This document shows, one piece after another, positions 1-64,000 of a stretch of DNA of 64,000 nucleotides (position 1 is the first letter of the stretch; the number at the start of each line of letters is the position of its first letter). Source of the stretch: Pseudomonas frederiksbergensis (GTDB lineage Bacteria; Pseudomonadota; Gammaproteobacteria; Pseudomonadales; Pseudomonadaceae); NCBI RefSeq assembly GCF_003732275.1, contig NZ_MOBM01000006.1:186001-250000 (forward strand), written 5' to 3'. Made by a program: the position numbers and the translations under genes. Under the pieces are notes generated by a model that was not told where the DNA came from, searched no databases, and was given only the letters and a program-made list of their open reading frames with translations.

Positions 1-1505
1 CCACGGCGTTTATAGCGGCCTTCCTGGAAATCGTCCTGATGATCTGGATCGGCTACGAAATCGGCCGCTGGTTCGACTGGAATACCATGGACTCGCTGTT
101 CCTCGGCGCGATCCTGGCAATTTCCTCGACCACTATCATCGTCAAGGCACTCAACGACCTGAAGATGAAGAACGAGCGTTTTGCCCAACTGATCTTCGGC
201 GTACTGATCGTCGAAGACATCCTCGGCATCGGCATCATCGCGTTGCTGTCGAGCATCGCGGTCAGCGGCACCGTCAGCTCCGGCGAAGTGTTTTCCACGG
301 TCGGCAAGCTTTCACTGTTCATGATTGTCGCACTGGTTATAGGCATTCTGCTGGTGCCCCGACTGTTGGCCTACGTGGCGAAATTCGACAGCAACGAGAT
401 GTTGCTGATCACCGTGCTGGGCCTGTGTTTCGGCTTCTGCCTGCTGGTGGTCAAACTTGAATACAGCATGGTCCTCGGTGCGTTCCTGATTGGCGCGATC
501 ATGGCTGAATCGCGGCAATTGCTGAAGATCGAGCAGTTGATCGAGCCGGTTCGCGACTTGTTCAGTGCGATTTTCTTCGTCGCCATCGGCCTGATGCTCG
601 ACCCGATGATCCTGCTGCAATACGCCTGGCCGATCGCGGTGATCACCGTGGCTGTGGTGCTGGGAAAGATGTTGTCCTGCGGCCTCGGTGCCTTTATCGC
701 CGGCAATGACGGACGCACCTCACTGCGCGTGGGGATGGGGCTCTCACAGATTGGCGAATTCTCTTTCATCATCGCGGCGTTGGGCATGACGCTGCAGGTC
801 ACCAGCAACTTTCTCTACCCGGTGGCGGTGGCCGTCTCGGTGATCACCACGCTGTTGACGCCGTATCTGATTCGCGCGGCCGATCCGCTGTCGATCAAGC
901 TTGCTGCGGTGATGCCGCAGCGTCTGAGCCGTGTGCTGGGGATGTATGGCGAATGGCTGCGCAGCATTCAGCCTCAGGGTGAGGGCGCACTGTTGGCGTC
1001 GATGATTCGGCGGATTCTGTTGCAGGTAGGGGTCAATCTGGCGTTGGTGATTGCGATCTTTCTCTCGGGCGCGTTCTTCGCCGAGCGTATGTCCGTTTAC
1101 CTACAGGACTGGATCAGCGATCCGAGCTGGCAGAAAGCGTTGATCTGGGGCGGGGCGTTGCTGTTGTCACTGCCGTTCCTGATCGCCGCTTATCGCAAGC
1201 TCAAGGCGCTGTCGATGTTGCTGGCAGAGATGGGCGTGAAGCCGGAAATGGCCGGCCGCCACACACAGCGAGTGCGCCGGGTGATCGCCGAAGTGATCCC
1301 GATACTCTCGCTGTTGGTGATTTTCCTGCTGCTGGCAGTCTTGTCGGCCAGTATTCTGCCGACCAACAAGTTGCTGGTGCTGATCGTCATAGTCGCGGCC
1401 GCGGTGGCGGCGCTGCTCTGGCGCTGGTTCATTCGCGTGCATACGCGGATGCAGGTGGCCTTGCTGGAAACGCTGGACAATCACAAGGAATCGTCTGGGC
1501 ATTGA
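1..1505 (+). CDS. CPA2-family cation:proton antiporter (5' end outside window)
   Basis: Inner-membrane monovalent cation/proton antiporter of the KefB/CPA2 type. The frame is open from base 3 to the stop at 1503-1505, so the true start lies before the window; an in-frame ATG at 39 is internal. Seen: about ten hydrophobic segments, the CPA2-like stretch AISSTTIIVKAL near the visible N-terminus, then GAFLIGAIMAES and GLSQIGEFSFIIAALG, both typical of this family. After the antiporter core (about residue 290 of the visible part) come four further hydrophobic helices and a short basic tail. No TrkA-N or other nucleotide-binding RCK domain follows, so it differs from KefB/KefC proper. Transported ion unknown. 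A convergent gene begins 22 bases after the stop. Confidence 0.85.
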   Translation, partial: TAFIAAFLEIVLMIWIGYEIGRWFDWNTMDSLFLGAILAISSTTIIVKALNDLKMKNERFAQLIFGVLIVEDILGIGIIALLSSIAVSGTVSSGEVFSTVGKLSLFMIVALVIGILLVPRLLAYVAKFDSNEMLLITVLGLCFGFCLLVVKLEYSMVLGAFLIGAIMAESRQLLKIEQLIEPVRDLFSAIFFVAIGLMLDPMILLQYAWPIAVITVAVVLGKMLSCGLGAFIAGNDGRTSLRVGMGLSQIGEFSFIIAALGMTLQVTSNFLYPVAVAVSVITTLLTPYLIRAADPLSIKLAAVMPQRLSRVLGMYGEWLRSIQPQGEGALLASMIRRILLQVGVNLALVIAIFLSGAFFAERMSVYLQDWISDPSWQKALIWGGALLLSLPFLIAAYRKLKALSMLLAEMGVKPEMAGRHTQRVRRVIAEVIPILSLLVIFLLLAVLSASILPTNKLLVLIVIVAAAVAALLWRWFIRVHTRMQVALLETLDNHKESSGH

Positions 1506-1527
1506 CCACGCAATGCATCAGGGCGGA

Positions 1528-1935
1528 TCAGCTTTCCAGCCAGACGTCCCGCGCCCAGTGCCATACCGATTCCCAGGTTTCTTCGGCGATCAGCTCTTCT
1601 TCGGCCAACCACAGCACCACGGTGCCGTCTTCTTCGACCAGGTAGTAATTGTCACCGTCCTGGCAGATCGGAATCATGCTGCGATCGACGCCAGCGTCCC
1701 AGGCGTTGGCGGCAACGTCTGGCAGGTAGGTGTGGGACTGCGGATCGGTGACGGTCACCGGCTCCAGGCTGCCGTAGACCACGTCGCTGACGGTCAGCAA
1801 AAATTCTCTGAAGACGAACGGGATGTCGATGAACAGTTGCTCTTCGATTTCCACAATCTGATCTTCGTCAGGCAATTCCAAGGGGACCGGTACCGGTTCG
1901 TTGGCTTCACGCAGTTGTTCGATGATTTCTTCCAC
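1528..1935 (-). CDS. SMI1/KNR4 (SUKH) family protein
   Basis: Small acidic protein of 135 residues with the SUKH/SMI1-KNR4 layout: an N-terminal helix, then LPDEDQIVEIEEQLFIDIP and a C-terminal acidic segment ending in WARDVWLES. The start is a GTG at 1933-1935, chosen because AGAGGA lies eight bases upstream and the family pattern begins there. SUKH proteins are often immunity proteins of toxin systems, but no toxin gene is next to this one, and in Pseudomonas such stand-alone copies are common. Function unknown. It shares its strand with the Tim44-domain gene upstream but is separated from it by a strong terminator, so it is probably transcribed on its own from the 1936-2017 gap. Confidence 0.75.
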   Translation of the reverse strand: MEEIIEQLREANEPVPVPLELPDEDQIVEIEEQLFIDIPFVFREFLLTVSDVVYGSLEPVTVTDPQSHTYLPDVAANAWDAGVDRSMIPICQDGDNYYLVEEDGTVVLWLAEEELIAEETWESVWHWARDVWLES

Positions 1936-2017
1936 GTCCGGGATCCTCTTGCTTGATGGCGCGGTTTAGTTGGGGCGGTTTATACAGTAGCTCGCTATAG
2001 ATGCAACCGCGAAATAG

Positions 2018-2043
2018 AAAACCCCGGCCGAAGCCGGGGTTTT
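2018..2043 (-). terminator. Rho-independent terminator, bidirectional
   Basis: Stem AAAACCCCGGC / GCCGGGGTTTT around a CGAA loop. A and T tracts flank the stem, so it can act on both strands. It sits just after the stop of the minus-strand Tim44-domain gene and ahead of the SUKH gene. Confidence 0.85.
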
Positions 2044-2071
2044 ATTACAACAGGTGAAACGCGGGAAGTGA

Positions 2072-2944
2072 TCAGCCGTTCTGGCGGATACCGGCCACCA
2101 GCCAAGGCTGGTTTTCGCCCTGTGGACGTTCCATGTTCCAGCTTTCGCTGAACACTTCGCCCTGGTCGAAGCGCGAGGACTTCGACACGCCGCTGAAGGT
2201 CAGGGTGGCAATAGTCTTGTCCGCACGGTCATCAACGCCATCCAGTTGTACCTGGAGGTTATCGATGTAGGTCGACTGGAAGCCGTCGCCCAGGTCGGCA
2301 CGTTCGCGCTTGAGGAACTCCAGCAGTTGCGGCGTCACGAACTCGGCGATCTTGTCCATTTCGTTGGCATCCCAGTGTTGCTGCAGGGACTGGAAGTGGT
2401 TGCGGGCCGCTTCAATGAAGTTGTTTTCATTGAACCAGGCTGGCGCGTTGATCACCGGACGAGCGGCGGCAGGTGCAGCCGAGCCGCCGAAGATCGAACC
2501 CATGGCTGTTGGTTTCTGTTCGAACACTTCACGCTGCATCGGCGCGCCGGCTGGAGCCATGTGCTCCTGCTGCTTGCGACGACGAGCGGCGATGAAGCGG
2601 AAGACCAGGAAGGCAATGACCGCCATGATCAGGATGTCGAAGATCTGCATGCCCTGGAAGCCGCCGCCCATGAACATGGAGGCCAGCAGGCCACCGGCCG
2701 CGATACCGGCCAGAGGGCCGAGCCAGCGCGAAGCGCCGCCGGCTTTGGCGGCAGCGCCAGCGGCACCGGCTGCGCCCGCAGTGGCAGCAGCGCCGCCTGC
2801 AGCAGAAGAAGGAGCCATTTGGCTGGTCTGGTGAGTCGGCGCAGCGCCGGAGCTCTTGCCGCCACCAAAGCGCTTGGCGTTGGCGTCCAGGCTCATCGTC
2901 AGGCCGATGCACAACGCCATGGCGATGCTAAGAAAACGTTTCAT
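2072..2944 (-). CDS. Tim44-like domain protein, exported and membrane-associated
   Basis: 290-residue protein. The N-terminus (MKRFLSIAMALCIGLTMSL, then DANAKRFGGG) reads as a signal peptide. A low-complexity Ala/Gly linker follows (about 45-75), then one or two membrane helices (about 80-115), a basic patch (AARRRKQQE), and a C-terminal Tim44/NTF2-like domain (about 165-285) with NNFIEAARNHFQSLQQHWD. I chose the ATG at 2942-2944, which gives a clean signal peptide; the ATG five codons upstream lacks a ribosome site. In mitochondria the domain binds membranes and protein partners; in Pseudomonas its role is not known to me. The Ala/Gly linker produces long spurious open frames on the other strand. 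Confidence 0.8.
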   Translation of the reverse strand: MKRFLSIAMALCIGLTMSLDANAKRFGGGKSSGAAPTHQTSQMAPSSAAGGAAATAGAAGAAGAAAKAGGASRWLGPLAGIAAGGLLASMFMGGGFQGMQIFDILIMAVIAFLVFRFIAARRRKQQEHMAPAGAPMQREVFEQKPTAMGSIFGGSAAPAAARPVINAPAWFNENNFIEAARNHFQSLQQHWDANEMDKIAEFVTPQLLEFLKRERADLGDGFQSTYIDNLQVQLDGVDDRADKTIATLTFSGVSKSSRFDQGEVFSESWNMERPQGENQPWLVAGIRQNG

Positions 2945-3146
2945 AAAGGGAATTCCCATTTGTGGATGGCACGCGCGCCATGTTGCACAGCTGAAGTGTT
3001 ACTGGCTAGCGGCAGAGTGTTTCGGGCTTTTGCCTGACAGGTTGTGTTCAGCTTCAGTCAGCGCAATAAGACCTGTTAACTTTGGTCTGTAGGACGAGTG
3101 GATGAGTTCTGTAGGAAAGATGACCAGCGTCACTACGCGATCAAAC

Positions 3147-3235
3147 TGTGGGAGCGAGCCTGCTCGCGATAGTCGCACCGCGGAATAGCAGAAACACCGC
3201 GTCATCGTTCATCGCGAGCAGGCTCGCTCCCACAG
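3147..3235. repeat. REP pair (BIME), family A
   Basis: Two inverted copies of the core TGTGGGAGCGAGCCTGCTCGC (3147-3169 and, reversed, 3211-3234) around a 41-base spacer. Located upstream of the Tim44-domain gene and after the end of uvrD. Confidence 0.92.
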
Positions 3236-3257
3236 AAATGCGCCCTGACGGTCGCCT

Positions 3258-5441
3258 TTAAACGGCTTCCAGCTTGGCGTAACCCAGCATCAGCCACTTG
3301 CTGCCTTCGCTGAAGTTCACCTGCACTCGCGCCTGAGCGCCGGCGCCTTCGAAATTCAGGATCACGCCATCGCCGAACACCGAATGCCGCACAGTCTGGC
3401 CGAGGCTGAACCCCGTGTCCGGGATCTCACTGCCGCCGAACAGGCTGCTGGAGCTCTGCTGCTGACCACCGCCGAACGGACGGCTGACGCTGTTGGACAG
3501 CCGCACTTCCTGGATCAGGCCTTTCGGCACTTCACGTACGAAACGCGACACCTTGTTGTAGGTCTCACTGCCGTACAGGCGTCGGGTTTCAGCATAGGTC
3601 AGCACCAGATTCTGCATCGCCCGGGTGATCCCGACATAGGCCAGACGGCGTTCTTCTTCAAGACGGCCGGGTTCTTCCAGGCTCATCTTGTGCGGAAACA
3701 GGCCTTCTTCCATGCCCACCAGGAACACGTAAGGGAATTCCAGCCCTTTGGCGCTGTGCAGGGTCATCAGTTGAATGCTGTCTTCGTGCTCGTCGGCCTG
3801 GGTATCTCCGGCCTCCAACGAGGCGTGACCGAGGAACGCCGCCAATGGCGACTGCTCTTCATCCTCTTCCGGATTTTCGAAGTTACGCGCGGCGCTGACC
3901 AGTTCCTCAAGGTTTTCCACCCGGGCCTGGCCTTTCTCGCCTTTTTCCGCCTGGTGGTAGGCGATCAACCCCGACTGCTCGATGACGGTTTGGGTCATCA
4001 GATGCAACGGCATTTCCAGGCATTTGGCGGCGAGGTTCTCGATCAGCTCCATAAATGCCCCAAGAGCACCGGCAGCGCGACCGGTCAGGCCTTTGTTGGC
4101 CACCAGCTGACGCATGGCTTCCCACATTGACACATGGCTGTGGCGTGCATGATCGCGGATGGCTTCCACGGTTTTTTCGCCAATGCCACGGGCCGGAACG
4201 TTGATCACCCGCTCCAGGGCCGCATCGTTGCCACGGCCTTCCAGCAAACGCATATACGCCATGGCGTTCTTGATTTCTGCCCGTTCGAAGAAGCGCTGAC
4301 CGCCATAAATGCGGTACGGAATGCGTTCGCGCAGCAAGGCTTCTTCCAAAACGCGCGATTGGGCGTTGGAGCGGTACAAAATCGCGATATCGCTACGAGC
4401 CAAGCCGGTTTTCAGCGCACTTTCAATGGTTTCAACCACGTAGCGTGCTTCGTCGTGCTCGTTGAAGGCGGCGTACAGATTGATCGCTTCGCCTTCGCCG
4501 CCATCGGTCCATAACTCTTTGCCCATGCGCCCGGTATTGTTGGCGATCAGGGCGTTGGCGGCTTTGAGAATTCCGGCTGTGGAGCGGTAGTTTTGCTCCA
4601 GACGAATAATCTGGGCATCCGGGAAGTCGTCGGAATACTGATAAATGTTCTCGATTTTCGCGCCGCGCCAGCCATAGATCGACTGATCGTCGTCGCCGAC
4701 CACCATCAGGCTGTCGCCACCCTTGGCCAGCAGACGCAACCAGGCGTACTGCACGGCGTTGGTGTCCTGGAATTCGTCCACCAGAATGTGCCGGAAGCGC
4801 TTCTGATAATGGGCGAGCAGACCCGGGTGATCGCGCCACAGGTCGAGGGCTCGCAGCAGCAGTTCGGAGAAGTCGATCACGCCAGCGCGCAGGCAAGCAG
4901 CCTCATAGGCTTCATAAATGCTGCGCATGGTCGCCAGGAACAGATCGCCGCTGGCTTGAATATGTTGCGGACGCAGACCTTCGTCTTTCTGCCCGTTGAT
5001 GAACCACTGGGCCTGTCGGACCGGCCAGCGTTGCTCGTCCAGGCCCAGCTCGCGGATTACCCGCTTGACCAACCGTTGCTGGTCGTCACTGTCGAGAATC
5101 TGGAAGGTCTGGCTCAGGCCGGCTTCCTGCCAGTGCGCCCGCAGCAAGCGGTGCGCCAGACCGTGGAAGGTGCCGACCCACATGCCGGCCGGGTTGATAC
5201 CCATCAGCTGCTCGATGCGATGACGCATCTCGGCAGCGGCCTTGTTGGTGAAGGTCACCGACAGAATGGAGTGGGGCGAGGCGTTTTCGACCTGGATCAA
5301 CCAGGCGATACGATGCACCAGCACTCGGGTTTTACCGGAGCCAGCACCGGCCAGGACCAACTGACGACCCACGGAGGCAGCTACGGCCTGACGTTGGGCA
5401 TCGTTGAGGGAGTTCAGCAGAAGGGAGAGATCATCGCGCAT
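3258..5441 (-). CDS. uvrD: DNA helicase II UvrD
   Basis: ATP-dependent 3'-5' superfamily-1 helicase for nucleotide excision and mismatch repair. 727 residues, close to the E. coli length of 720. Helicase motifs run in order: Walker A LAGAGSGKTRVL (about 30-41), TFTNKAAAEM (Ia), VDEFQDTN (II), GDDDQSIYGWRGA (III), LEQNYRST (IV), MTLHSAKGLEFPYVFLVG (V) and RRLAYVGITRA (VI). The C-terminal domain ends in a Tudor-like stretch (GQTVRHSVFGDGVILNFEG) that binds partners such as RNA polymerase. Divergent from the GGDEF-EAL gene; I saw no clear LexA box in the shared 257-base gap. Confidence 0.97.
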   Translation of the reverse strand: MRDDLSLLLNSLNDAQRQAVAASVGRQLVLAGAGSGKTRVLVHRIAWLIQVENASPHSILSVTFTNKAAAEMRHRIEQLMGINPAGMWVGTFHGLAHRLLRAHWQEAGLSQTFQILDSDDQQRLVKRVIRELGLDEQRWPVRQAQWFINGQKDEGLRPQHIQASGDLFLATMRSIYEAYEAACLRAGVIDFSELLLRALDLWRDHPGLLAHYQKRFRHILVDEFQDTNAVQYAWLRLLAKGGDSLMVVGDDDQSIYGWRGAKIENIYQYSDDFPDAQIIRLEQNYRSTAGILKAANALIANNTGRMGKELWTDGGEGEAINLYAAFNEHDEARYVVETIESALKTGLARSDIAILYRSNAQSRVLEEALLRERIPYRIYGGQRFFERAEIKNAMAYMRLLEGRGNDAALERVINVPARGIGEKTVEAIRDHARHSHVSMWEAMRQLVANKGLTGRAAGALGAFMELIENLAAKCLEMPLHLMTQTVIEQSGLIAYHQAEKGEKGQARVENLEELVSAARNFENPEEDEEQSPLAAFLGHASLEAGDTQADEHEDSIQLMTLHSAKGLEFPYVFLVGMEEGLFPHKMSLEEPGRLEEERRLAYVGITRAMQNLVLTYAETRRLYGSETYNKVSRFVREVPKGLIQEVRLSNSVSRPFGGGQQQSSSSLFGGSEIPDTGFSLGQTVRHSVFGDGVILNFEGAGAQARVQVNFSEGSKWLMLGYAKLEAV

Positions 5442-5698
5442 CGGGGCATTCTAGGGTGCGCCGTCACACCGGGCAAACCGAGCTTTGCATTAGCCGATGA
5501 AAGAGGCACCGATGACGACCGGTCGGTCACCGGCTGCAAGCAATGGCGGAGCTCGTCTGGCGGCTTTTTTACCGAGGTGGGCGGCTCAAACTTTCGTCTA
5601 TTTTATGACCTTGGGCTGTTTGGTCCGGGCATTTGCTTGTGTATGCTCCGTCCATAATTCGGGCTCGCATGCTCACTATAAGAACAAGAACATTGCCT

Positions 5699-8569
5699 AT
5701 GACCCTCAGCTCCGACCTGTCGGGCCCCTCTGTGGAGCCCCGGGTTATCCGCAAACAGTACGCCATGGAAATGGCGGTCGAACGCACGCGCCTGCTGTAT
5801 CAGGGCTCGCTGTTGCCTACGCTGTTCATGCTGATCAACGGTCTGGTGTGCGCCGGCTTGCTCTGGAGCCCACAGCGTTACTTCGTGGTCAGTGTCTGGT
5901 TGATCTGGTTATTGTCGCTGGTGGCGTTGCGGGTGATTCAGGTCGCGGCCTTCGATTCGGCGATTCCCAATCGTCAGGCGCATCCGGTCTGGCGGCGCAT
6001 GTTCATGCTCGGCTCTGCCATGACTGGCCTGACCCTGGCCGGTGCCGGCATCGCGTTGGTGCCCGCTGATAATTTCATGCAGCAAGCCTGGGTGTTCGGC
6101 CTGATCGGCGCCGCGGCACTCTCGGCCAGCGTTGCTTATGCCGTCAGCCTGCCGGCTTTTCTATCCTTTACCTTGCCCTGTCTGTTGCCGGCCATCGGCT
6201 ATCTGTTCTGGGGCGGGGATGAGCAGGAACAGGGCTGGGGCTGGTTTGGGCTGATTTTGCTGGGTTCGTTGAGCGTGGTCGCCTGGCAGGTCAATCGGCT
6301 GATCAACCAAGGGCTGCTGCGGCGCTTTCAAAATCAGGCACTGATCGAGCACTTGCAGCAGGCGCAAAGTCGCAGCGATCAGCTCAACCACGAGCAGGGC
6401 AAGGAAATCGACCAGCGCCGCCGCGCCGAAGACGAATTGCGCGAAACTCAGGTCGATCTCGAAAATCGAGTCGCCCAACGTAGTCTGGAGCTGGACGCCG
6501 CCAACCAGGCCTTGAGCAAGAGCGAAGCGCGGCTGGCGCTGGCGTTGAAGGCGAGCGAGCTCGGGTTGTGGGACTGGAACCTGCAGACAGACGAAGTCCA
6601 TCACACCCAGCTTCAGGAGCTGTTTGGCCTGGAGCCGGAATTCGTGACGGCGATGCTCCGCCACCTCAAGCCGAGACTGCACCCCGACGACTTGCCATCG
6701 CTGAAGCGGGCGCTGGTCGAGCATTTGAAGGGTCGCAGTGAGGATTATCAGATCGAGTATCGGGTAAGGCATGGCGATGGCCATTGGGTCTGGATCGAGG
6801 ACCGTGGTCGAGCGGTGGAGCGCGCCGAGAACGGCCGGGTGATCCGCATGGTCGGCACCCGCCGCGATATCAGCGCCAGCAAGGGCCTGGAAGAACAGCG
6901 CCAACTGGCGGCGACAGTGTTCGAGGCGGCCAGCGAAGGCATTGTGATTTTCGACCCGAATTACGCGCTGATTGCCGTCAATCAGGCCTTCAGCCGAGTG
7001 ACCGGCTACGACATCGACGACATGCTCGGGCGCAACGTGGTCGATTTGCCCTGCAGTCGCGATGCCCGCCGGCATTACACCGCGATTCATCAGGCGCTGG
7101 AGCAGCACGGTAGTTGGCAAGGCGAGTTGGTCGAAACGCGCAAGAATGGTGAGTTGTATCCGCAATGGCTGCAATTGAATGCCGTGCGCGATGCGCGGGG
7201 AAATGTGAGCCATATTGTGGGCTTCTTCGCCGATCTGTCCGCTCGACGTGAATCCGAAGAGCGCATGCGCTACCTCACCCATTACGATGAACTCACAGGA
7301 TTGGCCAATCGTTCGTTGTTCCGCGAACGGCTGCGCGAGGCTCATCGGCGGGTGCGTCAGGGCGGTCGGCGCAGCCTGGCGTTGCTGCACATCAATCTGG
7401 ACCGTTTCAAGCTGCTCAACGATAGCCTCGGTCACGAAATCGCTGATCAGCTGTTGCAGAAAATGTCCCGCCGCCTGGTCAATGCGCTGCCGGAAGCGGA
7501 CACCATCGCCCGGTTGTCCGGCGATGAATTTGCGGTGCTGTTCGATGCCTACGGCAACCTGTCGAGTCTGGCGCGCGTAGCGACCCGGTTGTCGGCCAAG
7601 CTGCGTCTGCCAATCACCGTCGAGGGTCATGAATTGGTGATGAGCGCGTCCATGGGCATCAGCCTGTTGCCGGACACCGCGCGGGAGATTTCCGCGCTGG
7701 TCAGCCAGTCGAACATGGCCATGCAGCATGCCAAACACTTGGGCGGCAACAACTTCCAGTTCTATACAGACAGCCTGCAAGCCAGCACGCTCGAGCGTTT
7801 GCAGCTCGAGAACCAGTTGCGCAAAGCCATCGAAGAAAAGCAGCTGAAAGTGTTTTATCAACCGAAACTTTGCCTCGCCACCGGCCGGCTGAATGCCGCC
7901 GAGGCGTTGGTTCGCTGGAATCACCCGACCCTGGGCCAGGTACCGCCGGGGGATTTCATCGGTCTGGCCGAGGAAACCGGGCTGATCGGCGCTATCGGCG
8001 AGTTCGTTTTGCGCCAGGCCTGTTGGCAAGCTTGTGAGTGGCAGCGTCAGGGACTGGAGCCGATTCGGGTGTCGGTCAACCTGTCGGTGCATCAACTGCG
8101 TCAGGGAAAACTGGTTAGCCTGGTGCGCCAGGTGCTGGAGGAAACCGGTCTGGCGCCGCATTACCTGGAACTGGAACTCACCGAAAGCCAGTTGCTGGAC
8201 AGCGTCGAGCACATCATTGCGACCTTCCAGCAACTGCGTGATCTGGGGGTGAAGCTGGCCATCGACGATTTCGGCACTGGCTATTCGTCCCTAAGCTATC
8301 TCAAACGGATTCCGGTGGATTACGTGAAGATCGATCAGGCGTTTATCCGTGGTCTGGGGGAGAGCAGTGAGGATGCGGCGATCACCCGAGCGATCATTGC
8401 CATGGCGCACGGGTTGTCGCTGAAGGTGGTGGCTGAAGGCGTCGAGCGGCCGGAGCAGCTGGAGTTTTTGCTGGCTGAAGGCTGCGACGAGGTGCAGGGT
8501 TACCTGATCAGTCGTCCCGTCGAGGCAAATGGCTTAGGCGGCTTGTTAAAAGAGCAAGATGCTAAATGA
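5699..8569 (+). CDS. Membrane PAS-PAS-GGDEF-EAL protein, cyclic-di-GMP turnover
   Basis: About 956 residues. Hydrophobic helices fill roughly residues 40-200, a coiled coil follows (about 220-290), then two PAS domains (about 290-410 and 415-540, the first with WDWNLQTDEV and DRGRAV), a GGDEF domain (about 550-700) and an EAL domain (about 715-950). The cyclase motif reads RLSGDEFAVLF, so the first glycine is serine. The EAL domain keeps AEALVRW, DDFGTGYSSL, KIDQAF and AEGVE, which supports active phosphodiesterase chemistry. The likely output is c-di-GMP hydrolysis, with the degenerate GGDEF perhaps sensing GTP. The start at 5699 is preferred for its hydrophilic N-terminus; an in-frame ATG at 5669 is possible. 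Same position as the c-di-GMP gene beside uvrD in P. aeruginosa. Confidence 0.88.
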   Translation: MTLSSDLSGPSVEPRVIRKQYAMEMAVERTRLLYQGSLLPTLFMLINGLVCAGLLWSPQRYFVVSVWLIWLLSLVALRVIQVAAFDSAIPNRQAHPVWRRMFMLGSAMTGLTLAGAGIALVPADNFMQQAWVFGLIGAAALSASVAYAVSLPAFLSFTLPCLLPAIGYLFWGGDEQEQGWGWFGLILLGSLSVVAWQVNRLINQGLLRRFQNQALIEHLQQAQSRSDQLNHEQGKEIDQRRRAEDELRETQVDLENRVAQRSLELDAANQALSKSEARLALALKASELGLWDWNLQTDEVHHTQLQELFGLEPEFVTAMLRHLKPRLHPDDLPSLKRALVEHLKGRSEDYQIEYRVRHGDGHWVWIEDRGRAVERAENGRVIRMVGTRRDISASKGLEEQRQLAATVFEAASEGIVIFDPNYALIAVNQAFSRVTGYDIDDMLGRNVVDLPCSRDARRHYTAIHQALEQHGSWQGELVETRKNGELYPQWLQLNAVRDARGNVSHIVGFFADLSARRESEERMRYLTHYDELTGLANRSLFRERLREAHRRVRQGGRRSLALLHINLDRFKLLNDSLGHEIADQLLQKMSRRLVNALPEADTIARLSGDEFAVLFDAYGNLSSLARVATRLSAKLRLPITVEGHELVMSASMGISLLPDTAREISALVSQSNMAMQHAKHLGGNNFQFYTDSLQASTLERLQLENQLRKAIEEKQLKVFYQPKLCLATGRLNAAEALVRWNHPTLGQVPPGDFIGLAEETGLIGAIGEFVLRQACWQACEWQRQGLEPIRVSVNLSVHQLRQGKLVSLVRQVLEETGLAPHYLELELTESQLLDSVEHIIATFQQLRDLGVKLAIDDFGTGYSSLSYLKRIPVDYVKIDQAFIRGLGESSEDAAITRAIIAMAHGLSLKVVAEGVERPEQLEFLLAEGCDEVQGYLISRPVEANGLGGLLKEQDAK

Positions 8570-8579
8570 GATGCTTTTG

Positions 8580-8608
8580 CTGAGTCAGCAGACAGAGTGC
8601 TGACTCAG
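8580..8608. other. Perfect 11-bp hairpin between convergent genes
   Basis: CTGAGTCAGCA / TGCTGACTCAG around a 7-base loop, with no T-tract on either side. It separates the end of the EAL gene from the end of the RHS immunity candidate. It may act as a weak terminator or protect 3' ends. Confidence 0.6.
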
Positions 8609-8622
8609 TAGGGGAGGATCTG

Positions 8623-9159
8623 CTAAGCAAATCGTCTGATCCACCATGTAATGTAAGATTCAAGTTGGTTGTTTGACCATGAAATGTACTTCAGTCCTTG
8701 GTAGTTGGTCGAATGCCGGACGCTTGTCTCGTTTGATTCCTTTTCAGGATATAGATTAAATACGGATTCTGGATTTTTTGGTGTGTAAGCTATTGAGGAC
8801 AAACGACCATTGATGAATCGAAACTGAGCAACTCCGCTATTAGGGTCTCCTTCGATTTTATAGTTGTTTATTTCAAATACTTTATAATCAAATCTTGCTT
8901 TAAATGGGCCTCGGCTTGTATTGGATTTCTCTAAGGTAAAGAGAGTGTAGCCTTCATGCTCAAGATTGTTTACTACCTGTTCAATGAGGCTGCAACTGTG
9001 AATTTTGTTTACCAGTAATGGCGAGTCACTATCGCATATTTGATCAAGGTTGGCCGGGTAGTAGTATCTGGTTGCTATGAAAGCGAAGGAGCAGGCCAGT
9101 AGCAAGATAAGTGAAGCGATCTTTAGTGTTGAAATTTTATATTTAATAATATGCGCCAT
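8623..9159 (-). CDS. Putative immunity protein of the RHS locus, membrane-anchored
   Basis: 178 residues, no family recognised. A basic N-terminus (MAHIIKYKIST) leads into one hydrophobic helix (about 14-30), and the remaining 145 residues should be periplasmic; Cys41 and Cys55 could form a disulfide. The start codon lies inside the last 17 bases of the RHS toxin gene, so the two are translationally linked, the usual place for a cognate immunity gene. Base composition is AT-rich like the toxin tip and unlike the neighbouring housekeeping genes, which suggests transfer as a unit. An immunity protein facing the periplasm would imply that the toxin acts there; that is inference. Confidence 0.65.
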   Translation of the reverse strand: MAHIIKYKISTLKIASLILLLACSFAFIATRYYYPANLDQICDSDSPLLVNKIHSCSLIEQVVNNLEHEGYTLFTLEKSNTSRGPFKARFDYKVFEINNYKIEGDPNSGVAQFRFINGRLSSIAYTPKNPESVFNLYPEKESNETSVRHSTNYQGLKYISWSNNQLESYITWWIRRFA

Positions 9160-11833
9160 TCGAAGTTGCCTCCTTAATCAAAACATTGTTTTCAAGAAGA
9201 GTCATGCAGGTTTTTGGGCAGTCATCAGGGCTTTTGTTGTCTTTGGCCGCACATAATCCAACTTGATTGTTCCAGTCGTCCATGGCCCTCTCGTCTTTGC
9301 TTTGTCCAAAGTTCGATACTTCATGTGCCCACCCGGCAAATCTGCTTGTTGACTCCCCCCAGTTTGATGATGCAATCATGCACGATGCGACACAGTGTCT
9401 GAAAGCGTCCCGAGGTCCGTTATGTCTTCCTGATAGCCCGCTTTTTTCGGCTATGTCCTCGGCTTTGGATGACCATTCAAACACAGATTCCAACCCAAAT
9501 GGATCAACGTATTTCAACGGATTGCCGTTCACATACCCATATGTATTCATTCCGCCCTTTAGCCCAATGGGGTCGCTCTCCAAATAGCGTCCTGTTTCCG
9601 GGTCATAATTTCTGAAGTAATTGTAGTGCAACCCAGTTTCAGCATCGTAGTACTGACCGGGGAAACGGAGATTTAGAGTCAAAGAACCACTGGCTTTCTC
9701 CAAACCAAAAGTGTCAGATTTCCATTCCCATACAATTTCCTGATCGGCGTTCGTTACGATGCGGGGTGTGTTGAGATGGTCGCTATGAATGTAGAACGGC
9801 GTGCTATTAGTCAGTGCACCTGCCGTATCATAGTTAATACTCACACCGCCCAACGGCAAACCATCAAGCCAGACATAGTATTGGCTCGTGAGCTTCTTGC
9901 CTTCGCTATTGAACATCGTTTCGCCCAACAGTTGACCATCAGGTCCGTAGAGAAATGTAGTAACGCCTTGTGGAGTGATTTTCTGGGTGCGCTGACCCAG
10001 AGCGTTGTAGCGAAACTGACCCCGGATCATCCCGTCAATCTTCACGCTGCTCAGGCGATTTTGCTCGTCGTATGAGAATTGGCGATTGGCGCGGTCTTTG
10101 ATCAGGTTACCGGCCGCATCGGTGGTCACCAATTGGTCGCCTATTTTGATCAATCGATTGTTACTGGCGCCATACTGGTAGGTCGTGACTGTACTGTCTT
10201 GCACCTTGCCTTCGACCTGAGGAATAAGTGTTTTGTTAGTGCGGTTACCCACCGCGTCATAAGTAAAGGTTTGCTGTCGCTTGGCATTTTCTTCTTCTGT
10301 CAGGCGATCGAGCGCGTCATAGCTGTAGTTCAGATCACCGAGTGAACTGCTTTGTAATTTGGTGATGTTTCCGGTGGCATCGTAGGCATAAGTGCTGTTC
10401 CTGCCGGCGACTGTTTGTGCCGTTAGCCGATAGTCCAGATCGTAGGTACGTTGAAGCGTAGTCCCATTGTTCCAGGCCAGGCTTTTGAGTGGACCGAAAG
10501 GTAGATAGGCAATGTCGCGGACGAAGGTAGTCGGTTCATCTGCGCCACGCTGGATTTCCACTTGACTGACCTGCCCACCGGAGTTGCGTAGGTAGTGAAT
10601 GCTGAGCCCGGTCGGGTAGTCGATCCGACTGAGTCGATTTGCTCCATCATATCCAAAACCCAGTTTTTCCAGCGGGGTTGCTCCATTCGTTCTCGGTGTA
10701 TGCAGTTGGGCTGTGCGGTTGCCTTGCGCGTCGTAGGTGTAACTCAGGACGCCATTTATGTCTTCCACTGCTGTCAGTCGGCCGATACCTTTGTTGCCGC
10801 TGGTAATCGAGTCGTAGTGGAAACGAACATCAAGCTTTGGGTTCGCCGGATAGCGACGACTAAGCAATCGATTCAGAGCATCGTATACATAGGATGTGAC
10901 GACCCCTCGAGCATCCGTTTTTTCTGTGATGTTGCCTGCTGCGTCATATTTGCATTTGCTGGTGCCGCTATCGGGACTGTCTAGCTGAGTCAGGTTACCC
11001 AAGCCATCGAAGTGATAATGGGTGCTCACCCCGCGTGCGTCGCGGACGTGGGTGAGGTTGTCCTGAGCGTCGTACTCAAACTGAGAAGTGCCGTTTAATG
11101 GGTCGGTGCTCTTTATCAAACGATTGAGCGGGTCGTAGGCGCTGCCATAGCTAGCATCGCGAGGGGTGACGGTAGTAATGGGATTGTCATTAAGGTCGTA
11201 TTGCAGATGATTCGTTTGGCCACTAGCGCCTATCGAATCAAGCAACCGCCCCAGTTCGTCATACACCCATCGATGCTGTTTCGTTAGCTTTCCTGCATTG
11301 TCCTTCAAGCGTACTACTGTTTGGTTACCCATTGGGTCGAGTTCAAATTCAGCTTGCTCCATTAGGTTATTCGTAATTCGGATTAATCGTCTTGCGTCGT
11401 CCCAAGTGTAAGCAAGCCAGCTACCATCGCCTTGGGTCAGTCTGGTTATGTCCCCGGTAGCATTGTAATCGAATTGTGCTGTGCTGTTTCCTACTCTGAC
11501 AGATGATAACCATCCTTGAGGCATATAACTCAGTGAAGTTACGACCCCATTGGGATCAACTATTGTCTGCGGACTCCCTATGTAATCGTAGTTTGACATC
11601 TCAGTGGTATGCCCAAGTGCGTTAGTAACGCGCATCAGGTTGCTATTTGAGTCATATTCGTAGCGGGTGATATCGCTCACATCGGTTCTTGGTCCATCCG
11701 AAGATTCGAGCAAGCCAGTGGCATTGTAAGTGAATGACCTTCCGCGCTCTGGGGCTTGCCAGAGTGGGACGGTAATGAGAGTGCCGCCGATTGCAAGCGC
11801 CAGAAGGCCTGCTCTTAATAACAGTGTATTCAT
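9143..11833 (-). CDS. RHS repeat core protein with C-terminal toxin tip
   Basis: About 896 residues. Many YD repeats (GxxxxYxYDxxGNxT type) run from about 35 to 700, then the RHS core signature YDAETGLHYNYFRNYDPETG, ESDPIGLKGG and YVDPFGLE (about 720-780). The last 115 residues are the variable toxin tip, with GPRDAFRHCVASCMIA, GWAHE and MDDWNNQVG; this looks like the DUF6973-type RDAFRH..HE..NNxxG pattern, activity unknown to me. The ATG at 11831-11833 has a strong ribosome site (AGAAGGA, seven bases away) and encodes a hydrophobic export-like start, MNTLLLRAGLLALAIGG. A TTG seven codons upstream overlaps the stop of the preceding RHS frame. Whether it works as a separate subunit or is a break in one gene is open. 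Confidence 0.82.
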   Translation of the reverse strand: MNTLLLRAGLLALAIGGTLITVPLWQAPERGRSFTYNATGLLESSDGPRTDVSDITRYEYDSNSNLMRVTNALGHTTEMSNYDYIGSPQTIVDPNGVVTSLSYMPQGWLSSVRVGNSTAQFDYNATGDITRLTQGDGSWLAYTWDDARRLIRITNNLMEQAEFELDPMGNQTVVRLKDNAGKLTKQHRWVYDELGRLLDSIGASGQTNHLQYDLNDNPITTVTPRDASYGSAYDPLNRLIKSTDPLNGTSQFEYDAQDNLTHVRDARGVSTHYHFDGLGNLTQLDSPDSGTSKCKYDAAGNITEKTDARGVVTSYVYDALNRLLSRRYPANPKLDVRFHYDSITSGNKGIGRLTAVEDINGVLSYTYDAQGNRTAQLHTPRTNGATPLEKLGFGYDGANRLSRIDYPTGLSIHYLRNSGGQVSQVEIQRGADEPTTFVRDIAYLPFGPLKSLAWNNGTTLQRTYDLDYRLTAQTVAGRNSTYAYDATGNITKLQSSSLGDLNYSYDALDRLTEEENAKRQQTFTYDAVGNRTNKTLIPQVEGKVQDSTVTTYQYGASNNRLIKIGDQLVTTDAAGNLIKDRANRQFSYDEQNRLSSVKIDGMIRGQFRYNALGQRTQKITPQGVTTFLYGPDGQLLGETMFNSEGKKLTSQYYVWLDGLPLGGVSINYDTAGALTNSTPFYIHSDHLNTPRIVTNADQEIVWEWKSDTFGLEKASGSLTLNLRFPGQYYDAETGLHYNYFRNYDPETGRYLESDPIGLKGGMNTYGYVNGNPLKYVDPFGLESVFEWSSKAEDIAEKSGLSGRHNGPRDAFRHCVASCMIASSNWGESTSRFAGWAHEVSNFGQSKDERAMDDWNNQVGLCAAKDNKSPDDCPKTCMTLLENNVLIKEATSNGAYY

Positions 11834-11850
11834 GTTCAGATCCTTCTGAA

Positions 11851-13158
11851 TCAATGCGTTTCAATTGTTTGGCTGAGTTTTCGTCCTTCAGCGTCATAGG
11901 TATATAGAATTGATCGGTTTGGTTGTTGAATACGCAAGGGAAGGGGCAGCGTAGCGTGCCACTCCGTGGTAATAGTCCTTGATTCAGGCGTTCCACTTGC
12001 GTCGATGCGCGAAGTGACCAAGCCGCGGTCGTTATGGGTGAATAGCGTAGTGATGCCCTTACCGTCAGTTTGCGATGTCAGAAGTCCGCGTTCGTCGTAG
12101 GTAAATGTCGAATTACTTTGTGGACAGTTAGCGGTTGGTTCTCCGATGATCGAGGTTATGCGTTTGGCACCTTGAAAGTAACCAAATTTATAAGTTGTAT
12201 TTTTTCCCAGGGCGTTTGATACAGTGGTTGAATCGTCAGGATTATATTGGACGGTAACTTTCTCAGTACCCAGCGCGTGTTCGCTGGAGATTGCCCGACC
12301 GTATTGGTCGTAAGTCCATGCCGCATATTTAATTCCACGTTGATCTTCAATCGCTGTTAAAAGCCTGCTGTCTCGTTGGTCTTCATAAAAATATCGTCTT
12401 GTTTCCTGAAGCTCAGGGTGGTTTTTTATGACCGAAATGAGCTGTTTATATTTGTTATATTGGTAGCGTATTTGGATCTGTCCCACCTTTAAACTAAGGG
12501 GTTGCTTTCTTGAGTCTTCGGTAAATTGAAGTGAATTGCCGAAACTATCGGTTACTGTAGCGGCTGTGCCCGAGTAGCTGATAGTCGTGGACAAACTGTG
12601 CCTTCGCGTACTTACAAGTTTTCCACTATTATCGAATACTAACGTCATGCCGTTAGTCGATTGGTATATCCAGCGGTTGTCATGCTGATTGAGCGTACTT
12701 GCTTCAGTTGCTTCGCCAACGTATAAATGCCCGATTTTTTTGAATACGTATTGGTTTCCATTGCTGTGTATAACTGTGACTGAATTGTTTTCAATGTTCA
12801 GCCTGTCTGAGTAATTATGAACCCATAATCCATCAGCACTTCTGTAGTATCTTGTGAATTCGATAGCATTTTCGCGATTTTTGTTAGATGAAAATGAGTA
12901 ATCTGTTTCTGACTGCAACTTGTAGCCTGTCGAAAAATCGATAGGGTTACCAGCGATACTCGATGGACAGGCGTAGCTAGCTTCTAGATACTCACACTGA
13001 CCTGAAATGCTGTTAAATTTCTTTCCTTTTGTGCAATGTTCTCCATAGAGCATTATAGCTAGAACTCCATAGGAGTCGTCGACCGGGTCATCGCCAAATA
13101 TCATGTGACAATCCCAAGCAAGTTTATCCTCTCTTTCTATGGGGGGGTGTAGTTCCAT
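11851..13158 (-). CDS. RHS N-terminal half (DUF6531-like plus YD repeats), body frame
   Basis: 435 residues. It contains the cysteine-containing stretch ECTKG-like GEHCTKGKKFNSISGQCEY, then NPIDFSTGYKLQSETDY, the DUF6531-type entry to an RHS shell, followed by ENAIEFTRYYRS and YD repeats up to YTYDAEGRKLSQT. It ends at a TGA (11851-11853) where homologous full-length proteins would continue. The ATG at 13156-13158 has no convincing ribosome site. The frame is better read as the continuation of the upstream signal-peptide fragment, from which it is split by a run of seven C. AT-rich compared with flanking genes. As it stands this gene is either inactive, expressed by frameshifting, or affected by a base-count error in the run. 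Confidence 0.72.
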   Translation of the reverse strand: MELHPPIEREDKLAWDCHMIFGDDPVDDSYGVLAIMLYGEHCTKGKKFNSISGQCEYLEASYACPSSIAGNPIDFSTGYKLQSETDYSFSSNKNRENAIEFTRYYRSADGLWVHNYSDRLNIENNSVTVIHSNGNQYVFKKIGHLYVGEATEASTLNQHDNRWIYQSTNGMTLVFDNSGKLVSTRRHSLSTTISYSGTAATVTDSFGNSLQFTEDSRKQPLSLKVGQIQIRYQYNKYKQLISVIKNHPELQETRRYFYEDQRDSRLLTAIEDQRGIKYAAWTYDQYGRAISSEHALGTEKVTVQYNPDDSTTVSNALGKNTTYKFGYFQGAKRITSIIGEPTANCPQSNSTFTYDERGLLTSQTDGKGITTLFTHNDRGLVTSRIDASGTPESRTITTEWHATLPLPLRIQQPNRSILYTYDAEGRKLSQTIETH

Positions 13159-13328
13159 GTGTCTTCACTTTCCTTGTGTAGCCATCGACAACCTGATTCT
13201 GGCGATGAAAATTTTTCAGGAATCCCCGATTCGAGCTGAAATTGCCAATAATAGTCTTCTCCTAACGAATTTTGAGTTGTTAAGAGGGCGCACAATAAGA
13301 TTGGTGTGCATTTCTTTCTGATTTTCAT
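13137..13328 (-). CDS. RHS signal-peptide fragment, frame broken at a C7 run
   Basis: 63 residues: a signal peptide (MKIRKKCTPILLCALLTTQ, NSLGE) and then YYWQFQLESGIPEKFSSPES and GCRWLHK, which resembles the extreme N-terminus of secreted Pseudomonas RHS proteins. A good ribosome site (GGAAGG, five bases before ATG 13326-13328) shows that this is the true start of the RHS gene. The frame stops at TAG (13137-13139) directly after a run of seven C on the coding strand (13141-13147). One extra C, or a -1 ribosomal slip on the run, joins it to the 435-residue RHS frame as TPP-IERED. Confidence 0.7.
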   Translation of the reverse strand: MKIRKKCTPILLCALLTTQNSLGEDYYWQFQLESGIPEKFSSPESGCRWLHKESEDTWNYTPP

Positions 13329-13728
13329 ATAGACCTTCCGTGGTCAGATATTCTTTAACGGGTGTTCTTGTTTTATATCAGCAAATTACTCATCCGTAGA
13401 CTATGGAAATAAAATGCAAATAATTGTGGGCGGGGTCATTTGCGCTTTATGTAGACGCAACACCAGATAAATTATGTGTCAAAAATTGTTAATGTTGATT
13501 TATCTATATTTCTTCTAAAGCCGCGGGAGCGTCAGGGTAGGATTTTCGCTGCCCTCAGCAAGGATGACGCCGCGCGGATGTTTTCCGCTACATGGGGCAT
13601 TTCCTGCCAAAATTAGGAAGATTAATGCCATCCGGTTACGTTTTGAGCAGGCAAAAAGCCGATTCATGTAGTATAACTACAAGCGTGCTACATCCCCGGC
13701 ACCTGCCAATAACAAAGAGTCCAGCCCT
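13329..13728. other. 400-bp divergent intergenic region between RHS locus and rccR
   Basis: AT-rich in its left part, with no credible open frame or RNA gene. It should hold the RHS promoter on the left and the rccR promoter on the right; the RccR-type palindrome near its right end is listed separately. Confidence 0.6.
13667..13681. promoter_or_regulatory. Candidate RccR operator, perfect palindrome
   Basis: TGTAGTATAACTACA, two perfect 6-base arms (TGTAGT/ACTACA) around ATA, 47 bases upstream of the rccR start. The arms match, as I recall, the TGTAGT...ACTACA sites described for RccR, so autoregulation is likely. Confidence 0.75.
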
Positions 13729-14595
13729 TTGAATCTGCTGCAACACATCGCCCAGTCACGTCACCTGTTACGCAAGTCGGAGCTCAAGGTCGCCGACCAC
13801 GTGCTGCTTGACCCTGCGGCGGTGATGCACAGTTCCATGGCCGACCTGGCCCACAGCGTGGGCATCAGCGAGCCGACCATCGTGCGGTTTTGCCGCGCCA
13901 TTGGCTGCTCCGGGTTTCAGGATTTGAAGCTGAAACTGGCGCAAAGCCTGGCGGCTGGCGCGAGTTTCGGGCAATTCGCGATCCATGAAGACGATTCGGT
14001 CGCCGATTACAGCCTGAAAATCTTCGACACTACCCTGCATACGCTGATGGAGGTTCGCGAGAAACTCGATCCGGTGGAGTTGCAGAGGGCGGTGTCGCTG
14101 ATGTCTCAGGCCCAGCGCGTCGAGTTCTATGGCTTCGGTGCCTCGGGCGCAGTGGCGGCGGATGCCCAGCACAAGTTCTTCCGTTTGCTGCTGACTGCAG
14201 CGGCGTATTCCGACCCGCATATGCAGGCGATGTCGGCGGTCACCCTGAAGCCGAGCGACGTGGCGATCTGCATTTCCCAGTCGGGGCGATCCAAGGACCT
14301 GTTGATCACTGCCAATCTGGTGCGCGAAAGCGGCGCTTCGTTGATCACGTTGTGCCCGAGCCAGACACCGTTGGCCGAGCTGTCGACTGTCAACCTGGCG
14401 ATCGATGTGCACGAAGACACCGAAATCTATACGCCGCTGACGTCGCGCATTGCGCACCTGGTGGTGATCGATGTGCTGGCGATGGGCGTAGCCATGGCCC
14501 GCGGTCCGAGCCTGGTCAATCACCTCAAGAGCGTCAAACGCAGCCTTCGCAGCTTGCGGCTGTCGCCAAAATCGGTGAAAGCGCTGGACGATTGA
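13729..14595 (+). CDS. rccR: RpiR/HexR-type regulator RccR
   Basis: 288 residues. N-terminal RpiR helix-turn-helix (about 1-75, with SVGISEPTIVRFCRAIGC) and a C-terminal SIS sugar-phosphate domain (about 120-250, with FYGFGASGAVA and ISQSGRSKDLL). It matches from memory the P. aeruginosa PA5438 protein, studied as RccR, a KDPG-responsive regulator of pyruvate metabolism, the glyoxylate shunt and gluconeogenesis. The location next to pycR and the pyruvate carboxylase genes agrees. It is distinct from the HexR that sits beside zwf. The start is a TTG at 13729-13731 with only a weak AAAGAG upstream; the residues after it match the family N-terminus, so I kept it. Confidence 0.85.
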   Translation: MNLLQHIAQSRHLLRKSELKVADHVLLDPAAVMHSSMADLAHSVGISEPTIVRFCRAIGCSGFQDLKLKLAQSLAAGASFGQFAIHEDDSVADYSLKIFDTTLHTLMEVREKLDPVELQRAVSLMSQAQRVEFYGFGASGAVAADAQHKFFRLLLTAAAYSDPHMQAMSAVTLKPSDVAICISQSGRSKDLLITANLVRESGASLITLCPSQTPLAELSTVNLAIDVHEDTEIYTPLTSRIAHLVVIDVLAMGVAMARGPSLVNHLKSVKRSLRSLRLSPKSVKALDD

Positions 14596-14621
14596 TTCTT
14601 CTGTAAGGTCGTTCCGACCTT

Positions 14622-14712
14622 AATCGCGAGCAGGCTCGCTCCCACATTGATCATCGGTGTTGCACAAATTGTGTATGCACCATGGAACCTGTGGGAGCGA
14701 GCCTGCTCGCGA
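14622..14712. repeat. REP pair, family A
   Basis: Inverted cores at 14622-14645 and 14690-14712 with the outward orientation reversed relative to the pair at 3147. Lies between rccR and the small gene downstream. Confidence 0.9.
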
Positions 14713-14821
14713 TGGCGTTCTCGAATACGCCAATTTTCATCTCTCTGTAACCCTCCCGCCGCCAAACCGTCATCCCTCGCACCTATCTTGTAACTCCCGT
14801 ACTCGCCTTGGGAGACTCGAA

Positions 14822-15034
14822 ATGGCTCAGCCCTACGAAGAACGCAACAGCGCCGTCAAAACCCGTCGTCAGCAAGAAGATCAGCGCCGCATGGAATTTC
14901 GCCGCGCCATCGAAGATCGCTGCGAACGCCGCCAGCTACTGGCCGAAATTGGCGATTTTCCTGAAGACCTCGAACTCAACTATTGGCAGGCAGCACCGGT
15001 AGCTTCCCGTCGAAACGCTCAACCAACGCGCTGA
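14822..15034 (+). CDS. Small basic protein, PA3496-like
   Basis: 70 residues, highly charged: MAQPYEERNSAVKTRRQQED, then a run rich in Arg and Glu, ending NYWQAAPVASRR. The start ATG has GGGAGA seven bases upstream. The motif KTRRQQEDQRRME recalls the Pseudomonas family named after PA3496 (annotated as a putative envelope integrity protein); the function is unproven. Its last 59 bases overlap the 3' end of the convergent pycR gene. The tail past NYWQ looks unlike the family end, so the reading through the overlap may be a late-evolved extension. Confidence 0.6.
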   Translation: MAQPYEERNSAVKTRRQQEDQRRMEFRRAIEDRCERRQLLAEIGDFPEDLELNYWQAAPVASRRNAQPTR

Positions 15035-15938
15035 TCTGCGCCCGTTCGCTGCGGATAAACGCAAGGAATGCGTGGGCCACTGGCGACAGCCGTTTGGCCT
15101 TGGCCTGCACCAGGCACCAGCTACGGAACAGCGGCAGCTCTTCGACCGGCAGCTCAATCAGGGCGCCGGTTGCCAACTCAAGGTTCAGGGCGTGGCGCGT
15201 CAACAGCGCCAGGCCCAGACCCGCCAATACGCATTCACGCTGAGCTTCGGCTGAGGCGACCTCTTGGGTCTGGGTGAAATGCACGCGCTTCTCTTTGAAA
15301 TACTCGTCGCACGCCAATCGCGTACCGGAACCGGGTTCGCGCAATAGCAGCGTGTAGGGTTCCAGATCCTGCAAGCGCAACGGTCCCATATGGCACAGCG
15401 GATGATCCGGCGGTGCTACAGCGACGATCGGATTGTTGAGGAACGGCAGGAATTCCAGCCCCATGTCTTGTGGGACCATCGACATGATCACCAAGTCATC
15501 ACGGTTATCCGACAGGCGCCGGATGACCTGGCCTCGGTTGACTACCGTCAGGTGCAGGTTCACTTCGGGATGCTGGCGTTTGAAGGCGGCAAACAAGTGC
15601 GGTACGAAATACTTGGCGCTGGATTCCACCGCCAGTTTCAGCTGGCCCTGCAATGAGCCTTGCATGTCCGACAGCTGCATATCGAGGTTTTCCAGGCGCC
15701 CGAAAATGTCCCGGCTGGCGCGCTGCAGGGCTTCGGCCGCCTCGGTCATGTAGAGTTTTTTGCCGACATAATCGAATAACGGTTGGCCGATCAGCTCTTC
15801 GAGTTGACGAATCTGTAGGCTCACGGCAGGTTGTGTGAGAGACATTTCGTCGGCAGCGCGGCTGTAGGACCTTAAGTCGCACACCTCATTGAAGATCTGC
15901 AATTGACGCAATGTCATACGCATCAATGACTTACGCAT
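14976..15938 (-). CDS. pycR: LysR-type regulator PycR
   Basis: 320 residues. Winged HTH at the N-terminus (about 8-68: LRQLQIFNEVCDLRSYSRAA, LTQPAVSLQIRQLEEL) and a LysR substrate-binding domain (about 95-300). It is divergent from pycA with a 190-base gap, the classic arrangement for a LysR regulator and its target; the P. aeruginosa orthologue is PycR (PA5437), linked to pyruvate carboxylase expression and persistence in lung infection models. Two in-frame ATGs (residues 1 and 6, 8) give alternative starts. It overlaps the small convergent gene by 59 bases at its 3' end. Confidence 0.88.
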   Translation of the reverse strand: MRKSLMRMTLRQLQIFNEVCDLRSYSRAADEMSLTQPAVSLQIRQLEELIGQPLFDYVGKKLYMTEAAEALQRASRDIFGRLENLDMQLSDMQGSLQGQLKLAVESSAKYFVPHLFAAFKRQHPEVNLHLTVVNRGQVIRRLSDNRDDLVIMSMVPQDMGLEFLPFLNNPIVAVAPPDHPLCHMGPLRLQDLEPYTLLLREPGSGTRLACDEYFKEKRVHFTQTQEVASAEAQRECVLAGLGLALLTRHALNLELATGALIELPVEELPLFRSWCLVQAKAKRLSPVAHAFLAFIRSERAQISALVERFDGKLPVLPANS

Positions 15939-16128
15939 TTTCTAGAGACCCTGAGCGGAGGCTGATGCCTCAACTATAAGTCTTTGCTTATGTGTAACCC
16001 AATTATTATTCATTTTTGTTAATCCCTTGCGAAGGCTAGTGTGGAGCTGCGACTGAATTGAAACATTTGGTCACGCGTCGACCTGGTTTGACAGGTCGTG
16101 GGTACCACCGGCTCAAGGGAACCTCCAA

Positions 16129-17544
16129 GTGATAAAAAAGATCCTGATCGCCAACCGTGGTGAGATTGCCGTACGAATCGTGCGTGCCTGCGCCGAAATG
16201 GGCATTCGCTCGGTCGCGATCTATTCCGACGCCGACCGCCATGCCTTGCATGTGAAGCGTGCGGACGAGGCCCATAGCATCGGCGCTGAACCACTGGCCG
16301 GCTATCTGAACCCGCGCAAGCTGGTGAACCTGGCGGTGGAAACCGGTTGCGATGCATTGCACCCCGGCTACGGCTTCCTTTCGGAAAATGCCGAGCTGGC
16401 AGACATTTGCGCCGAACGCGGTATCAAATTCATTGGTCCATCGGCTGAAGTGATTCGCCGTATGGGCGACAAGACCGAAGCGCGCCGCAGCATGATCAAG
16501 GCTGGCGTACCGGTCACCCCGGGCACCGAAGGCAACGTGTCGGGCATCGAAGAAGCCCTGACCGAAGGCGATCGCATCGGTTACCCGGTGATGCTCAAGG
16601 CCACGTCCGGTGGCGGCGGCCGCGGTATTCGTCGTTGCAACAGTCGCGAAGAACTCGAACAAGCCTTTCCACGGGTCATTTCCGAAGCCACCAAGGCTTT
16701 CGGTTCGGCGGAAGTGTTCCTGGAAAAATGCATCGTCAATCCGAAACACATCGAAGCACAGATCCTTGGCGACAGTTTCGGCAATGTGGTGCACCTGTTC
16801 GAGCGTGACTGCTCGATCCAGCGCCGTAACCAGAAACTGATCGAGATCGCTCCGAGCCCGCAACTGACCCCGGAACAGCGCGCCTACATCGGCGACCTGT
16901 CGGTGCGTGCGGCGAAGGCTGTGGGTTACGAGAACGCCGGCACCGTGGAGTTCCTGCTCGCCGAGGGCGAGGTGTACTTCATGGAGATGAACACCCGGGT
17001 GCAGGTGGAACACACCATCACCGAAGAAATTACCGGCATCGATATCGTTCGCGAGCAGATTCGCATCGCGTCCGGCCTGCCGCTTTCGGTGAAACAGGAA
17101 GACATCCAGCACCGCGGTTTCGCGCTGCAGTTCCGGATCAACGCCGAAGACCCGAAAAACAACTTCCTGCCGAGCTTCGGCAAGATCACCCGTTACTACG
17201 CGCCCGGCGGTCCTGGGGTGCGCACCGACACAGCGATCTACACCGGTTACACCATTCCGCCGTTCTACGACTCGATGTGCCTGAAACTGGTGGTCTGGGC
17301 GCTGACCTGGGAAGAGGCGATGGACCGTGGCTTGCGTGCCCTTGACGACATGCGTCTGCAAGGGGTCAAGACCACCGCCGCGTACTACCAGGAAATCCTG
17401 CGTAACCCGGAATTCCGTAGCGGCCAGTTCAATACCAGCTTCGTTGAAAGCCACCCTGAACTGACCAACTACTCGATCAAGCGCAAACCCGAAGAGCTGG
17501 CCCTGGCCATCGCCGCCGCCATCGCCGCCCACGCAGGCCTGTGA
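16129..17544 (+). CDS. pycA: Pyruvate carboxylase subunit A, biotin carboxylase
   Basis: 471 residues. ATP-dependent carboxylation of biotin on the B subunit, the first half-reaction of pyruvate to oxaloacetate. Seen: N-terminal Rossmann-like domain (IKKILIANRGEIAVRIVRAC), ATP-grasp with the glycine-rich loop KATSGGGGRGIRRC (about 159-172), catalytic EMNTRVQVEHTITEEITG (about 285-302), and the biotin carboxylase C-domain. The start is a GTG at 16129 with AAGGGA eight bases ahead. It resembles acetyl-CoA carboxylase AccC, but pairing with the oxaloacetate decarboxylase-like subunit 12 bases downstream identifies it as PycA. Likely controlled by PycR and indirectly by RccR. Confidence 0.92.
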   Translation: MIKKILIANRGEIAVRIVRACAEMGIRSVAIYSDADRHALHVKRADEAHSIGAEPLAGYLNPRKLVNLAVETGCDALHPGYGFLSENAELADICAERGIKFIGPSAEVIRRMGDKTEARRSMIKAGVPVTPGTEGNVSGIEEALTEGDRIGYPVMLKATSGGGGRGIRRCNSREELEQAFPRVISEATKAFGSAEVFLEKCIVNPKHIEAQILGDSFGNVVHLFERDCSIQRRNQKLIEIAPSPQLTPEQRAYIGDLSVRAAKAVGYENAGTVEFLLAEGEVYFMEMNTRVQVEHTITEEITGIDIVREQIRIASGLPLSVKQEDIQHRGFALQFRINAEDPKNNFLPSFGKITRYYAPGGPGVRTDTAIYTGYTIPPFYDSMCLKLVVWALTWEEAMDRGLRALDDMRLQGVKTTAAYYQEILRNPEFRSGQFNTSFVESHPELTNYSIKRKPEELALAIAAAIAAHAGL

Positions 17545-17555
17545 GGAATATGACA

Positions 17556-19364
17556 ATGTCCAAGAAGATCCATGTAACTGACACGATCCTGCGCGACGCC
17601 CACCAATCGCTGCTCGCCACCCGCATGCGCACCGAAGACATGCTGCCGATTTGCGACAAGCTCGACAAAGTCGGCTACTGGTCGCTGGAAGTCTGGGGCG
17701 GCGCGACCTTCGACGCCTGCGTACGCTTCCTGAAAGAAGACCCGTGGGAGCGTCTGCGCCAACTGCGTGCGGCCTTGCCTAACACGCGTCTGCAAATGCT
17801 CCTGCGTGGCCAGAACCTGCTGGGCTACCGCCACTACAGCGACGACGTGGTCAAAGCCTTCGTTGCCAAGGCTGCAGTCAACGGCATAGACGTGTTCCGC
17901 ATCTTCGACGCGATGAACGACGTGCGTAACCTGCGCGTGGCCATCGAAGCCGTGAAAGCCGCCGGCAAACACGCTCAAGGCACTATCGCTTACACCACCA
18001 GTCCAGTGCACACCATTGACGCATTTGTGGCGCAAGCCAAACAAATGGAAGCCATGGGATGTGATTCCGTGGCGATCAAAGACATGGCCGGCCTGTTGAC
18101 CCCGTACGCCACTGGCGAACTGGTCAAGGCATTGAAATCCGAGCAATCGCTGCCCGTGTTCATTCACTCGCACGACACCGCTGGCATGGCCACCATGTGC
18201 CAACTCAAGGCCATCGAAAACGGTGCCGATCATATTGACACCGCGATCTCCAGCTTCGCTTCCGGTACCAGCCATCCGGGCACCGAATCAATGGTCGCCG
18301 CCCTTAAAGGCAGCGAATATGACACCGGCCTGAACCTGGAACTGTTGCAGGAAATCGGCTTGTACTTCTACGCCGTGCGCAAGAAGTACCACCAGTTCGA
18401 AAGCGAGTTCACCGCCGTCGATACCCGCGTTCAAGTCAACCAGGTACCGGGCGGGATGATTTCCAACCTGGCCAACCAGTTGAAAGAGCAGGGCGCCCTG
18501 AACCGCATGAGCGAAGTGCTGGCGGAGATCCCGCGCGTTCGCGAAGACCTCGGCTTCCCGCCGCTGGTGACCCCGACCTCGCAAATCGTCGGCACCCAGG
18601 CGTTCTTCAACGTGCTGGCCGGCGAGCGCTACAAGACCATCACCAACGAAGTGAAGCTCTACCTGCAAGGCGGCTACGGCAAAGCGCCGGGCACCGTGAA
18701 CGAAAAACTGCGTCGTCAGGCGATCGGCAGCGAAGAAGTGATCGACGTCCGTCCAGCTGACCTGCTCAAGCCGGAAATGACCAAGCTGCGTGCCGAAATC
18801 GGCGCCGTGGCCAAGTCTGAAGAAGACGTGCTGACCTACGCCATGTTCCCGGACATCGGCCGCAAGTTCCTCGAAGAACGCGCCGCCGGCACCCTCACAC
18901 CAGAGGTGCTGTTGCCAATTCCGGAAGCGGGCGGCGTGGCGTCGGCCGGCGGTGAAGGCGTGCCGACCGAGTTCGTCATCGACGTTCACGGCGAAACCTA
19001 CCGCGTCGACATCACCGGTGTCGGCGTCAAGTCGGAAGGCAAGCGCCACTTCTATCTGTCCATCGACGGCATGCCGGAAGAAGTGGTGTTCGAACCACTC
19101 AACGAATTCGTCAGCGGCGGTAGCAGCAAGCGCAAGCAAGCCACTGCACCGGGCCACGTCAGCACCACCATGCCAGGCAACATCGTCGATGTGCTGGTCA
19201 AGGAAGGCGACACCGTGAAAGCCGGCCAAGCCGTGCTGATCACCGAAGCGATGAAGATGGAAACCGAAGTCCAATCGGCCATCGCCGGCAAAGTCACCGC
19301 CATCCACGTGGCCAAGGGCGATCGGGTGAACCCGGGCGAAATACTGATCGAGATCGAAGGCTGA
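17556..19364 (+). CDS. pycB: Pyruvate carboxylase subunit B (carboxyltransferase and biotin carrier)
   Basis: About 602 residues. N-terminal HMGL-like carboxyltransferase domain (about 5-270, VTDTILRDAHQSLLATRMRT with metal-binding residues), a conserved PYC_OADA middle domain (about 290-470), and a C-terminal biotinyl domain whose carrier lysine lies in ITEAMKMETE (about residue 567). The ATG at 17556 is chosen because GAGGA is nine bases upstream; a GTG at 17541 overlaps pycA. Transfers CO2 from biotin to pyruvate to give oxaloacetate. The homologous oxaloacetate decarboxylase alpha subunit has the same fold, but no membrane beta or gamma subunits are present here. Confidence 0.92.
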   Translation: MSKKIHVTDTILRDAHQSLLATRMRTEDMLPICDKLDKVGYWSLEVWGGATFDACVRFLKEDPWERLRQLRAALPNTRLQMLLRGQNLLGYRHYSDDVVKAFVAKAAVNGIDVFRIFDAMNDVRNLRVAIEAVKAAGKHAQGTIAYTTSPVHTIDAFVAQAKQMEAMGCDSVAIKDMAGLLTPYATGELVKALKSEQSLPVFIHSHDTAGMATMCQLKAIENGADHIDTAISSFASGTSHPGTESMVAALKGSEYDTGLNLELLQEIGLYFYAVRKKYHQFESEFTAVDTRVQVNQVPGGMISNLANQLKEQGALNRMSEVLAEIPRVREDLGFPPLVTPTSQIVGTQAFFNVLAGERYKTITNEVKLYLQGGYGKAPGTVNEKLRRQAIGSEEVIDVRPADLLKPEMTKLRAEIGAVAKSEEDVLTYAMFPDIGRKFLEERAAGTLTPEVLLPIPEAGGVASAGGEGVPTEFVIDVHGETYRVDITGVGVKSEGKRHFYLSIDGMPEEVVFEPLNEFVSGGSSKRKQATAPGHVSTTMPGNIVDVLVKEGDTVKAGQAVLITEAMKMETEVQSAIAGKVTAIHVAKGDRVNPGEILIEIEG

Positions 19365-19396
19365 GTTAACAGCCTCGATATACCGTTTTAAACCTC

Positions 19397-19423
19397 GGGG
19401 GGGCATGTGCCCCCCTTTTTTTT
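19397..19423 (+). terminator. Rho-independent terminator of pycAB
   Basis: G-rich/C-rich stem (GGGGGG / CCCCCC) around a short loop followed by eight T, 32 bases after the pycB stop. Confidence 0.88.
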
Positions 19424-19458
19424 GCCCGGCCACTTTGGCGAAGGTTCCGCAGATCAAA

Positions 19459-19548
19459 TGTGGGAGCGGGCTTGCTCGCGAAAGCGATGTGTCAGCCAAC
19501 ATCTTTGCTGAATGTAATGGCCCCTTCGCGAGCAAGCCCGCTCCCACA
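19459..19548. repeat. REP pair, family A variant (GCGGGCTTGCTCGCGAA)
   Basis: Inverted cores at both ends, TGTGGGAGCGGGCTTGCTCG and its reverse, separated by about 42 bases. Lies between the convergent pycB and autotransporter genes. Confidence 0.9.
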
Positions 19549-19586
19549 AGGTATTGCGCTGAATCAGTGAGGACGAGGCGAGTTCA

Positions 19587-20960
19587 TCAGAATGCCATCC
19601 GCCACTGCCCCATTACGCCATGACCGCGGCTGTCACTGCCGATCTCGCCGGTAAGGCCAACACCCACTGTATGGTTTGCCGAAACCCCAAGATCCAGTCC
19701 CGCATCGAGCAGCAGGCTGTCGCGATCCAGCTCCGCACCGTAAACGGTGTAGTCGTTGCCGCCATTGACCAGCCGCTGACGGGTTTTGGTGTAGACCTCC
19801 CCGTACGTATGTTTCCAGCCGGCACTGAATCGCGGCGTCAGTTGCATGCCGTTATCCAGCGTGTTGACCTTCGCCAGACGCAGACCAAAGGTGCTGTTCA
19901 TGTTGCTTTGGGCTTGCTCATGGACTTTCAGCGCCGCTGCACCGCCTTTTTCGGTATAGCTGTCGCGTTGATAGCGTTGGTAGCCGAGGCTGGCGAACGG
20001 TTCGATGCTGACGTTAGTGCGGCCCAGGTTGTAACCCGCCTCGACGAAGGCTTGCTGGGTGCTGGCGTCGTAGCTGCCCTTGGGGCGGTCGCTGAAGCCA
20101 GCGAAGGCTATCCGGCGTGTGTTGTTGCCGTTGTGGTTGCTGTAAGTCGCGCCAAGGCGCAGTGACATCGGACCGTTCTGACGCAACGCATAGACACCCA
20201 AGTGCCAGCTGTCGAGATCTCCGTCGAGTTCGCTGCTCTCCAGGCGAGTCCGCGATTTGCCGCCCATCAGCCCCAAGCGCCATTCCTCATCGATTCTCCA
20301 ATCCGCTCCCAGCAACAGGCCCTCGGTTGTGTGCTGCAGGGGATCAACGTCGCGATCCAGTTTCCCGTTGTGACCTAGGGCTTGTAACCAGACTCTGCCA
20401 TTGTCTTCACTGCCGGCGGCCAGGCGTGGTGCGTTGTTTCGCCTGCCGGAATTGCTGTAGGCACTGGCGCTATCCAGCTGGCGCATGGCTGAGAGCATGG
20501 TCGCGCTGATTGGGCTGTCACTGTTCAGAGTTGCCTTGGCGAGATTGGCGTTCTGGCTGCTGTCCAGTTGGTCGATGGCCGGGGAGGCTGTTTCGGTGGT
20601 GGAGGCGAGCAGAGGCGTGACGGCGGCATTTGTGGGACTGGATGGCGTCTGCGCCATCGGACTGGCTTCGGGCTCTTCAAGGGCAGGCGGTTTAGTTGTT
20701 ACAGGCTGAGCTTCCTGTCCTTCACCCAACCGATTTGTGGGCCGCTCAGCGTTTTTATGTGGCTCGATGACGTCCTTTGTCGCCGGAAGATCGACGATGC
20801 GCTCATTTAGCTTGGGGGCTTTTTTACGAGACTTGGTAGCCGGCGCATCGGAAATGACTTGAGGCTCCGGTTGTTGCGCCATGGAGGTTTCTATGCAACC
20901 CACTGCAAGCGCAATGGCTAGCGCCAAATGTTGTGGTCGGAATTTGTATTGAACGGGCAT
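19587..20960 (-). CDS. Small autotransporter with short Pro/Ser/Thr-rich passenger
   Basis: 457 residues from ATG 20958-20960 (AGAGG nine bases upstream). Signal peptide (LALAIALAVGCIETSMAQQ), then a low-complexity passenger rich in Pro, Ala, Thr, Glu and Lys (about 35-175), then an autotransporter beta-barrel (about 190-457) with VWLQALGHNGKLDRD, GADWRIDEEWRLGLMGGKS and the aromatic C-terminus QWRMAF expected of BAM-inserted barrels. The passenger has no beta-helix, esterase or protease motif. It is much shorter than usual passengers. Function unknown; possibly a surface or peptidoglycan-contacting segment. Monocistronic. Confidence 0.82.
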   Translation of the reverse strand: MPVQYKFRPQHLALAIALAVGCIETSMAQQPEPQVISDAPATKSRKKAPKLNERIVDLPATKDVIEPHKNAERPTNRLGEGQEAQPVTTKPPALEEPEASPMAQTPSSPTNAAVTPLLASTTETASPAIDQLDSSQNANLAKATLNSDSPISATMLSAMRQLDSASAYSNSGRRNNAPRLAAGSEDNGRVWLQALGHNGKLDRDVDPLQHTTEGLLLGADWRIDEEWRLGLMGGKSRTRLESSELDGDLDSWHLGVYALRQNGPMSLRLGATYSNHNGNNTRRIAFAGFSDRPKGSYDASTQQAFVEAGYNLGRTNVSIEPFASLGYQRYQRDSYTEKGGAAALKVHEQAQSNMNSTFGLRLAKVNTLDNGMQLTPRFSAGWKHTYGEVYTKTRQRLVNGGNDYTVYGAELDRDSLLLDAGLDLGVSANHTVGVGLTGEIGSDSRGHGVMGQWRMAF

Positions 20961-21189
20961 CGAGTACAGCCTCTTTTGAATGGAGGCCAAACTCTAAGAG
21001 GGAGGCTATAGGTGCCGATGTCAGCTGCTTCCGACGGGCTTGCGGGGAGTGTCAGATGGTTGTGTAGAAAATGGCCAGCCGCTTGAGACCGGCTGATTTT
21101 ATCTGTTCGCGCTGATGCTTTTTCTTACATCGAATCGAGATACGGGGGCTATCGCATCTTCAAAAACGTATCTGCCGCACGTTAAAGAT

Positions 21190-21270
21190 CAAAAGATCGC
21201 AGCCTTCGGGCAGCTCCTACATTGGGCCGACGCGTACCCTGTAGGAGCTGCCGAAGGCTGCGATCTTTTG
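21190..21270. repeat. REP pair, family B
   Basis: Inverted arms 21190-21221 and 21240-21270 with core TAGGAGCTGCCGAAGGCTGC; no sequence relation to family A. It occupies most of the 319-base gap between the autotransporter and the ABC permease; the rest holds no recognisable gene. Confidence 0.88.
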
Positions 21271-21279
21271 GCTTTTAAC

Positions 21280-22116
21280 CTAACTACGGCTCAAATACGC
21301 CTTCCCATAATGCCGCTCCATCCGCGCTTGAATCAGCTCCAATCCAATCGACATCAACCAATAAATAATCGCAGCGGTCGTGAGCATCTCGATATAGCGA
21401 TAGCTCGAGCGCCCATACGATTGCGCCAGGAACATCACTTCCCAAACCCCCATCACCGAGATCAGTGACGAGTCTTTGAGCATGGAGATGAACTGGTTGG
21501 TGGTGGGCGGGATGATGGTGCGCATGGCCTGGGGCAGGGTAACGCGCCAGAAGATCACGGTTTCGCGCATGCCCAGGGCCAGTGACGCTTCGCGTTGGCC
21601 ATGGGGGACACCGAGGATGCCGGCGCGGAAGATTTCGCTCAGGTAGGCGCCGTAGTTCAGCGACAGCGCGATGATGCCCGCGGCGATGGCGCCGGGCACG
21701 ATGCCGAGTTGTGGCAGGCCGAGGTAGATCAGCAGTATCTGGATCAGCAGCGGTGTGCCGCGGAAGAACGAGGCATAGAAGCTCGCGATACCGAACGCCA
21801 CCGCACTTTTTGACAGCCGCGCCAAAGCCGTGATGAAGCCCAGCAGCGATGACGTCACGATTGAGCACAGGCACAAGAACAACGTCAGCGCTGCGCCTTG
21901 CAGAAAGCCGTTGGGCGCCAGGTGCAGGCCGATCAGGTTCGGCAGTTTGTCGAGGATGATCGAGAACTTCAGGTCGAAGCTCAGGAAGAAACTCGCGAAC
22001 AAGCCGAACATCGCCGCCCAGGTCAGGTACAGCCGAGTACGGAAGCCGAAGACCCGTTGCAGTAATGACTCAGCCACTGGTTGCGGCGGCTGAGGTGGTT
22101 TGGGGAAAGAAGTCAT
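21280..22116 (-). CDS. Amino-acid ABC transporter permease (HisM/GlnP type)
   Basis: 278 residues from ATG 22114-22116, which overlaps the stop of the binding-protein gene as ATGA, so the two are translationally coupled. Five or so membrane helices, with the family EAA loop near ASLALGMRETVIFWRVTLPQ (about 190-209). Moves a polar amino acid or related solute through the inner membrane. No ATPase gene and no second permease follow; the next gene on this strand is the unrelated autotransporter. The permease must then form a homodimer and borrow an ATPase, or the set is incomplete. A Pro-rich N-terminus (PKPPQPPQP) precedes helix 1. Confidence 0.85.
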   Translation of the reverse strand: MTSFPKPPQPPQPVAESLLQRVFGFRTRLYLTWAAMFGLFASFFLSFDLKFSIILDKLPNLIGLHLAPNGFLQGAALTLFLCLCSIVTSSLLGFITALARLSKSAVAFGIASFYASFFRGTPLLIQILLIYLGLPQLGIVPGAIAAGIIALSLNYGAYLSEIFRAGILGVPHGQREASLALGMRETVIFWRVTLPQAMRTIIPPTTNQFISMLKDSSLISVMGVWEVMFLAQSYGRSSYRYIEMLTTAAIIYWLMSIGLELIQARMERHYGKAYLSRS

Positions 22117-22934
22117 TTGCTGATGTCGGCGCCGATCCATTTTTGCGACAGCTTGCTCAAGGTGCCGTCCTGTTTCAGCTGGGCAAACACATCACGTACT
22201 TTGGCGTCCCACTGGGCGTCGCCTTTTTCGATGGCCACCGAGTTCGGCTCCGAGTACAGCGGCTCACCAGCGAGCTTGAAGCGCTTGTCTTCGTTCAGGC
22301 GTGGTTGCGCGGTCACCAGGTTGGTGAGAATCGCGTCCAGACGTACGCCAGCACCCAGGCCCAAATCCTGGAACGCGACGTTGTCGGTGTCATATGGGGC
22401 GATCTGCACATTCTCGAACGGGTACTGCAATTGGGTGTCTTCGGCGCCTTCGATCACCAGGTTTTTGTTCAGGTAGCTTTCATAGCTAGAGGCGCTGGTG
22501 AGGCCGACTTTTTTACCGCTCAGGTCCTTGGCGCTGTGAATGCTGTCGTTCTTGGCGTTGACCACGATCACGGCAGGGGAGGCGTAGTACTCGACCGGGA
22601 AGTTGAAGACTTCGGCGCGGGCTTTGCTCGGGGTCATGGAGCAGATGCAGATGTCGTAACGCCCGCTCCAGCGACCGGCGGCGATCACATCCCAGGACGG
22701 CGTTTCGAGGCGCAGCTTGACGCCCAGTTTGTCCGCCACGGCCTTGGCCACGTCGACGTCGAAACCGTCGAGCTGGTTTTGATCGTTGAGGAACGAGAAG
22801 GGCGGATAGCTTTCCATCAACACACCCACCAGTTCTTTCTTTTGCTCGATGCGATCCAGAGTAGCGCCCGCAAAGGCTTGGGTAGAGGCAGCCAAAATCG
22901 TCAGGCCCAGGGCCAGCAGTGGTTGAAATTTCAC
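22113..22934 (-). CDS. Amino-acid ABC transporter substrate-binding protein
   Basis: 273 residues. The GTG at 22932-22934 has AGGGA six bases upstream and opens directly onto a signal peptide (KFQPLLALGLTILAASTQAF ending AGA); longer starts would bury it. SBP_bac_3 fold, with ESYPPFSFLNDQNQLDGFDV, the signature IRVGVxxxYPPF-like entry, and DAILTNLVTAQ. Periplasmic, delivers substrate to the coupled permease. The substrate is not readable from sequence. The divergent homocysteine methyltransferase 75 bases away hints at a sulfur amino acid such as S-methylmethionine; that is inference only. Confidence 0.85.
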   Translation of the reverse strand: MKFQPLLALGLTILAASTQAFAGATLDRIEQKKELVGVLMESYPPFSFLNDQNQLDGFDVDVAKAVADKLGVKLRLETPSWDVIAAGRWSGRYDICICSMTPSKARAEVFNFPVEYYASPAVIVVNAKNDSIHSAKDLSGKKVGLTSASSYESYLNKNLVIEGAEDTQLQYPFENVQIAPYDTDNVAFQDLGLGAGVRLDAILTNLVTAQPRLNEDKRFKLAGEPLYSEPNSVAIEKGDAQWDAKVRDVFAQLKQDGTLSKLSQKWIGADISK

Positions 22935-23009
22935 AGTTGATCCCTGAAAAAAAGAGGTTGTTATTAACCGGGTGGTGCGTATTAAATAGTTATAAGAAGG
23001 ACTCTGATA

Positions 23010-23945
23010 GTGAGTTATTTTCATAAGCTTATGAGTGAAAAGAATATGGGCGCAGGCAGCACGGTAATTCTGGATGGCGGCATGGGTCGTGAGCTGCAAC
23101 GCCGAGGGGCGCCGTTCAGGCAGCCTGAATGGTCCGCGCTAGCTTTAAGCGAAGCGCCGCAAGCTGTGGAGGCCGTGCACGCGGCTTATATCGAAAGCGG
23201 TGCCAACGTGATCACCAGCAACAGTTATGCGGTGGTGCCGTTCCATATTGGCGAAGAGCGCTTTTCCGCTGAGGGTCAGGCACTCGCGGCATTGGCCGGT
23301 GAACTGGCCCGTCGTGCAGTCGATGCGGCGGGCAAACCGGTGCGCGTGGCCGGTTCATTGCCGCCGTTGTTCGGCTCCTATCGGCCGGACCTGTTTGACG
23401 CCGCGCGGGTGACTGAACTGTTGACGCCTCTGGTCAATGGTCTGGCGCCTCATGTCGACCTGTGGCTGGCCGAAACCCAGAGCTCGATTATCGAGGCACG
23501 GGCGATCCATGCCGGTCTGCCGAAGGACGGCAAGCCGTTCTGGCTGTCGTTTACCTTGAAGGATGAAGATACTGACGAAGTGCCGCGTCTGCGTTCGGGT
23601 GAGCCCGTGGCTGAGGCTGCCGCGGTGGCGGCTGAGTTGGGCGTCGAGACTTTGCTGTTCAACTGCAGCCAGCCAGAAGTGATCGGCGCTGCGATTGATG
23701 CGGCGCGGGAAACCTTCGAACGCTTGGGGGTGAATATTCACATCGGCGCGTACGCCAATGCCTTCCCGCCGCAGCCGAAAGAGGCCACGGCCAATGACGG
23801 TCTGGACCCGTTGCGCGACGATCTCGACCCACCGGGTTATTTGCAGTGGGCGGCCGATTGGCAAAAGCGCGGGGCCAGCCATTTGGGCGGGTGCTGCGGG
23901 ATCGGGCCGGAGCATATTGCGGTGTTGGCCCAGAAATTGGCGTGA
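23010..23945 (+). CDS. mmuM: Homocysteine S-methyltransferase
   Basis: 311 residues. Transfers a methyl group from S-methylmethionine (or S-adenosylmethionine) to homocysteine to give methionine. Zinc ligands are visible as NCSQPE (Cys about 218) and the C-terminal pair GGCCGIGPEH (about 294-303); the N-terminal glycine-rich entry is ILDGGMGRELQRRG. The GTG at 23010 has AAGGA eight bases upstream; ATGs at 23031 and 23046 are alternatives. E. coli MmuM is 310 residues. Divergent from the ABC transporter genes. Confidence 0.88.
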   Translation: MSYFHKLMSEKNMGAGSTVILDGGMGRELQRRGAPFRQPEWSALALSEAPQAVEAVHAAYIESGANVITSNSYAVVPFHIGEERFSAEGQALAALAGELARRAVDAAGKPVRVAGSLPPLFGSYRPDLFDAARVTELLTPLVNGLAPHVDLWLAETQSSIIEARAIHAGLPKDGKPFWLSFTLKDEDTDEVPRLRSGEPVAEAAAVAAELGVETLLFNCSQPEVIGAAIDAARETFERLGVNIHIGAYANAFPPQPKEATANDGLDPLRDDLDPPGYLQWAADWQKRGASHLGGCCGIGPEHIAVLAQKLA

Positions 23946-23950
23946 TGCCA

Positions 23951-24042
23951 ATCCCGAGCAGGCTCGCTCCCACAATAGATCTTCAGTGAGCACGTATATT
24001 GTGTTCGACAACGATCCAATGTGGGAGCGAGCCTGCTCGCGA
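23951..24042. repeat. REP pair, family A
   Basis: Inverted cores at 23951-23974 and 24020-24042, between the convergent mmuM and GNAT genes. Confidence 0.9.
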
Positions 24043-24066
24043 TAGCGTCCGTCCGGGCGCCGAAGA

Positions 24067-24738
24067 TTACTGACGGCACTCAACCAGAGTTTTCACCTGC
24101 CCCGATTCCGTCTGGTTCTCATCAGACAGCCACCGCTCGAACCCCGCGCCAATCGCTGGCCACTCCGAATCCAGAATCGAATACCACGCCGTGTCTCGGT
24201 TCTGACCCTTGACCACCATGTGCTGACGGAACACCCCTTCAAAACTGAACCCCAACCGCTCCGCCGCATACTTGGAACGGGCATTGCCGTTGTTGCATTT
24301 CCATTCCAGACGCCGGTAACCCAAGGCAAAGGATTCTCTGGCCAGCAGGTAAACCGCCTCGGTGCTTCTTGGGGAGCGTTGCATCGCTGCGCCGAAGGTC
24401 ACATGGCCGATTTCGATGCGGCCCTGAGAAGGGACAATCGACATCAGGCTGAGAATGCCCTGCACGTCGCCGCTGGCGCGGTCGATCACCGTGAAGAAAT
24501 ACGGGTCGCTGTTGGCCGCGTGGTTGTTCAGCCAATCGTTGAAAACGCTGCGCTCCGGGAAAGGTCCGTAAGGCAAATAGTCCCAGAGTTTCGGATCCGA
24601 GCCCGGGCCTTCGAGGGCTTTCCACAAGCCGTCGGCGTGACGCGCCGGGTCAAGTTTTTCCAGGCGGATGAAACGCCCTTCGATCAGTTGAACCGAGGGT
24701 GGCGGAACACCTTTCCAGTCCGCGAGTGAAGTCGACAT
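24067..24738 (-). CDS. GNAT N-acetyltransferase, RimJ/RimL type
   Basis: 223 residues, one GNAT domain: FIRLEKLDPARHADGLWKAL at the start, GRIEIGHVTF (about 118-127), the acetyl-CoA region around SPRSTEAVYLLARESF, and RLEWKCNNGNARSKYAAERL, the RimJ/L-type C-terminal signature. Uses acetyl-CoA to acetylate an amine; substrate unknown. Last gene of a probable three-gene minus-strand operon behind paiB and a second GNAT, 17 bases after it. Confidence 0.85.
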   Translation of the reverse strand: MSTSLADWKGVPPPSVQLIEGRFIRLEKLDPARHADGLWKALEGPGSDPKLWDYLPYGPFPERSVFNDWLNNHAANSDPYFFTVIDRASGDVQGILSLMSIVPSQGRIEIGHVTFGAAMQRSPRSTEAVYLLARESFALGYRRLEWKCNNGNARSKYAAERLGFSFEGVFRQHMVVKGQNRDTAWYSILDSEWPAIGAGFERWLSDENQTESGQVKTLVECRQ

Positions 24739-24755
24739 GTTGCTCTCCTTGAACC

Positions 24756-25202
24756 TTATAGGGCGTGGCGAAACTGGATGAAACCGGGACGCTCGGCGAT
24801 GCGCTCATAGAGCTGGATCGCGGTGGCGTTGGTTTCGTGGGTCAACCAATGAACCTTGCAGCAGCCATCCGCCTTGGCCGTGGTGTAGACGAATTCGATC
24901 AGTTGCCGACCGACACCGGTGCCGCGGGTTTCTGGCGTCACCAGCAAGTCTTGCAGGTAGCAGGAGTTTTCGATGCTCCAGTTCGAGCGGTGGTAGATGA
25001 AATGCACCATGCCCACCGCTTTGCCATCGGCCCAGGCCAGCGCCGCATGGGTCGGCTCGCTCGGGTCGAGCAGGCGCTGCCAGGTGCTCTGGGTGACTGC
25101 GTCGGGCAATTCGGTGTTGTAGAAGCGCAAGTAGGCTTGCCACAACGGCAGCCAGGCAGCGTGATCGTCGGCGGTGACCTGGCGGATGTCGATCTGACTC
25201 AT
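24756..25202 (-). CDS. GNAT N-acetyltransferase
   Basis: 148 residues: IRQVTADDHAAWLPLWQAYL at the N-terminus, then YLQDLLVTPETRGTGVGRQL (about 83-102), which holds the acetyl-CoA pyrophosphate-binding Q/RxxGxG/A motif, and HETNATAIQLYERI, the usual C-terminal element. It starts 9 bases after the paiB stop, so the two are co-transcribed. In Bacillus, PaiA is a polyamine N-acetyltransferase encoded with PaiB; this gene holds the equivalent place, but sequence alone does not establish its substrate. Confidence 0.85.
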   Translation of the reverse strand: MSQIDIRQVTADDHAAWLPLWQAYLRFYNTELPDAVTQSTWQRLLDPSEPTHAALAWADGKAVGMVHFIYHRSNWSIENSCYLQDLLVTPETRGTGVGRQLIEFVYTTAKADGCCKVHWLTHETNATAIQLYERIAERPGFIQFRHAL

Positions 25203-25211
25203 TTTGGTTCC

Positions 25212-25835
25212 TTAACGCATCAAGTGGGCGAGGGCCTGGTCGTGCACATCAGGGCTGGCGGCCAGCCCCTCGCGCACACCGGCGATATCTGCAGCATTGC
25301 GGTTCTGGCTGAGCTTGCGTTTGCCCTCCAGGCGCTGGATCGGCAAGGCAAAACCGACGATGGCCTTGAGCATGCCATCAATGTAGTCGGTGGGGGCGTC
25401 GGCGACTTTCCATGGATGGGTACGACCGGCTTCATGACGATCAGTCAGAGCGCTGACCAGAGTGCGCAGGCGATCGGCGTCGGTGAACACTTCGGCCATG
25501 CCATAGGCGTGCACGGCGACGTAGTTCCAGGTCGGCACGACTTTGCCGTGCTCGGCTTTGCTCGGGTAAAACCCCGGGCTGACGTAAGCATCCGCACCAG
25601 CAAAAATCACTAGCGCCTCGGCGCCGTTCTGCAATTCCCGCCATTGTGGATTGGCCCGGGCGAGGTGCCCGTAGAGAGTGCCATTCGGCCCGTGGTCGAC
25701 ATTCAGCAGCAGCGGCAGATGACTGGCTTGCAGGCCCTGCTCACCGTGGGTGACCAAAACAGCAAGGCGAGTGCCGACTATCTGCTGATGCAGTTCATTC
25801 AAATCATCGATGGCGAAATTGCTGGGCGTGTACAT
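25212..25835 (-). CDS. PaiB-family FMN-binding protein
   Basis: 207 residues from ATG 25833-25835 (AAGGA eight bases upstream). The family N-terminus MYTPSNFAIDDLNELHQQIV is clear, followed by the split-barrel FMN fold with LPLLLNVDHGPNGTLYGHLA and GADAYVSPGFYPSKAEHGKV, then VPTWNYVAVHAYG. PaiB proteins are described as negative regulators of sporulation and protease genes in Bacillus; in proteobacteria they bind flavin or heme and the role is unclear. First gene of the operon with two GNATs and divergent from a MocR regulator, 90 bases away. Confidence 0.88.
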   Translation of the reverse strand: MYTPSNFAIDDLNELHQQIVGTRLAVLVTHGEQGLQASHLPLLLNVDHGPNGTLYGHLARANPQWRELQNGAEALVIFAGADAYVSPGFYPSKAEHGKVVPTWNYVAVHAYGMAEVFTDADRLRTLVSALTDRHEAGRTHPWKVADAPTDYIDGMLKAIVGFALPIQRLEGKRKLSQNRNAADIAGVREGLAASPDVHDQALAHLMR

Positions 25836-25925
25836 GGAAATTTTCCTTGGCGAATGCCTGCATCCTAGGCAGGCTATTGGTCTGTTGTAAGAGCCATTAA
25901 TGACCAATTTCATAGGTCCATTACC

Positions 25926-27479
25926 ATGCCGAATCCGCCGCTTCCCTCGTCGTTCAATCCGGCGGGTATCGAACTCGACCGCCGTCAGGGCCTGAGTCGT
26001 CAGCTCTATCAAGCGCTGCGGGTGCGAGTGCTTGACGGACGATTGGCCAGCGGCACACGACTGCCGGCCAGTCGCGATCTGGCGGCGGCCTTATCGATTT
26101 CCCGTAACAGCGTGGTCCGTGCCTACGATCAGCTTTACGCTGAGGGCTTCATAGAGGGGCGTGTTGGCGATGGGACTTATGTCGCGCAATTGCCTCAAGC
26201 CCCGGCGTCGGGAAAAAAATTATCCACAAAAGTATCCACAGGGTTTTCAACAGGGTTACCCACAGCCTTATCCACAAATTGGCTGGATTTACCTGTGGTT
26301 TCATCCAGTAAAGTTATCCACAGCGGTGCTTTGGGCCGGGTTGAAAACAACCATCTGGCCTTGCCTCCCAGTGGTCCGCCTCGGGCATTTCGTGTCGGCG
26401 TTCCAGCCTTCGATCTATTTCCTTTCGAGGTCTGGGCCAAGCTGAACGCGGCTTTCTGGCGTAATCCGGATTTAGAGCAACTGTGTTACGGCGACCCTGC
26501 GGGTGATACACGATTGCGAGGGCTGATTGCTGCGTACTTGCGCAGTTCGAGGGGCATGCAGTGCTCGGCTGAGCAAATAGTGATCACCAGTGGCGCACAA
26601 CAGGGGATTAGCCTTTGTGCACAGTTGCTGGTGGAGCCTGGCGACGGGGTGGGGATTGAAAATCCGGGGTATCGAGCGGCGGGTCATGCGTTCGCTGTAG
26701 CCGGCGCGCGATTGCACGGGGTTGCGGTGGACAGTGAGGGCATTGATTGCACCGTATTGGCGGCGCTCAGCGATTGTCGATTGGCTTATGTCACGCCGTC
26801 GCATCAGTACCCGACCGGGGTGGTCATGAGTCTGGCGCGACGTCTTGAATTGTTGGCCTGGGCCGAACGCACCCAAGGCTGGATCGTCGAGGATGACTAC
26901 GATGGCGAATACCGTTACAGCGGTGCACCGCTGGCACCGTTGGCTGCGCTCGATCGGCAGGGACGGGTGCTGTATGTCGGAACCTTCGGCAAGGTTGCAT
27001 TCCCGGCATTACGACTGGGTTATCTGGTGTTGCCGCCCGGATTGGTTGAGGCGTTCTCTCAGCGTCGTGCGGTGGACGTGCGGCACTCGGAGGTCAGCAC
27101 TCAAGCAGTAATGGCTGAGTTCATGGCAGCCGGGCACTTCCAGCGACACATACGCCGTATGCGCCGTGCTGCGTTGAGTCGGCGTAACGTTTTGCTCAAT
27201 GGCTGGCCTGTGGATATCCCGGGCGTTGGTAAGCTGCCCAGTGTGGCGGCCGGTTTGCACCTGACGGTACGTGTCGACAGCGTGGCCCGTGAGCGCGAAT
27301 TGATCGAACAAGCCGCCAGCGTCGGGGTGGAGATCAATGGACTGAGCAGTTATTGGCTGCCGGACACAACGCTCCCCGAGGACCAGCGAGCGGGGCTGGT
27401 CCTGGGGTTCGCCGCAGTGCCGGAGACGGCTATCGAATCGGCACTGGCGAGGCTCAAAGAGATCTGGATTCCGATGTGA
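25926..27479 (+). CDS. MocR-family regulator (GntR HTH plus aminotransferase-like domain)
   Basis: 517 residues. GntR winged helix (about 12-85, GLSRQLYQALRVRVLDGRLA, SRNSVVRAYDQLYAEGFIEG), a linker (about 85-150), and a fold-type-I aminotransferase domain (about 155-510) with the PLP lysine in VGTFGKVAFPALRLGY. MocR proteins usually control the divergent gene, here paiB and the GNATs, in response to PLP or an amino compound. The linker is unusual: it is built from the tetrapeptides LSTK, VSTG, FSTG, LPTA, LSTN, encoded by tandem 12-base units that read as DnaA boxes (separate entry). Confidence 0.88.
   Translation: MPNPPLPSSFNPAGIELDRRQGLSRQLYQALRVRVLDGRLASGTRLPASRDLAAALSISRNSVVRAYDQLYAEGFIEGRVGDGTYVAQLPQAPASGKKLSTKVSTGFSTGLPTALSTNWLDLPVVSSSKVIHSGALGRVENNHLALPPSGPPRAFRVGVPAFDLFPFEVWAKLNAAFWRNPDLEQLCYGDPAGDTRLRGLIAAYLRSSRGMQCSAEQIVITSGAQQGISLCAQLLVEPGDGVGIENPGYRAAGHAFAVAGARLHGVAVDSEGIDCTVLAALSDCRLAYVTPSHQYPTGVVMSLARRLELLAWAERTQGWIVEDDYDGEYRYSGAPLAPLAALDRQGRVLYVGTFGKVAFPALRLGYLVLPPGLVEAFSQRRAVDVRHSEVSTQAVMAEFMAAGHFQRHIRRMRRAALSRRNVLLNGWPVDIPGVGKLPSVAAGLHLTVRVDSVARERELIEQAASVGVEINGLSSYWLPDTTLPEDQRAGLVLGFAAVPETAIESALARLKEIWIPM
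26220..26322 (+). repeat. Tandem DnaA-box-like array inside the MocR linker
   Basis: Five 12-base units in register at 26220, 26232, 26244, 26256 and 26268, and a further box at 26314. TTATCCACA is exact at 26220, 26268 and 26314; GTATCCACA (26232) and TTACCCACA (26256) differ by one base; TTTTCAACA (26244) is degenerate. All point the same way. TTATCCACA equals the strong E. coli oriC boxes. Confidence 0.85.
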
Positions 27480-27494
27480 GCCGCGCCGCCCGGA

Positions 27495-28595
27495 TCAGGT
27501 CCCGGACTTGATCTTGGTCCAGGCGCGGGTCCGTGCCCGTTCGGCATCGCGAGGCAACGGTTGCAGGGTGTAGAGCGTGCTCATCGCCGCTTCGGTCGGG
27601 TACAGGTTCGGGTTGTTGCGAATCGCCGGGTCGACCATTTCCGTGGCGTCCTTGTTCGGGTTCGGGTAACCGACGAAATCGCTGACCGGTGCGATGACCT
27701 GGGGTTGCAGCAAGTAGTTGATGAAGGTGTAGGCGTCCTCCGGGTTTTTCGCGCCTTTGGGGATCGACAGCATGTCGAACCAGATCGGCGCGCCTTCTTT
27801 GGGCAGGCGCATGTCGACGATCACGCCATTCTTGGCTTCCTTGGCACGGTTGGCGGCCTGGGAGAAGCTGCCGGAGTAACCGACCGCCACGCAGATGTCA
27901 CCGTTGGCAATGTCGGCCATGTACTTGGACGAATGGAAGTAGGTGATGTACGGACGAATCTTCATCAGCAGCGCTTCAGCCTTGGCGTAGTCCGCCGGCT
28001 TCTTGCTATTGGGATCCAGGCCCAGGTGTTGCAGGGCCAGCGGCAGGATCTCTGACGGTGAGTCGAGCAGGGCCACGCCGCACTGCTTGAGCTTGCTGAT
28101 GTTCTCTTCCTTGAAGATCAGGTCCCAACTGTCCACCGGTGCGTTGTCGCCCAAAGCCGTCTTGATCTTGTCCGGGTTGAAGCCGATCAGGATGGTCCCG
28201 TACATGTACGGCACGGCGAATTTGTTACCCGGGTCGTTGGCTTCGATCAACTTCATCAGCTTCGGATCGAGGTGGTTCCAGTTCGGCAGTTTGCTGCGGT
28301 CCAGCGGCTGGAACACCCCGGCTTCGATCTGCTTGGCGAGGAACACGTTGGACGGCACCACCACGTCGTAGCCGGAGTTGCCGGTCAGCAGCTTGGCCTC
28401 CAGCGCTTCGTTGGTGTCGAAGATGTCGTAGACCAGTTTGGTCTGGGTGTTCTGGGCCTTGAAATCTTCCAGCGCTTTGGGGGTGATGTAGTCGAACCAG
28501 TTGTACACCCGCAATGTGCGTTCTTCAGCATGCACGGCACCACTGACTATCATGGCGCACAGGGTTGGAACGATCAGACGCTTGAGTCGATTCAT
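27495..28595 (-). CDS. Polyamine ABC transporter substrate-binding protein (PotF/SpuD type)
   Basis: About 366 residues from ATG 28593-28595 with a signal peptide (LKRLIVPTLCAMIVSGAVHA). PotF-type features: RTLRVYNWFDYITPKALEDF, YDVVVPSNVFLAKQIEAG, and VPYMYGTILIGFNPDKI. Periplasmic binding of putrescine, spermidine or a related amine. No permease or ATPase genes are adjacent, so it must feed a transporter encoded elsewhere. It follows the acetylpolyamine amidohydrolase gene by 13 bases, the same pairing as PA1409-PA1410 in P. aeruginosa. Confidence 0.88.
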   Translation of the reverse strand: MNRLKRLIVPTLCAMIVSGAVHAEERTLRVYNWFDYITPKALEDFKAQNTQTKLVYDIFDTNEALEAKLLTGNSGYDVVVPSNVFLAKQIEAGVFQPLDRSKLPNWNHLDPKLMKLIEANDPGNKFAVPYMYGTILIGFNPDKIKTALGDNAPVDSWDLIFKEENISKLKQCGVALLDSPSEILPLALQHLGLDPNSKKPADYAKAEALLMKIRPYITYFHSSKYMADIANGDICVAVGYSGSFSQAANRAKEAKNGVIVDMRLPKEGAPIWFDMLSIPKGAKNPEDAYTFINYLLQPQVIAPVSDFVGYPNPNKDATEMVDPAIRNNPNLYPTEAAMSTLYTLQPLPRDAERARTRAWTKIKSGT

Positions 28596-28608
28596 TTGTT
28601 CTAATTCC

Positions 28609-29640
28609 TCATTGGGCGCTTTCAAAACCTTCGAGAACGTTCACGGCATTGATGCCGATTTCTTCCACCGCGTAACCGCCTTCCATCACGAACAGCGTCG
28701 GCTTGCCGAGGCCTGCGATGCGCGCGCCCATCGCCAGGTAATCCGGGCTGTCGAGTTTGAATTGGGAGATCGGGTCGTCCTTGAACGTATCGACGCCCAA
28801 GGACACGACGACGATGTCGGCGCCGTACTTTTCGATCTCTTTGCAGGCCTGCTCCAGCGCCGCGCTCCAATTGTCCCAGCCTGAACCGGCGGGCAAAGGG
28901 TAGTTGAAGTTGAACCCTTCGCCCGGGCCTTCACCGTGTTCGTCTTCGTAGCCGAGGAAGAACGGAAACTCGGCTTCCGGATGGCCATGGATCGAGGTGA
29001 ACAGCACGTCGCTGCGCTCGTAGAAAATCGATTGAGTGCCATTGCCGTGGTGGTAATCGACATCGAGGATCGCGACCTTTTTGTGGCCCTGATCGAGGAA
29101 CGCCTGGGCGGCAATGGCGGCGTTGTTGAGGTAGCAATAACCGCCCATCAAATCGCTGGCGGCATGGTGTCCCGGTGGACGGCACAAGGCGAAAGCACTG
29201 CGAGCGCCGCGTTGGATTTCCGCCTGCGCGGTCAACGCCACTTGCGCCGCGCTATACGCCGCTTGCCAAGTGCCGGCGGTAATCGGTGCGCCGCCGTCGA
29301 AGCTGTAATAGCCGAGCTGGCCGTGCAGGCTGGTGGGCACGATCCGGCGCAAGGTGCGGGCCGGCCAGGTGTAGGGCAGCAAGTCGCCGTCGGTATTGAA
29401 TTCGGTCCAGCGCGCCCAGGCCCCTTTGAAGAAGTCGAGGTAATCGCGGCTGTGGATGCGCTCGATCGGCCCGAGACCGAAATCCTGCGGCGCCTCGACC
29501 GGGCCCAGATGGCGGGACTGTACGCGTGCCAGCACATGGTCGGCCCGCGAGGGCATTTCGAAGCAGGGCATCAATTGCCCGTCCATCAATTCACAACGGC
29601 CGTGATGCAGGTGGTGATCGTCCGAGTAGATCGTCAGCAT
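28609..29640 (-). CDS. aphA: Acetylpolyamine amidohydrolase (class II histone deacetylase-like)
   Basis: 343 residues. Zinc-dependent removal of the acetyl group from acetylputrescine, acetylcadaverine and similar. Visible active-site elements: CRPPGHHA (paired histidines, about 156-163), ILDVDYHHGNGTQSIFYERS (zinc ligands Asp and His, about 193-212), VSLGVDTFKDDP (third zinc ligand Asp) and EGGYAVEEIG. Start at ATG 29638-29640 (GGAG seven bases upstream); the frame is open further upstream but that part runs into the neighbouring AraC gene and REP DNA. Length fits AphA (344). Together with the binding protein it lets the cell take up and use acetylated polyamines as carbon and nitrogen. Confidence 0.9.
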   Translation of the reverse strand: MLTIYSDDHHLHHGRCELMDGQLMPCFEMPSRADHVLARVQSRHLGPVEAPQDFGLGPIERIHSRDYLDFFKGAWARWTEFNTDGDLLPYTWPARTLRRIVPTSLHGQLGYYSFDGGAPITAGTWQAAYSAAQVALTAQAEIQRGARSAFALCRPPGHHAASDLMGGYCYLNNAAIAAQAFLDQGHKKVAILDVDYHHGNGTQSIFYERSDVLFTSIHGHPEAEFPFFLGYEDEHGEGPGEGFNFNYPLPAGSGWDNWSAALEQACKEIEKYGADIVVVSLGVDTFKDDPISQFKLDSPDYLAMGARIAGLGKPTLFVMEGGYAVEEIGINAVNVLEGFESAQ

Positions 29641-29850
29641 TCTTGTTCTCCGCAGGCTGATTCGGTTGCACACAGTCTTGCGGCGGGCGGCGTTTGGGAG
29701 AACGGCAGGAAAGGCCAAAAGGGGATCGATCTGGCCAAAAGATTTGACCGAAATTCGCCCCTTAATGGCACGCCGGCGCCCTCGAATGATGCATCCGACC
29801 CTGTAGGTGCGAGCCTTGCCCGCGAAGCTTTTGGTGTACTTGAAGACGCC

Positions 29851-29942
29851 ATCGCGAGCAGGCTCGCTCCCACAGTAGTTTTGCGCCGCACACAAATACG
29901 GGGTTCTCTGAAGATCCAATGTGGGAGCGAGCCTGCTCGCGA
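29851..29942. repeat. REP pair, family A
   Basis: Inverted cores 29851-29874 and 29920-29942. A degenerate single copy precedes it at 29803-29826. Together they fill most of the 328-base gap between aphA and the AraC gene; the rest should hold the aphA promoter. Confidence 0.88.
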
Positions 29943-29968
29943 TGGCGGCATTCAGGACGCCGCAGAAC

Positions 29969-30961
29969 TCAAGGCCTGAACTGGCTGGGCGCCACACCAC
30001 TCCAGCGCACAAACGCATGTCGGAAGCTCGCGGTTTCGCTGAACCCCAACGCTTCGGCAATCCGATAGATCGGCAGTTGATCTTCGCAGAGCATTCGCTT
30101 GGCCTGCTCGAAGCGCAACTCATCGAGCAGTTCCTGATAGCTGCAGCCCAGGTCCTTCAGATGTCGCCGCAGGGTGCGCGCCGAGCAGTTCAACTGTTCG
30201 GCCAGCCCGTCCAGGCCCGGCGCCGCGCTCAGCTGCGCCGCGAGTAGTTGGCGGATACGCCCGAGCCAGGCCTGACGCCCGGTGAATTCGGTGTTTTGCT
30301 TGCGACAACGTTCGGCCATGGCCTGGTGCGTGATGGCGTCGGCCAGAGGCAGGGGTTGTTCAAGCCAGCGTTTGTCGAAAGCAAAGGCATTGGACACAGC
30401 ATCGAACTGCAAGGGGCAGTCGAAACGCTCAGCGTAGCGCGCCTGATAATCCGGTGCCGGGTAATCGAAGCGGGCGCCGAGCAGAGGCAAAGGGTGGCCG
30501 AGCAGGTCTTCGCAGGTGACTTTCATCGAGACCAGGCAAAACTCGACATTGAACGGCGCCAGCGCCGGATTTTCCCGATAGTCGCCCGCGGTGAGCCAGA
30601 TGCGCTTGCCATCTTCTTCCAGGCTCAACTCGAACAGTGTTCCCAATAGCGCCGGATAGTGCAGCGCCAGCCGCAAGGCGTCACCTAAAGTGGCGCTGGT
30701 GAGTAAGGCATACCCGAGCATGCCGTAGGACGAAACATGCATCCGCCGGCCCAACTCCAGGCCGATATCGCGGCGTAATGCGACGGCGTTGGCACAAACC
30801 AGCATCTCTTGATTGGTGGTGATGCGCGTGTCCGCCCGGCTCAGATCCGCCGCGCTGATGCCGCTGCCGGCCAGCAATGCCTCGCTGGACAGGCCTTCGG
30901 CCTTGAAGGTGTTGAGCACCAGGGAGACGGCGTTGAGGGTGGTGAGATGGGAGTGGAGCAT
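29969..30961 (-). CDS. AraC-family regulator
   Basis: 330 residues. N-terminal AraC arabinose-binding-like domain of the PF12625 kind (about 20-200, with the pattern ELGRRMHVSSYGMLGYALLT) and C-terminal double HTH (about 230-330, LNCSARTLRRHLKDLGCSYQ, YRIAEALGFSETASFRHAF). Same strand and just upstream of aphA and the polyamine-binding gene, so it may control them; no operator was recognised. The layout is that of the OruR/ArgR-like subgroup that senses amino compounds. Confidence 0.83.
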   Translation of the reverse strand: MLHSHLTTLNAVSLVLNTFKAEGLSSEALLAGSGISAADLSRADTRITTNQEMLVCANAVALRRDIGLELGRRMHVSSYGMLGYALLTSATLGDALRLALHYPALLGTLFELSLEEDGKRIWLTAGDYRENPALAPFNVEFCLVSMKVTCEDLLGHPLPLLGARFDYPAPDYQARYAERFDCPLQFDAVSNAFAFDKRWLEQPLPLADAITHQAMAERCRKQNTEFTGRQAWLGRIRQLLAAQLSAAPGLDGLAEQLNCSARTLRRHLKDLGCSYQELLDELRFEQAKRMLCEDQLPIYRIAEALGFSETASFRHAFVRWSGVAPSQFRP

Positions 30962-31020
30962 GGGTAGTTCCAGCCGTTAAGTAGCTGGAGGCGAGCAAGT
31001 TATATGCCCAACGACGATCC

Positions 31021-31109
31021 TGTGGGAGCGGGCTTGCCCGCGTAGGCGGCGGTACATCCAACATCAATGTGGCTGATTAACCGCTTTCGCGAGCAAGCCC
31101 GCTCCCACA
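31021..31109. repeat. REP pair, family A variant
   Basis: TGTGGGAGCGGGCTTGCCCG at 31021 and its inverted partner ending at 31109. Lies between the AraC gene start and the end of the asparaginase gene. Confidence 0.88.
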
Positions 31110-31124
31110 GGGTTTTGTGTTGTG

Positions 31125-32129
31125 TCAGCTCAGTTCGCCGCACAGGTCGAGCTCAACCAGCCGCCGAACTTCAGCGATCTCAAGCCCTGCGCCCAGTAAC
31201 GCATGCAATTTGCCGAACGCTGCCTCGCGAGTCATGCCGCCACCGGACAACACCCCGGCGTCACGCAAGCGGCTACCCGCCTCGTACACGTCGAGCTGCA
31301 CACCACCTTCATGACATTGCGTCACCGCGACCACCACCACACCTTTATCTCGCGCCCGTTCCAGGCTGGCGAGAAACTCGGGGTTGTCGCTTGGCCCGGT
31401 ACCGCTGCCATAACATTCCAGCACCAGACCCTGAATACCGCTGTTGAGCAGGCCATCCAGTTGATCGGCACCGATGCCTGGGAACAGCGGCAACACCGCG
31501 ACCTTCGCCAGCTGCTTAGGCTGGTTGTAGTTCAGCGGCTCAGGTATCGAGGACGCTTTCACGCCGCCACCCTGACGCTCCAGCCGCTTGAATGGATGAC
31601 GACCGAAACTGCGAACCTTGGCGCAACGGGTCGGGTCGAGCAGTTCGCCGTGGAAGTACAGATGAACGCCCGGCGCGAGGCCTTGGCCAAGAGCAACCAA
31701 CGCACCGCTGAGGTTTTCCCAGGCATCGCTGTCGGTCACGCCGGCCGGCAGCATGGAGCCGGTGAACACCACGCGGGCATGCAGGCCGAGCAATTGAAAG
31801 CTCATGGCCGCGGCGCTGTAGGCCAGGGTGTCGGTGCCATGCAGGATCAACACGTTGTCGCAGCCCTGGACATCAACGGCGTCGACCACCGCTTCACGCA
31901 ATTGCTGCCAGTAGACGGGCGTCATGTTGGCGCTGTCGATCAGCGGTGACATCTCGCGAAAGCGCCACTGCGGCACCACCAGCTCAGGCTGGCTGTGCAG
32001 ATATTCGCGCATCCGTGCTTCGAAACCGGAAGCCGGGGCCAGGCCGTGGGCACTGGCTTGCATGCCGATGGTGCCGCCGGTGTAGAGCACCATGACGTGC
32101 TGGGCAGCAGGGAAAGTCGAGGAATTCAT
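31125..32129 (-). CDS. ansA: L-asparaginase, cytoplasmic type
   Basis: 334 residues from ATG 32127-32129 (GGAG seven bases upstream). Hydrolyses asparagine to aspartate and ammonia. Both threonine active-site motifs are visible: VLYTGGTIGMQ (about 13-23) and LILHGTDTLAYSAA (about 91-104). No signal peptide, so a cytoplasmic enzyme. Length fits the AnsA type. Aspartate from this reaction is a substrate for the aspartase encoded 2 kb away on the same strand. Confidence 0.88.
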   Translation of the reverse strand: MNSSTFPAAQHVMVLYTGGTIGMQASAHGLAPASGFEARMREYLHSQPELVVPQWRFREMSPLIDSANMTPVYWQQLREAVVDAVDVQGCDNVLILHGTDTLAYSAAAMSFQLLGLHARVVFTGSMLPAGVTDSDAWENLSGALVALGQGLAPGVHLYFHGELLDPTRCAKVRSFGRHPFKRLERQGGGVKASSIPEPLNYNQPKQLAKVAVLPLFPGIGADQLDGLLNSGIQGLVLECYGSGTGPSDNPEFLASLERARDKGVVVVAVTQCHEGGVQLDVYEAGSRLRDAGVLSGGGMTREAAFGKLHALLGAGLEIAEVRRLVELDLCGELS

Positions 32130-32148
32130 GGAGGTTCTCCGAAAACGA

Positions 32149-32172
32149 TGTGGGAACGAGCCTGCTCGCGAT
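32149..32172 (+). repeat. Single REP, family A
   Basis: TGTGGGAACGAGCCTGCTCG followed by CGAT, an unpaired copy 20 bases upstream of the asparaginase start, so it lies in that gene's 5' untranslated region or promoter. Confidence 0.8.
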
Positions 32173-32270
32173 GGGAGCGATGTGGTCTTAAGCTCGAACC
32201 AAAACGGCAGCGTCAAAAAAGCTGCCACAACATACGACCGAGCATGACGCCGGTCGCAAGCTGTGTCACG

Positions 32271-32299
32271 CCGGGCGCAGGGGGTGCGCCCGGTTTTTT
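32271..32299 (+). terminator. Terminator-like hairpin in plus orientation
   Basis: CCGGGCGCA / TGCGCCCGG stem followed by six T on the plus strand. Both flanking genes are on the minus strand, where the T-tract becomes A before the stem, so it would stop only antisense transcription or act as a plain hairpin at the symporter 3' end. Confidence 0.55.
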
Positions 32300-32304
32300 A
32301 CCGA

Positions 32305-33756
32305 TCAGCGTTGCGCTGCGGTCACGCCTTGCGGCTCGGCTGCGGCTGTAGGAGCAGCGGCTGGCGGATTGGCTGGCCAGGCTTTCAGGTCCAGGTCCAG
32401 ATCCGGGAACTTGCTCGAATCGAACACCGGGGTCTTGATGCCGGCAGCGCGCTGGTCATCGTAGTCACGCAGAATGCGCATGCCGACCTTGAACAGCAGG
32501 AACAGCGCGATCAGGTTCACGAATGCCAGCATGGTCATGGTGATGTCGGCGAACGCGAACACGGTGCCGAGGTTTTCGATGGCACCCCAGAAGATCAGCA
32601 CCAGTACCAACGCGCGATAGCCGATCAGCGCCTTGCGGTTTTCGCCGATCATGAAGCGCAGGTTGCTCTCGCCCAGGTAGTAGTTGTAGAGGATCGAGGT
32701 GAACACGAACAACGCCAGGGCCACGGAGATGAACATCCGGCCCCAGTCGCCGACTACGGCAGCCAGGGAGTTCTGGGTCAGGGCAATGCCGTCGCCTTCG
32801 AAGCCCGGGGTGTAGAAGCCCGACAGCAGGATCAGCAATGCGGTGCAGGTGCAGATCACGAAGGTGTCGAGGAACACGCTGAACGCCTGAACCACGCCTT
32901 GCGAAACCGGGTGCTCGACCGAGGCCACGGCTGCCACGTTTGGCGCACTGCCCAGGCCTGCTTCGTTGGCGAACACGCCGCGCTTCACGCCCATGACGAT
33001 GGCGCTGCCGATCAGGCCGCCGAACGCCTGGTCCAGGCCGAAGGCGCTTTTGACGATGGTCATCAACATGCCCGGAACGTGGTCGAACTGCAGCACGATC
33101 ACGTAGATGGTCACGCCGATGTACACCAGGGTTTTCACCGGTACCAGCAGGTCAGCGACCTTGGCAATCCGCTTGATACCGCCGATGAACACCAGACCCA
33201 GCAATACCGCCAGGCCCAGCCCGGTGTACGTGGTGTCGAGGCCGAAGGCATTGTTCAGCGAGTGGGTTACGGCGTGGGCTTGCAGGCCGTTGAAGGCAAA
33301 GCCGAAGGTGATCAGCAGCAGGAACGCCATGATCATCCCCAGCCAGCGTTTCTGCAGGCCGTGCTGAATGTAAAAGGACGGGCCGCCACGGAACTGACCT
33401 TCGGAGTCGCAGCGCTTATAGAGCTGGCCGAGGGAGCATTCGAAGAAGCTGCTGGACATGCCGACCAGCGCGGTCACCCACATCCAGAACACGGCACCGG
33501 GGCCACCCAGGGTCACGGCGATGCCGACACCCGCGATGTTGCCCGCACCGACACGGCCGGCGAGGCTGAGCATCAGGGCCTGGAACGAGCTGAGCTGGCC
33601 AGCGCTGCTTTTCAGGCTGTCGCGGAACACCGCGAACATGTGAAAGAAATGGCGGAACTGAACGAAACGCGAGCGGATCGTGAAGTAGCTACCGAGCCCG
33701 ACAATGAGCACGATCAGTACTTTCCCTGAGAGGAAGTCGTTGATGACTTCGAGCAT
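32305..33756 (-). CDS. Alanine/glycine:cation symporter (AGCS family)
   Basis: 483 residues with about ten membrane helices. Family signatures: LMLSLAGRVGAGNIAGVGIA (about 61-80), GGPGAVFWMWVTALVGMSSS (about 84-103) and NEAGLGSAPNVAA (about 263-275). Sodium- or proton-coupled import of alanine or glycine through the inner membrane. Start ATG 33754-33756 with GAGGA seven bases upstream. It lies between asparaginase and aspartase, which fits a locus for amino-acid use. A hydrophilic Ala/Pro-rich tail ends the protein. Confidence 0.9.
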   Translation of the reverse strand: MLEVINDFLSGKVLIVLIVGLGSYFTIRSRFVQFRHFFHMFAVFRDSLKSSAGQLSSFQALMLSLAGRVGAGNIAGVGIAVTLGGPGAVFWMWVTALVGMSSSFFECSLGQLYKRCDSEGQFRGGPSFYIQHGLQKRWLGMIMAFLLLITFGFAFNGLQAHAVTHSLNNAFGLDTTYTGLGLAVLLGLVFIGGIKRIAKVADLLVPVKTLVYIGVTIYVIVLQFDHVPGMLMTIVKSAFGLDQAFGGLIGSAIVMGVKRGVFANEAGLGSAPNVAAVASVEHPVSQGVVQAFSVFLDTFVICTCTALLILLSGFYTPGFEGDGIALTQNSLAAVVGDWGRMFISVALALFVFTSILYNYYLGESNLRFMIGENRKALIGYRALVLVLIFWGAIENLGTVFAFADITMTMLAFVNLIALFLLFKVGMRILRDYDDQRAAGIKTPVFDSSKFPDLDLDLKAWPANPPAAAPTAAAEPQGVTAAQR

Positions 33757-34017
33757 GGATTATTCCTCGCTATTTTTTGTGTGTGCAGATACTGGATGGA
33801 CCGACACATCGCGTTACACCGGCTTGCGCGTGGCACAACAGGTGGATCAAGGTTCGTTCCGTTTCCATATCGCGGGTTTTATTAGTTCGGGTTTCGCATG
33901 GGTTTAGGTCTCGTTAACGACGACCGCTCACGCGAAGAGGGCCGGCACTATACATAAGGAGAGTGCCGTCCGTCTGCACGATTGTGGTGCAAGCGACGAA
34001 ACGAGAGCGCTGCAAAA

Positions 34018-34090
34018 TCAAAAAATCGCAGCCTTCGGCAGCCTCTACAGAGGGTCTCAAACCCGGTAGGAGCTGCCGAAGGCTGCGATC
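34018..34090. repeat. REP pair, family B
   Basis: AAAAATCGCAGCCTTCGGCA arm (34018-34050) and inverted GGTAGGAGCTGCCGAAGGCT arm (34065-34090); the left arm carries a one-base change in its GCTCCTAC end. Confidence 0.85.
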
Positions 34091-34139
34091 TTGGCGGAAC
34101 TGAAAGCATTCAGCATATTCGAAAATCCGCAAAAGGGTT

Positions 34140-34177
34140 AAAAAAAAGGGCTTGAGGGAATAAATCCCCAAGCCCTC
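34140..34177 (-). terminator. Rho-independent terminator of aspA
   Basis: On the minus strand a stem CAAGCCC / GGGCTTG extended by GAGG and CCCT pairs is followed by a run of T (seen as A at 34140-34147). It lies 66 bases past the aspA stop. Confidence 0.85.
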
Positions 34178-34242
34178 AAAAGGTGAGAGGTGTCTAGTCC
34201 CTCGACCTAGTGAGCGTGCTCTTCAAAAGAGCCAGCGTTCGG

Positions 34243-35667
34243 TTAAGCCTTCAAAGGCACCAGACGCGGAGCAATCATGTTTTCCGGGCGCAGGATGTCG
34301 GCGAGCATTTCTTCGTCGAGCAAGCCTTCTTCGCGCACCAGTTCCAGCACGCCGCGGCCGCTTTCAAGGGCGACACGGGCAATGCGGGTGGCGTTTTCAT
34401 AGCCGATGTACGGGTTCAGCGCGGTGACCAGGCCGATCGAGTGTTCGACCAGTTCACGGCAGCGCTCTTCGTTGGCGGTGATGCCGACGATGCAGTGCTC
34501 GCGCAGCATGTCCATGGCGCGCTGCAGCAGACGGATCGAGTCGAAGATCTTGAAGGCGATCAGCGGCTCCATCACGTTCAGTTGCAGCTGGCCGCCTTCG
34601 GCCGCGATGGTCAGGGCCAGGTCGTTGCCGATGATCTGGAAAGCAACCTGGTTCACGGCTTCCGGGATAACCGGGTTGACCTTGCCTGGCATGATCGAGC
34701 TGCCTGGCTGACGCGCTGGCAGGTTGATTTCGTTGATGCCGGTGCGTGGGCCGCTGGACAGCAGGCGCAGGTCGTTGCAGATCTTCGACAGCTTGACCGC
34801 GGTGCGCTTGAGCATGCCGGAGAACAGCACGAAGGCGCCCATGTCGGAGGTGGCTTCGATCAGGTCGGCGGCTGGAACCAGCGGTTGACCGCTGATCAGA
34901 GCCAGACGCTGAACGGCCAGGGCCTGGTAACGCGGGTCGGCGTTGATGCCGGTACCGATCGCGGTGCCGCCCAGGTTCACTTCGGTCAGCAGTTCAGGCG
35001 CGAGGGTCTTCAGGCGCGCCAGGTCTTCGCTCAGGGTGGTGGCGAAGGCGCGGAATTCCTGGCCCAGGGTCATCGGCACGGCGTCTTGCAGCTGGGTACG
35101 ACCCATCTTCAGAACGTGGCTGAATTCTTCACCTTTGGCGGCGAACGACTGGATCAGGCTGTCGAGGCTGGCCAGCAGCGCGTCGTGACCCAGCAGCAGA
35201 CCCAGACGGATCGCGGTTGGGTAGGCGTCGTTGGTCGACTGTGCCATGTTCACGTCGTTGTTCGGGTGCAGGTACTGGTATTCGCCCTTGCTGTGGCCCA
35301 TGGCCTCCAGCGCGATGTTGGCGATGACTTCGTTGGCATTCATGTTGGTCGAAGTGCCAGCGCCGCCTTGAATCATGTCCACCACGAATTCTTCGTGGAA
35401 ATCGCCGCGGATCAATCGGGCACAGGCTTCGCTGATGGCAGCGTGCTTGGCTTCGCTCAGGTGACCCAACTCGCGGTTGGCGTCAGCGGCGGCCTGTTTG
35501 ACCATTGCCAGACCGACAACCAGTTTCGGGTAATGCGAAATCGGAACGCCGGAGAGGCGGAAGTTGTTCACCGCTCGCAGGGTCTGGATGCCGTAATACG
35601 CTTGAGCAGGTACTTCGAGTACGCCAAGCAGGTCTTTTTCTGTGCGGAAAGATGCAGCGGAGGACAT
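34243..35667 (-). CDS. aspA: Aspartate ammonia-lyase (aspartase)
   Basis: 474 residues. Deaminates aspartate to fumarate and ammonia. Fumarase/aspartase superfamily signature GSSIMPGKVNPVIPE (about 317-331) with the catalytic serine, plus GGAGTSTNMNANEVIANIAL and NDAYPTAIRLG. The N-terminus SSAASFRTEKDLLGVLEVPA matches the P. fluorescens enzyme (478 residues) as I remember it. The ATG at 35665-35667 is preferred; an in-frame ATG four codons upstream is possible, and neither has a strong ribosome site. Divergent from a LysR-type regulator. Confidence 0.92.
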   Translation of the reverse strand: MSSAASFRTEKDLLGVLEVPAQAYYGIQTLRAVNNFRLSGVPISHYPKLVVGLAMVKQAAADANRELGHLSEAKHAAISEACARLIRGDFHEEFVVDMIQGGAGTSTNMNANEVIANIALEAMGHSKGEYQYLHPNNDVNMAQSTNDAYPTAIRLGLLLGHDALLASLDSLIQSFAAKGEEFSHVLKMGRTQLQDAVPMTLGQEFRAFATTLSEDLARLKTLAPELLTEVNLGGTAIGTGINADPRYQALAVQRLALISGQPLVPAADLIEATSDMGAFVLFSGMLKRTAVKLSKICNDLRLLSSGPRTGINEINLPARQPGSSIMPGKVNPVIPEAVNQVAFQIIGNDLALTIAAEGGQLQLNVMEPLIAFKIFDSIRLLQRAMDMLREHCIVGITANEERCRELVEHSIGLVTALNPYIGYENATRIARVALESGRGVLELVREEGLLDEEMLADILRPENMIAPRLVPLKA

Positions 35668-35848
35668 GATAGAAATCATCTCGATATGGACCCGGTCTGT
35701 GCCGGAACACTGCAAATGCTAGGCTTGTGAAGTATTTTGGGCCAATGCTGTTAAACACTAGCCTATGCGCATTCGGCATAATGCCCGTGTGACGCCGCGT
35801 GTGCGGCGAGCGTGTGACCTAAATTGGTGCGTGTCCGGGAGGGGCGTG

Positions 35849-36760
35849 ATGAATCTGGAAAGCAAATGGCTCGAGGACTTTAGTGCTCTGGCCGCCACCC
35901 GCAGCTTCTCCCAGGCGGCTGAACGACGCTTCGTGACCCAGCCTGCATTCAGCCGGCGGATCCGCAGCCTCGAAGCTGCGCTGGGGCTGACCCTGGTCAA
36001 TCGCTCCCGTACGCCGGTCGAGCTGACGGCGGCAGGGCAGTTGTTTCTCGTCACCGCGCGCACCGTGGTCGAACAGCTGGGTGAAGTGCTGCGCCACCTT
36101 CATCACTTGGAGGGCGGGCAGGGCGAGGTGATGCAGGTTGCCGCCGCTCACTCCCTGGCGCTGGGATTCTTCCCGCGCTGGATCGCGCAATTGCGCAATG
36201 AAGGGCTGAACATCGCCACGCGACTGGTAGCGACCAACGTTGGTGATGCCGTGCATGCGTTGCGCGAAGGCGGCTGTGATCTGATGCTGGCGTTTTACGA
36301 CCCGGATGCGGCCATGCAAATGGACCCGGAGATTTTCCCGTCACTGCACTTGGGAGACACCGAAATGCTCCCGGTTTGCGCCGCCGATGCTGATGGCAAA
36401 CCGTTGTTCGATCTGGAAGGCGAGGCCAGCGTGCCGCTATTGGCCTACAGCGCCGGTGCGTTTCTTGGACGTTCGGTGAACATGCTATTGCGCCAGCGGG
36501 CGCTGCGATTCACCACTATTTACGAAACCGCCATGGCCGACAGCCTGAAAAGCATGGCGCTGGAAGGTCTGGGGATTGCCTGGGTGCCGCATCTGAGCGT
36601 GCGTGCCGAACTGGCTCGCGGCGAGTTGGTCGTTTGCGGTGGCCCACAATGGCATGTGCCGCTGGAGATCCGTCTGTATCGCTGCGCATTGGTGCGCAAG
36701 GCGAATGTGCGGTTGTTGTGGCGCAAGCTCGAGGGCGGAGCAGCGAGTAGCAATCAGTAA
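35849..36760 (+). CDS. LysR-type regulator, HypT (YjiE)-like
   Basis: 303 residues. The N-terminus MNLESKWLEDFSALAATRSF followed by SQAAERRFVTQPAFSRRIRS parallels E. coli HypT (YjiE), a hypochlorite-responsive LysR protein, including the AAAHSLALGFFP stretch and GIAWVPHL near the C-terminus. The substrate domain covers about 90-300. ATG 35849 is set by GGGAGG eight bases ahead. In P. aeruginosa a LysR gene also faces aspA. Whether this one responds to oxidants or controls aspA is not shown by sequence. Confidence 0.82.
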   Translation: MNLESKWLEDFSALAATRSFSQAAERRFVTQPAFSRRIRSLEAALGLTLVNRSRTPVELTAAGQLFLVTARTVVEQLGEVLRHLHHLEGGQGEVMQVAAAHSLALGFFPRWIAQLRNEGLNIATRLVATNVGDAVHALREGGCDLMLAFYDPDAAMQMDPEIFPSLHLGDTEMLPVCAADADGKPLFDLEGEASVPLLAYSAGAFLGRSVNMLLRQRALRFTTIYETAMADSLKSMALEGLGIAWVPHLSVRAELARGELVVCGGPQWHVPLEIRLYRCALVRKANVRLLWRKLEGGAASSNQ

Positions 36761-36813
36761 GCTAGTGAAGGCAGAGGCATGCTTTTTGTGCCGCCCATAT
36801 CAGAGTTAGAACA

Positions 36814-37410
36814 TCATGCTCTGTGAGTCAGATAATTTTTTATGTTTTGTCGGTTGGTCGGGCTGAATTTATAGCAAATGGATCGGAATTCATTTCGCTG
36901 CGGTATCATATATGTTTCGCACCACCAGCCGTTGTATTGAACCTCCGAATCTTCATGTTTGGCGCCTAATAAATGGCCGATCTCATGACCCACTGTTATG
37001 AAGCTGGTCGTTGATGCAATTGCAAAGGTTCCAGCCCCAAATGGGGGCCAGACAAGTGCAATACCTGCAAACTTGTCATTCAAATGATCCTTAGTGACCA
37101 AAATAACCTTGGTCAAGGAATTTGTCTGGAAACCTTCTTTTCTAGCCTCGTCCAGAAATTTCATACCCAGGGTCTCCCAGCGCCTCAGGGTCTGCGTCCC
37201 GTCATCGCCCTTGTAATTGAAGTTGCTGTAGGGCGCGCCGCCACCAAAGACAATGTTGACCTTCAGGTCGGTGAAGCTTTCCAGCTCATTTACAAAAGGT
37301 CGGAAATGATCGGCATAAATAGTCGCTTTCGTTGAAGCGGGCACGTCTTCGTGAATAATAGCGAAAACCGTAAGATCTTTTTTCTGTGACGACTTGGTAG
37401 TTGGGGTCAT
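36814..37410 (-). CDS. Orphan metzincin-type zinc metallopeptidase
   Basis: 198 residues from ATG 37408-37410 (AAGGA seven bases upstream). The zinc site HEIGHLLGAKH (about 143-153) is a full HExxHxxGxxH motif, and CETYMIP about 13 residues later has the spacing of a metzincin Met-turn. Before it the chain has strand-like segments (LTVFAIIHED, VNIVFGGGAPYSN, KVILVTKDH) as in small archaelysin/snapalysin-type domains. No signal peptide is present, and two cysteines (about 165 and 182) could pair. The gene and its flanks are AT-rich compared with the housekeeping genes on either side, which suggests acquisition. No inhibitor or immunity gene is adjacent. Substrate unknown. Confidence 0.75.
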   Translation of the reverse strand: MTPTTKSSQKKDLTVFAIIHEDVPASTKATIYADHFRPFVNELESFTDLKVNIVFGGGAPYSNFNYKGDDGTQTLRRWETLGMKFLDEARKEGFQTNSLTKVILVTKDHLNDKFAGIALVWPPFGAGTFAIASTTSFITVGHEIGHLLGAKHEDSEVQYNGWWCETYMIPQRNEFRSICYKFSPTNRQNIKNYLTHRA

Positions 37411-37857
37411 CCTTGATTCCTTATTTAAAAGCGTTCTTATTAGGTTCGAGAGGTTATTTGTTGTGTTTGTTAGTTGTATGGTTGGTGAGTGCAATAGTTA
37501 AACTAACTAGGGTGTGGCGCCTTGGCGAGTTAATCTATATGTCCATTTATTGCAAAAAAAGCTAGACGCTATCAATAAACTTAGTTGTAGTTTCGTGGAT
37601 TATAGGTTGTGCGTTGGGGTATCTTAATAAGCTTCTGGGGCTGGGCCGAATCGACTGACTTGAGAGTCAATAAACTTGCCACGTTGCCCCAAGTGACAGA
37701 TGGTCGCGGCGGGGGCTGTTTATCTGCTTCATTGAGGTATACTGCGCGGCCTTCGGCCGGTTCGTCCGGCCATTTTTCGTACAATCAAGCCACGCATTCT
37801 GCGTGGCTTGTTGTTTTTTGACGCGCCTGCGGGCGCCCAGAGAGAAGAGGCACGACG
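37411..37857. other. 447-bp gap between metallopeptidase and purE
   Basis: The left half is AT-rich and holds the metallopeptidase promoter region; no open frame is convincing. The right end holds the purE leader hairpins (next entry). Confidence 0.55.
37738..37819 (+). promoter_or_regulatory. purE leader with promoter -10 and two terminator-like hairpins
   Basis: A TATACT (-10-like, 37738-37743; no good -35) precedes GGCCGG/CCGGCC (37755-37771) plus ATTTTT, then a perfect 10-bp stem CAAGCCACGC/GCGTGGCTTG (37786-37810) plus a T-rich tail. An alternative stem CGGCC/GGCCG (37747-37759) would compete with the first hairpin. The arrangement fits an attenuator or a small RNA ending before purE. 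Confidence 0.55.
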
Positions 37858-38349
37858 ATGAGTGCACTGGTTGGCGTGATCATGGGCTCCAAGTCCGATT
37901 GGTCCACCCTTAGCCACACCGCCGATATGCTGGAAAAGCTCGGCATCCCTTACGAGGTGAAAGTGGTCTCTGCCCACCGCACCCCGGATCTGCTGTTCCA
38001 GTACGCCGAAGAGGCCGAGGCCCGTGGCATCGAGGTGATCATCGCCGGTGCCGGCGGCGCGGCCCACCTGCCAGGCATGTGTGCGGCCAAGACCCACCTG
38101 CCGGTGCTGGGTGTGCCGGTGCAGTCATCGATGCTCTCGGGCGTCGATTCACTACTCTCTATCGTGCAAATGCCTGCAGGCATTCCGGTTGCCACCCTGG
38201 CCATCGGCAAAGCCGGCGCGATCAACGCAGCGCTGCTCTCGGCGAGCATCCTGGGCGCCAAGCATCCGCAATTTCATACCGTGTTGAAGAAATTCCGCGC
38301 TGAGCAGACAGACAGCGTCCTGGACAATCCAGACCCACGCATCGCCTGA
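37858..38349 (+). CDS. purE: N5-carboxyaminoimidazole ribonucleotide mutase PurE
   Basis: 163 residues, class I PurE length. Converts N5-CAIR to CAIR in purine synthesis. Visible: [14 protein letters not shown] (about 5-18), the phosphate-binding entry of the family, SAHRTPD (about 38-44) and [13 protein letters not shown] (about 62-74). ATG 37858 has AAGAGG seven bases upstream. Followed after 11 bases by purK, with which it forms the usual operon. Confidence 0.96.
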
Positions 38350-38360
38350 GGTTGTTGACG

Positions 38361-39443
38361 ATGAAAATCGGTGTAATCGGTGGCGGCCAGTTGGGTCGCA
38401 TGTTGGCGCTGGCGGGCACTCCGCTGGGCATGAACTTCGCTTTCCTGGACCCGGCGCCGGATGCTTGCGCAGCCGCGTTGGGCGAACATCTGCGAGCCGA
38501 TTACGGCGATCAGGATCACCTGCGTCAGTTGGCCGATGAAGTCGATCTGGTGACCTTCGAGTTCGAAAGCGTCCCGGCCGAAACCGTGGCATTCCTGTCG
38601 CAATTCGTCCCGGTGTACCCGAGCGCCGAAGCGCTGCGCATCGCTCGCGATCGCTGGTTCGAAAAGAGCATGTTCAAGGACCTGGGCATTCCAACCCCGG
38701 CCTTCGCTGACATTCAATCGCAAGCCGACCTGGACGCTGCCGTGGCTTCGATCGGTCTGCCGGCCGTGCTGAAAACCCGCACCCTGGGTTACGACGGCAA
38801 GGGCCAGAAAGTCCTGCGCAAGCCTGAAGACGTGGTCGGCACCTTCGCCGAGCTGGGCAGCGTTGCCTGTCTGCTGGAAGGTTTCGTGCCGTTCACTGGC
38901 GAAGTCTCGCTGATTGCCGTGCGTGCTCGCGATGGCGAAACCAAGTTCTATCCGCTGGTTCACAACACCCACGACAGCGGCATCCTCAAGCTGTCCGTGG
39001 CCAGCACCGATCACCCGCTGCAAGCGTTGGCTGAAGATTACTCCAGCCGGGTACTCAAGCAGCTGGAGTACGTCGGCGTGATGGCGTTCGAGTTCTTCGA
39101 AGTCGACGGCGGCCTCAAGGCCAACGAAATCGCCCCGCGCGTACACAACTCCGGGCACTGGACCACCGAAGGGGCCGAGTGCAGCCAGTTCGAAAACCAC
39201 CTGCGGGCCGTTGCCGGTTTGCCGCTGGGTTCGACTGCCAAGGTCGGCGAGAGCGCGATGCTCAACTTCATCGGTGTCGTGCCACCAGTAGAGAAAGTGA
39301 TCGCGATTGCTGATTGTCATCTGCATCACTATGGCAAGGCTTTCAAGGTCGGCCGCAAGGTCGGTCACGCCAATCTGCGCTGTGCAGACCGTGAGACGTT
39401 GGCTGCGCAGATCCTCAAGGTCGAAGCGCTGATTGCTGAATAG
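38361..39443 (+). CDS. purK: N5-carboxyaminoimidazole ribonucleotide synthase PurK
   Basis: 360 residues. ATP-grasp enzyme that joins AIR and bicarbonate to give N5-CAIR, the substrate of PurE. Seen: MKIGVIGGGQLGRMLALAGT at the start, LKTRTLGYDGKGQKVL (ATP-binding loop, about 137-152) and EIAPRVHNSGHWTTEG (about 257-272). ATG 38361 is preferred over a TTG three codons upstream because GAGG lies nine bases ahead. Confidence 0.95.
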   Translation: MKIGVIGGGQLGRMLALAGTPLGMNFAFLDPAPDACAAALGEHLRADYGDQDHLRQLADEVDLVTFEFESVPAETVAFLSQFVPVYPSAEALRIARDRWFEKSMFKDLGIPTPAFADIQSQADLDAAVASIGLPAVLKTRTLGYDGKGQKVLRKPEDVVGTFAELGSVACLLEGFVPFTGEVSLIAVRARDGETKFYPLVHNTHDSGILKLSVASTDHPLQALAEDYSSRVLKQLEYVGVMAFEFFEVDGGLKANEIAPRVHNSGHWTTEGAECSQFENHLRAVAGLPLGSTAKVGESAMLNFIGVVPPVEKVIAIADCHLHHYGKAFKVGRKVGHANLRCADRETLAAQILKVEALIAE

Positions 39444-39525
39444 TTTCATGTGGCCACGGCGGAACCTTCAAGGGCCGTCGTTCTCTGATGGCAGGATGCC
39501 AAAGTCTGTCTAGGCTTTTGGCTAG

Positions 39526-39656
39526 GTGTCCTGTCTCACCAATACTGTTCCTTTTTGACAGCGTCTGTTGCCGTCATGCTGCGTTGCCGCTCCTCGCCAT
39601 AGCGCGCTATGACTCGTCGCGGCGCCTTGCCTGACGACAATGGTGAGACGGGACAC
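39526..39656. repeat. 131-bp element with 16-bp terminal inverted repeats
   Basis: Left end GTGTCCTGTCTCACCA (39526-39541) and right end TGGTGAGACGGGACAC (39641-39656) match as an inverted repeat with one mismatch. The interior is itself partly self-complementary, with a perfect CATAGCGCGCTATG palindrome at 39599-39612 or next to it. No target-site duplication is evident. No coding capacity. Unlike both REP families in this window. Confidence 0.75.
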
Positions 39657-39681
39657 ACCAATTCATTCAGAGGGAAATGCC

Positions 39682-39927
39682 ATGGGAATTATCGGAACCA
39701 TCTTTATCGGCTTGATCGTCGGCCTGCTGGCTCGGTTTTTGAAACCGGGTGATGACAGCATGGGCTGGATCATGACCATCCTGCTCGGTATCGGCGGTTC
39801 GCTGGCGGCCACCTACGGCGGCCAGGCCTTGGGCATTTACCACGCTGGCGAAGGCGCAGGTTTCATCGGTGCGCTGGTGGGCGCGGTGGTATTGCTGGTG
39901 ATCTACGGCCTGATCAAAAAGAACTGA
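39682..39927 (+). CDS. GlsB/YeaQ/YmgE-family small membrane protein
   Basis: 81 residues. Three hydrophobic, glycine-rich helices: IIGTIFIGLIVGLLARFLKP, WIMTILLGIGGSLAATYGG and FIGALVGAVVLLVIYGLI. This is the transglycosylase-associated (GlsB/YeaQ) family, small inner-membrane proteins often induced by stress; the molecular role is unknown. The ATG has AGAGGGAAA upstream. The gene begins 25 bases after the right end of the inverted-repeat element, which may therefore carry or shape its promoter. Confidence 0.88.
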   Translation: MGIIGTIFIGLIVGLLARFLKPGDDSMGWIMTILLGIGGSLAATYGGQALGIYHAGEGAGFIGALVGAVVLLVIYGLIKKN

Positions 39928-39939
39928 TTGAAGTGACGA

Positions 39940-39970
39940 AGCCCTCTCTGCGCCATCGTTGGAGAGGGCT
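39940..39970. other. Hairpin after the GlsB-like gene
   Basis: AGCCCTCTC / GAGAGGGCT with a 13-base loop and no T-tract, between two plus-strand genes. Probably a weak or Rho-assisted terminator. Confidence 0.55.
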
Positions 39971-40024
39971 AGAATGCTCGGCGTTGCCATCGTCACATTG
40001 TCCTATCCTTTGCCGAGCACTTTC

Positions 40025-40561
40025 ATGCGCCGTCTTCTGTTGACTCTTCTCTTCCTGGGCAGTGGTTTGGCCCATGCCGGCGAACTGCCGGAAACCGACT
40101 GGCTCGAACTGATGCCCAAGTCGGACCAGAAAGCCCTCGAGGCCATGCCCGAAATCGACCACAACTCACCCGAAGCCAACGGCACCTTTACCCAAAAGGG
40201 TGGCATGAAGCAGAGCAAGGGCTTGCCGGCGGTGATGTACTCGACCAAAACCGTGCCGTCGATGAACGACAAACACATCCGCATTGGCGGTTATCCGGTA
40301 CCCCTGGAATCCGACGCCAAGGGCCGCAGCACGTTGTTCTTCCTTGTGCCGTACCCGGGCGCTTGCATCCACGTGCCGCCACCGCCACCTAACCAGTTGG
40401 TGTTGGTGCGTTATCCAAAAGGCTTGAAGCTGAATGACATCTACACACCGCTGTGGGTGACCGGCACGCTGAAGATCGAGACGGTCAACAACGACCTGGC
40501 GGATGCGGCGTATGCGCTGGATGCGGCGCAGGTGCGGGTGGTTAAAGAGTCGGATTTGTAA
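40025..40561 (+). CDS. DUF3299-type exported protein
   Basis: 178 residues with a signal peptide (MRRLLLTLLFLGSGLAHAGE). The mature part contains IRIGGYPVPLESDAKGRSTL and FFLVPYPGACIHVPPPPPNQ, the strongly conserved DUF3299 core, in which the cysteine and prolines may bind a metal; the biochemical role is unknown. ATG 40025 is chosen because the signal peptide starts there; the ribosome site is weak. Periplasmic location inferred. Confidence 0.8.
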   Translation: MRRLLLTLLFLGSGLAHAGELPETDWLELMPKSDQKALEAMPEIDHNSPEANGTFTQKGGMKQSKGLPAVMYSTKTVPSMNDKHIRIGGYPVPLESDAKGRSTLFFLVPYPGACIHVPPPPPNQLVLVRYPKGLKLNDIYTPLWVTGTLKIETVNNDLADAAYALDAAQVRVVKESDL

Positions 40562-40591
40562 AAATGCCAGTCAGCCTGGCACAGATCAAAA

Positions 40592-40609
40592 TGTGGGAGC
40601 GGTGTTGCT
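40592..40609 (+). repeat. Truncated REP, family A
   Basis: TGTGGGAGCGGTGTTGCT: the first half of a REP core, broken where it meets the stop codon of the mutarotase gene. Confidence 0.55.
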
Positions 40610-41507
40610 ATAAAGGTTTGCTACCGATGCTCACGCCCAGGGTATGACTCGCCCCTGATGCCAGCGTCACCACATCACCCATCACATTCGCCGTTTCAAT
40701 GCACAGCATGCGCTGCCAGCCATCGTCGGCCATGTCGCTGAACGCTGCAGCGCGGTCGATCCAGGGGTTCCAGATCACCGCCGAGCGCGAACCGCTGCTG
40801 GTCAGTTCGATGCGTCGTTCCCAGTGCGGGTCAACGATACTCAGCTTCGGTGGGGTATTGAGATAGATGCGGTCGGTCTCGCCGGTAAAACGCAGATCAC
40901 CGGTCTGGGTGACGGTTTTCCAGTCGTCCAGGGTTTCGATATAGCTCAAGCCATCCAGCCCTTCGACATGCACGTTGCGCACATCGCTGACCGCGAAATA
41001 GCTGTGCAATGCCTGGCTGATCGTGACTGGTTCGGCGCCCTTGTTTTCGCTCGTCAGGCTGATATGCAACTGCTCATCCAGACGAATGCTCAGTTTCAAG
41101 TCCACCTGATGCGGCCATCCCGGCAGACCGCCTTCGGGGTAGGGCAGGACGAATTCCACCTTCAGGCTTTCGCCCTCGGTTTCGATGCCGCCCAGTTCCC
41201 AGTCCATCGCCCGCACCAGACCATGGGCGGTCGGCGGTTCCTGGCTGACGCGCATGGACTGGACACTCTGCGGGTTGCGCGACAGGTTGCCGAACCATGG
41301 CCAGCACACCGGCACACCGGCGCGGATGCTCTTGCCGGCCTTGAACACCGCCTCGTCGTTGAGCCAGATCAGCGGCGGCTCGCCAGCCAGTTGATAACTG
41401 AGGATGTGCGCGCCTTGCTGGGCCACCAGCAATTCGGCCTGACCGTGGCGGATACGCCAGCAATTCAGTTCATCCAGTTTCACGGCTTCAACGTTGGGCG
41501 TGCTCAT
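40608..41507 (-). CDS. D-hexose-6-phosphate mutarotase (YeaD type)
   Basis: 299 residues from ATG 41505-41507. Aldose-1-epimerase-like beta-sandwich: GAHILSYQLAGEPPLIWLND near the N-terminus, AGVPVCWPWFGN (about 69-80), HGLVRAMDWEL with the catalytic histidine (about 99), and the C-terminal VIWNPWIDRAAAFSDMADDG. Interconverts the anomers of hexose 6-phosphates. Alone in its transcription unit. Confidence 0.87.
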   Translation of the reverse strand: MSTPNVEAVKLDELNCWRIRHGQAELLVAQQGAHILSYQLAGEPPLIWLNDEAVFKAGKSIRAGVPVCWPWFGNLSRNPQSVQSMRVSQEPPTAHGLVRAMDWELGGIETEGESLKVEFVLPYPEGGLPGWPHQVDLKLSIRLDEQLHISLTSENKGAEPVTISQALHSYFAVSDVRNVHVEGLDGLSYIETLDDWKTVTQTGDLRFTGETDRIYLNTPPKLSIVDPHWERRIELTSSGSRSAVIWNPWIDRAAAFSDMADDGWQRMLCIETANVMGDVVTLASGASHTLGVSIGSKPL

Positions 41508-41592
41508 GGGGCAACTCTCGATCAGGAACAGGACTGCAATGGACCGCAAAACGGTCGCCGGGTTTAGCGCACCCTTTCTTACGAGCTCCGGT

Positions 41593-41997
41593 TTAACGAG
41601 CTCTAGGCGGAACCGAGCGAGTGCGGCCGCTGCCGTCGATGGCGACGAACACGAAGACGGCTTCGGTCACTTTACGCCATTCGCTGGACAGTGGATCGTC
41701 GCTCCAGACTTCGACCATCATCTGAATCGAGCTGCGGCCGATTTCCAGGGCCTGGGTATAGAAGGAGAGTTGAGCACCCACCGCTACAGGCACCAGGAAC
41801 GCCATGCGATCGATCGCCACGGTGGCCACGCGGCCACCAGCCACCTTGCTGGCCATTGCAGTGCCAGCCAAATCCATCTGCGCCACCAACCAGCCGCCGA
41901 AAATATCGCCAAAGCCATTGGTTTCGCGCGGAAGCGCGGTGAATTGCAGGGCCAGGTCGCCTTGCGGGATTGGATCTTCTTGTTCGAGCTCTATCAT
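41593..41997 (-). CDS. Acyl-CoA thioesterase, YciA type (hotdog fold)
   Basis: 134 residues from ATG 41995-41997. Single hotdog domain with the YciA-family signatures ETNGFGDIFGGWLVAQMDLA (about 24-43; catalytic Asp/Asn region) and VATVAIDRMAFLVPVAVGAQ. Hydrolyses short or medium acyl-CoA esters. An upstream ATG would add 27 residues with no resemblance to the family. Confidence 0.87.
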   Translation of the reverse strand: MIELEQEDPIPQGDLALQFTALPRETNGFGDIFGGWLVAQMDLAGTAMASKVAGGRVATVAIDRMAFLVPVAVGAQLSFYTQALEIGRSSIQMMVEVWSDDPLSSEWRKVTEAVFVFVAIDGSGRTRSVPPRAR

Positions 41998-42359
41998 GCC
42001 GGGGGTGCCTCTGACCCGTGACTCTTCGTAGGTGTAGCGGGAATAGCCGTCTCGGAAAAACGATTCAGCCCCGAACATACTACGTTCGTCACGTTTTTCG
42101 TAAGGCGCCTAAAGGGAAACTCTGCGAAATCGGCTGACAGATGCCAACGACGGTTTCGCACAGCAACCCCTTACAAGCCGTTGCAATGTTGCGAGTATAT
42201 CGATCGGTAGACTCCGAGACGACCGTCGGGTTCTCATTTTGACCGTCAAATACGCGCCTCTATGTGCTTTTTCGAACAATTTGCTATCGTGCCGAACCTG
42301 CCCAAGCCTCTGCCAGCGTTGTTGAGGTTGCAGATCCGACTATAAGAGAAGCCCTTGCC
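41998..42359. other. 362-bp divergent gap between thioesterase and MFS genes
   Basis: No credible gene. TTGACC (42239) followed 16 bases later by TATGTG is a possible promoter for the MFS gene; this is a weak match. Confidence 0.45.
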
Positions 42360-43658
42360 ATGACCACAGCGCCCTCGAGCATCGCGCAGCCCAACCAATC
42401 CGCACGTCCGCTGACCCGCAACGACTATAAGACGTTATCGCTGTCTGCCTTGGGCGGCGCGCTGGAGTTTTACGACTTCATCATCTTTGTGTTCTTTGCC
42501 ACGGTGGTCGGCAAACTGTTCTTCCCCGCCGACATGCCCGAGTGGCTGCGCCTGATGCAGACGTTCGGCATCTTCGCCGCCGGCTATCTGGCGCGGCCGC
42601 TGGGCGGCATCGTCATGGCGCACTTCGGTGATCTGCTAGGGCGCAAGAAGATGTTCACCTTGAGCATTTTCATGATGGCCGTGCCGACCCTGATCATGGG
42701 CCTGCTGCCGACTTATGCGCAGATAGGTATGTGGGCGCCGATCCTGTTGCTGCTGATGCGGGTGATCCAGGGCGCGGCGATTGGCGGTGAAGTGCCTGGG
42801 GCTTGGGTATTCGTTTCCGAACACGTGCCGCAGCGGCACATCGGTTATGCCTGCGGCACGCTGACCTGCGGTCTGACCGCCGGTATTCTTTTGGGCTCAT
42901 TGGTCGCCACAGCGATCAACAGCATTTACACACCGGTTGAGGTTTCGGATTACGCCTGGCGGATCCCGTTCCTGCTGGGCGGCGTGTTTGGCCTGTTCTC
43001 GGTCTACCTGCGCCGCTGGCTTCACGAAACTCCGGTGTTCGCCGAGTTGCAATTGCGCAAGGCCCTGGCCGAGGAAGTGCCGCTGCGTGCCGTGTTACGT
43101 GACCATCGCGGTGCGATTCTGATTTCCATGCTGCTGACCTGGCTGCTGTCCGCCGGCATCATCGTGGTCATCCTCATGACCCCGACCGTGCTGCAGACCG
43201 TCTACCACTTCGCGCCGACTACCGCGTTGCAGGCCAACAGCCTGGCCATCGTGTTCCTGAGCCTGGGCTGTGTGGCCTCCGGTGCATTGGCTGACCGCTT
43301 CGGCGCCGGCCGGGTGTTCGTGTTCGGTAGTGCCGCGCTGCTGATCAGTTCGTGGACGTTCTATCACAGCCTGTTCAACCATCCCGACTGGCTGTTCCCG
43401 ATGTATGCCCTGACCGGTCTGCTGGTCGGGACCATTGGTGCGGTGCCGTACGTGATGGTCAAAGCCTTCCCGGCGGTAGTGCGTTTTAGCGGGTTGTCGT
43501 TTTCCTACAACCTGGCTTACGCGATTTTCGGTGGCCTGACGCCGATGGTGGTGACGTTGCTGCTGAAGGAAAGCCCGATGGGGCCTGCCTATTATGTGGC
43601 GATCATTTGTGGTGTCGGGATTCTGGTGGGGGCGTATCTCTGGAAGAAGGGGCGATAG
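42360..43658 (+). CDS. MFS transporter, metabolite:H+ symporter (MHS) type
   Basis: 432 residues, twelve predicted membrane helices. MHS features: LGGALEFYDFIIFVFFATVV in helix 1, FGIFAAGYLARPLGGIVMAH and the loop 2-3 signature GDLLGRKKMF, and RVIQGAAIGGEVPGAWVFVS in helix 4. Inner-membrane proton symport of an organic acid or osmolyte; substrate not readable. Start at 42360 with AGAGAAG upstream and the conserved hydrophilic N-terminus. Confidence 0.88.
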   Translation: MTTAPSSIAQPNQSARPLTRNDYKTLSLSALGGALEFYDFIIFVFFATVVGKLFFPADMPEWLRLMQTFGIFAAGYLARPLGGIVMAHFGDLLGRKKMFTLSIFMMAVPTLIMGLLPTYAQIGMWAPILLLLMRVIQGAAIGGEVPGAWVFVSEHVPQRHIGYACGTLTCGLTAGILLGSLVATAINSIYTPVEVSDYAWRIPFLLGGVFGLFSVYLRRWLHETPVFAELQLRKALAEEVPLRAVLRDHRGAILISMLLTWLLSAGIIVVILMTPTVLQTVYHFAPTTALQANSLAIVFLSLGCVASGALADRFGAGRVFVFGSAALLISSWTFYHSLFNHPDWLFPMYALTGLLVGTIGAVPYVMVKAFPAVVRFSGLSFSYNLAYAIFGGLTPMVVTLLLKESPMGPAYYVAIICGVGILVGAYLWKKGR

Positions 43659-43688
43659 GCCGACGCTTTCATCGACTGCACTGGCCCC

Positions 43689-43762
43689 ATCGCGAGCAGG
43701 CTCGCTCCCACATTGGTTCTGTGCTCACCGCAGATCCCCTGTGGGAGCGAGCCTGCTCGCGA
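43689..43762. repeat. REP pair, family A
   Basis: Inverted cores at 43689-43712 and 43740-43762 between the MFS gene and pstS. Confidence 0.9.
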
Positions 43763-43802
43763 TGAAGGCGACGCGAATCATCTTGTAAAACCAAATGCTG
43801 GC

Positions 43803-43820
43803 CTTTCATCCAATTGTCAT
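43803..43820 (+). promoter_or_regulatory. Pho box upstream of pstS
   Basis: CTTTCATCCAATTGTCAT: two 7-base half-sites (CTTTCAT, TTGTCAT) separated by four bases, close to the PhoB consensus CTGTCATNNNNCTGTCAT. It lies 76 bases before the pstS start. Confidence 0.8.
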
Positions 43821-43896
43821 ATTTCAGCCATAGAGTGTTCACACGGCCTGCTGATACTTGGCCCCGACTAACACACCTATCTGCTAGGAGTAAGGC

Positions 43897-44895
43897 ATGA
43901 AACTGAAGCGTTTGATGGCGGCAATGACTTTTGTCGCTGCTGGCGTTGCGACTGCCAACGCGGTTGCCGCTGTTGACCCGTCGATCCCGAGCTACACCAA
44001 GACCACTGGTGTGTCGGGCAACCTGTCCAGCGTCGGCTCCGATACCCTGGCCAACCTCATGACCCTGTGGGCTGAGAACTACAAAAAAGAATACCCGAAC
44101 GTAAACATCCAGATTCAGGCCGCTGGCTCCGCCACTGCGCCACCTGCGCTGACTGAAGGCACCTCTAACCTGGGCCCGATGAGCCGCAAGATGAAGGACA
44201 CCGAACTGGCTGCCTTCGAGCAGAAGTACGGCTACAAGCCAACCGCTATCCCGGTTGCCGTGGACGCCCTGGCTGTCTTCGTACACAAAGACAACCCGAT
44301 CCAGCACCTGACCATGGAACAAGTCGACGCGATCTTCTCCTCGACTCGTCTGTGCGGCGCCAAAGCTGACGTGAAAACCTGGGGCGACCTGGGTGTGACC
44401 GGCGACCTGGCCAACAAGCCAGTGCAGCTGTTCGGTCGTAACTCGGTATCCGGCACTTATGGCTACTTCAAAGAAGAAGCCCTGTGCAAAGGCGACTACA
44501 AGCCAAACGTGAACGAACAACCAGGCTCGGCTTCGGTCGTGCAGTCGATCAGCTCCTCGCTGAACGGTGTTGGTTACTCGGGCATCGGCTACAAGACCGC
44601 CAGCGTGAAAACCGTGGCCCTGGCCAAGAAAGGCACCACTGAGTTCATCGAAGATACTGAAGAGAACGCCCTGAACGGCAAGTATCCGCTGTCGCGTTTC
44701 CTCTACGTATACGTCAACAAGGCCCCGAACAAGCCTCTGGCCCCGCTGGAAGCCGAGTTCGTGAAACTGATTCTGTCCAAGCAGGGTCAGGAAGTGGTTG
44801 TGAAAGACGGCTACATCCCACTGCCTGCCAAGGTTGCTGCAAAAGCACTGGCTGACCTGGGTCTGCAAGAAGGCAATAACGTCGTAAAAAAGTAA
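43897..44895 (+). CDS. pstS: Phosphate ABC transporter substrate-binding protein PstS
   Basis: 332 residues with a signal peptide ([25 protein letters not shown]). Periplasmic binding of inorganic phosphate. Phosphate-contact segments: [20 protein letters not shown] (about 47-66), [14 protein letters not shown] and [18 protein letters not shown] (about 189-206). Two cysteines in the mature protein (about 152 and 206) may form a disulfide. Preceded by a Pho box. Followed by a hairpin and a long inverted repeat that may limit read-through into pstC and explain higher PstS levels. Confidence 0.94.
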
Positions 44896-44901
44896 AACCC
44901 T

Positions 44902-44925
44902 AGGTCCGGGCTGAACCCCGGACCT
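44902..44925 (+). terminator. Hairpin after pstS, no T-tract
   Basis: AGGTCCGGG / CCCGGACCT around a 6-base loop, 6 bases after the pstS stop. Likely a partial terminator or 3'-end stabiliser between pstS and pstC. Confidence 0.6.
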
Positions 44926-44935
44926 GTAGGAGCGT

Positions 44936-45034
44936 GTAGGAGCTGTCGAGTGAAACGAGGCTGCGATCTTTTGATCTGGCTTTTTAACTGCAAGGTCAAA
45001 AGATCGCAGCCTCGTTTCACTCGACAGCTCCTAC
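44936..45034. repeat. Long REP-type inverted repeat, family B variant
   Basis: Arms of about 40 bases (44936-44976 and 44995-45034) with ends GTAGGAGCTGTCGAGTGAAA and core CGAGGCTGCGATCTTTTGAT, nearly perfectly complementary. The arms differ from the other family-B copies by the GTCGAGTGAAACGAGG insert. Confidence 0.88.
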
Positions 45035-45107
45035 GCAGCTCCTGCAACCCCCAAATTTCCGATCCACTGCCAGTTCCCACCGGCGGCGGATTTGTTGCGT
45101 CACTGCA

Positions 45108-45125
45108 TTGTCATCTTTCTGTCAT
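45108..45125 (+). promoter_or_regulatory. Pho box upstream of pstC
   Basis: TTGTCATCTTTCTGTCAT matches the PhoB consensus in 13 of 14 fixed positions. It lies 22 bases before the pstC ATG, so pstCAB-phoU probably has its own phosphate-regulated promoter in addition to pstS read-through. Confidence 0.82.
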
Positions 45126-45147
45126 ACAGGATCGCTAGGGTGTGCGC

Positions 45148-47430
45148 ATGAATGATCTGGCCAACTCCACCATGACTACAAATCCCCCCAAGCGAATTGA
45201 CTTCAATACGCCTGAGCTGCAACGCAAGCGCCGTATTCGTGCGCTGAAAGATCGCCTGACCCGCTGGTACGTCCTTGTCGGCGGCCTTGCCGTTCTTGGC
45301 GCGATCACCCTGATCTTTTTCTTCCTCGGTTATGTCGTCGCGCCCCTGTTCCAGGGTGCCGACTTGACCGCCAAAGACGCCATCACGCCCGCCTGGATGC
45401 AAGACGCCGGCAGGCCGCTGATGATCTCCCTCGAAGAGCAGAACCAGGTCGCCATGCGGGTTTCCGACAAGGGCCAGGCACTGTTCTTTGATATCGACAC
45501 TGGCGTCGAACTGCGCCGCGTCGACCTGCCGATCCCGGCCGGCACCAGCGTGACCTCCATTGGTGAAGATCAGCCCGGCCACCCATTGGTGGTGGTGGGT
45601 TTGTCCAATGGCCAGGCGCTGGTGTTCCGTCACACCTATAAAGTCAGCTACCCGGAAGGCAAGAAAACCATCTCGCCGGCCATCGAGTACCCGTACGGCG
45701 AAACGCCGGTCGCGCTGAACGAGGCGGGCGGAGCTCTGGAGCACGTCAGCCTCAACGCTACCGAATCGACCCTGCTGCTGGCCGGTTCCACCGGTGCGCA
45801 ACTGCATGTCATGTCGCTGACCAGCGAAGAAAACATGATGACCGGCGAAGTCACCAACGAGCAGAAGCGTATCGAACTGCCGCAAATGACCGAACCGGTG
45901 AAGAACATCTTCGTCGACCCGCGTCAGCAGTGGTTGTACGTGGTCAATGGCCGCGCTCAGGCCGACGTTTTCAGCCTGCGCGACAAGAGCCTCAACGGGC
46001 GCTACAAGTTGCTTGAAGATGGCAATGCCGAAGTGACCGCCAGCACTCAATTGCTGGGCGGCATCTCGCTGATTGTCGGCAACTCCAAAGGTGGTCTCGC
46101 CCAGTGGTTCATGGCCCGCGACCCGGATGGCGAGCTGCGTCTGAAGCAGATTCGTACCTTCCAGATGGGCACTGCGCCGATCGTTGAAATCACCGCCGAA
46201 GAACGTCGCAAAGGCTTCGTTGCCCTCGACGCGTCCGGCAAACTCGGCGTGTTCCACAGCACCGCTCACCGCACTTTGCTGGTGGACCAGGTGGTCGATG
46301 GCCAAGGTCTGTTCGGTCTGTCGCCGCGGGCCAACCGCGTGATCGTGGAGCAGGGCGGCAAGCTGCAACCGTTGCTGCTCGACAACCCGCACCCGGAAGT
46401 CTCGTGGAGCGCGTTGTGGAGCAAGGTCTGGTACGAGAACTACGACGAGCCTAAATACGTCTGGCAATCGACCGCGGCCAACACCGATTTCGAACCCAAG
46501 CTGAGCCTCTCGCCGCTGACCTTCGGTACGCTGAAAGCTGCGTTTTACGCGATGCTGTTGGCCGCGCCACTGGCCGTGGCCGCGGCGATCTACACCGCGT
46601 ACTTCATGGCTCCGGGCATGCGCCGCAAGGTCAAACCAGTGATCGAGCTGATGGAAGCGATGCCGACGGTGATCCTCGGCTTCTTCGCCGGCCTGTTCCT
46701 GGCGCCGTATGTGGAAGGGCATTTGCCCGGCATCTTCAGCCTGCTGATGCTCCTGCCGATCGGCATTCTGGTGGCGGGTTTCGTCTTCAGTCGCCTGCCT
46801 GAGTCCATCCGCCTGAAAGTGCCGGACGGCTGGGAAAGCGCGATCCTGATCCCGGTGATTCTGTTTGTGGGCTGGTTGTCGCTGTACATGAGCCCGTACA
46901 TGGAAACCTGGTTCTTCGGCGGGGACATGCGCATGTGGATCTCCCACGACCTGGGGATCACCTACGACCAGCGCAACGCTCTGGTGGTCGGTCTGGCCAT
47001 GGGCTTCGCGGTCATTCCGAACATCTACTCCATCGCCGAAGACGCCGTGTTCAGCGTGCCTCGTGGCCTGACCCTGGGCTCCCTGGCCCTCGGTGCCACG
47101 CCGTGGCAGACCATGACGCGTGTGGTGATCCTCACCGCCAGCCCGGGCATTTTCTCGGCGCTGATGATCGGCATGGGCCGTGCGGTCGGTGAAACCATGA
47201 TCGTGCTGATGGCCACCGGTAACACCCCGGTCATGGAAATGAACCTGTTCGAAGGCCTGCGCACCCTGGCGGCCAACGTTGCGGTGGAAATGCCCGAATC
47301 GGAAGTTGGCGGCAGCCACTACCGCGTGCTGTTCCTCTCGGCGCTGGTGCTGCTGTTGTTCACCTTCATCATGAACACCCTCGCGGAACTGATTCGTCAG
47401 CGTCTGCGCAAGAAATACTCGTCGCTTTAA
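45148..47430 (+). CDS. pstC: Phosphate ABC transporter permease PstC, long form
   Basis: 760 residues, more than twice the E. coli PstC (319). One membrane helix near the N-terminus (about 40-68), then a periplasmic domain of roughly 360 residues (about 75-440) with repeated strand-rich segments such as GHPLVVVGLSNGQALVFRHT and DPRQQWLYVVNGRAQADVFS that suggest a beta-propeller, then the permease core (about 450-755) with the EAA-like loop SLALGATPWQTMTRVVILTA. ATG 45148 is chosen over GTG 45142 because AGGG is seven bases ahead. The long form is usual in Pseudomonas. Confidence 0.92.
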   Translation: MNDLANSTMTTNPPKRIDFNTPELQRKRRIRALKDRLTRWYVLVGGLAVLGAITLIFFFLGYVVAPLFQGADLTAKDAITPAWMQDAGRPLMISLEEQNQVAMRVSDKGQALFFDIDTGVELRRVDLPIPAGTSVTSIGEDQPGHPLVVVGLSNGQALVFRHTYKVSYPEGKKTISPAIEYPYGETPVALNEAGGALEHVSLNATESTLLLAGSTGAQLHVMSLTSEENMMTGEVTNEQKRIELPQMTEPVKNIFVDPRQQWLYVVNGRAQADVFSLRDKSLNGRYKLLEDGNAEVTASTQLLGGISLIVGNSKGGLAQWFMARDPDGELRLKQIRTFQMGTAPIVEITAEERRKGFVALDASGKLGVFHSTAHRTLLVDQVVDGQGLFGLSPRANRVIVEQGGKLQPLLLDNPHPEVSWSALWSKVWYENYDEPKYVWQSTAANTDFEPKLSLSPLTFGTLKAAFYAMLLAAPLAVAAAIYTAYFMAPGMRRKVKPVIELMEAMPTVILGFFAGLFLAPYVEGHLPGIFSLLMLLPIGILVAGFVFSRLPESIRLKVPDGWESAILIPVILFVGWLSLYMSPYMETWFFGGDMRMWISHDLGITYDQRNALVVGLAMGFAVIPNIYSIAEDAVFSVPRGLTLGSLALGATPWQTMTRVVILTASPGIFSALMIGMGRAVGETMIVLMATGNTPVMEMNLFEGLRTLAANVAVEMPESEVGGSHYRVLFLSALVLLLFTFIMNTLAELIRQRLRKKYSSL

Positions 47431-47445
47431 GAAAGGTAGAAGTCT

Positions 47446-49116
47446 GTGAAACAGAACTCCCTGAATGGATGGTTCAAGAGCGGCGCCCCCGGCGTCTGGA
47501 TCAGCGGCGGTGCGGTGTCCATTGCGGTCATCATGACCATTGGCCTGCTGGCGGTGATTGCCGTGCGCGGTCTGGGTCACTTCTGGCCGGCGGACCTGAT
47601 CCACGCCAGTTACGACGTGCCGGGCCAAGCCAATCACCTCGTCATCGGCGAAGTGGTGCAGAAGGAAGAAGTGCCACGCGAGCGCCTGAAAAGCGCTGGC
47701 CTGCCGGTGCCCGATCAGGGCCCGGAGTTCATGACCCGCGAGCTGATCAAGGTCGGCAACCGTGATCTGAACGGCACCGACTTCACCTGGATTGTCGGCG
47801 AGTGGCTGACCAACCAGAAAACCCCGCCTGAACTGATGACCATCGAGCGTCGTGAGTGGGGCAATTTCTACGGCTACCTGGTCAACGTTAAACAGGACGG
47901 CAAAGTCATCGCTGAAGGCGAGGCCGCATGGCCTGAGTTGCAGGCCCGTGTCGATCGCGTCAACCAGCTCGCCGCACAGCTCAAGAGCCTGGAAAAGACC
48001 GACATCGGCGCAATCAACGCAGGTCTGGAACGTGTGCGTCTGCACGGTCGAAAACTGGAACTGGCCGGCCATCTCGACGCTGCCGCACAAGCGGACCTGG
48101 AGTCCGAGCGCGCCGAGTTGAATGCCCGCTATCAGGAAATCGAAGCGCGCCTGAATGATCTGCACGCGCAGTTCAACCGCGACAGCCTGACCGCTCGCGA
48201 CGCCAACGGTAAAGAGGTCGAAATCGGCATCGGTAAAGTGGTTCACGCCTACCAGCCGAACGCCATGAGCACCTTCACCAAGATCGGCTTTTACTTCAGC
48301 AAGGTCTGGGAATTCCTCAGTGATGACCCGCGTGAAGCCAACACCGAAGGCGGGATTTTCCCGGCGATTTTCGGCACCGTGATGATGACTCTGATCATGG
48401 CGATGATCGTGACGCCGTTCGGTGTGCTGGCAGCGGTTTACCTGCGTGAATATGCACGTCAGGGGCCAATGACCCGACTGATCCGCATCGCGGTGAACAA
48501 CCTGGCGGGTGTTCCGGCGATCGTTTACGGCGTGTTTGGTCTGGGTTTCTTCGTCTACGTGCTCGGTGGTTCGGTCGACCGGTTGTTCTTCCCTGAAGCA
48601 CTGCCGGCGCCGACCTTTGGTACACCGGGCCTGCTCTGGGCCTCGTTGACCCTGGCGCTGCTGGCGGTGCCGGTGGTGATCGTGGCCACCGAAGAAGGCC
48701 TGGCGCGGATTCCTCGCACCGTTCGCGAAGGCTCGCTGGCCCTCGGTGCAACCAAGGCGGAAACCTTGTGGAAGATCGTGCTGCCGATGGCCAGCCCGGC
48801 GATGATGACCGGCATGATCCTCGCCGTGGCCCGTGCCGCCGGTGAAGTGGCGCCGCTGATGCTGGTGGGTGTGGTGAAACTGGCGCCGTCGCTGCCGCTG
48901 GATGGCAACTACCCGTACTTGCACCTGGACCAGAAGATCATGCACTTGGGCTTCCATATTTATGACGTCGGCTTCCAGAGCCCGAACGTCGAAGCCGCGC
49001 GGCCGCTGGTGTACGCCACGGCGCTGCTGCTGGTACTGGTGATCGCGACATTGAACCTGTCGGCCGTTTATATCCGTAACCATCTGCGCGAGAAATACAA
49101 AGCGCTGGATAGCTGA
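47446..49116 (+). CDS. pstA: Phosphate ABC transporter permease PstA, long form
   Basis: 556 residues against 296 in E. coli. Membrane helix at about 18-42, an extra periplasmic region (about 45-285) that includes a heptad-like coiled coil (LQARVDRVNQLAAQLKSLEK to about 240), then the permease core (about 300-550) with LGATKAETLWKIVLPMASPA, the EAA loop that contacts PstB. GTG start at 47446, 15 bases after pstC. The coiled coil could pair with the PstC propeller-like domain; that is inference. Confidence 0.92.
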   Translation: MKQNSLNGWFKSGAPGVWISGGAVSIAVIMTIGLLAVIAVRGLGHFWPADLIHASYDVPGQANHLVIGEVVQKEEVPRERLKSAGLPVPDQGPEFMTRELIKVGNRDLNGTDFTWIVGEWLTNQKTPPELMTIERREWGNFYGYLVNVKQDGKVIAEGEAAWPELQARVDRVNQLAAQLKSLEKTDIGAINAGLERVRLHGRKLELAGHLDAAAQADLESERAELNARYQEIEARLNDLHAQFNRDSLTARDANGKEVEIGIGKVVHAYQPNAMSTFTKIGFYFSKVWEFLSDDPREANTEGGIFPAIFGTVMMTLIMAMIVTPFGVLAAVYLREYARQGPMTRLIRIAVNNLAGVPAIVYGVFGLGFFVYVLGGSVDRLFFPEALPAPTFGTPGLLWASLTLALLAVPVVIVATEEGLARIPRTVREGSLALGATKAETLWKIVLPMASPAMMTGMILAVARAAGEVAPLMLVGVVKLAPSLPLDGNYPYLHLDQKIMHLGFHIYDVGFQSPNVEAARPLVYATALLLVLVIATLNLSAVYIRNHLREKYKALDS

Positions 49117-49138
49117 TTTGAAGCAGCACTGATTTCTA

Positions 49139-49225
49139 TGTGGGAGCGAGCCTGCTCGCGATGGCATCACCGCGGTTTCAGAGTTAAACCGCGTCGCCTG
49201 AATCGCGAGCAGGCTCGCTCCCACA
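49139..49225. repeat. REP pair, family A, inside the pst operon
   Basis: Inverted cores at 49139-49161 and 49202-49225 between pstA and pstB, where it can form a stable hairpin in the operon mRNA. Confidence 0.9.
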
Positions 49226-49261
49226 AAACCGAACCGAATTTGTTAGCACAGGGAGCCTCCC

Positions 49262-50095
49262 ATGCAGCACGAAGCACACACTCACGGCATCAACATGTCG
49301 GCCCTGGGCCGCGACAAACAGAGCCTGAGCCTCGAGCAGGAAACCGTGGCCATCGAAGTGCCGGGCCTGAGCCTGTTCTACGGCGACAAACAAGCGCTGT
49401 TCGACGTCAGCATGAACATCCCGAAACAGCGCGTGACTGCCTTCATCGGCCCGTCCGGCTGCGGCAAATCCACGCTGCTGCGCACCTTCAACCGCATGAA
49501 CGACCTGGTGGACGGCTGCCGCGTCGAAGGCGCAATCAACCTCTATGGCAACAATATCTACCGCAAGGGCGAGGACGTGGCCGAGCTGCGTCGCCGGGTC
49601 GGCATGGTGTTCCAGAAGCCCAACCCGTTTCCGAAAACCATCTACGAAAACGTGGTTTACGGTTTGCGCATCCAGGGCATCAACAAGAAACGCATTCTTG
49701 ACGAAGCCGTCGAGTGGGCGTTGAAAGGCGCGGCGCTGTGGGATGAGGTCAAAGACCGTCTGCACGAGTCGGCGCTCGGCCTGTCTGGTGGTCAGCAGCA
49801 ACGTCTGGTGATTGCTCGCACCATCGCCGTGGAGCCGGAAGTGCTGCTGCTCGATGAACCGTGCTCGGCACTCGACCCGATCTCGACGCTGAAAGTCGAA
49901 GAGCTGATCTACGAACTGAAATCCAAGTTCACCATTGTTATCGTGACCCACAACATGCAACAGGCCGCGCGGGTTTCCGACTACACGGCGTTCATGTACA
50001 TGGGCAAACTGGTGGAATTCGGCGACACCGATACCCTGTTCACCAATCCGGCGAAGAAGCAGACCGAAGACTACATTACCGGTCGTTACGGCTAG
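49262..50095 (+). CDS. pstB: Phosphate ABC transporter ATPase PstB
   Basis: 277 residues. Powers PstCA. Walker [10 protein letters not shown] (63-71), Q-loop in [14 protein letters not shown], signature [14 protein letters not shown] (about 179-192), Walker [14 protein letters not shown] (about 199-211) and the switch histidine in [15 protein letters not shown] 35-residue hydrophilic N-terminal extension precedes the ABC domain. Confidence 0.96.
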
Positions 50096-50166
50096 GAAGC
50101 TGTGGTTGCTCACTGAACTGACGCTGCGGTCCACCGCACTTTACCGGACGCTCCAAGGACGCCAAC

Positions 50167-50928
50167 ATGATTAGTAAAGAAGGCCTTACCCATCACATCT
50201 CCCAGCAGTTCAACGCTGAGCTCGAGGAAGTGCGCAGCCACCTCCTGGCCATGGGCGGGCTGGTCGAGAAGCAGGTCAACGACGCGGTCACCGCGCTGAT
50301 CGAGGCCGACTCCGGCCTGGCCCAGCAAGTGCGCGAGATCGATGACCAGATCAACCAGATGGAACGCAACATCGACGAAGAATGCCTGCGCATTCTGGCC
50401 CGTCGTCAGCCGGCGGCATCGGACTTGCGTCTGATCATCAGCATCTCCAAGTCGGTGATCGATCTGGAGCGCATCGGCGACGAAGCCACCAAGATCGCCC
50501 GTCGTGCCATTCAGTTGTGCGAAGAAGGCGAAGCCCCACGGGGTTACGTCGAGGTTCGCCACATTGGCGACCAGGTCCGCAACATGGTGCGTGACGCGCT
50601 GGACGCCTTTGCCCGCTTCGACGCCGACCTGGCGTTGTCGGTGGCGCAGTACGACAAAATCATCGACCGCGAATACAAGACCGCACTGCGTGAACTTGCC
50701 ACCTACATGATGGAAGACCCGCGCTCTATCTCGCGGGTCTTGAGCATTATCTGGGTGCTGCGCTCGCTGGAGCGGATCGGCGACCACGCGCGCAACATCT
50801 CGGAACTGGTGATTTACCTGGTGCGTGGCACCGACGTGCGTCACCTGGGCCTCAAGCGCATGAAAGAAGAAGTTGAAGGCACAAGTGCTGAAACCGCTAA
50901 TGTTCCGGGCAAAGCTGACGATAAGTAA
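50167..50928 (+). CDS. phoU: Phosphate-signalling regulator PhoU
   Basis: 253 residues, two tandem three-helix PhoU repeats (about 15-110 and 120-215). Each repeat carries the acidic metal-binding pattern, for example DLERIGDEATKIARRA and SLERIGDHARNISELVIYLV. Cytoplasmic link between the Pst transporter and PhoR that keeps the Pho regulon off when phosphate is plentiful. Last gene of the pst operon; a strong terminator follows. Confidence 0.95.
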   Translation: MISKEGLTHHISQQFNAELEEVRSHLLAMGGLVEKQVNDAVTALIEADSGLAQQVREIDDQINQMERNIDEECLRILARRQPAASDLRLIISISKSVIDLERIGDEATKIARRAIQLCEEGEAPRGYVEVRHIGDQVRNMVRDALDAFARFDADLALSVAQYDKIIDREYKTALRELATYMMEDPRSISRVLSIIWVLRSLERIGDHARNISELVIYLVRGTDVRHLGLKRMKEEVEGTSAETANVPGKADDK

Positions 50929-50943
50929 GATTGCCCAAGAAAA

Positions 50944-50975
50944 GCGCCCGGCCCTTTGGCCGGGCGTTTTTGTTT
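50944..50975 (+). terminator. Rho-independent terminator of the pst-phoU operon
   Basis: GCGCCCGGCC / GGCCGGGCG around CTTT followed by TTTTTG, 15 bases after the phoU stop. Confidence 0.92.
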
Positions 50976-51123
50976 GCGTGAGGCTCTCGAATTGAAAAGC
51001 CGAATTGAAAAACCGAATAGAAAAGCAGCACCCGCGAACGAAAAGTCCCGGCGTGACTGAAGAGTTTTGGCAAAGTGCCATCAGCCAGCGTTATGCTTGC
51101 CGGGATTTTTAAAGGGGTGTTGG

Positions 51124-52074
51124 ATGAGCAAGATCAGTGTGTTGGTCGTGGACGATGCGTCGTTCATTCGTGACTTGGTGAAGAAGTGCCTGCGCAACTA
51201 CTTCCCGGGGATCCGGACCGAAGATGCAGTCAACGGTAAAAAGGCCCAGGCCATGCTGGCCAAAGAAGCGTTCGACCTGGTTCTGTGCGACTGGGAAATG
51301 CCGGAAATGTCTGGTCTGGAACTGCTGACCTGGTGCCGCGAGCAGGACAATCTCAAGACCATGCCGTTCGTGATGGTGACCAGCCGTGGCGACAAAGAGA
51401 ACGTCGTCCAGGCGATTCAGGCCGGGGTTTCGGGCTATGTCAGCAAACCGTTTACCAACGAGCAACTGCTGACCAAGGTCAAGCAGGCGCTGAACAAGGT
51501 CGGCAAGCTCGACACCTTGATGAACAGCGCGCCGACCAAAATGAACTCGGCGTTCGGCAATGACTCCCTCAGCGCGCTGACCGGCGGCAAGGCTGCCGTG
51601 GCTACCCCATCGGCAGCCGTCGTCAACCCGTTCGCCAAACCTGCTGCCGCGGCACCCGCTGCGGCTGCCGCGCCGTCTCGTGGCCTGCTCAACAGCCCGC
51701 CAGTCAAGGCACCTGCCGCCTCCGCCGCATCGGCCGGCGGTCGTGGCCAAGGCCAGCTGCGCCTGCCCAGCGGCACTCAGCAATGCGTGATCAAGGCCTT
51801 GAGCATCAAGGAAGCGCTGCTGGTGGTGAAACGCACCGACAACCTGCCGCAAGTCCTCGACAGCGCCGTGCTCGACCTGGAACAGGGCGACAACGCTGAA
51901 ATTGCCCGCCTCAACGGCTACCTGCACGCCATCGTCGCCCACGAGCCGAAGCCCGACAGCGACTGGCTGCAACTGACCTTCCGCTTTGTCGACCAGGATG
52001 CGCAGAAACTCGACTACATCTCCCGCCTGATCGCCCGTGGCACCGCGCAGAAGCATTTCGTACCGGGCGCGTAA
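51124..52074 (+). CDS. CheY-like response regulator with C-terminal PilZ-like domain
   Basis: 316 residues from ATG 51124 (AAAGGGG upstream). Receiver domain about 3-125 with VVDDASFIRDLV (acidic pocket), CDWEMPEMSG (phospho-Asp about 57), VTSRGDKE and the lysine in YVSKPF. Then an Ala/Pro-rich linker (about 150-210) and a C-terminal domain (about 215-315) whose end LTFRFVDQDAQKLDYISRLI resembles the last helix of PilZ domains; the c-di-GMP RxxxR and D/NxSxxG motifs are not obvious, so it may not bind the nucleotide. Conserved place after phoU in Pseudomonas. Partner kinase not in the window. Confidence 0.78.
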   Translation: MSKISVLVVDDASFIRDLVKKCLRNYFPGIRTEDAVNGKKAQAMLAKEAFDLVLCDWEMPEMSGLELLTWCREQDNLKTMPFVMVTSRGDKENVVQAIQAGVSGYVSKPFTNEQLLTKVKQALNKVGKLDTLMNSAPTKMNSAFGNDSLSALTGGKAAVATPSAAVVNPFAKPAAAAPAAAAAPSRGLLNSPPVKAPAASAASAGGRGQGQLRLPSGTQQCVIKALSIKEALLVVKRTDNLPQVLDSAVLDLEQGDNAEIARLNGYLHAIVAHEPKPDSDWLQLTFRFVDQDAQKLDYISRLIARGTAQKHFVPGA

Positions 52075-52099
52075 ACACGGCGTCGTCTGACCCAAAGTC

Positions 52100-52164
52100 A
52101 TCGCGAGCAGGCTCGCTCCCACATTTGAAATGCATTCCAATGTGGGAGCGAGCCTGCTCGCGAT
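52100..52164. repeat. REP pair, family A
   Basis: Inverted cores at 52100-52123 and 52141-52164 with a short 17-base spacer, between the response regulator and M23 peptidase genes. Confidence 0.9.
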
Positions 52165-52283
52165 GGGGCCATTGAATTCACCATACATCCCCCAAACCAC
52201 CCATCTTGAAACATCTGTCGACTACGCTGGTCCATTTCAGCTGCTAGGCTCCTTCCCAGGCCTTACTCGACAGAATCTTGCCC

Positions 52284-53180
52284 ATGCTCGCGCGCCTGCT
52301 GTTTTTCTGTGGTCTGTTCATGGCCTCCACCTCGGCGGTGGCCATGACGATTTACCGGTCCACCGACGCCAGTGGCGTGGTCTCTTACAGCGACCGCCCC
52401 ACCAAGGGCGCGAAGGTGTTCGTTTTTCGAGACCGGATGGTCGAGCGCCTTGAGCGGCAGGTGTACCTCGATATCAAGAAGCAGAGGGGCATGGACAGTG
52501 TGTTCGTGCGCAACGACCTGTATGCGCCGGTCGAGATCGAGCTGAGTTTTGCCGGGCTGAATAACGTCAGCGGCGCGCCGAGCCGACCGATTCGTCGGGT
52601 TCTGCCGGCGCGCAGTAACATTCGTCTGGCGCTGCTCAAGGCGATGAACGCCGGAAGGCCGCTGGTGTATATACCAAGGTTCGAATACTCCCTGGGCGAC
52701 CCCGCAGGGGCCGCCATGGCCTATCGATATCCGTTGCCCTGGCGCGGTGGGCCGTTTCGGCTGAGTCAGGGCGCCAACGGCCAATACAGCCACTACGGGC
52801 CGAAGAACCGTTATGCGATGGACATCGCCATGCCCGAAGGCACGCCGATCATCGCGGCGCGCGGTGGGGTGGTGGTGAAAACCGAGAATGGCCAGACCGG
52901 GCGCGGCAATGATCCGTCGGGCAATTTCGTGCGGGTATTGCACGATGACGGGACCATGGGCGTGTACCTGCACCTCAAGAAAGGCTCGGTCAGCGTACGG
53001 GAAGGTCAGCGAGTGACGGTGGGCAGTGCGCTGGCGCTGTCGGGTAACACCGGCAACAGCAGCGGCCCGCACCTGCACTTCGTGGTGCAGCGCAATACGG
53101 GGTTGGGGCTGGTGTCGATTCCGTACCAGTTCAATCAACCGGTAGGCGCGTTGCCCAACTTTGCGTTGGGCAAGCAGTGA
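52284..53180 (+). CDS. M23 (LytM) peptidase with DUF4124 N-terminal domain
   Basis: 298 residues. Signal peptide (MLARLLFFCGLFMASTSAVA), then a DUF4124 segment (TIYRSTDASGVVSYSDRP, about 22-40), a strand-rich middle, and the LytM domain (about 165-285). Zinc ligands appear intact: HYGPKNRYAMDIAMPEG gives His and Asp, and GPHLHFVVQ gives the HxH. Periplasmic endopeptidase cleaving peptidoglycan cross-links or activating amidases. A TTG two codons upstream is an alternative start. Confidence 0.87.
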   Translation: MLARLLFFCGLFMASTSAVAMTIYRSTDASGVVSYSDRPTKGAKVFVFRDRMVERLERQVYLDIKKQRGMDSVFVRNDLYAPVEIELSFAGLNNVSGAPSRPIRRVLPARSNIRLALLKAMNAGRPLVYIPRFEYSLGDPAGAAMAYRYPLPWRGGPFRLSQGANGQYSHYGPKNRYAMDIAMPEGTPIIAARGGVVVKTENGQTGRGNDPSGNFVRVLHDDGTMGVYLHLKKGSVSVREGQRVTVGSALALSGNTGNSSGPHLHFVVQRNTGLGLVSIPYQFNQPVGALPNFALGKQ

Positions 53181-53201
53181 GGTGTTGCCAGTTCTGACGC
53201 C

Positions 53202-53294
53202 TTCGCGAGCAAGCCCGCTCCCACATTTGATCGGCGTCGAACCCTATTTATGTGATCGACGCATAACCAGTGTGGGAGCGGGCTTGCTCGCGAA
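53202..53294. repeat. REP pair, family A variant
   Basis: TTCGCGAGCAAGCCCGCTCC at 53202 and its inverted partner ending at 53294, between convergent genes. Confidence 0.9.
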
Positions 53295-53324
53295 GGGATC
53301 AACACGGATCCAGTCAGAGATCGC

Positions 53325-54665
53325 TTAGTCCAGCATCAACACCTTCGCCAAAATAATCTTCGGCCCTTTCATCTTCTTGATGATGATGCGCAAGCCTTCG
53401 ACTTCCAGCACTTCTTCCTCTTCCGGCACCCGTTTCAGGGTTTCGTAGACCAGCCCGGCGAGGGTTTCGGCTTCGATGTGGTCCAGGTCGATGCCCAACA
53501 GGCGTTCGACCTTGAACAGCGGCGTATCGCCCCGCACCAGCAGTTTGCCCGGCTGATACGCGAGGATCCCGCGTTCGGCCTTGCGGTGTTCATCCTGAAT
53601 GTCGCCGACCAGCACTTCCAGCACGTCTTCCATGGTCAGGTAGCCGATGATGTTGCCGTCGGCTTCCTCGACCACAGCGAAATGCGAACCGCCCTTGCGG
53701 AACTGTTCCAGCAACTGCGACAGCGGCATGTGACGAGACACGCGCTCCAGCGGGCGGGTCAGTTCGGCGAGGTTGAACGACTCGGGAATGTGATCCAGGG
53801 CCGCTAGTTCCAGCAGCAAATCCTTGATGTGCAGCAGGCCGACGAACTCCTGGCGCTCGCTGTCGTACACCGGGTAGCGGCTGAACTTGTGGCGACGGAA
53901 CATCGCCAGGATTTCCTTGAGCGGCGCGTTGAACTCCAGCGTCACCAGGTCCTCCCGGGAGTTCGCCCAGTCGACCACTTCCAGCTCGCCCATTTCCACC
54001 GCCGAGGCCAAAACGCGCATGCCTTGGTCGCTCGGGTCCTGGCCACGGCTGGAGTGCAGGATCAGTTTCAGTTCTTCACGGCTGTAATGGTGCTCGTGAT
54101 GCGGGCCGGGTTCACCCTGGCCGGCGATCCGCAGGATCGTGTTGGCACTGGCGTTGAGCAGGTAAATGGCCGGGTACATGGTCCAGTAAAACAAGTACAG
54201 CGGCACGGCGGTCCAGAGCGACAGAAGCTCGGGTTTGCGGATGGCCCAGGATTTGGGGGCCAACTCACCGACCACGATGTGCAGGTACGAAATGATGAAG
54301 AACGCCGTGAAGAACGACACGCCTTTGACCACTTCGGCGGACTCTACGCCGACGGCACTCAGTACCGGCTCGAGAATATGGGCGAACGCCGGTTCACCGA
54401 CCCAGCCCAGGCCGAGGGAGGCGAGGGTGATACCCAACTGGCAGGCCGAGAGGTACGCATCGAGCTGGCTGTGCACGGTGCGCAGAATGTGCCCGCGCCA
54501 GCCGTTTTTATCAGCGATGGCCTCGACCCGGGTCGAGCGCAATTTGACCATGGCAAATTCCGCCGCAACGAAAAAGCCGTTGAGCAAAACCAGGATCAAA
54601 GCAAAAAGAATCATGCCGAAATCGGCGAAGAGTGTCGCGAGGGTCAAGCCAGGGGAAGGGTCCAT
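53325..54665 (-). CDS. CNNM/HlyC-CorC-type membrane protein (DUF21, CBS pair, CorC_HlyC)
   Basis: 446 residues from ATG 54663-54665. DUF21/CNNM transmembrane domain (about 10-195, LNGFFVAAEFAMVKLRSTRV, GWVGEPAF), CBS pair (about 215-340, FSRYPVYDSERQEFVGLLHI, GYLTMEDVLEVLVGDIQDEH) and the C-terminal CorC_HlyC domain (about 355-440). Family members take part in magnesium or cobalt efflux and regulation of ion balance. Often annotated as hemolysin, which is misleading. The ribosome site is weak and the start could be shifted. Confidence 0.85.
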   Translation of the reverse strand: MDPSPGLTLATLFADFGMILFALILVLLNGFFVAAEFAMVKLRSTRVEAIADKNGWRGHILRTVHSQLDAYLSACQLGITLASLGLGWVGEPAFAHILEPVLSAVGVESAEVVKGVSFFTAFFIISYLHIVVGELAPKSWAIRKPELLSLWTAVPLYLFYWTMYPAIYLLNASANTILRIAGQGEPGPHHEHHYSREELKLILHSSRGQDPSDQGMRVLASAVEMGELEVVDWANSREDLVTLEFNAPLKEILAMFRRHKFSRYPVYDSERQEFVGLLHIKDLLLELAALDHIPESFNLAELTRPLERVSRHMPLSQLLEQFRKGGSHFAVVEEADGNIIGYLTMEDVLEVLVGDIQDEHRKAERGILAYQPGKLLVRGDTPLFKVERLLGIDLDHIEAETLAGLVYETLKRVPEEEEVLEVEGLRIIIKKMKGPKIILAKVLMLD

Positions 54666-54789
54666 GATGGAGTTTTGCGGTTTCCGTGTATTCAAAAAAA
54701 GGAGGAAATGCGGTGCCTGAAGGGCAGGCACAAGTCAGCCAATGTAGCGGCTGACTGAGTGATTGCCTAGTGGCGAGTGCTGGCCGGTA

Positions 54790-56112
54790 TCAGTCGGCGG
54801 CGCTGATGACGCGGGATTTGGTGACCTGGGCTGGCGAAAAATGGCAGGTAAACGTGCTGCCGTGCCCCGGCACACTGCTGATTTCCATACGTGCCCGGTG
54901 GCGCAGCAACACATGTTTGACGATGGCCAGCCCCAGCCCGGTGCCGCCGGTGTTGGAGTTGCGGCTGGAGTCGACGCGATAGAAGCGTTCAGTCAGGCGC
55001 GGCAAGTGTTTGCTGTCGATGCCGATCCCCGAGTCCTGCACGCTCAGGTGTGCGCCTTGATCGTCACCCCACCAGCGAATACGGATATTGCCTTCGGCCG
55101 GGGTGTATTTCACTGCGTTGAACACCAGGTTGGAGAACGCGCTACGCAATTCGGCTTCGCTGCCCTTGAGCAGAATCGTCGGATCGGCTTCCAGGGTGAT
55201 GTGCTGATTGCGTTGACCGGACAGCTGCTGAGCATCGCTCTTGATCGATTGCAGCAGACTGTCGATGGACACCGGTTGATTGTCCGACGGGTAATCGGTG
55301 GCCTCCAGTTTGGCCAGCAGCAGCAAATCGTTTAGCAAGGTCTGCATGCGTCCGCCTTGCTGCTGCATCTGCTGCAGGGCACGGGTCCAGCGTGGGTTCA
55401 CTTCCTCGACGTTGTCGAGCAGGGTCTCCAGGTAGCCGCAGATCACCGTCAGCGGCGTGCGCAGTTCGTGGGACACGTTGGCGATGAAGTCTTTGCGCAT
55501 CTGTTCCAGCTGATGGATACGCGTCACGTCGCGCACCAGCATCAAGTGTTCGTTGTTGCCATAACGGGTGATGTACAGCTGAATGCGCAGGCGATCATTG
55601 ATCGGCGAAGGAATTTCCAACGGCTCGGCGTAGCTGTCCTGCTCGAAGTATTCCTTGAAGCGCGGATGGCGCACCAGGTTGGTCACGGGCTGGCCGCTGT
55701 CCTGAGGAGTCTTGAGACCGAGCAGGGTTTCGGCGGCGCGGTTCCACCATTCCAGGTTGCCGTCGCTGTCGAGCATGATCACCGCATCTTTCAACGCTGC
55801 GGTGGATTCCTGGACCCGGTCGATCACTGCTTGCAAGCGCCCGCGCACCCGTTGGTCGCGGCGTTGCAGGTGGTAGATGCTGTCGAACACTTCACCCCAC
55901 AGGCCGTAGCCGTCGGGCGGTGCTTCATCGGGTTGGTGCTGGCGCAGCCATTCATGCAAACGCAGCAACTGCTTGAGGGTCCACGCCAGATAAAGGCCCA
56001 GGCCCACGGCGAGGCTCCAGCCGTAGTAGCCGGAAATCAGGCCGATCACCAGGCAGGCGGTGACCAGCAACAGCATGTGGCGAATCAGGGTGCCATGCCA
56101 GTTTTGGTTCAC
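54790..56112 (-). CDS. phoR: Phosphate regulon sensor kinase PhoR
   Basis: 440 residues. Two N-terminal membrane helices (about 10-28 and 30-48), a charged cytoplasmic linker, a PAS domain (about 100-200, VIMLDSDGNLEWWNRAAETL), the HisKA domain with phospho-His215 in NVSHELRTPL, and the ATPase domain with N-box FSNLVFNAVKYT, SVQDSGIGI and GTGLGLAIVKH. Phosphorylates PhoB in low phosphate; kept off by PstSCAB-PhoU. Downstream of phoB with a 39-base gap. Confidence 0.95.
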   Translation of the reverse strand: MNQNWHGTLIRHMLLLVTACLVIGLISGYYGWSLAVGLGLYLAWTLKQLLRLHEWLRQHQPDEAPPDGYGLWGEVFDSIYHLQRRDQRVRGRLQAVIDRVQESTAALKDAVIMLDSDGNLEWWNRAAETLLGLKTPQDSGQPVTNLVRHPRFKEYFEQDSYAEPLEIPSPINDRLRIQLYITRYGNNEHLMLVRDVTRIHQLEQMRKDFIANVSHELRTPLTVICGYLETLLDNVEEVNPRWTRALQQMQQQGGRMQTLLNDLLLLAKLEATDYPSDNQPVSIDSLLQSIKSDAQQLSGQRNQHITLEADPTILLKGSEAELRSAFSNLVFNAVKYTPAEGNIRIRWWGDDQGAHLSVQDSGIGIDSKHLPRLTERFYRVDSSRNSNTGGTGLGLAIVKHVLLRHRARMEISSVPGHGSTFTCHFSPAQVTKSRVISAAD

Positions 56113-56151
56113 GGAAAATATGCGTCCTTGTCAGCGAGTCTGGCGGTCGGC

Positions 56152-56841
56152 TCAGGCCTTGGTGGAAAACCGGTAGCCGGTGCCGCGCACGGTTTGTACC
56201 AGATTTTCATAGGCATCGCCGAGGGCTTTGCGCAGGCGACGGATATGCACATCGACCGTGCGCTCTTCAACGTAGACATTGCCGCCCCAGACCTGATCCA
56301 GCAACTGGCCGCGGGTGTAGGCACGTTCCTGGTGGGTCATGAAAAATTGCAGCAAGCGGTATTCGGTCGGGCCCATCTCGGCAGGTTTGCCGTCGATGGT
56401 CACGCGGTGGCTGATTGGGTCCAGCAGCAGGCCGCCGACTTCGATTGGCGCTTCGCCATCGGTCGGGCCGGCGCGGCGCAGCACGGCTTTCAGGCGCGCC
56501 ACCAGCTCTCGCGGGGAAAATGGTTTGGTGATGTAGTCATCAGCGCCGACTTCCAGGCCCTGGATCTTGTTGTCCTCTTCGCCCTTGGCGGTGAGCATGA
56601 TGATCGGGATATCCCCGGTCAGCTCATCGCGCTTGAGACGGCGGGCCAGCTCGATGCCGGAAGTGCCGGGCAGCATCCAGTCGAGCAGGATCAGGTCCGG
56701 TTTGCGGTCGACGATAATGGCGTGGGCCTGCTGCGAGTTCTCTGCCTCCAGGCAGTCATAGCCGGCCATTTCCAACGCAACGGCGATCATTTCGCGAATG
56801 GGCGCTTCGTCGTCGACGATCAGAATGCTCCTGCCAACCAT
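56152..56841 (-). CDS. phoB: Phosphate regulon response regulator PhoB
   Basis: 229 residues. Receiver domain with Asp10, Asp11, phospho-Asp54 in LLDWMLPG, Thr84 and Lys106, and an OmpR-type winged helix (about 130-228, [34 protein letters not shown]). When phosphorylated it binds Pho boxes to activate pst and other genes, and probably its own promoter, where two Pho-box-like sequences lie. Confidence 0.96.
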
Positions 56842-56853
56842 GCGTTAATCCTC

Positions 56854-56871
56854 TTGTCATTTAACTGTCTT
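56854..56871 (+). promoter_or_regulatory. Pho-box-like sequence upstream of phoB, facing away from phoB
   Basis: TTGTCATTTAACTGTCTT: half-sites TTGTCAT and CTGTCTT four bases apart. It reads on the plus strand, opposite to phoB, 13 bases from the phoB start. Confidence 0.6.
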
Positions 56872-56894
56872 GCGCCGCATTAGATAACGGAATT

Positions 56895-56912
56895 ATTGCA
56901 GTCGTGTGACAG
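56895..56912 (-). promoter_or_regulatory. Pho-box-like sequence upstream of phoB, in phoB orientation
   Basis: On the minus strand CTGTCACACGACTGCAAT: the first half-site is near consensus, the second is degenerate. 54 bases before the phoB start, the right distance to replace a -35 element. Confidence 0.55.
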
Positions 56913-56993
56913 TATTTTAGCCGTCCTGCGATTGTCGTGATCCTGAACTAAGCTCTAAGTCCGAATCCTGACAACCACAAAAGGAAGGTTTCC

Positions 56994-57371
56994 ATGAATC
57001 ACATTGCTCAATCCTGGAAGGCTCTGCTGGTTACGGCTGCGCTAACGTTGCCGTCCGTGGCCTTTGCCGCCGAACCGGCCACAATGAAAGACGGCATGAT
57101 GGTCGACCACAAGGGTATGACCGTTTACACGTTCGACAAGGACACTGGCGGTAAGTCGATGTGTAATGCCGATTGCGCCAAGATGTGGCCGCCGATGATG
57201 GCTCCAGCGGGTGCCAAGGCCGAAGGTGAATGGACGATCATCAAGCGTGATGACGGCATGATGCAGTGGGCTTATGACGGCAAGCCGATGTACACCTACA
57301 AAATGGACATGAAGCCTGGCGATAAGAACGGCGAAGGTTACAAAGATATGTGGCACATGCCGAAGCACTGA
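56994..57371 (+). CDS. Exported COG4315-type repeat protein
   Basis: 125 residues with a signal peptide (ALLVTAALTLPSVAFAAEP). Two copies of the family repeat: GMTVYTFDKDTGGKSMCNAD and, later, GKPMYTYKMDMKPGDKNGEG, each with the Y-x-[FWY]-x-x-D pattern; CNADCAKMWPP holds a cysteine pair. Met-rich and His-rich sections (MMVDHKGM, MWHMPKH) hint at metal binding. Periplasmic; function unknown. The start follows AAGGAAGG. Confidence 0.82.
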   Translation: MNHIAQSWKALLVTAALTLPSVAFAAEPATMKDGMMVDHKGMTVYTFDKDTGGKSMCNADCAKMWPPMMAPAGAKAEGEWTIIKRDDGMMQWAYDGKPMYTYKMDMKPGDKNGEGYKDMWHMPKH

Positions 57372-57422
57372 CCCGTGTAATCCGCTCCTCGGTCACGGGG
57401 AGCGGATCTGCCCTCATTGCCT

Positions 57423-58313
57423 TCAGCGCAGCGCGTAATCCAGAACAATCCCGACAAAAATCGCCAACCCGGCCCAGTGATTGTGCAAAAACGCCTGGAA
57501 GCAGCGCATCCGGTCCTTGCTGCGGGTGTACCAGAACTCCCACGCAAAACAGCCCGCCGCCGCCAGTAGTCCGAGGTGGAACCAGCCGCCGAGCTGGAAT
57601 TTCGAACCCGCCAGCAGCAGGCACCCCAACGCCAATCCCTGCAGGGTCAGAATGATCGCCCTGTCGGCGTCGCCAAACAGAATCGCTGTGGATTTCACCC
57701 CGATCTTCAGATCGTCATCGCGGTCGGTCATGGCGTAATAGGTGTCGTAGCCCACGGTCCACAACAGGTTGGCGATCCACAGCAACCAGGCCACCGCCGG
57801 CAGTTCACCGGTTTCGGCGGTAAACGCCATCGGCATGCCCCAGGAGAATGCCGCGCCCAGCACCACTTGCGGGTAATAGGTGTAGCGCTTCATGAACGGG
57901 TAAGTGAACGCCAGGGCCAAGCCGCCCAGCGACAGCCACACCGTCGTCGCGTTAGTACACAGCACCAACAGGAAACTTACGCCCATCAGCACCGCGAAGA
58001 ACACCAGGGCTTCTTTCGAGCTGATCTTGCCGCTCACCAGTGGCCGCTGTTCGGTGCGTTTCACGTGGCCATCGACCTTGCGGTCCGCCCAATCGTTGAT
58101 CACACAACCGCCAGCACGGGTCAGTACCACGCCGAGCACGAAAATCACGATATTGGCCAACGAAGGCGAACCTTCACCGGCAATCCAGAGTGCCCACAAT
58201 GTCGGCCACAGCAGCAAATAAATGCCGATCGGCTTGTCCATCCGCGTCAGCTGAATGAAATCCCAGGCCCGAGGATTCACGCGGTTCAGGGACTTGAGCA
58301 GGCTCTGGTACAT
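57423..58313 (-). CDS. ubiA: 4-hydroxybenzoate octaprenyltransferase UbiA
   Basis: 296 residues, about eight membrane helices. Attaches the polyprenyl tail to 4-hydroxybenzoate in ubiquinone synthesis. Both Asp-rich sites are visible: [15 protein letters not shown] (about 69-83) and [20 protein letters not shown] (about 190-209). The ATG shares one base with the ubiC stop (TGATG), so translation is coupled. Confidence 0.95.
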
Positions 58314-58876
58314 CAGCAATTCTCCGGATGGGCGCGGGTGGCGTTCCATAAGGTCGGCAGGAAAATCTCGGCCACCAGCACGCTCAAGGCGCCGCGGTCG
58401 AAACGCGAGCGTCGGCCCCACAGTTCAGGCGCTTGAGCGTCCACCGGCAACCATGCTTGAGGATAGTGACAAACCTCGATGGCCCGGCGCTGAAACGCCT
58501 GATCGCAAAACAGCAGTTCGCCCAGAGAGCGGCTGCCCAGTTCGTCTATATGTAATCCATCACCCTGCAACGCGCTACGCGCCGCCACGCTGCGGGCAAA
58601 CACCCAGGCTTCTCCGTGGCCGCGCAGATACACCTCGCGCACCCAGCCTTCACTGCCTTCGGCCAGCTCCAGCGCAGCACACTCGTCGGCGCGCAGCGAT
58701 TGCCAGCCTTCGAACAGCGGCGTGACGCTGAAACCATCATTCGACAGGCGGATCAAGCGCCGGGTCAGCGACCCTTCATCGAACAGCCAATCGAGCGTAG
58801 ACGTGTCGGGGAGGGGCGTCAGTTGGCTTCGGGGAAGCCAGAGCGGTGTCGCGGAGGGGGATTTTGAGTGCGGCAC
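58313..58876 (-). CDS. ubiC: Chorismate pyruvate-lyase UbiC
   Basis: 187 residues. Splits chorismate into 4-hydroxybenzoate and pyruvate, the committed step that feeds UbiA. Family pattern: [20 protein letters not shown] at the start, [19 protein letters not shown] (about 79-97, active-site Arg) and [11 protein letters not shown], then [20 protein letters not shown] with the catalytic Glu near the end. Cytoplasmic. Confidence 0.93.
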
Positions 58877-59075
58877 AGTGAGTCATTATTGGCAGCAAAT
58901 GAGGCGGCGAGCTTACCATGTCAGGCACCGATTTTGATTGACCGGCCTGCCGTTACGCCGAACAGGCTTGCATCTGCCGGGCCCGATCAGTACAAAACGC
59001 CCTGAGCCGGACGGCAACGCTTCACCGATCGACCGTTCGCGCCGGCAAAAGCCTGAACCCTGAGGAAGTACCTGA

Positions 59076-59243
59076 ATGAAAAAGTGGCAATGTGTGGTCT
59101 GCGGCCTGATCTATAACGAAGCCGAGGGTTGGCCGGACGACGGTATTGCAGCGGGCACGCCGTGGCAGGATGTGCCGGAAGATTGGCTGTGCCCGGACTG
59201 CGGCGTGGGCAAGATGGATTTCGAAATGATCGAAATCAACTAA
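59076..59243 (+). CDS. rubA: Rubredoxin
   Basis: 55 residues. One iron bound by four cysteines in two CxxC pairs: CVVC (6-9) and CPDCG (39-43). Aromatic and acidic residues around them ([29 protein letters not shown]) follow the rubredoxin pattern. GAGGAAG lies seven bases before the ATG. Small electron carrier; the reductase is encoded 19 bases downstream. Cytoplasmic. Confidence 0.95.
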
Positions 59244-59262
59244 GAATCCAAGGAGTAAGGGA

Positions 59263-60411
59263 ATGAACGCACCTGTCGTGATCGTCGGCACTGGGCTGGC
59301 TGGCTACAACCTGGCCCGGGAGTTTCGCAAACTCGATGGCGAAACCCCGCTGCTGCTGATTACCGCAGATGACGGACGCTCCTACTCCAAGCCGATACTC
59401 TCCACCGGCTTTGGCAAGAATAAAGACGCCGATGGCCTGAGCATGGCCGAACCGGGCGCCATGGCCGAGCAGTTGAAAGCCGAAGTGCGCACCCACACGC
59501 GCATCAGCGGTATCGATCCGGGCCACAAGCGCCTTTGGATCGGTGAAGAAGCGGTGGTCTACCGTGACCTGATCCTGGCCTGGGGCGCGGAAACCGTGCG
59601 GGTGCCGATCGAAGGCGATGCGGCGGACGCTGTTTTCCCGATCAACGACCTTGAAGACTACGCACGCTTTCGCGCGGCCGCGGCCGGCAAGCATCGGGTG
59701 TTGCTGCTGGGCGCCGGTTTGATCGGCTGCGAATTCGCCAATGACCTGATGCTCGGTGGTTACGAGGTGCAACTGGTTGCACCGTGCGAACAGGTCATGC
59801 CGACCTTGCTGCACCCAGCGGCGGCCGCTGCGGTCCAGGCCGGCCTGGAAAGCCTGGGCGCGCGCTTCCATCTCGGGCCGGTGCTCAATCGCCTGCAACG
59901 AGTGGCTGATGGCCTGGAGGCGCATCTGTCCGATGGCCAGGTCATCCCGTGCGATGTAGTGGTTTCGGCCATCGGTCTGCGTCCGCGCATCGACTTGGCG
60001 GCCGCTGCCGGGCTGCAGGTCAACCGCGGCGTGGTGGTCGACCGTCAGCTGAAAACCTCTCACGCCAACATTTACGCTCTGGGCGACTGCGCTGAGGTCG
60101 ATGGGCTGAATCTGTTGTACGTCATGCCCCTCATGAGCTGTGCGAGAGCGCTGGCCCAAACCCTCGCCGCAAACCCTACAGCGGTGAGTTACGGGCCGAT
60201 GCCAATCACCGTGAAAACCCCGGTCTGCCCATTGGTGGTTTCGCCGCCGCCACGGGGCGCGGAGGGCGTCTGGACGGTCGAAGGGCAGGGCGCGGATATC
60301 AAGGTGTTGTGCCGCGACAGCGCCGGCAAATTGCTGGGCTATGCCCTGACAGGCGTGGCGGTGATGGAAAAACTCGCTCTGAACAAAGAGCTTCCGGCCT
60401 TGCTGGCGTAA
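59263..60411 (+). CDS. Rubredoxin reductase, FAD-dependent
   Basis: 382 residues. NADH:rubredoxin oxidoreductase. Two Rossmann sites: FAD-binding [16 protein letters not shown] (about 6-21) and NAD-binding [20 protein letters not shown] (about 146-165), plus [13 protein letters not shown], the C-terminal FAD motif. Directly follows rubA, as with AlkT/RubB partners. In P. aeruginosa this pair supports alkane oxidation and may serve oxidative-stress defence; here no alkane hydroxylase is adjacent. Confidence 0.9.
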
Positions 60412-60603
60412 ATAGCGGTCGTTCTGTCGGAATCACCCCGCTTTTGCCCGCACAAAGGTCGCGGGGAGACTGGCGCCGCTCTAAAGCGCGTGCCATTCTC
60501 ACTCCCGTCTGCCGCAGAGTAGAGCACCTGCGGCGCCTTAGGCGCTGTTCCAACGAGAACAGCACGGACATAACAACAAAAAACCGTCAAAGGGGCTTCA
60601 CTA

Positions 60604-60879
60604 ATGCGTAAACCAGAACTCGCCGCTGCAATCGCGGAAAAAGCGGACCTCACCAAAGAACAGGCCAACCGCGTTCTCAACGCCGTTCTCGAAGAAATCA
60701 CCGGCGCTCTGCACCGCAAAGACAGCGTCACGCTGGTGGGCTTCGGTACCTTCCTGCAACGCCATCGCGGTGCCCGCACCGGCAAAAACCCGCAAACCGG
60801 TGAGCCAGTCAAAATCAAGGCCAGCAACACTGTTGCGTTCAAGCCAGGCAAATCGTTGAAAGACAGCGTTAATCCATAA
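60604..60879 (+). CDS. HU-family DNA-binding protein
   Basis: 91 residues. Histone-like dimer that bends DNA. Conserved KADLTKEQANRVLNAVLEEI, VGFGTFLQRHRGARTGKNPQ (DNA-binding arm) and VKIKASNTVAFKPGKSLKD. Same locus as PA5348, next to rubredoxin reductase; Pseudomonas carries several HU genes and I do not assign a subunit name. A GCTGTTC/GAACAGC inverted repeat (60544-60563) lies in its 5' region. Confidence 0.93.
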   Translation: MRKPELAAAIAEKADLTKEQANRVLNAVLEEITGALHRKDSVTLVGFGTFLQRHRGARTGKNPQTGEPVKIKASNTVAFKPGKSLKDSVNP

Positions 60880-60918
60880 TTGCGGCGAACTCCCGGAAAA
60901 AACGGGGAGAACCGTATT

Positions 60919-60960
60919 GAAAAATGGGCACGCCGATTGAATCGGGTGCCCATTTTTTTG
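60919..60960 (+). terminator. Rho-independent terminator after the HU gene
   Basis: ATGGGCAC / GTGCCCAT stem, 13-base loop, then a run of T; A-rich on the left side, so it may also serve the convergent ComJ-like gene. Confidence 0.9.
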
Positions 60961-61020
60961 CTTTTCCGGTAACTGAATTATTGTCCTATTTATCAAGGCC
61001 AAGCTCGACCTTTGAACTTC

Positions 61021-61311
61021 TCAGCAGAGGATGCAGTTTTCCACATGATGGCTATCAGTGACATGAAGCGGCACGGCGATGCAGCGCTGGGTGGTGGGGT
61101 CGAAGCTGTCTTCCAGTTTCAGGTGCGCGTTTGCCCCGAAAGCTTCTTCGGATATAGGGTCAAACACAACGTAATTGCTATGAATGATCGCGCACTGCTG
61201 CTCCAGGTTAACCTTGTCCCACTGGCTTGAGGTTTCGTCGAAGGTTCGTGAGCGGAATTGAATCTGGCTGTGGGAGATTAATAGGTCCACAGTTTGAGCT
61301 ATCTTTTTCAT
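61021..61311 (-). CDS. ComJ/Nin-like protein, short form
   Basis: 96 residues. The start resembles ComJ (Nin), the inhibitor of the NucA nuclease: DLLISHSQIQFRSRTFD, a Trp (WDKVN), VFDPISEEAFGANAHLKL and IAVPLHVTD. Family members I know continue for about 40 more residues; this one stops right after HHVENCILC. GAGG lies seven bases before the ATG. It is the third minus-strand gene after the RHS toxin and its TPR neighbour, a usual place for spare immunity genes. Probably truncated or a minimal relative; the family match is tentative. Confidence 0.55.
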   Translation of the reverse strand: MKKIAQTVDLLISHSQIQFRSRTFDETSSQWDKVNLEQQCAIIHSNYVVFDPISEEAFGANAHLKLEDSFDPTTQRCIAVPLHVTDSHHVENCILC

Positions 61312-61377
61312 CCGTAAACCTCGATCGGCATCCCTGCTCGGTTTCTTCGACGCGTCGGCTAGAGCCCTCGGCCTTGG

Positions 61378-61812
61378 TCAGGCTTTTTTCTCTAAATAGA
61401 ACTTCAGATATTTTTTTGGTCTCTCTTGAAAGGCGCGTGCCTTACCGAAGCTATAAGCATCGTCAAAGTATTTATAAGCCTGTGAATAATCTTTCAGTTC
61501 AAAGTAGACCATTCCCAAGTTGATCAACGGACCTGTATCGATATCTGACTCTCGGCCATCCAGGGTCTTTTGCGCCCAATCTTTAGCGGTCTCGAAGTCA
61601 CCGTTGTCGAAGTGCAGGTTGAAAAAAGAACCTGTGACCCATGACGACAAAGGTGTCCATTCAAGTTTTGGCTCAGGAAGCAAGTCCCATGCTTTTTGGT
61701 ACAAGGCTTGGGCTTCATCTTTTTTGTTTTGCTCATCGAGCTCATTGCCCGAGGCCATGATGGCCATTATTTCATCTGCCAACGTGGGGTTTTTATCTGC
61801 TAAATCTTTCAT
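61378..61812 (-). CDS. TPR protein, likely immunity to the RHS nuclease
   Basis: 144 residues, about three tetratricopeptide-like helix pairs: MASGNELDEQNKKDEAQALY, FNLHFDNGDFETAKDWAQKT and PLINLGMVYFELKDYSQAYK, ending in basic ERPKKYLKFYLEKKA. LPEPKLEWTPLSSWVTGSF in the middle is a pattern I associate with immunity proteins that follow Pseudomonas RHS genes. Cytoplasmic, no signal peptide. AAAGGA seven bases before the ATG; it starts 14 bases after the RHS stop, so it is the best candidate for the cognate immunity gene. AT-rich. Confidence 0.72.
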   Translation of the reverse strand: MKDLADKNPTLADEIMAIMASGNELDEQNKKDEAQALYQKAWDLLPEPKLEWTPLSSWVTGSFFNLHFDNGDFETAKDWAQKTLDGRESDIDTGPLINLGMVYFELKDYSQAYKYFDDAYSFGKARAFQERPKKYLKFYLEKKA

Positions 61813-61826
61813 ATAACAATCCTTTC

Positions 61827-64000
61827 CTAATATATGGGTTTTTCAGCTGGGCCGATAAAATCGCCGGGATCCCTGTATCGGTCCGTGAGTAGTGCACCTT
61901 TGGACCGGTTGTGGGAATAGTATTCCAGCTCATAGTTATCTGGGTCGCGCATCCATCCCCTCACTTCTTTGGTTTTGGCACCATGGAAACCGCCTTTAGA
62001 GTTCCAATATTTAACGGCATCTGTTTTATGCGCCATGTCAGCGTCTTTAATCGAATACCATTTCTTGTCGGTACTCTGGAATCTCATGTTTTTCCCTGAA
62101 CCAATTATTTTATTTTCGGCTCTCATCCGCGCTATCACGGCTTTCCCTGTACGGCTGCTCTTCCCAGGCGTTCTGCCTACAGAGTTTAGGCGGCAAGACA
62201 GGCCCAGTGGATCGATCCATTCGAAAGGATTGGGGCTGTATGCGTAAAAATTTAAACTGCCGTTTAGACCTATCGGATCCGGCGTCGTAAACCGGCCCAC
62301 ATCCGGATCATAAAACCTGAACGTATTGAAATGCAGCCCCGTCTCCCGGTCCAGGTACTGCCCCTGAAACCTCAGGTTCTGCTCTTCAATGTAGTACGGC
62401 TCACGTACCTCTTCTAACGTGTTGCCCCACACCCGATAAGTTGCCTGCCAGACGTTGTGGCCGTCCGCCTCAGTGAGCTGTTCCGGCAGGCCGTTGAGGT
62501 CGTTGTGGTAATAGCGGATTTTTTGCAGCGGGCCGGTGCCGTCGACTCGGGCCAGGGGTTCGTAACCTTCGCCTTCGTAGAGGTAAAGGCTGGCCTGCTG
62601 ATGGCGATGCTCCTGCAACAGACGCAAGCCGTCCCAGGTGAAGCGGGTTTCACCGAGGGGGTAGCCGTTGGTGTCGTGCTCGGTCTTTTCAATGCGTCGG
62701 CCCAGTGGGTCGTAGGTCATCCTGAGCACGCTGCCGTTTTCATTGCGCACTTCAATCAATCGGCTTTCGGCGTCGTAATCGAAGCGCTGCCGGCCCCGTT
62801 TAGCGCTGCGTTTTTCGATCATCCGGCCAAAGGCGTCGTAGCGGTAACGCTTGTCCTGATAGGTCAGCAGTTTGTTGTGCACTACCAGCCCGGCGCCGGG
62901 TTGTGGGCCGTCCAGCAGGTTGGCGGCGGCGTCGTAGGCGAAGGTTTCGCGCTGGCCGTGCAGGCTGTCCTGGCTGGCGATGATGCGGCCAGTGGCGTCG
63001 TAGTGCAGCAGTTGGCGGTGTTGCGCGGCGGGTTGCTGGTCAAGTTTGCCGATCAGGTTGTCGGCGGGGTCGTACTCGAAGTGCTTTTGCACGGCCGCCG
63101 GCATCAGCGAGGGCTGGCTGGTGTGACGGCGTTGGCGTGAACGCAAGCGGCCGCTGCGGTCGTATTCGCTGCCGGTGCTGATCTGGCCCTGGGTGCGCAG
63201 CACTTCGCGGTGCAGGCGGTCGCGTTCGAAGTCGCTGATGACTTGGCCGTCGAGGTTGATCTGGTGCAGATGACCACTGCCGTAGTACAGGCGATTGATC
63301 CAGCGGCCGTCGGGCAGTTGGGTCTGGATCAGGTTGCCGAGTTCGTCGTAGTGGTAGTGCAGGTTGCCGGCCGCGCTTTGTTCTTTGAGCAACTGGCCGA
63401 GGGCGTCGTAGGCGAAGCTCAGGGTTTGTGCGTTGCCCTGGTGGTCAGTGAAGGTGACGGCGGTGAGCTGGTCCAGTGGGTCGTAGGTGTAGTCGGTGCG
63501 GCCATCGTCGGTGACTTTGGCGATCAGCCGGCCAACGGCGTCGCGCTCCAGTCGATGAACGATGGGGGCCGGAAGTGCTTCGGGAACGACGGCCAGGCCG
63601 CTGCCGTAAGGCGCCGGCACAGCCGTGACCGCCGCGACGTTATCCAGCAGGTCATAGGTGTAGCGTTTGGCGCTGCCATCCAGATCCTGTTGTTCGGTCA
63701 GCCGATCCCCAGCGTCCCAGGCAAACCGATAACTCTCGCCGTTCTCATTGGTCAGCGCTTGCAGCCGCCCGTAGCGGTCATACCCGAACTGCACCTGCCG
63801 GCCATGGGCGTCGGTACGCTGACGCACCTGGCCGCGACGGTTGTGTTGATAGAGCGTGGTGTGCCCGGCCGGGTCGGTATAACCGGTCAACTGGCCGCTG
63901 ACGTCGCGCTGATACTGCTCGGTGCGCCCGTCCGGTAATTGGCTGCTGAGCAACCGTCCCTGGGCGTCGTAGCTGAACTGGGTGCGTTCGCCGAGGGCAT
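61827..64000 (-). CDS. RHS repeat protein with GH-E-like nuclease tip (5' end outside window)
   Basis: At least 724 residues, open to the right edge. YD repeats throughout (for example YDPLDQLTAVTFTD), then the core RFQGQYLDRETGLHFNTFRF, TTPDPIGLNGSLN and WIDPLGLSC, the usual boundary to the toxin tip. The last 125 residues have KAVIARMRAENK, DKKWYSIKDADMAHKTDAVK, EVRGWMRDP and YELEYYSHNRSKGA: a histidine, a glutamate and a NRS triplet in the order of the GH-E/HNH-ENDO VII nuclease families, so DNA or RNA cleavage in the target cell is likely. Unlike the RHS locus at 9-13 kb, the shell here is GC-rich and only the tip and downstream genes are AT-rich. Confidence 0.85.
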   Translation of the reverse strand, partial: ALGERTQFSYDAQGRLLSSQLPDGRTEQYQRDVSGQLTGYTDPAGHTTLYQHNRRGQVRQRTDAHGRQVQFGYDRYGRLQALTNENGESYRFAWDAGDRLTEQQDLDGSAKRYTYDLLDNVAAVTAVPAPYGSGLAVVPEALPAPIVHRLERDAVGRLIAKVTDDGRTDYTYDPLDQLTAVTFTDHQGNAQTLSFAYDALGQLLKEQSAAGNLHYHYDELGNLIQTQLPDGRWINRLYYGSGHLHQINLDGQVISDFERDRLHREVLRTQGQISTGSEYDRSGRLRSRQRRHTSQPSLMPAAVQKHFEYDPADNLIGKLDQQPAAQHRQLLHYDATGRIIASQDSLHGQRETFAYDAAANLLDGPQPGAGLVVHNKLLTYQDKRYRYDAFGRMIEKRSAKRGRQRFDYDAESRLIEVRNENGSVLRMTYDPLGRRIEKTEHDTNGYPLGETRFTWDGLRLLQEHRHQQASLYLYEGEGYEPLARVDGTGPLQKIRYYHNDLNGLPEQLTEADGHNVWQATYRVWGNTLEEVREPYYIEEQNLRFQGQYLDRETGLHFNTFRFYDPDVGRFTTPDPIGLNGSLNFYAYSPNPFEWIDPLGLSCRLNSVGRTPGKSSRTGKAVIARMRAENKIIGSGKNMRFQSTDKKWYSIKDADMAHKTDAVKYWNSKGGFHGAKTKEVRGWMRDPDNYELEYYSHNRSKGALLTDRYRDPGDFIGPAEKPIY

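Follow-up and report, generated by a model that had tools for sequence, protein, structure and literature searches.

A MocR-type regulator gene of Pseudomonas carries within its open frame a replication-control candidate of about 400 bases, in which an array of DnaA boxes, a further downstream box and a predicted Fis site are kept as DNA. The codon usage of the orthologues indicates that the array boxes are under DNA-level selection, and on the evidence of the alignments the element is a stretch of some 400 bp of DNA written inside coding sequence. The element is conserved as DNA in most of the Pseudomonas genomes examined, and we consider it probable that it acts as an oriC-proximal sink for ATP-DnaA which limits re-initiation. 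The binding of DnaA and Fis, and the sign and mode of action, are predictions from the sequence.

The window, i.e., the whole stretch of DNA that was analysed, comprises bases 186001-250000 of contig C44 in a genome of 7.2 Mb (G000). The closest named matches of the host gene come from Pseudomonas sp. QTF5 and P. mandelii (97%). GntR and aminotransferase domains were found in its product with the repeat units in the linker between them, in agreement with the earlier note, which had called the host a MocR regulator. A paiB-type FMN-binding gene is divergent from the MocR gene, with two acetyltransferase genes beyond paiB, and MocR and paiB are adjacent in 147 of 150 loci. Elsewhere in the window, open frames at 23837-24083 and about 29800-30050 share a recurring GSEPARD-type peptide, which suggests that they are short intergenic repeat elements. 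An Rfam search of the 64-kb window returned zero family matches. The features of the gene are as follows.

25926..27479, plus strand: MocR-type regulator gene, host of the element; open reading frame of 517 aa, Pfam GntR at 23-86 and Aminotran_1_2 at 185-425.
26220..26228, plus strand: array unit 1, TTATCCACA (exact); at most one mismatch in 145 of the 158 array-bearing orthologues.
26232..26240, plus strand: array unit 2, GTATCCACA (one mismatch); at most one mismatch in 113 of 158.
26244..26252, plus strand: array unit 3, TTTTCAACA (two mismatches), the weakest; at most two mismatches in 127 of 158, at least three in 31.
26256..26264, plus strand: array unit 4, TTACCCACA (one mismatch); at most one mismatch in 150 of 158.
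26268..26276, plus strand: array unit 5, the anchor box, with TTATCCACA; 155 of 158 have it exact and 3 with one mismatch.
26314..26322, plus strand: box 6, TTATCCACA, read in another codon frame (GTT ATC CAC); exact in 123 of 158, one mismatch in 6.
26433..26456, plus strand: third synonymous-constraint block, TGGNNCAAG..GCTTT, from the constraint scan of array-bearing genes.
26571..26585, plus strand: predicted Fis site GAGCAAATAGTGATC (GnnYAnnnnnTRnnC, AT core); its AT-core form is carried by 157 of 158 genes with the array and by 0 of 22 without it.
26615..26623, plus strand: box 7, TTGTGCACA (one mismatch to TTATNCACA); present in all 158 genes with the array and in none of the 22 without it.

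The linker holds five units of the same orientation in exact 12-base register within the open frame, encoding the peptides LSTK VSTG FSTG LPTA LSTN. This is the arrangement that the earlier note had described, and the coordinates from 26220 to 26268 confirm it. Its count of three exact boxes, two units with one mismatch and a degenerate one also holds, as 26220, 26268 and 26314 are exact, 26232 and 26256 have one mismatch and 26244 has two. The third exact box, box 6, lies 46 bases beyond the five-unit array. The word TTATCCACA, which had been named as the strong DnaA box, is identical with the high-affinity DnaA box of P. putida as given in PMC4285127. In the window TTATNCACA was observed five times against 0.74 expected, a number that none of 100 shuffles reached, and the array is the sole occurrence of an exact TATCCACA-N4-TATCCACA pair in the whole 7.2-Mb genome. 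When up to three mismatches are allowed, the whole genome has 55 matches to the TATCCACA pair versus 33 to the reversed pattern, so weak pairs of this kind are common genome-wide. Further groups of DnaA boxes were seen in the same genome at C13:128-807, with six TTATNCACA in 680 bases, and at C21:139420-139660.

The first set of orthologues, listed among 199 Pseudomonas genomes, comprised 150 that were fetched and 149 that were usable. Thirty of the more diverged matches of a second search were added, and the 180 orthologues compared were finally split into 158 array-bearing and 22 array-less genes. Summed over the five units, the mismatches (of 45) number 3-7 in carriers and 23-27 for the best stretch of the 22 array-less genes. 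The gene L231 (G161) was kept apart from this split; its array is degenerate with a total of 11 mismatches, its linker holds no exact box, and box 7 is retained. L147 (G034) was excluded from the codon counts, as its extracted frame contains stops; these lie upstream of codon 97, the MocR gene may be broken there, and the array is visible and intact. The box words are nearly fixed in the 149 genes, in which protein identity has fallen to about 70%. The array is common to 79 of 80 named loci, 78 by scan and in addition L323, which shares a contig with L091 and was scanned as array-less only owing to an earlier gene start within its locus; L311, labelled P. putida strain ASAD, is without array, box 7 and Fis-like core. 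Box 6 is lost (at least four mismatches) in 29 of the 158 carriers. Three genes (L221, L222 and L223, from G010, G173 and G124) have an in-frame, repeat-like insert with GCGAGCAGGCTCGCTCCCAC ahead of the array, by which the linker is lengthened and the array retained.

That the position is near oriC in related genomes, as had been proposed, is borne out by the distances to dnaA. Among the carriers on a single contig (n = 43), the median distance is 93 kb, 42 are within 160 kb, and in 42 the gene is on the upstream side of dnaA and on the opposite strand; the outliers are G029, at 1.34 Mb from dnaA, and G125, on the other side of dnaA. The 54 genomes considered for this count yielded these 43 carriers and five array-less genomes, and left out were G000 for its many contigs, G080, whose gene is in two pieces, and four genomes without the gene. 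The array-less MocR gene is likewise near dnaA in three of the five, which means that the position predates the array and gives no evidence for array function; closeness to oriC was therefore dropped as support for function. In the present genome dnaA is on the same contig at about 103 kb, so the array does not sit beside dnaA in the manner of an oriC, and the upstream region of dnaA has exact boxes of its own.

In the mechanism that we favour, DnaA would first bind unit 5, the strong one, and from there would extend head-to-tail along the other four, weaker units. With their 3-base gaps, these units are within the range of 2-3 bases reported as best for cooperative DnaA binding. Gaps of this size between DnaA boxes are described as promoting cooperative head-to-tail assembly (PMC8682772), and for T. 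maritima DnaA the best binding of same-orientation boxes is reported at a 2-base gap (PMC10316083). Box 6, box 7 and the predicted Fis site would complete the DnaA complex. As its distance from dnaA is mostly 50-160 kb, the array would be copied shortly after initiation, and the duplicated array would then remove free ATP-DnaA, by titration or by datA-like stimulated hydrolysis, when re-initiation has to be avoided. A single strong box accompanied by weaker ones, close to the origin, is in keeping with a site that would collect ATP-DnaA once it has itself been duplicated, and this combination, together with the analogy to oriC-proximal clusters, favours negative control. Either titration or stimulated hydrolysis may be the mode of action.

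The array was also found in genomes that do not have the gene. A MocR orthologue is present in 376 of 398 Pseudomonas genomes, and the triple-unit pattern matches in 316 of 398 (reversed pattern, 18), a count that takes in chance matches or other repeats (e.g., G080, G229, G240, G259, G356 and G378) and misses some real arrays (G051, G086 and G091, in which boxes were seen). Three of the 22 MocR-less genomes (G037, G043 and G249) still have the array at the syntenic site next to the acetyltransferase genes; its distance from dnaA is 53 kb in two of them and 103 kb in one. Of the other 19, with several incomplete assemblies among them, 18 had no match to the pattern. The 3-mismatch match in G240 was judged to be a chance one. 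No further MocR or paiB piece was found in the 3-kb loci of G043 and G249, and a search of the two genomes at E 1e-10 gave no paiB relative; the bases flanking the array also align in part between these two, which probably represent a single loss event. In G037, weakly matching MocR and paiB fragments surround four units, and a 39% paiB relative is encoded elsewhere. Box 7 and the Fis-like block are gone with the gene in the gene-less genomes, and persistence is seen for the array only. A scan of 44 genomes for arrays elsewhere gave six matches, i.e., three array-bearing controls, G037, G043 and G080, the last a single 3-mismatch site. Outside the genus, 25 of 193 genomes have matches with two or three mismatches, ten of them to one recurring sequence in one genus, and the array sequence itself was met only in G518, where it may be a contaminant. 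The recurring sequence, shared by the ten genomes of genus g6, is a 3-mismatch triple-unit match, TTTCCACCAYGTTTTCAACAA.GTTATCAACA, and a different site.

These genomes bear on the rival that survives best, namely that DnaA bound inside the gene acts, as a roadblock or co-regulator, on the transcription of MocR, paiB or the adjacent acetyltransferase genes and not on replication. DnaA is known as a transcription factor (PMC8203912), and the array, which lies some 300 bases into the gene and some 385 bases from where paiB starts, would be placed for such a role next to a neighbour that is nearly constant; yet it persists where the local MocR and paiB are deleted or decayed, and all three carriers in which paiB is missing from the flank examined (L032, L127 and L146) have kept it. 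That the parts are distributed over 400 bases of the open frame, downstream of its start, also speaks against transcription control, whereas the position of the array right next to an acetyltransferase gene in G043 and G249 speaks for it. As the array persists without both genes, control of MocR or paiB is the less likely form of this idea, and the acetyltransferase genes may be its targets; on the whole we regard transcription control as unlikely. Of the interpretation offered in the earlier note, the part concerning DnaA titration or replication timing has gained from the constraint on the DNA and from the survival of the array near dnaA without the gene, and the part concerning control of MocR or paiB by DnaA has been weakened.

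The proposed ATP-DnaA sink extends beyond the array to box 7 (26615) and the Fis-like site (26571), which are additions to the parts listed in the earlier note. A sliding synonymous-constraint scan of 148 genes, evaluated at the 5% permutation level, gave peaks at codons 112-115, 173 and 231-234. Box 7 falls within the last peak and has the same orientation as the array. Codon 230 is CTT in 100% of the carriers, as compared with at most 24.1% at other Leu columns, and a lone Ala to Ser change in L226 turns box 7 into TTGTTCACA, which is altered at the free position of the box. The predicted Fis site, GARCAAATWGTGATC, is located just upstream of box 7 and matches the Fis consensus as printed in PMC8682772 and PMC4585315. 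The bare consensus is also met in 10 of the 22 array-less genes, and the AT-rich core is the specific part. Base composition may add to the contrast in the AT core between carriers and array-less genes and is an unlikely explanation of CTT in 158 of 158. The middle peak of the scan, at codon 173, corresponds to the block at 26433-26456, which reads TGG NNC AAG ... GCT TT, with short AAGC/GCTT arms.

Of 181 genes, 156 have array, box 7 and Fis-like core together, 22 have none of the three and 3 are mixed. L087 and L273 are array-less yet nested among carriers, and both are without box 7 and the AT-core form, branch supports near L273 being weak. Parsimony gives three changes for the array (two of them forced by well-supported branches), four for box 7 and five for the Fis-like core. 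A sign test of co-loss had two independent pairs (p 0.5) and was not significant, so that co-loss rests on the 156/22/3 split and the two nested losses. The co-occurrence of the three parts, with few independent events, is suggestive of one element, and the distribution on the tree indicates that this element is dispensable and has been lost more than once.

The joint occurrence of the Fis-like site and the array could also be expected of a DARS-like element, i.e., of positive control by the reactivation of ADP-DnaA with Fis, and the parts here extend over about 400 bases, not far from the 455 given for DARS2 (PMC8682772). Boxes I and II of DARS2 are, however, described as interacting head-to-head (PMC8682772), whereas the seven conserved boxes here are co-oriented. 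The boxes common to most carriers are all on the plus strand, and minus-strand boxes are limited to some carriers (27272, exact in 27 of 158; 27377, exact in 39 of 158; 26654, one mismatch in 46 of 158), exact ones at the positions matching 27272 and 27377 being absent from this window. In the coding sequence, which was scanned for IHF sites, no position is within one mismatch of either consensus in 80 or more of the 158 carriers. Since the carriers do not share a conserved inverted pair, a DARS-like role is less likely, and we consider it rather improbable.

The constraint on the DNA is most evident in the codons. At codons 111 and 115 of the 158 carriers, TTA encodes 98.7% and 98.1% of the Leu residues, as against at most 19.1% in Leu columns beyond the array; ACA makes up 93-100% of Thr at the five array columns and at most 20.3% elsewhere; and TCC, ACA, GTA and GTT follow the pattern of TTA in the array columns. 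Third-position agreement is 0.93 in units 1, 2, 4 and 5, versus 0.62 in the remainder of the gene and 0.65 at conserved residues. Codon 99 is L, I or V and codon 103 is V, L or I in many genes, with TATCCACA intact, and the exact box word is found across the carriers 189 times in frame 0 and 124 times in frame 1. Fixed rare codons, residues that vary while TATCCACA is kept, and a box 6 in another frame together show selection on DNA. In none of the 158 carriers are the peptides retained in array-destroying codons, which was the check proposed in the earlier note; the 22 of 180 orthologues that lack the repeat altogether, an outcome that it had counted against the array, are read here as element-less lineages.

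Selection on the peptide, under which the xSTx repeat of the linker would be the important feature and the codon choice a side effect, agrees with the high conservation of several S and T residues of the units in the 149 orthologues. It is at odds with the rare codons fixed at the array columns, with first-base residue changes that leave TATCCACA intact in many genes, with the frame of box 6 and the location of box 7 in another domain, and with the retention of the array in gene-less genomes, and we hold it to be very improbable. Neutral 12-base expansion with an accidental resemblance to DnaA boxes, put forward earlier as the simpler explanation, can appeal to 12 bases being four codons and to the 12-base repeats of different sequence in G229 and G259, and it is scarcely credible in view of the same array in nearly every named locus, units that differ from one another and are each conserved in their own form, and the contradiction by the codon columns and three gene-less genomes. 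Codon columns, conservation and gene-less arrays led us to reject both. The repeats of G229 and G259 are tandem copies of GATCAACAGCCA at several sites, unlike DnaA boxes in sequence.

Beyond a sink for ATP-DnaA, the parts could form a complete DnaA-Fis replication-control switch that runs for about 400 bases through two protein domains, with the linker lengthened and the codons fixed to hold it, so that selection near the origin would keep the site and not the protein; we put this forward tentatively, as somewhat less likely than not.

In the open-licence literature, outside which most subscription journals lie, no datA, DARS or DnaA-box cluster was found described in Pseudomonas. The new aspect is a replication-control candidate embedded in coding sequence. 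If the proposal is true, Pseudomonas gains a candidate replication-control site in which synonymous recoding separates the DNA function from the protein function, and such sites can sit in coding sequence, where they are invisible to intergenic scans. Several known systems share part of its design. The oriC of T. maritima likewise has five DnaA boxes in a DnaA-oligomerising region (PMC10316083); unlike the array it is an origin with an unwinding element, and its box 2 is inverted. Box V and FBS2-5 of E. coli DARS2 provide a strong box beside low-affinity boxes with gaps of 2-3 bases and Fis sites (PMC8682772), the Fis site of the present element being a predicted one, whereas the head-to-head boxes I and II and the IHF through which DARS2 acts were not found conserved here. 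E. coli datA resembles the element in having several DnaA boxes, in being dispensable and in its conserved position relative to oriC, and an ATP-DnaA oligomer is reported to form on its boxes (PMC4585315, PMC10950094). In contrast to the present case, datA is described as intergenic, beside a tRNA operon, and with an IHF site (PMC10950094). As neither a conserved IHF site in the coding sequence nor an inverted box pair was found, the element was not filed as datA or DARS. Its boxes are close together and near oriC, and it likely behaves like an oriC-proximal DnaA-box cluster. The clusters of this kind in B. subtilis (DBC; Okumura 2012) are reported to titrate DnaA and to have reduced function when moved to the terminus (PMC5010248). 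DnaA-box clusters near oriC are common to both organisms; the Pseudomonas cluster differs in lying in coding sequence, in its 12-base register and in its Fis-like site, and its titration of DnaA is predicted.
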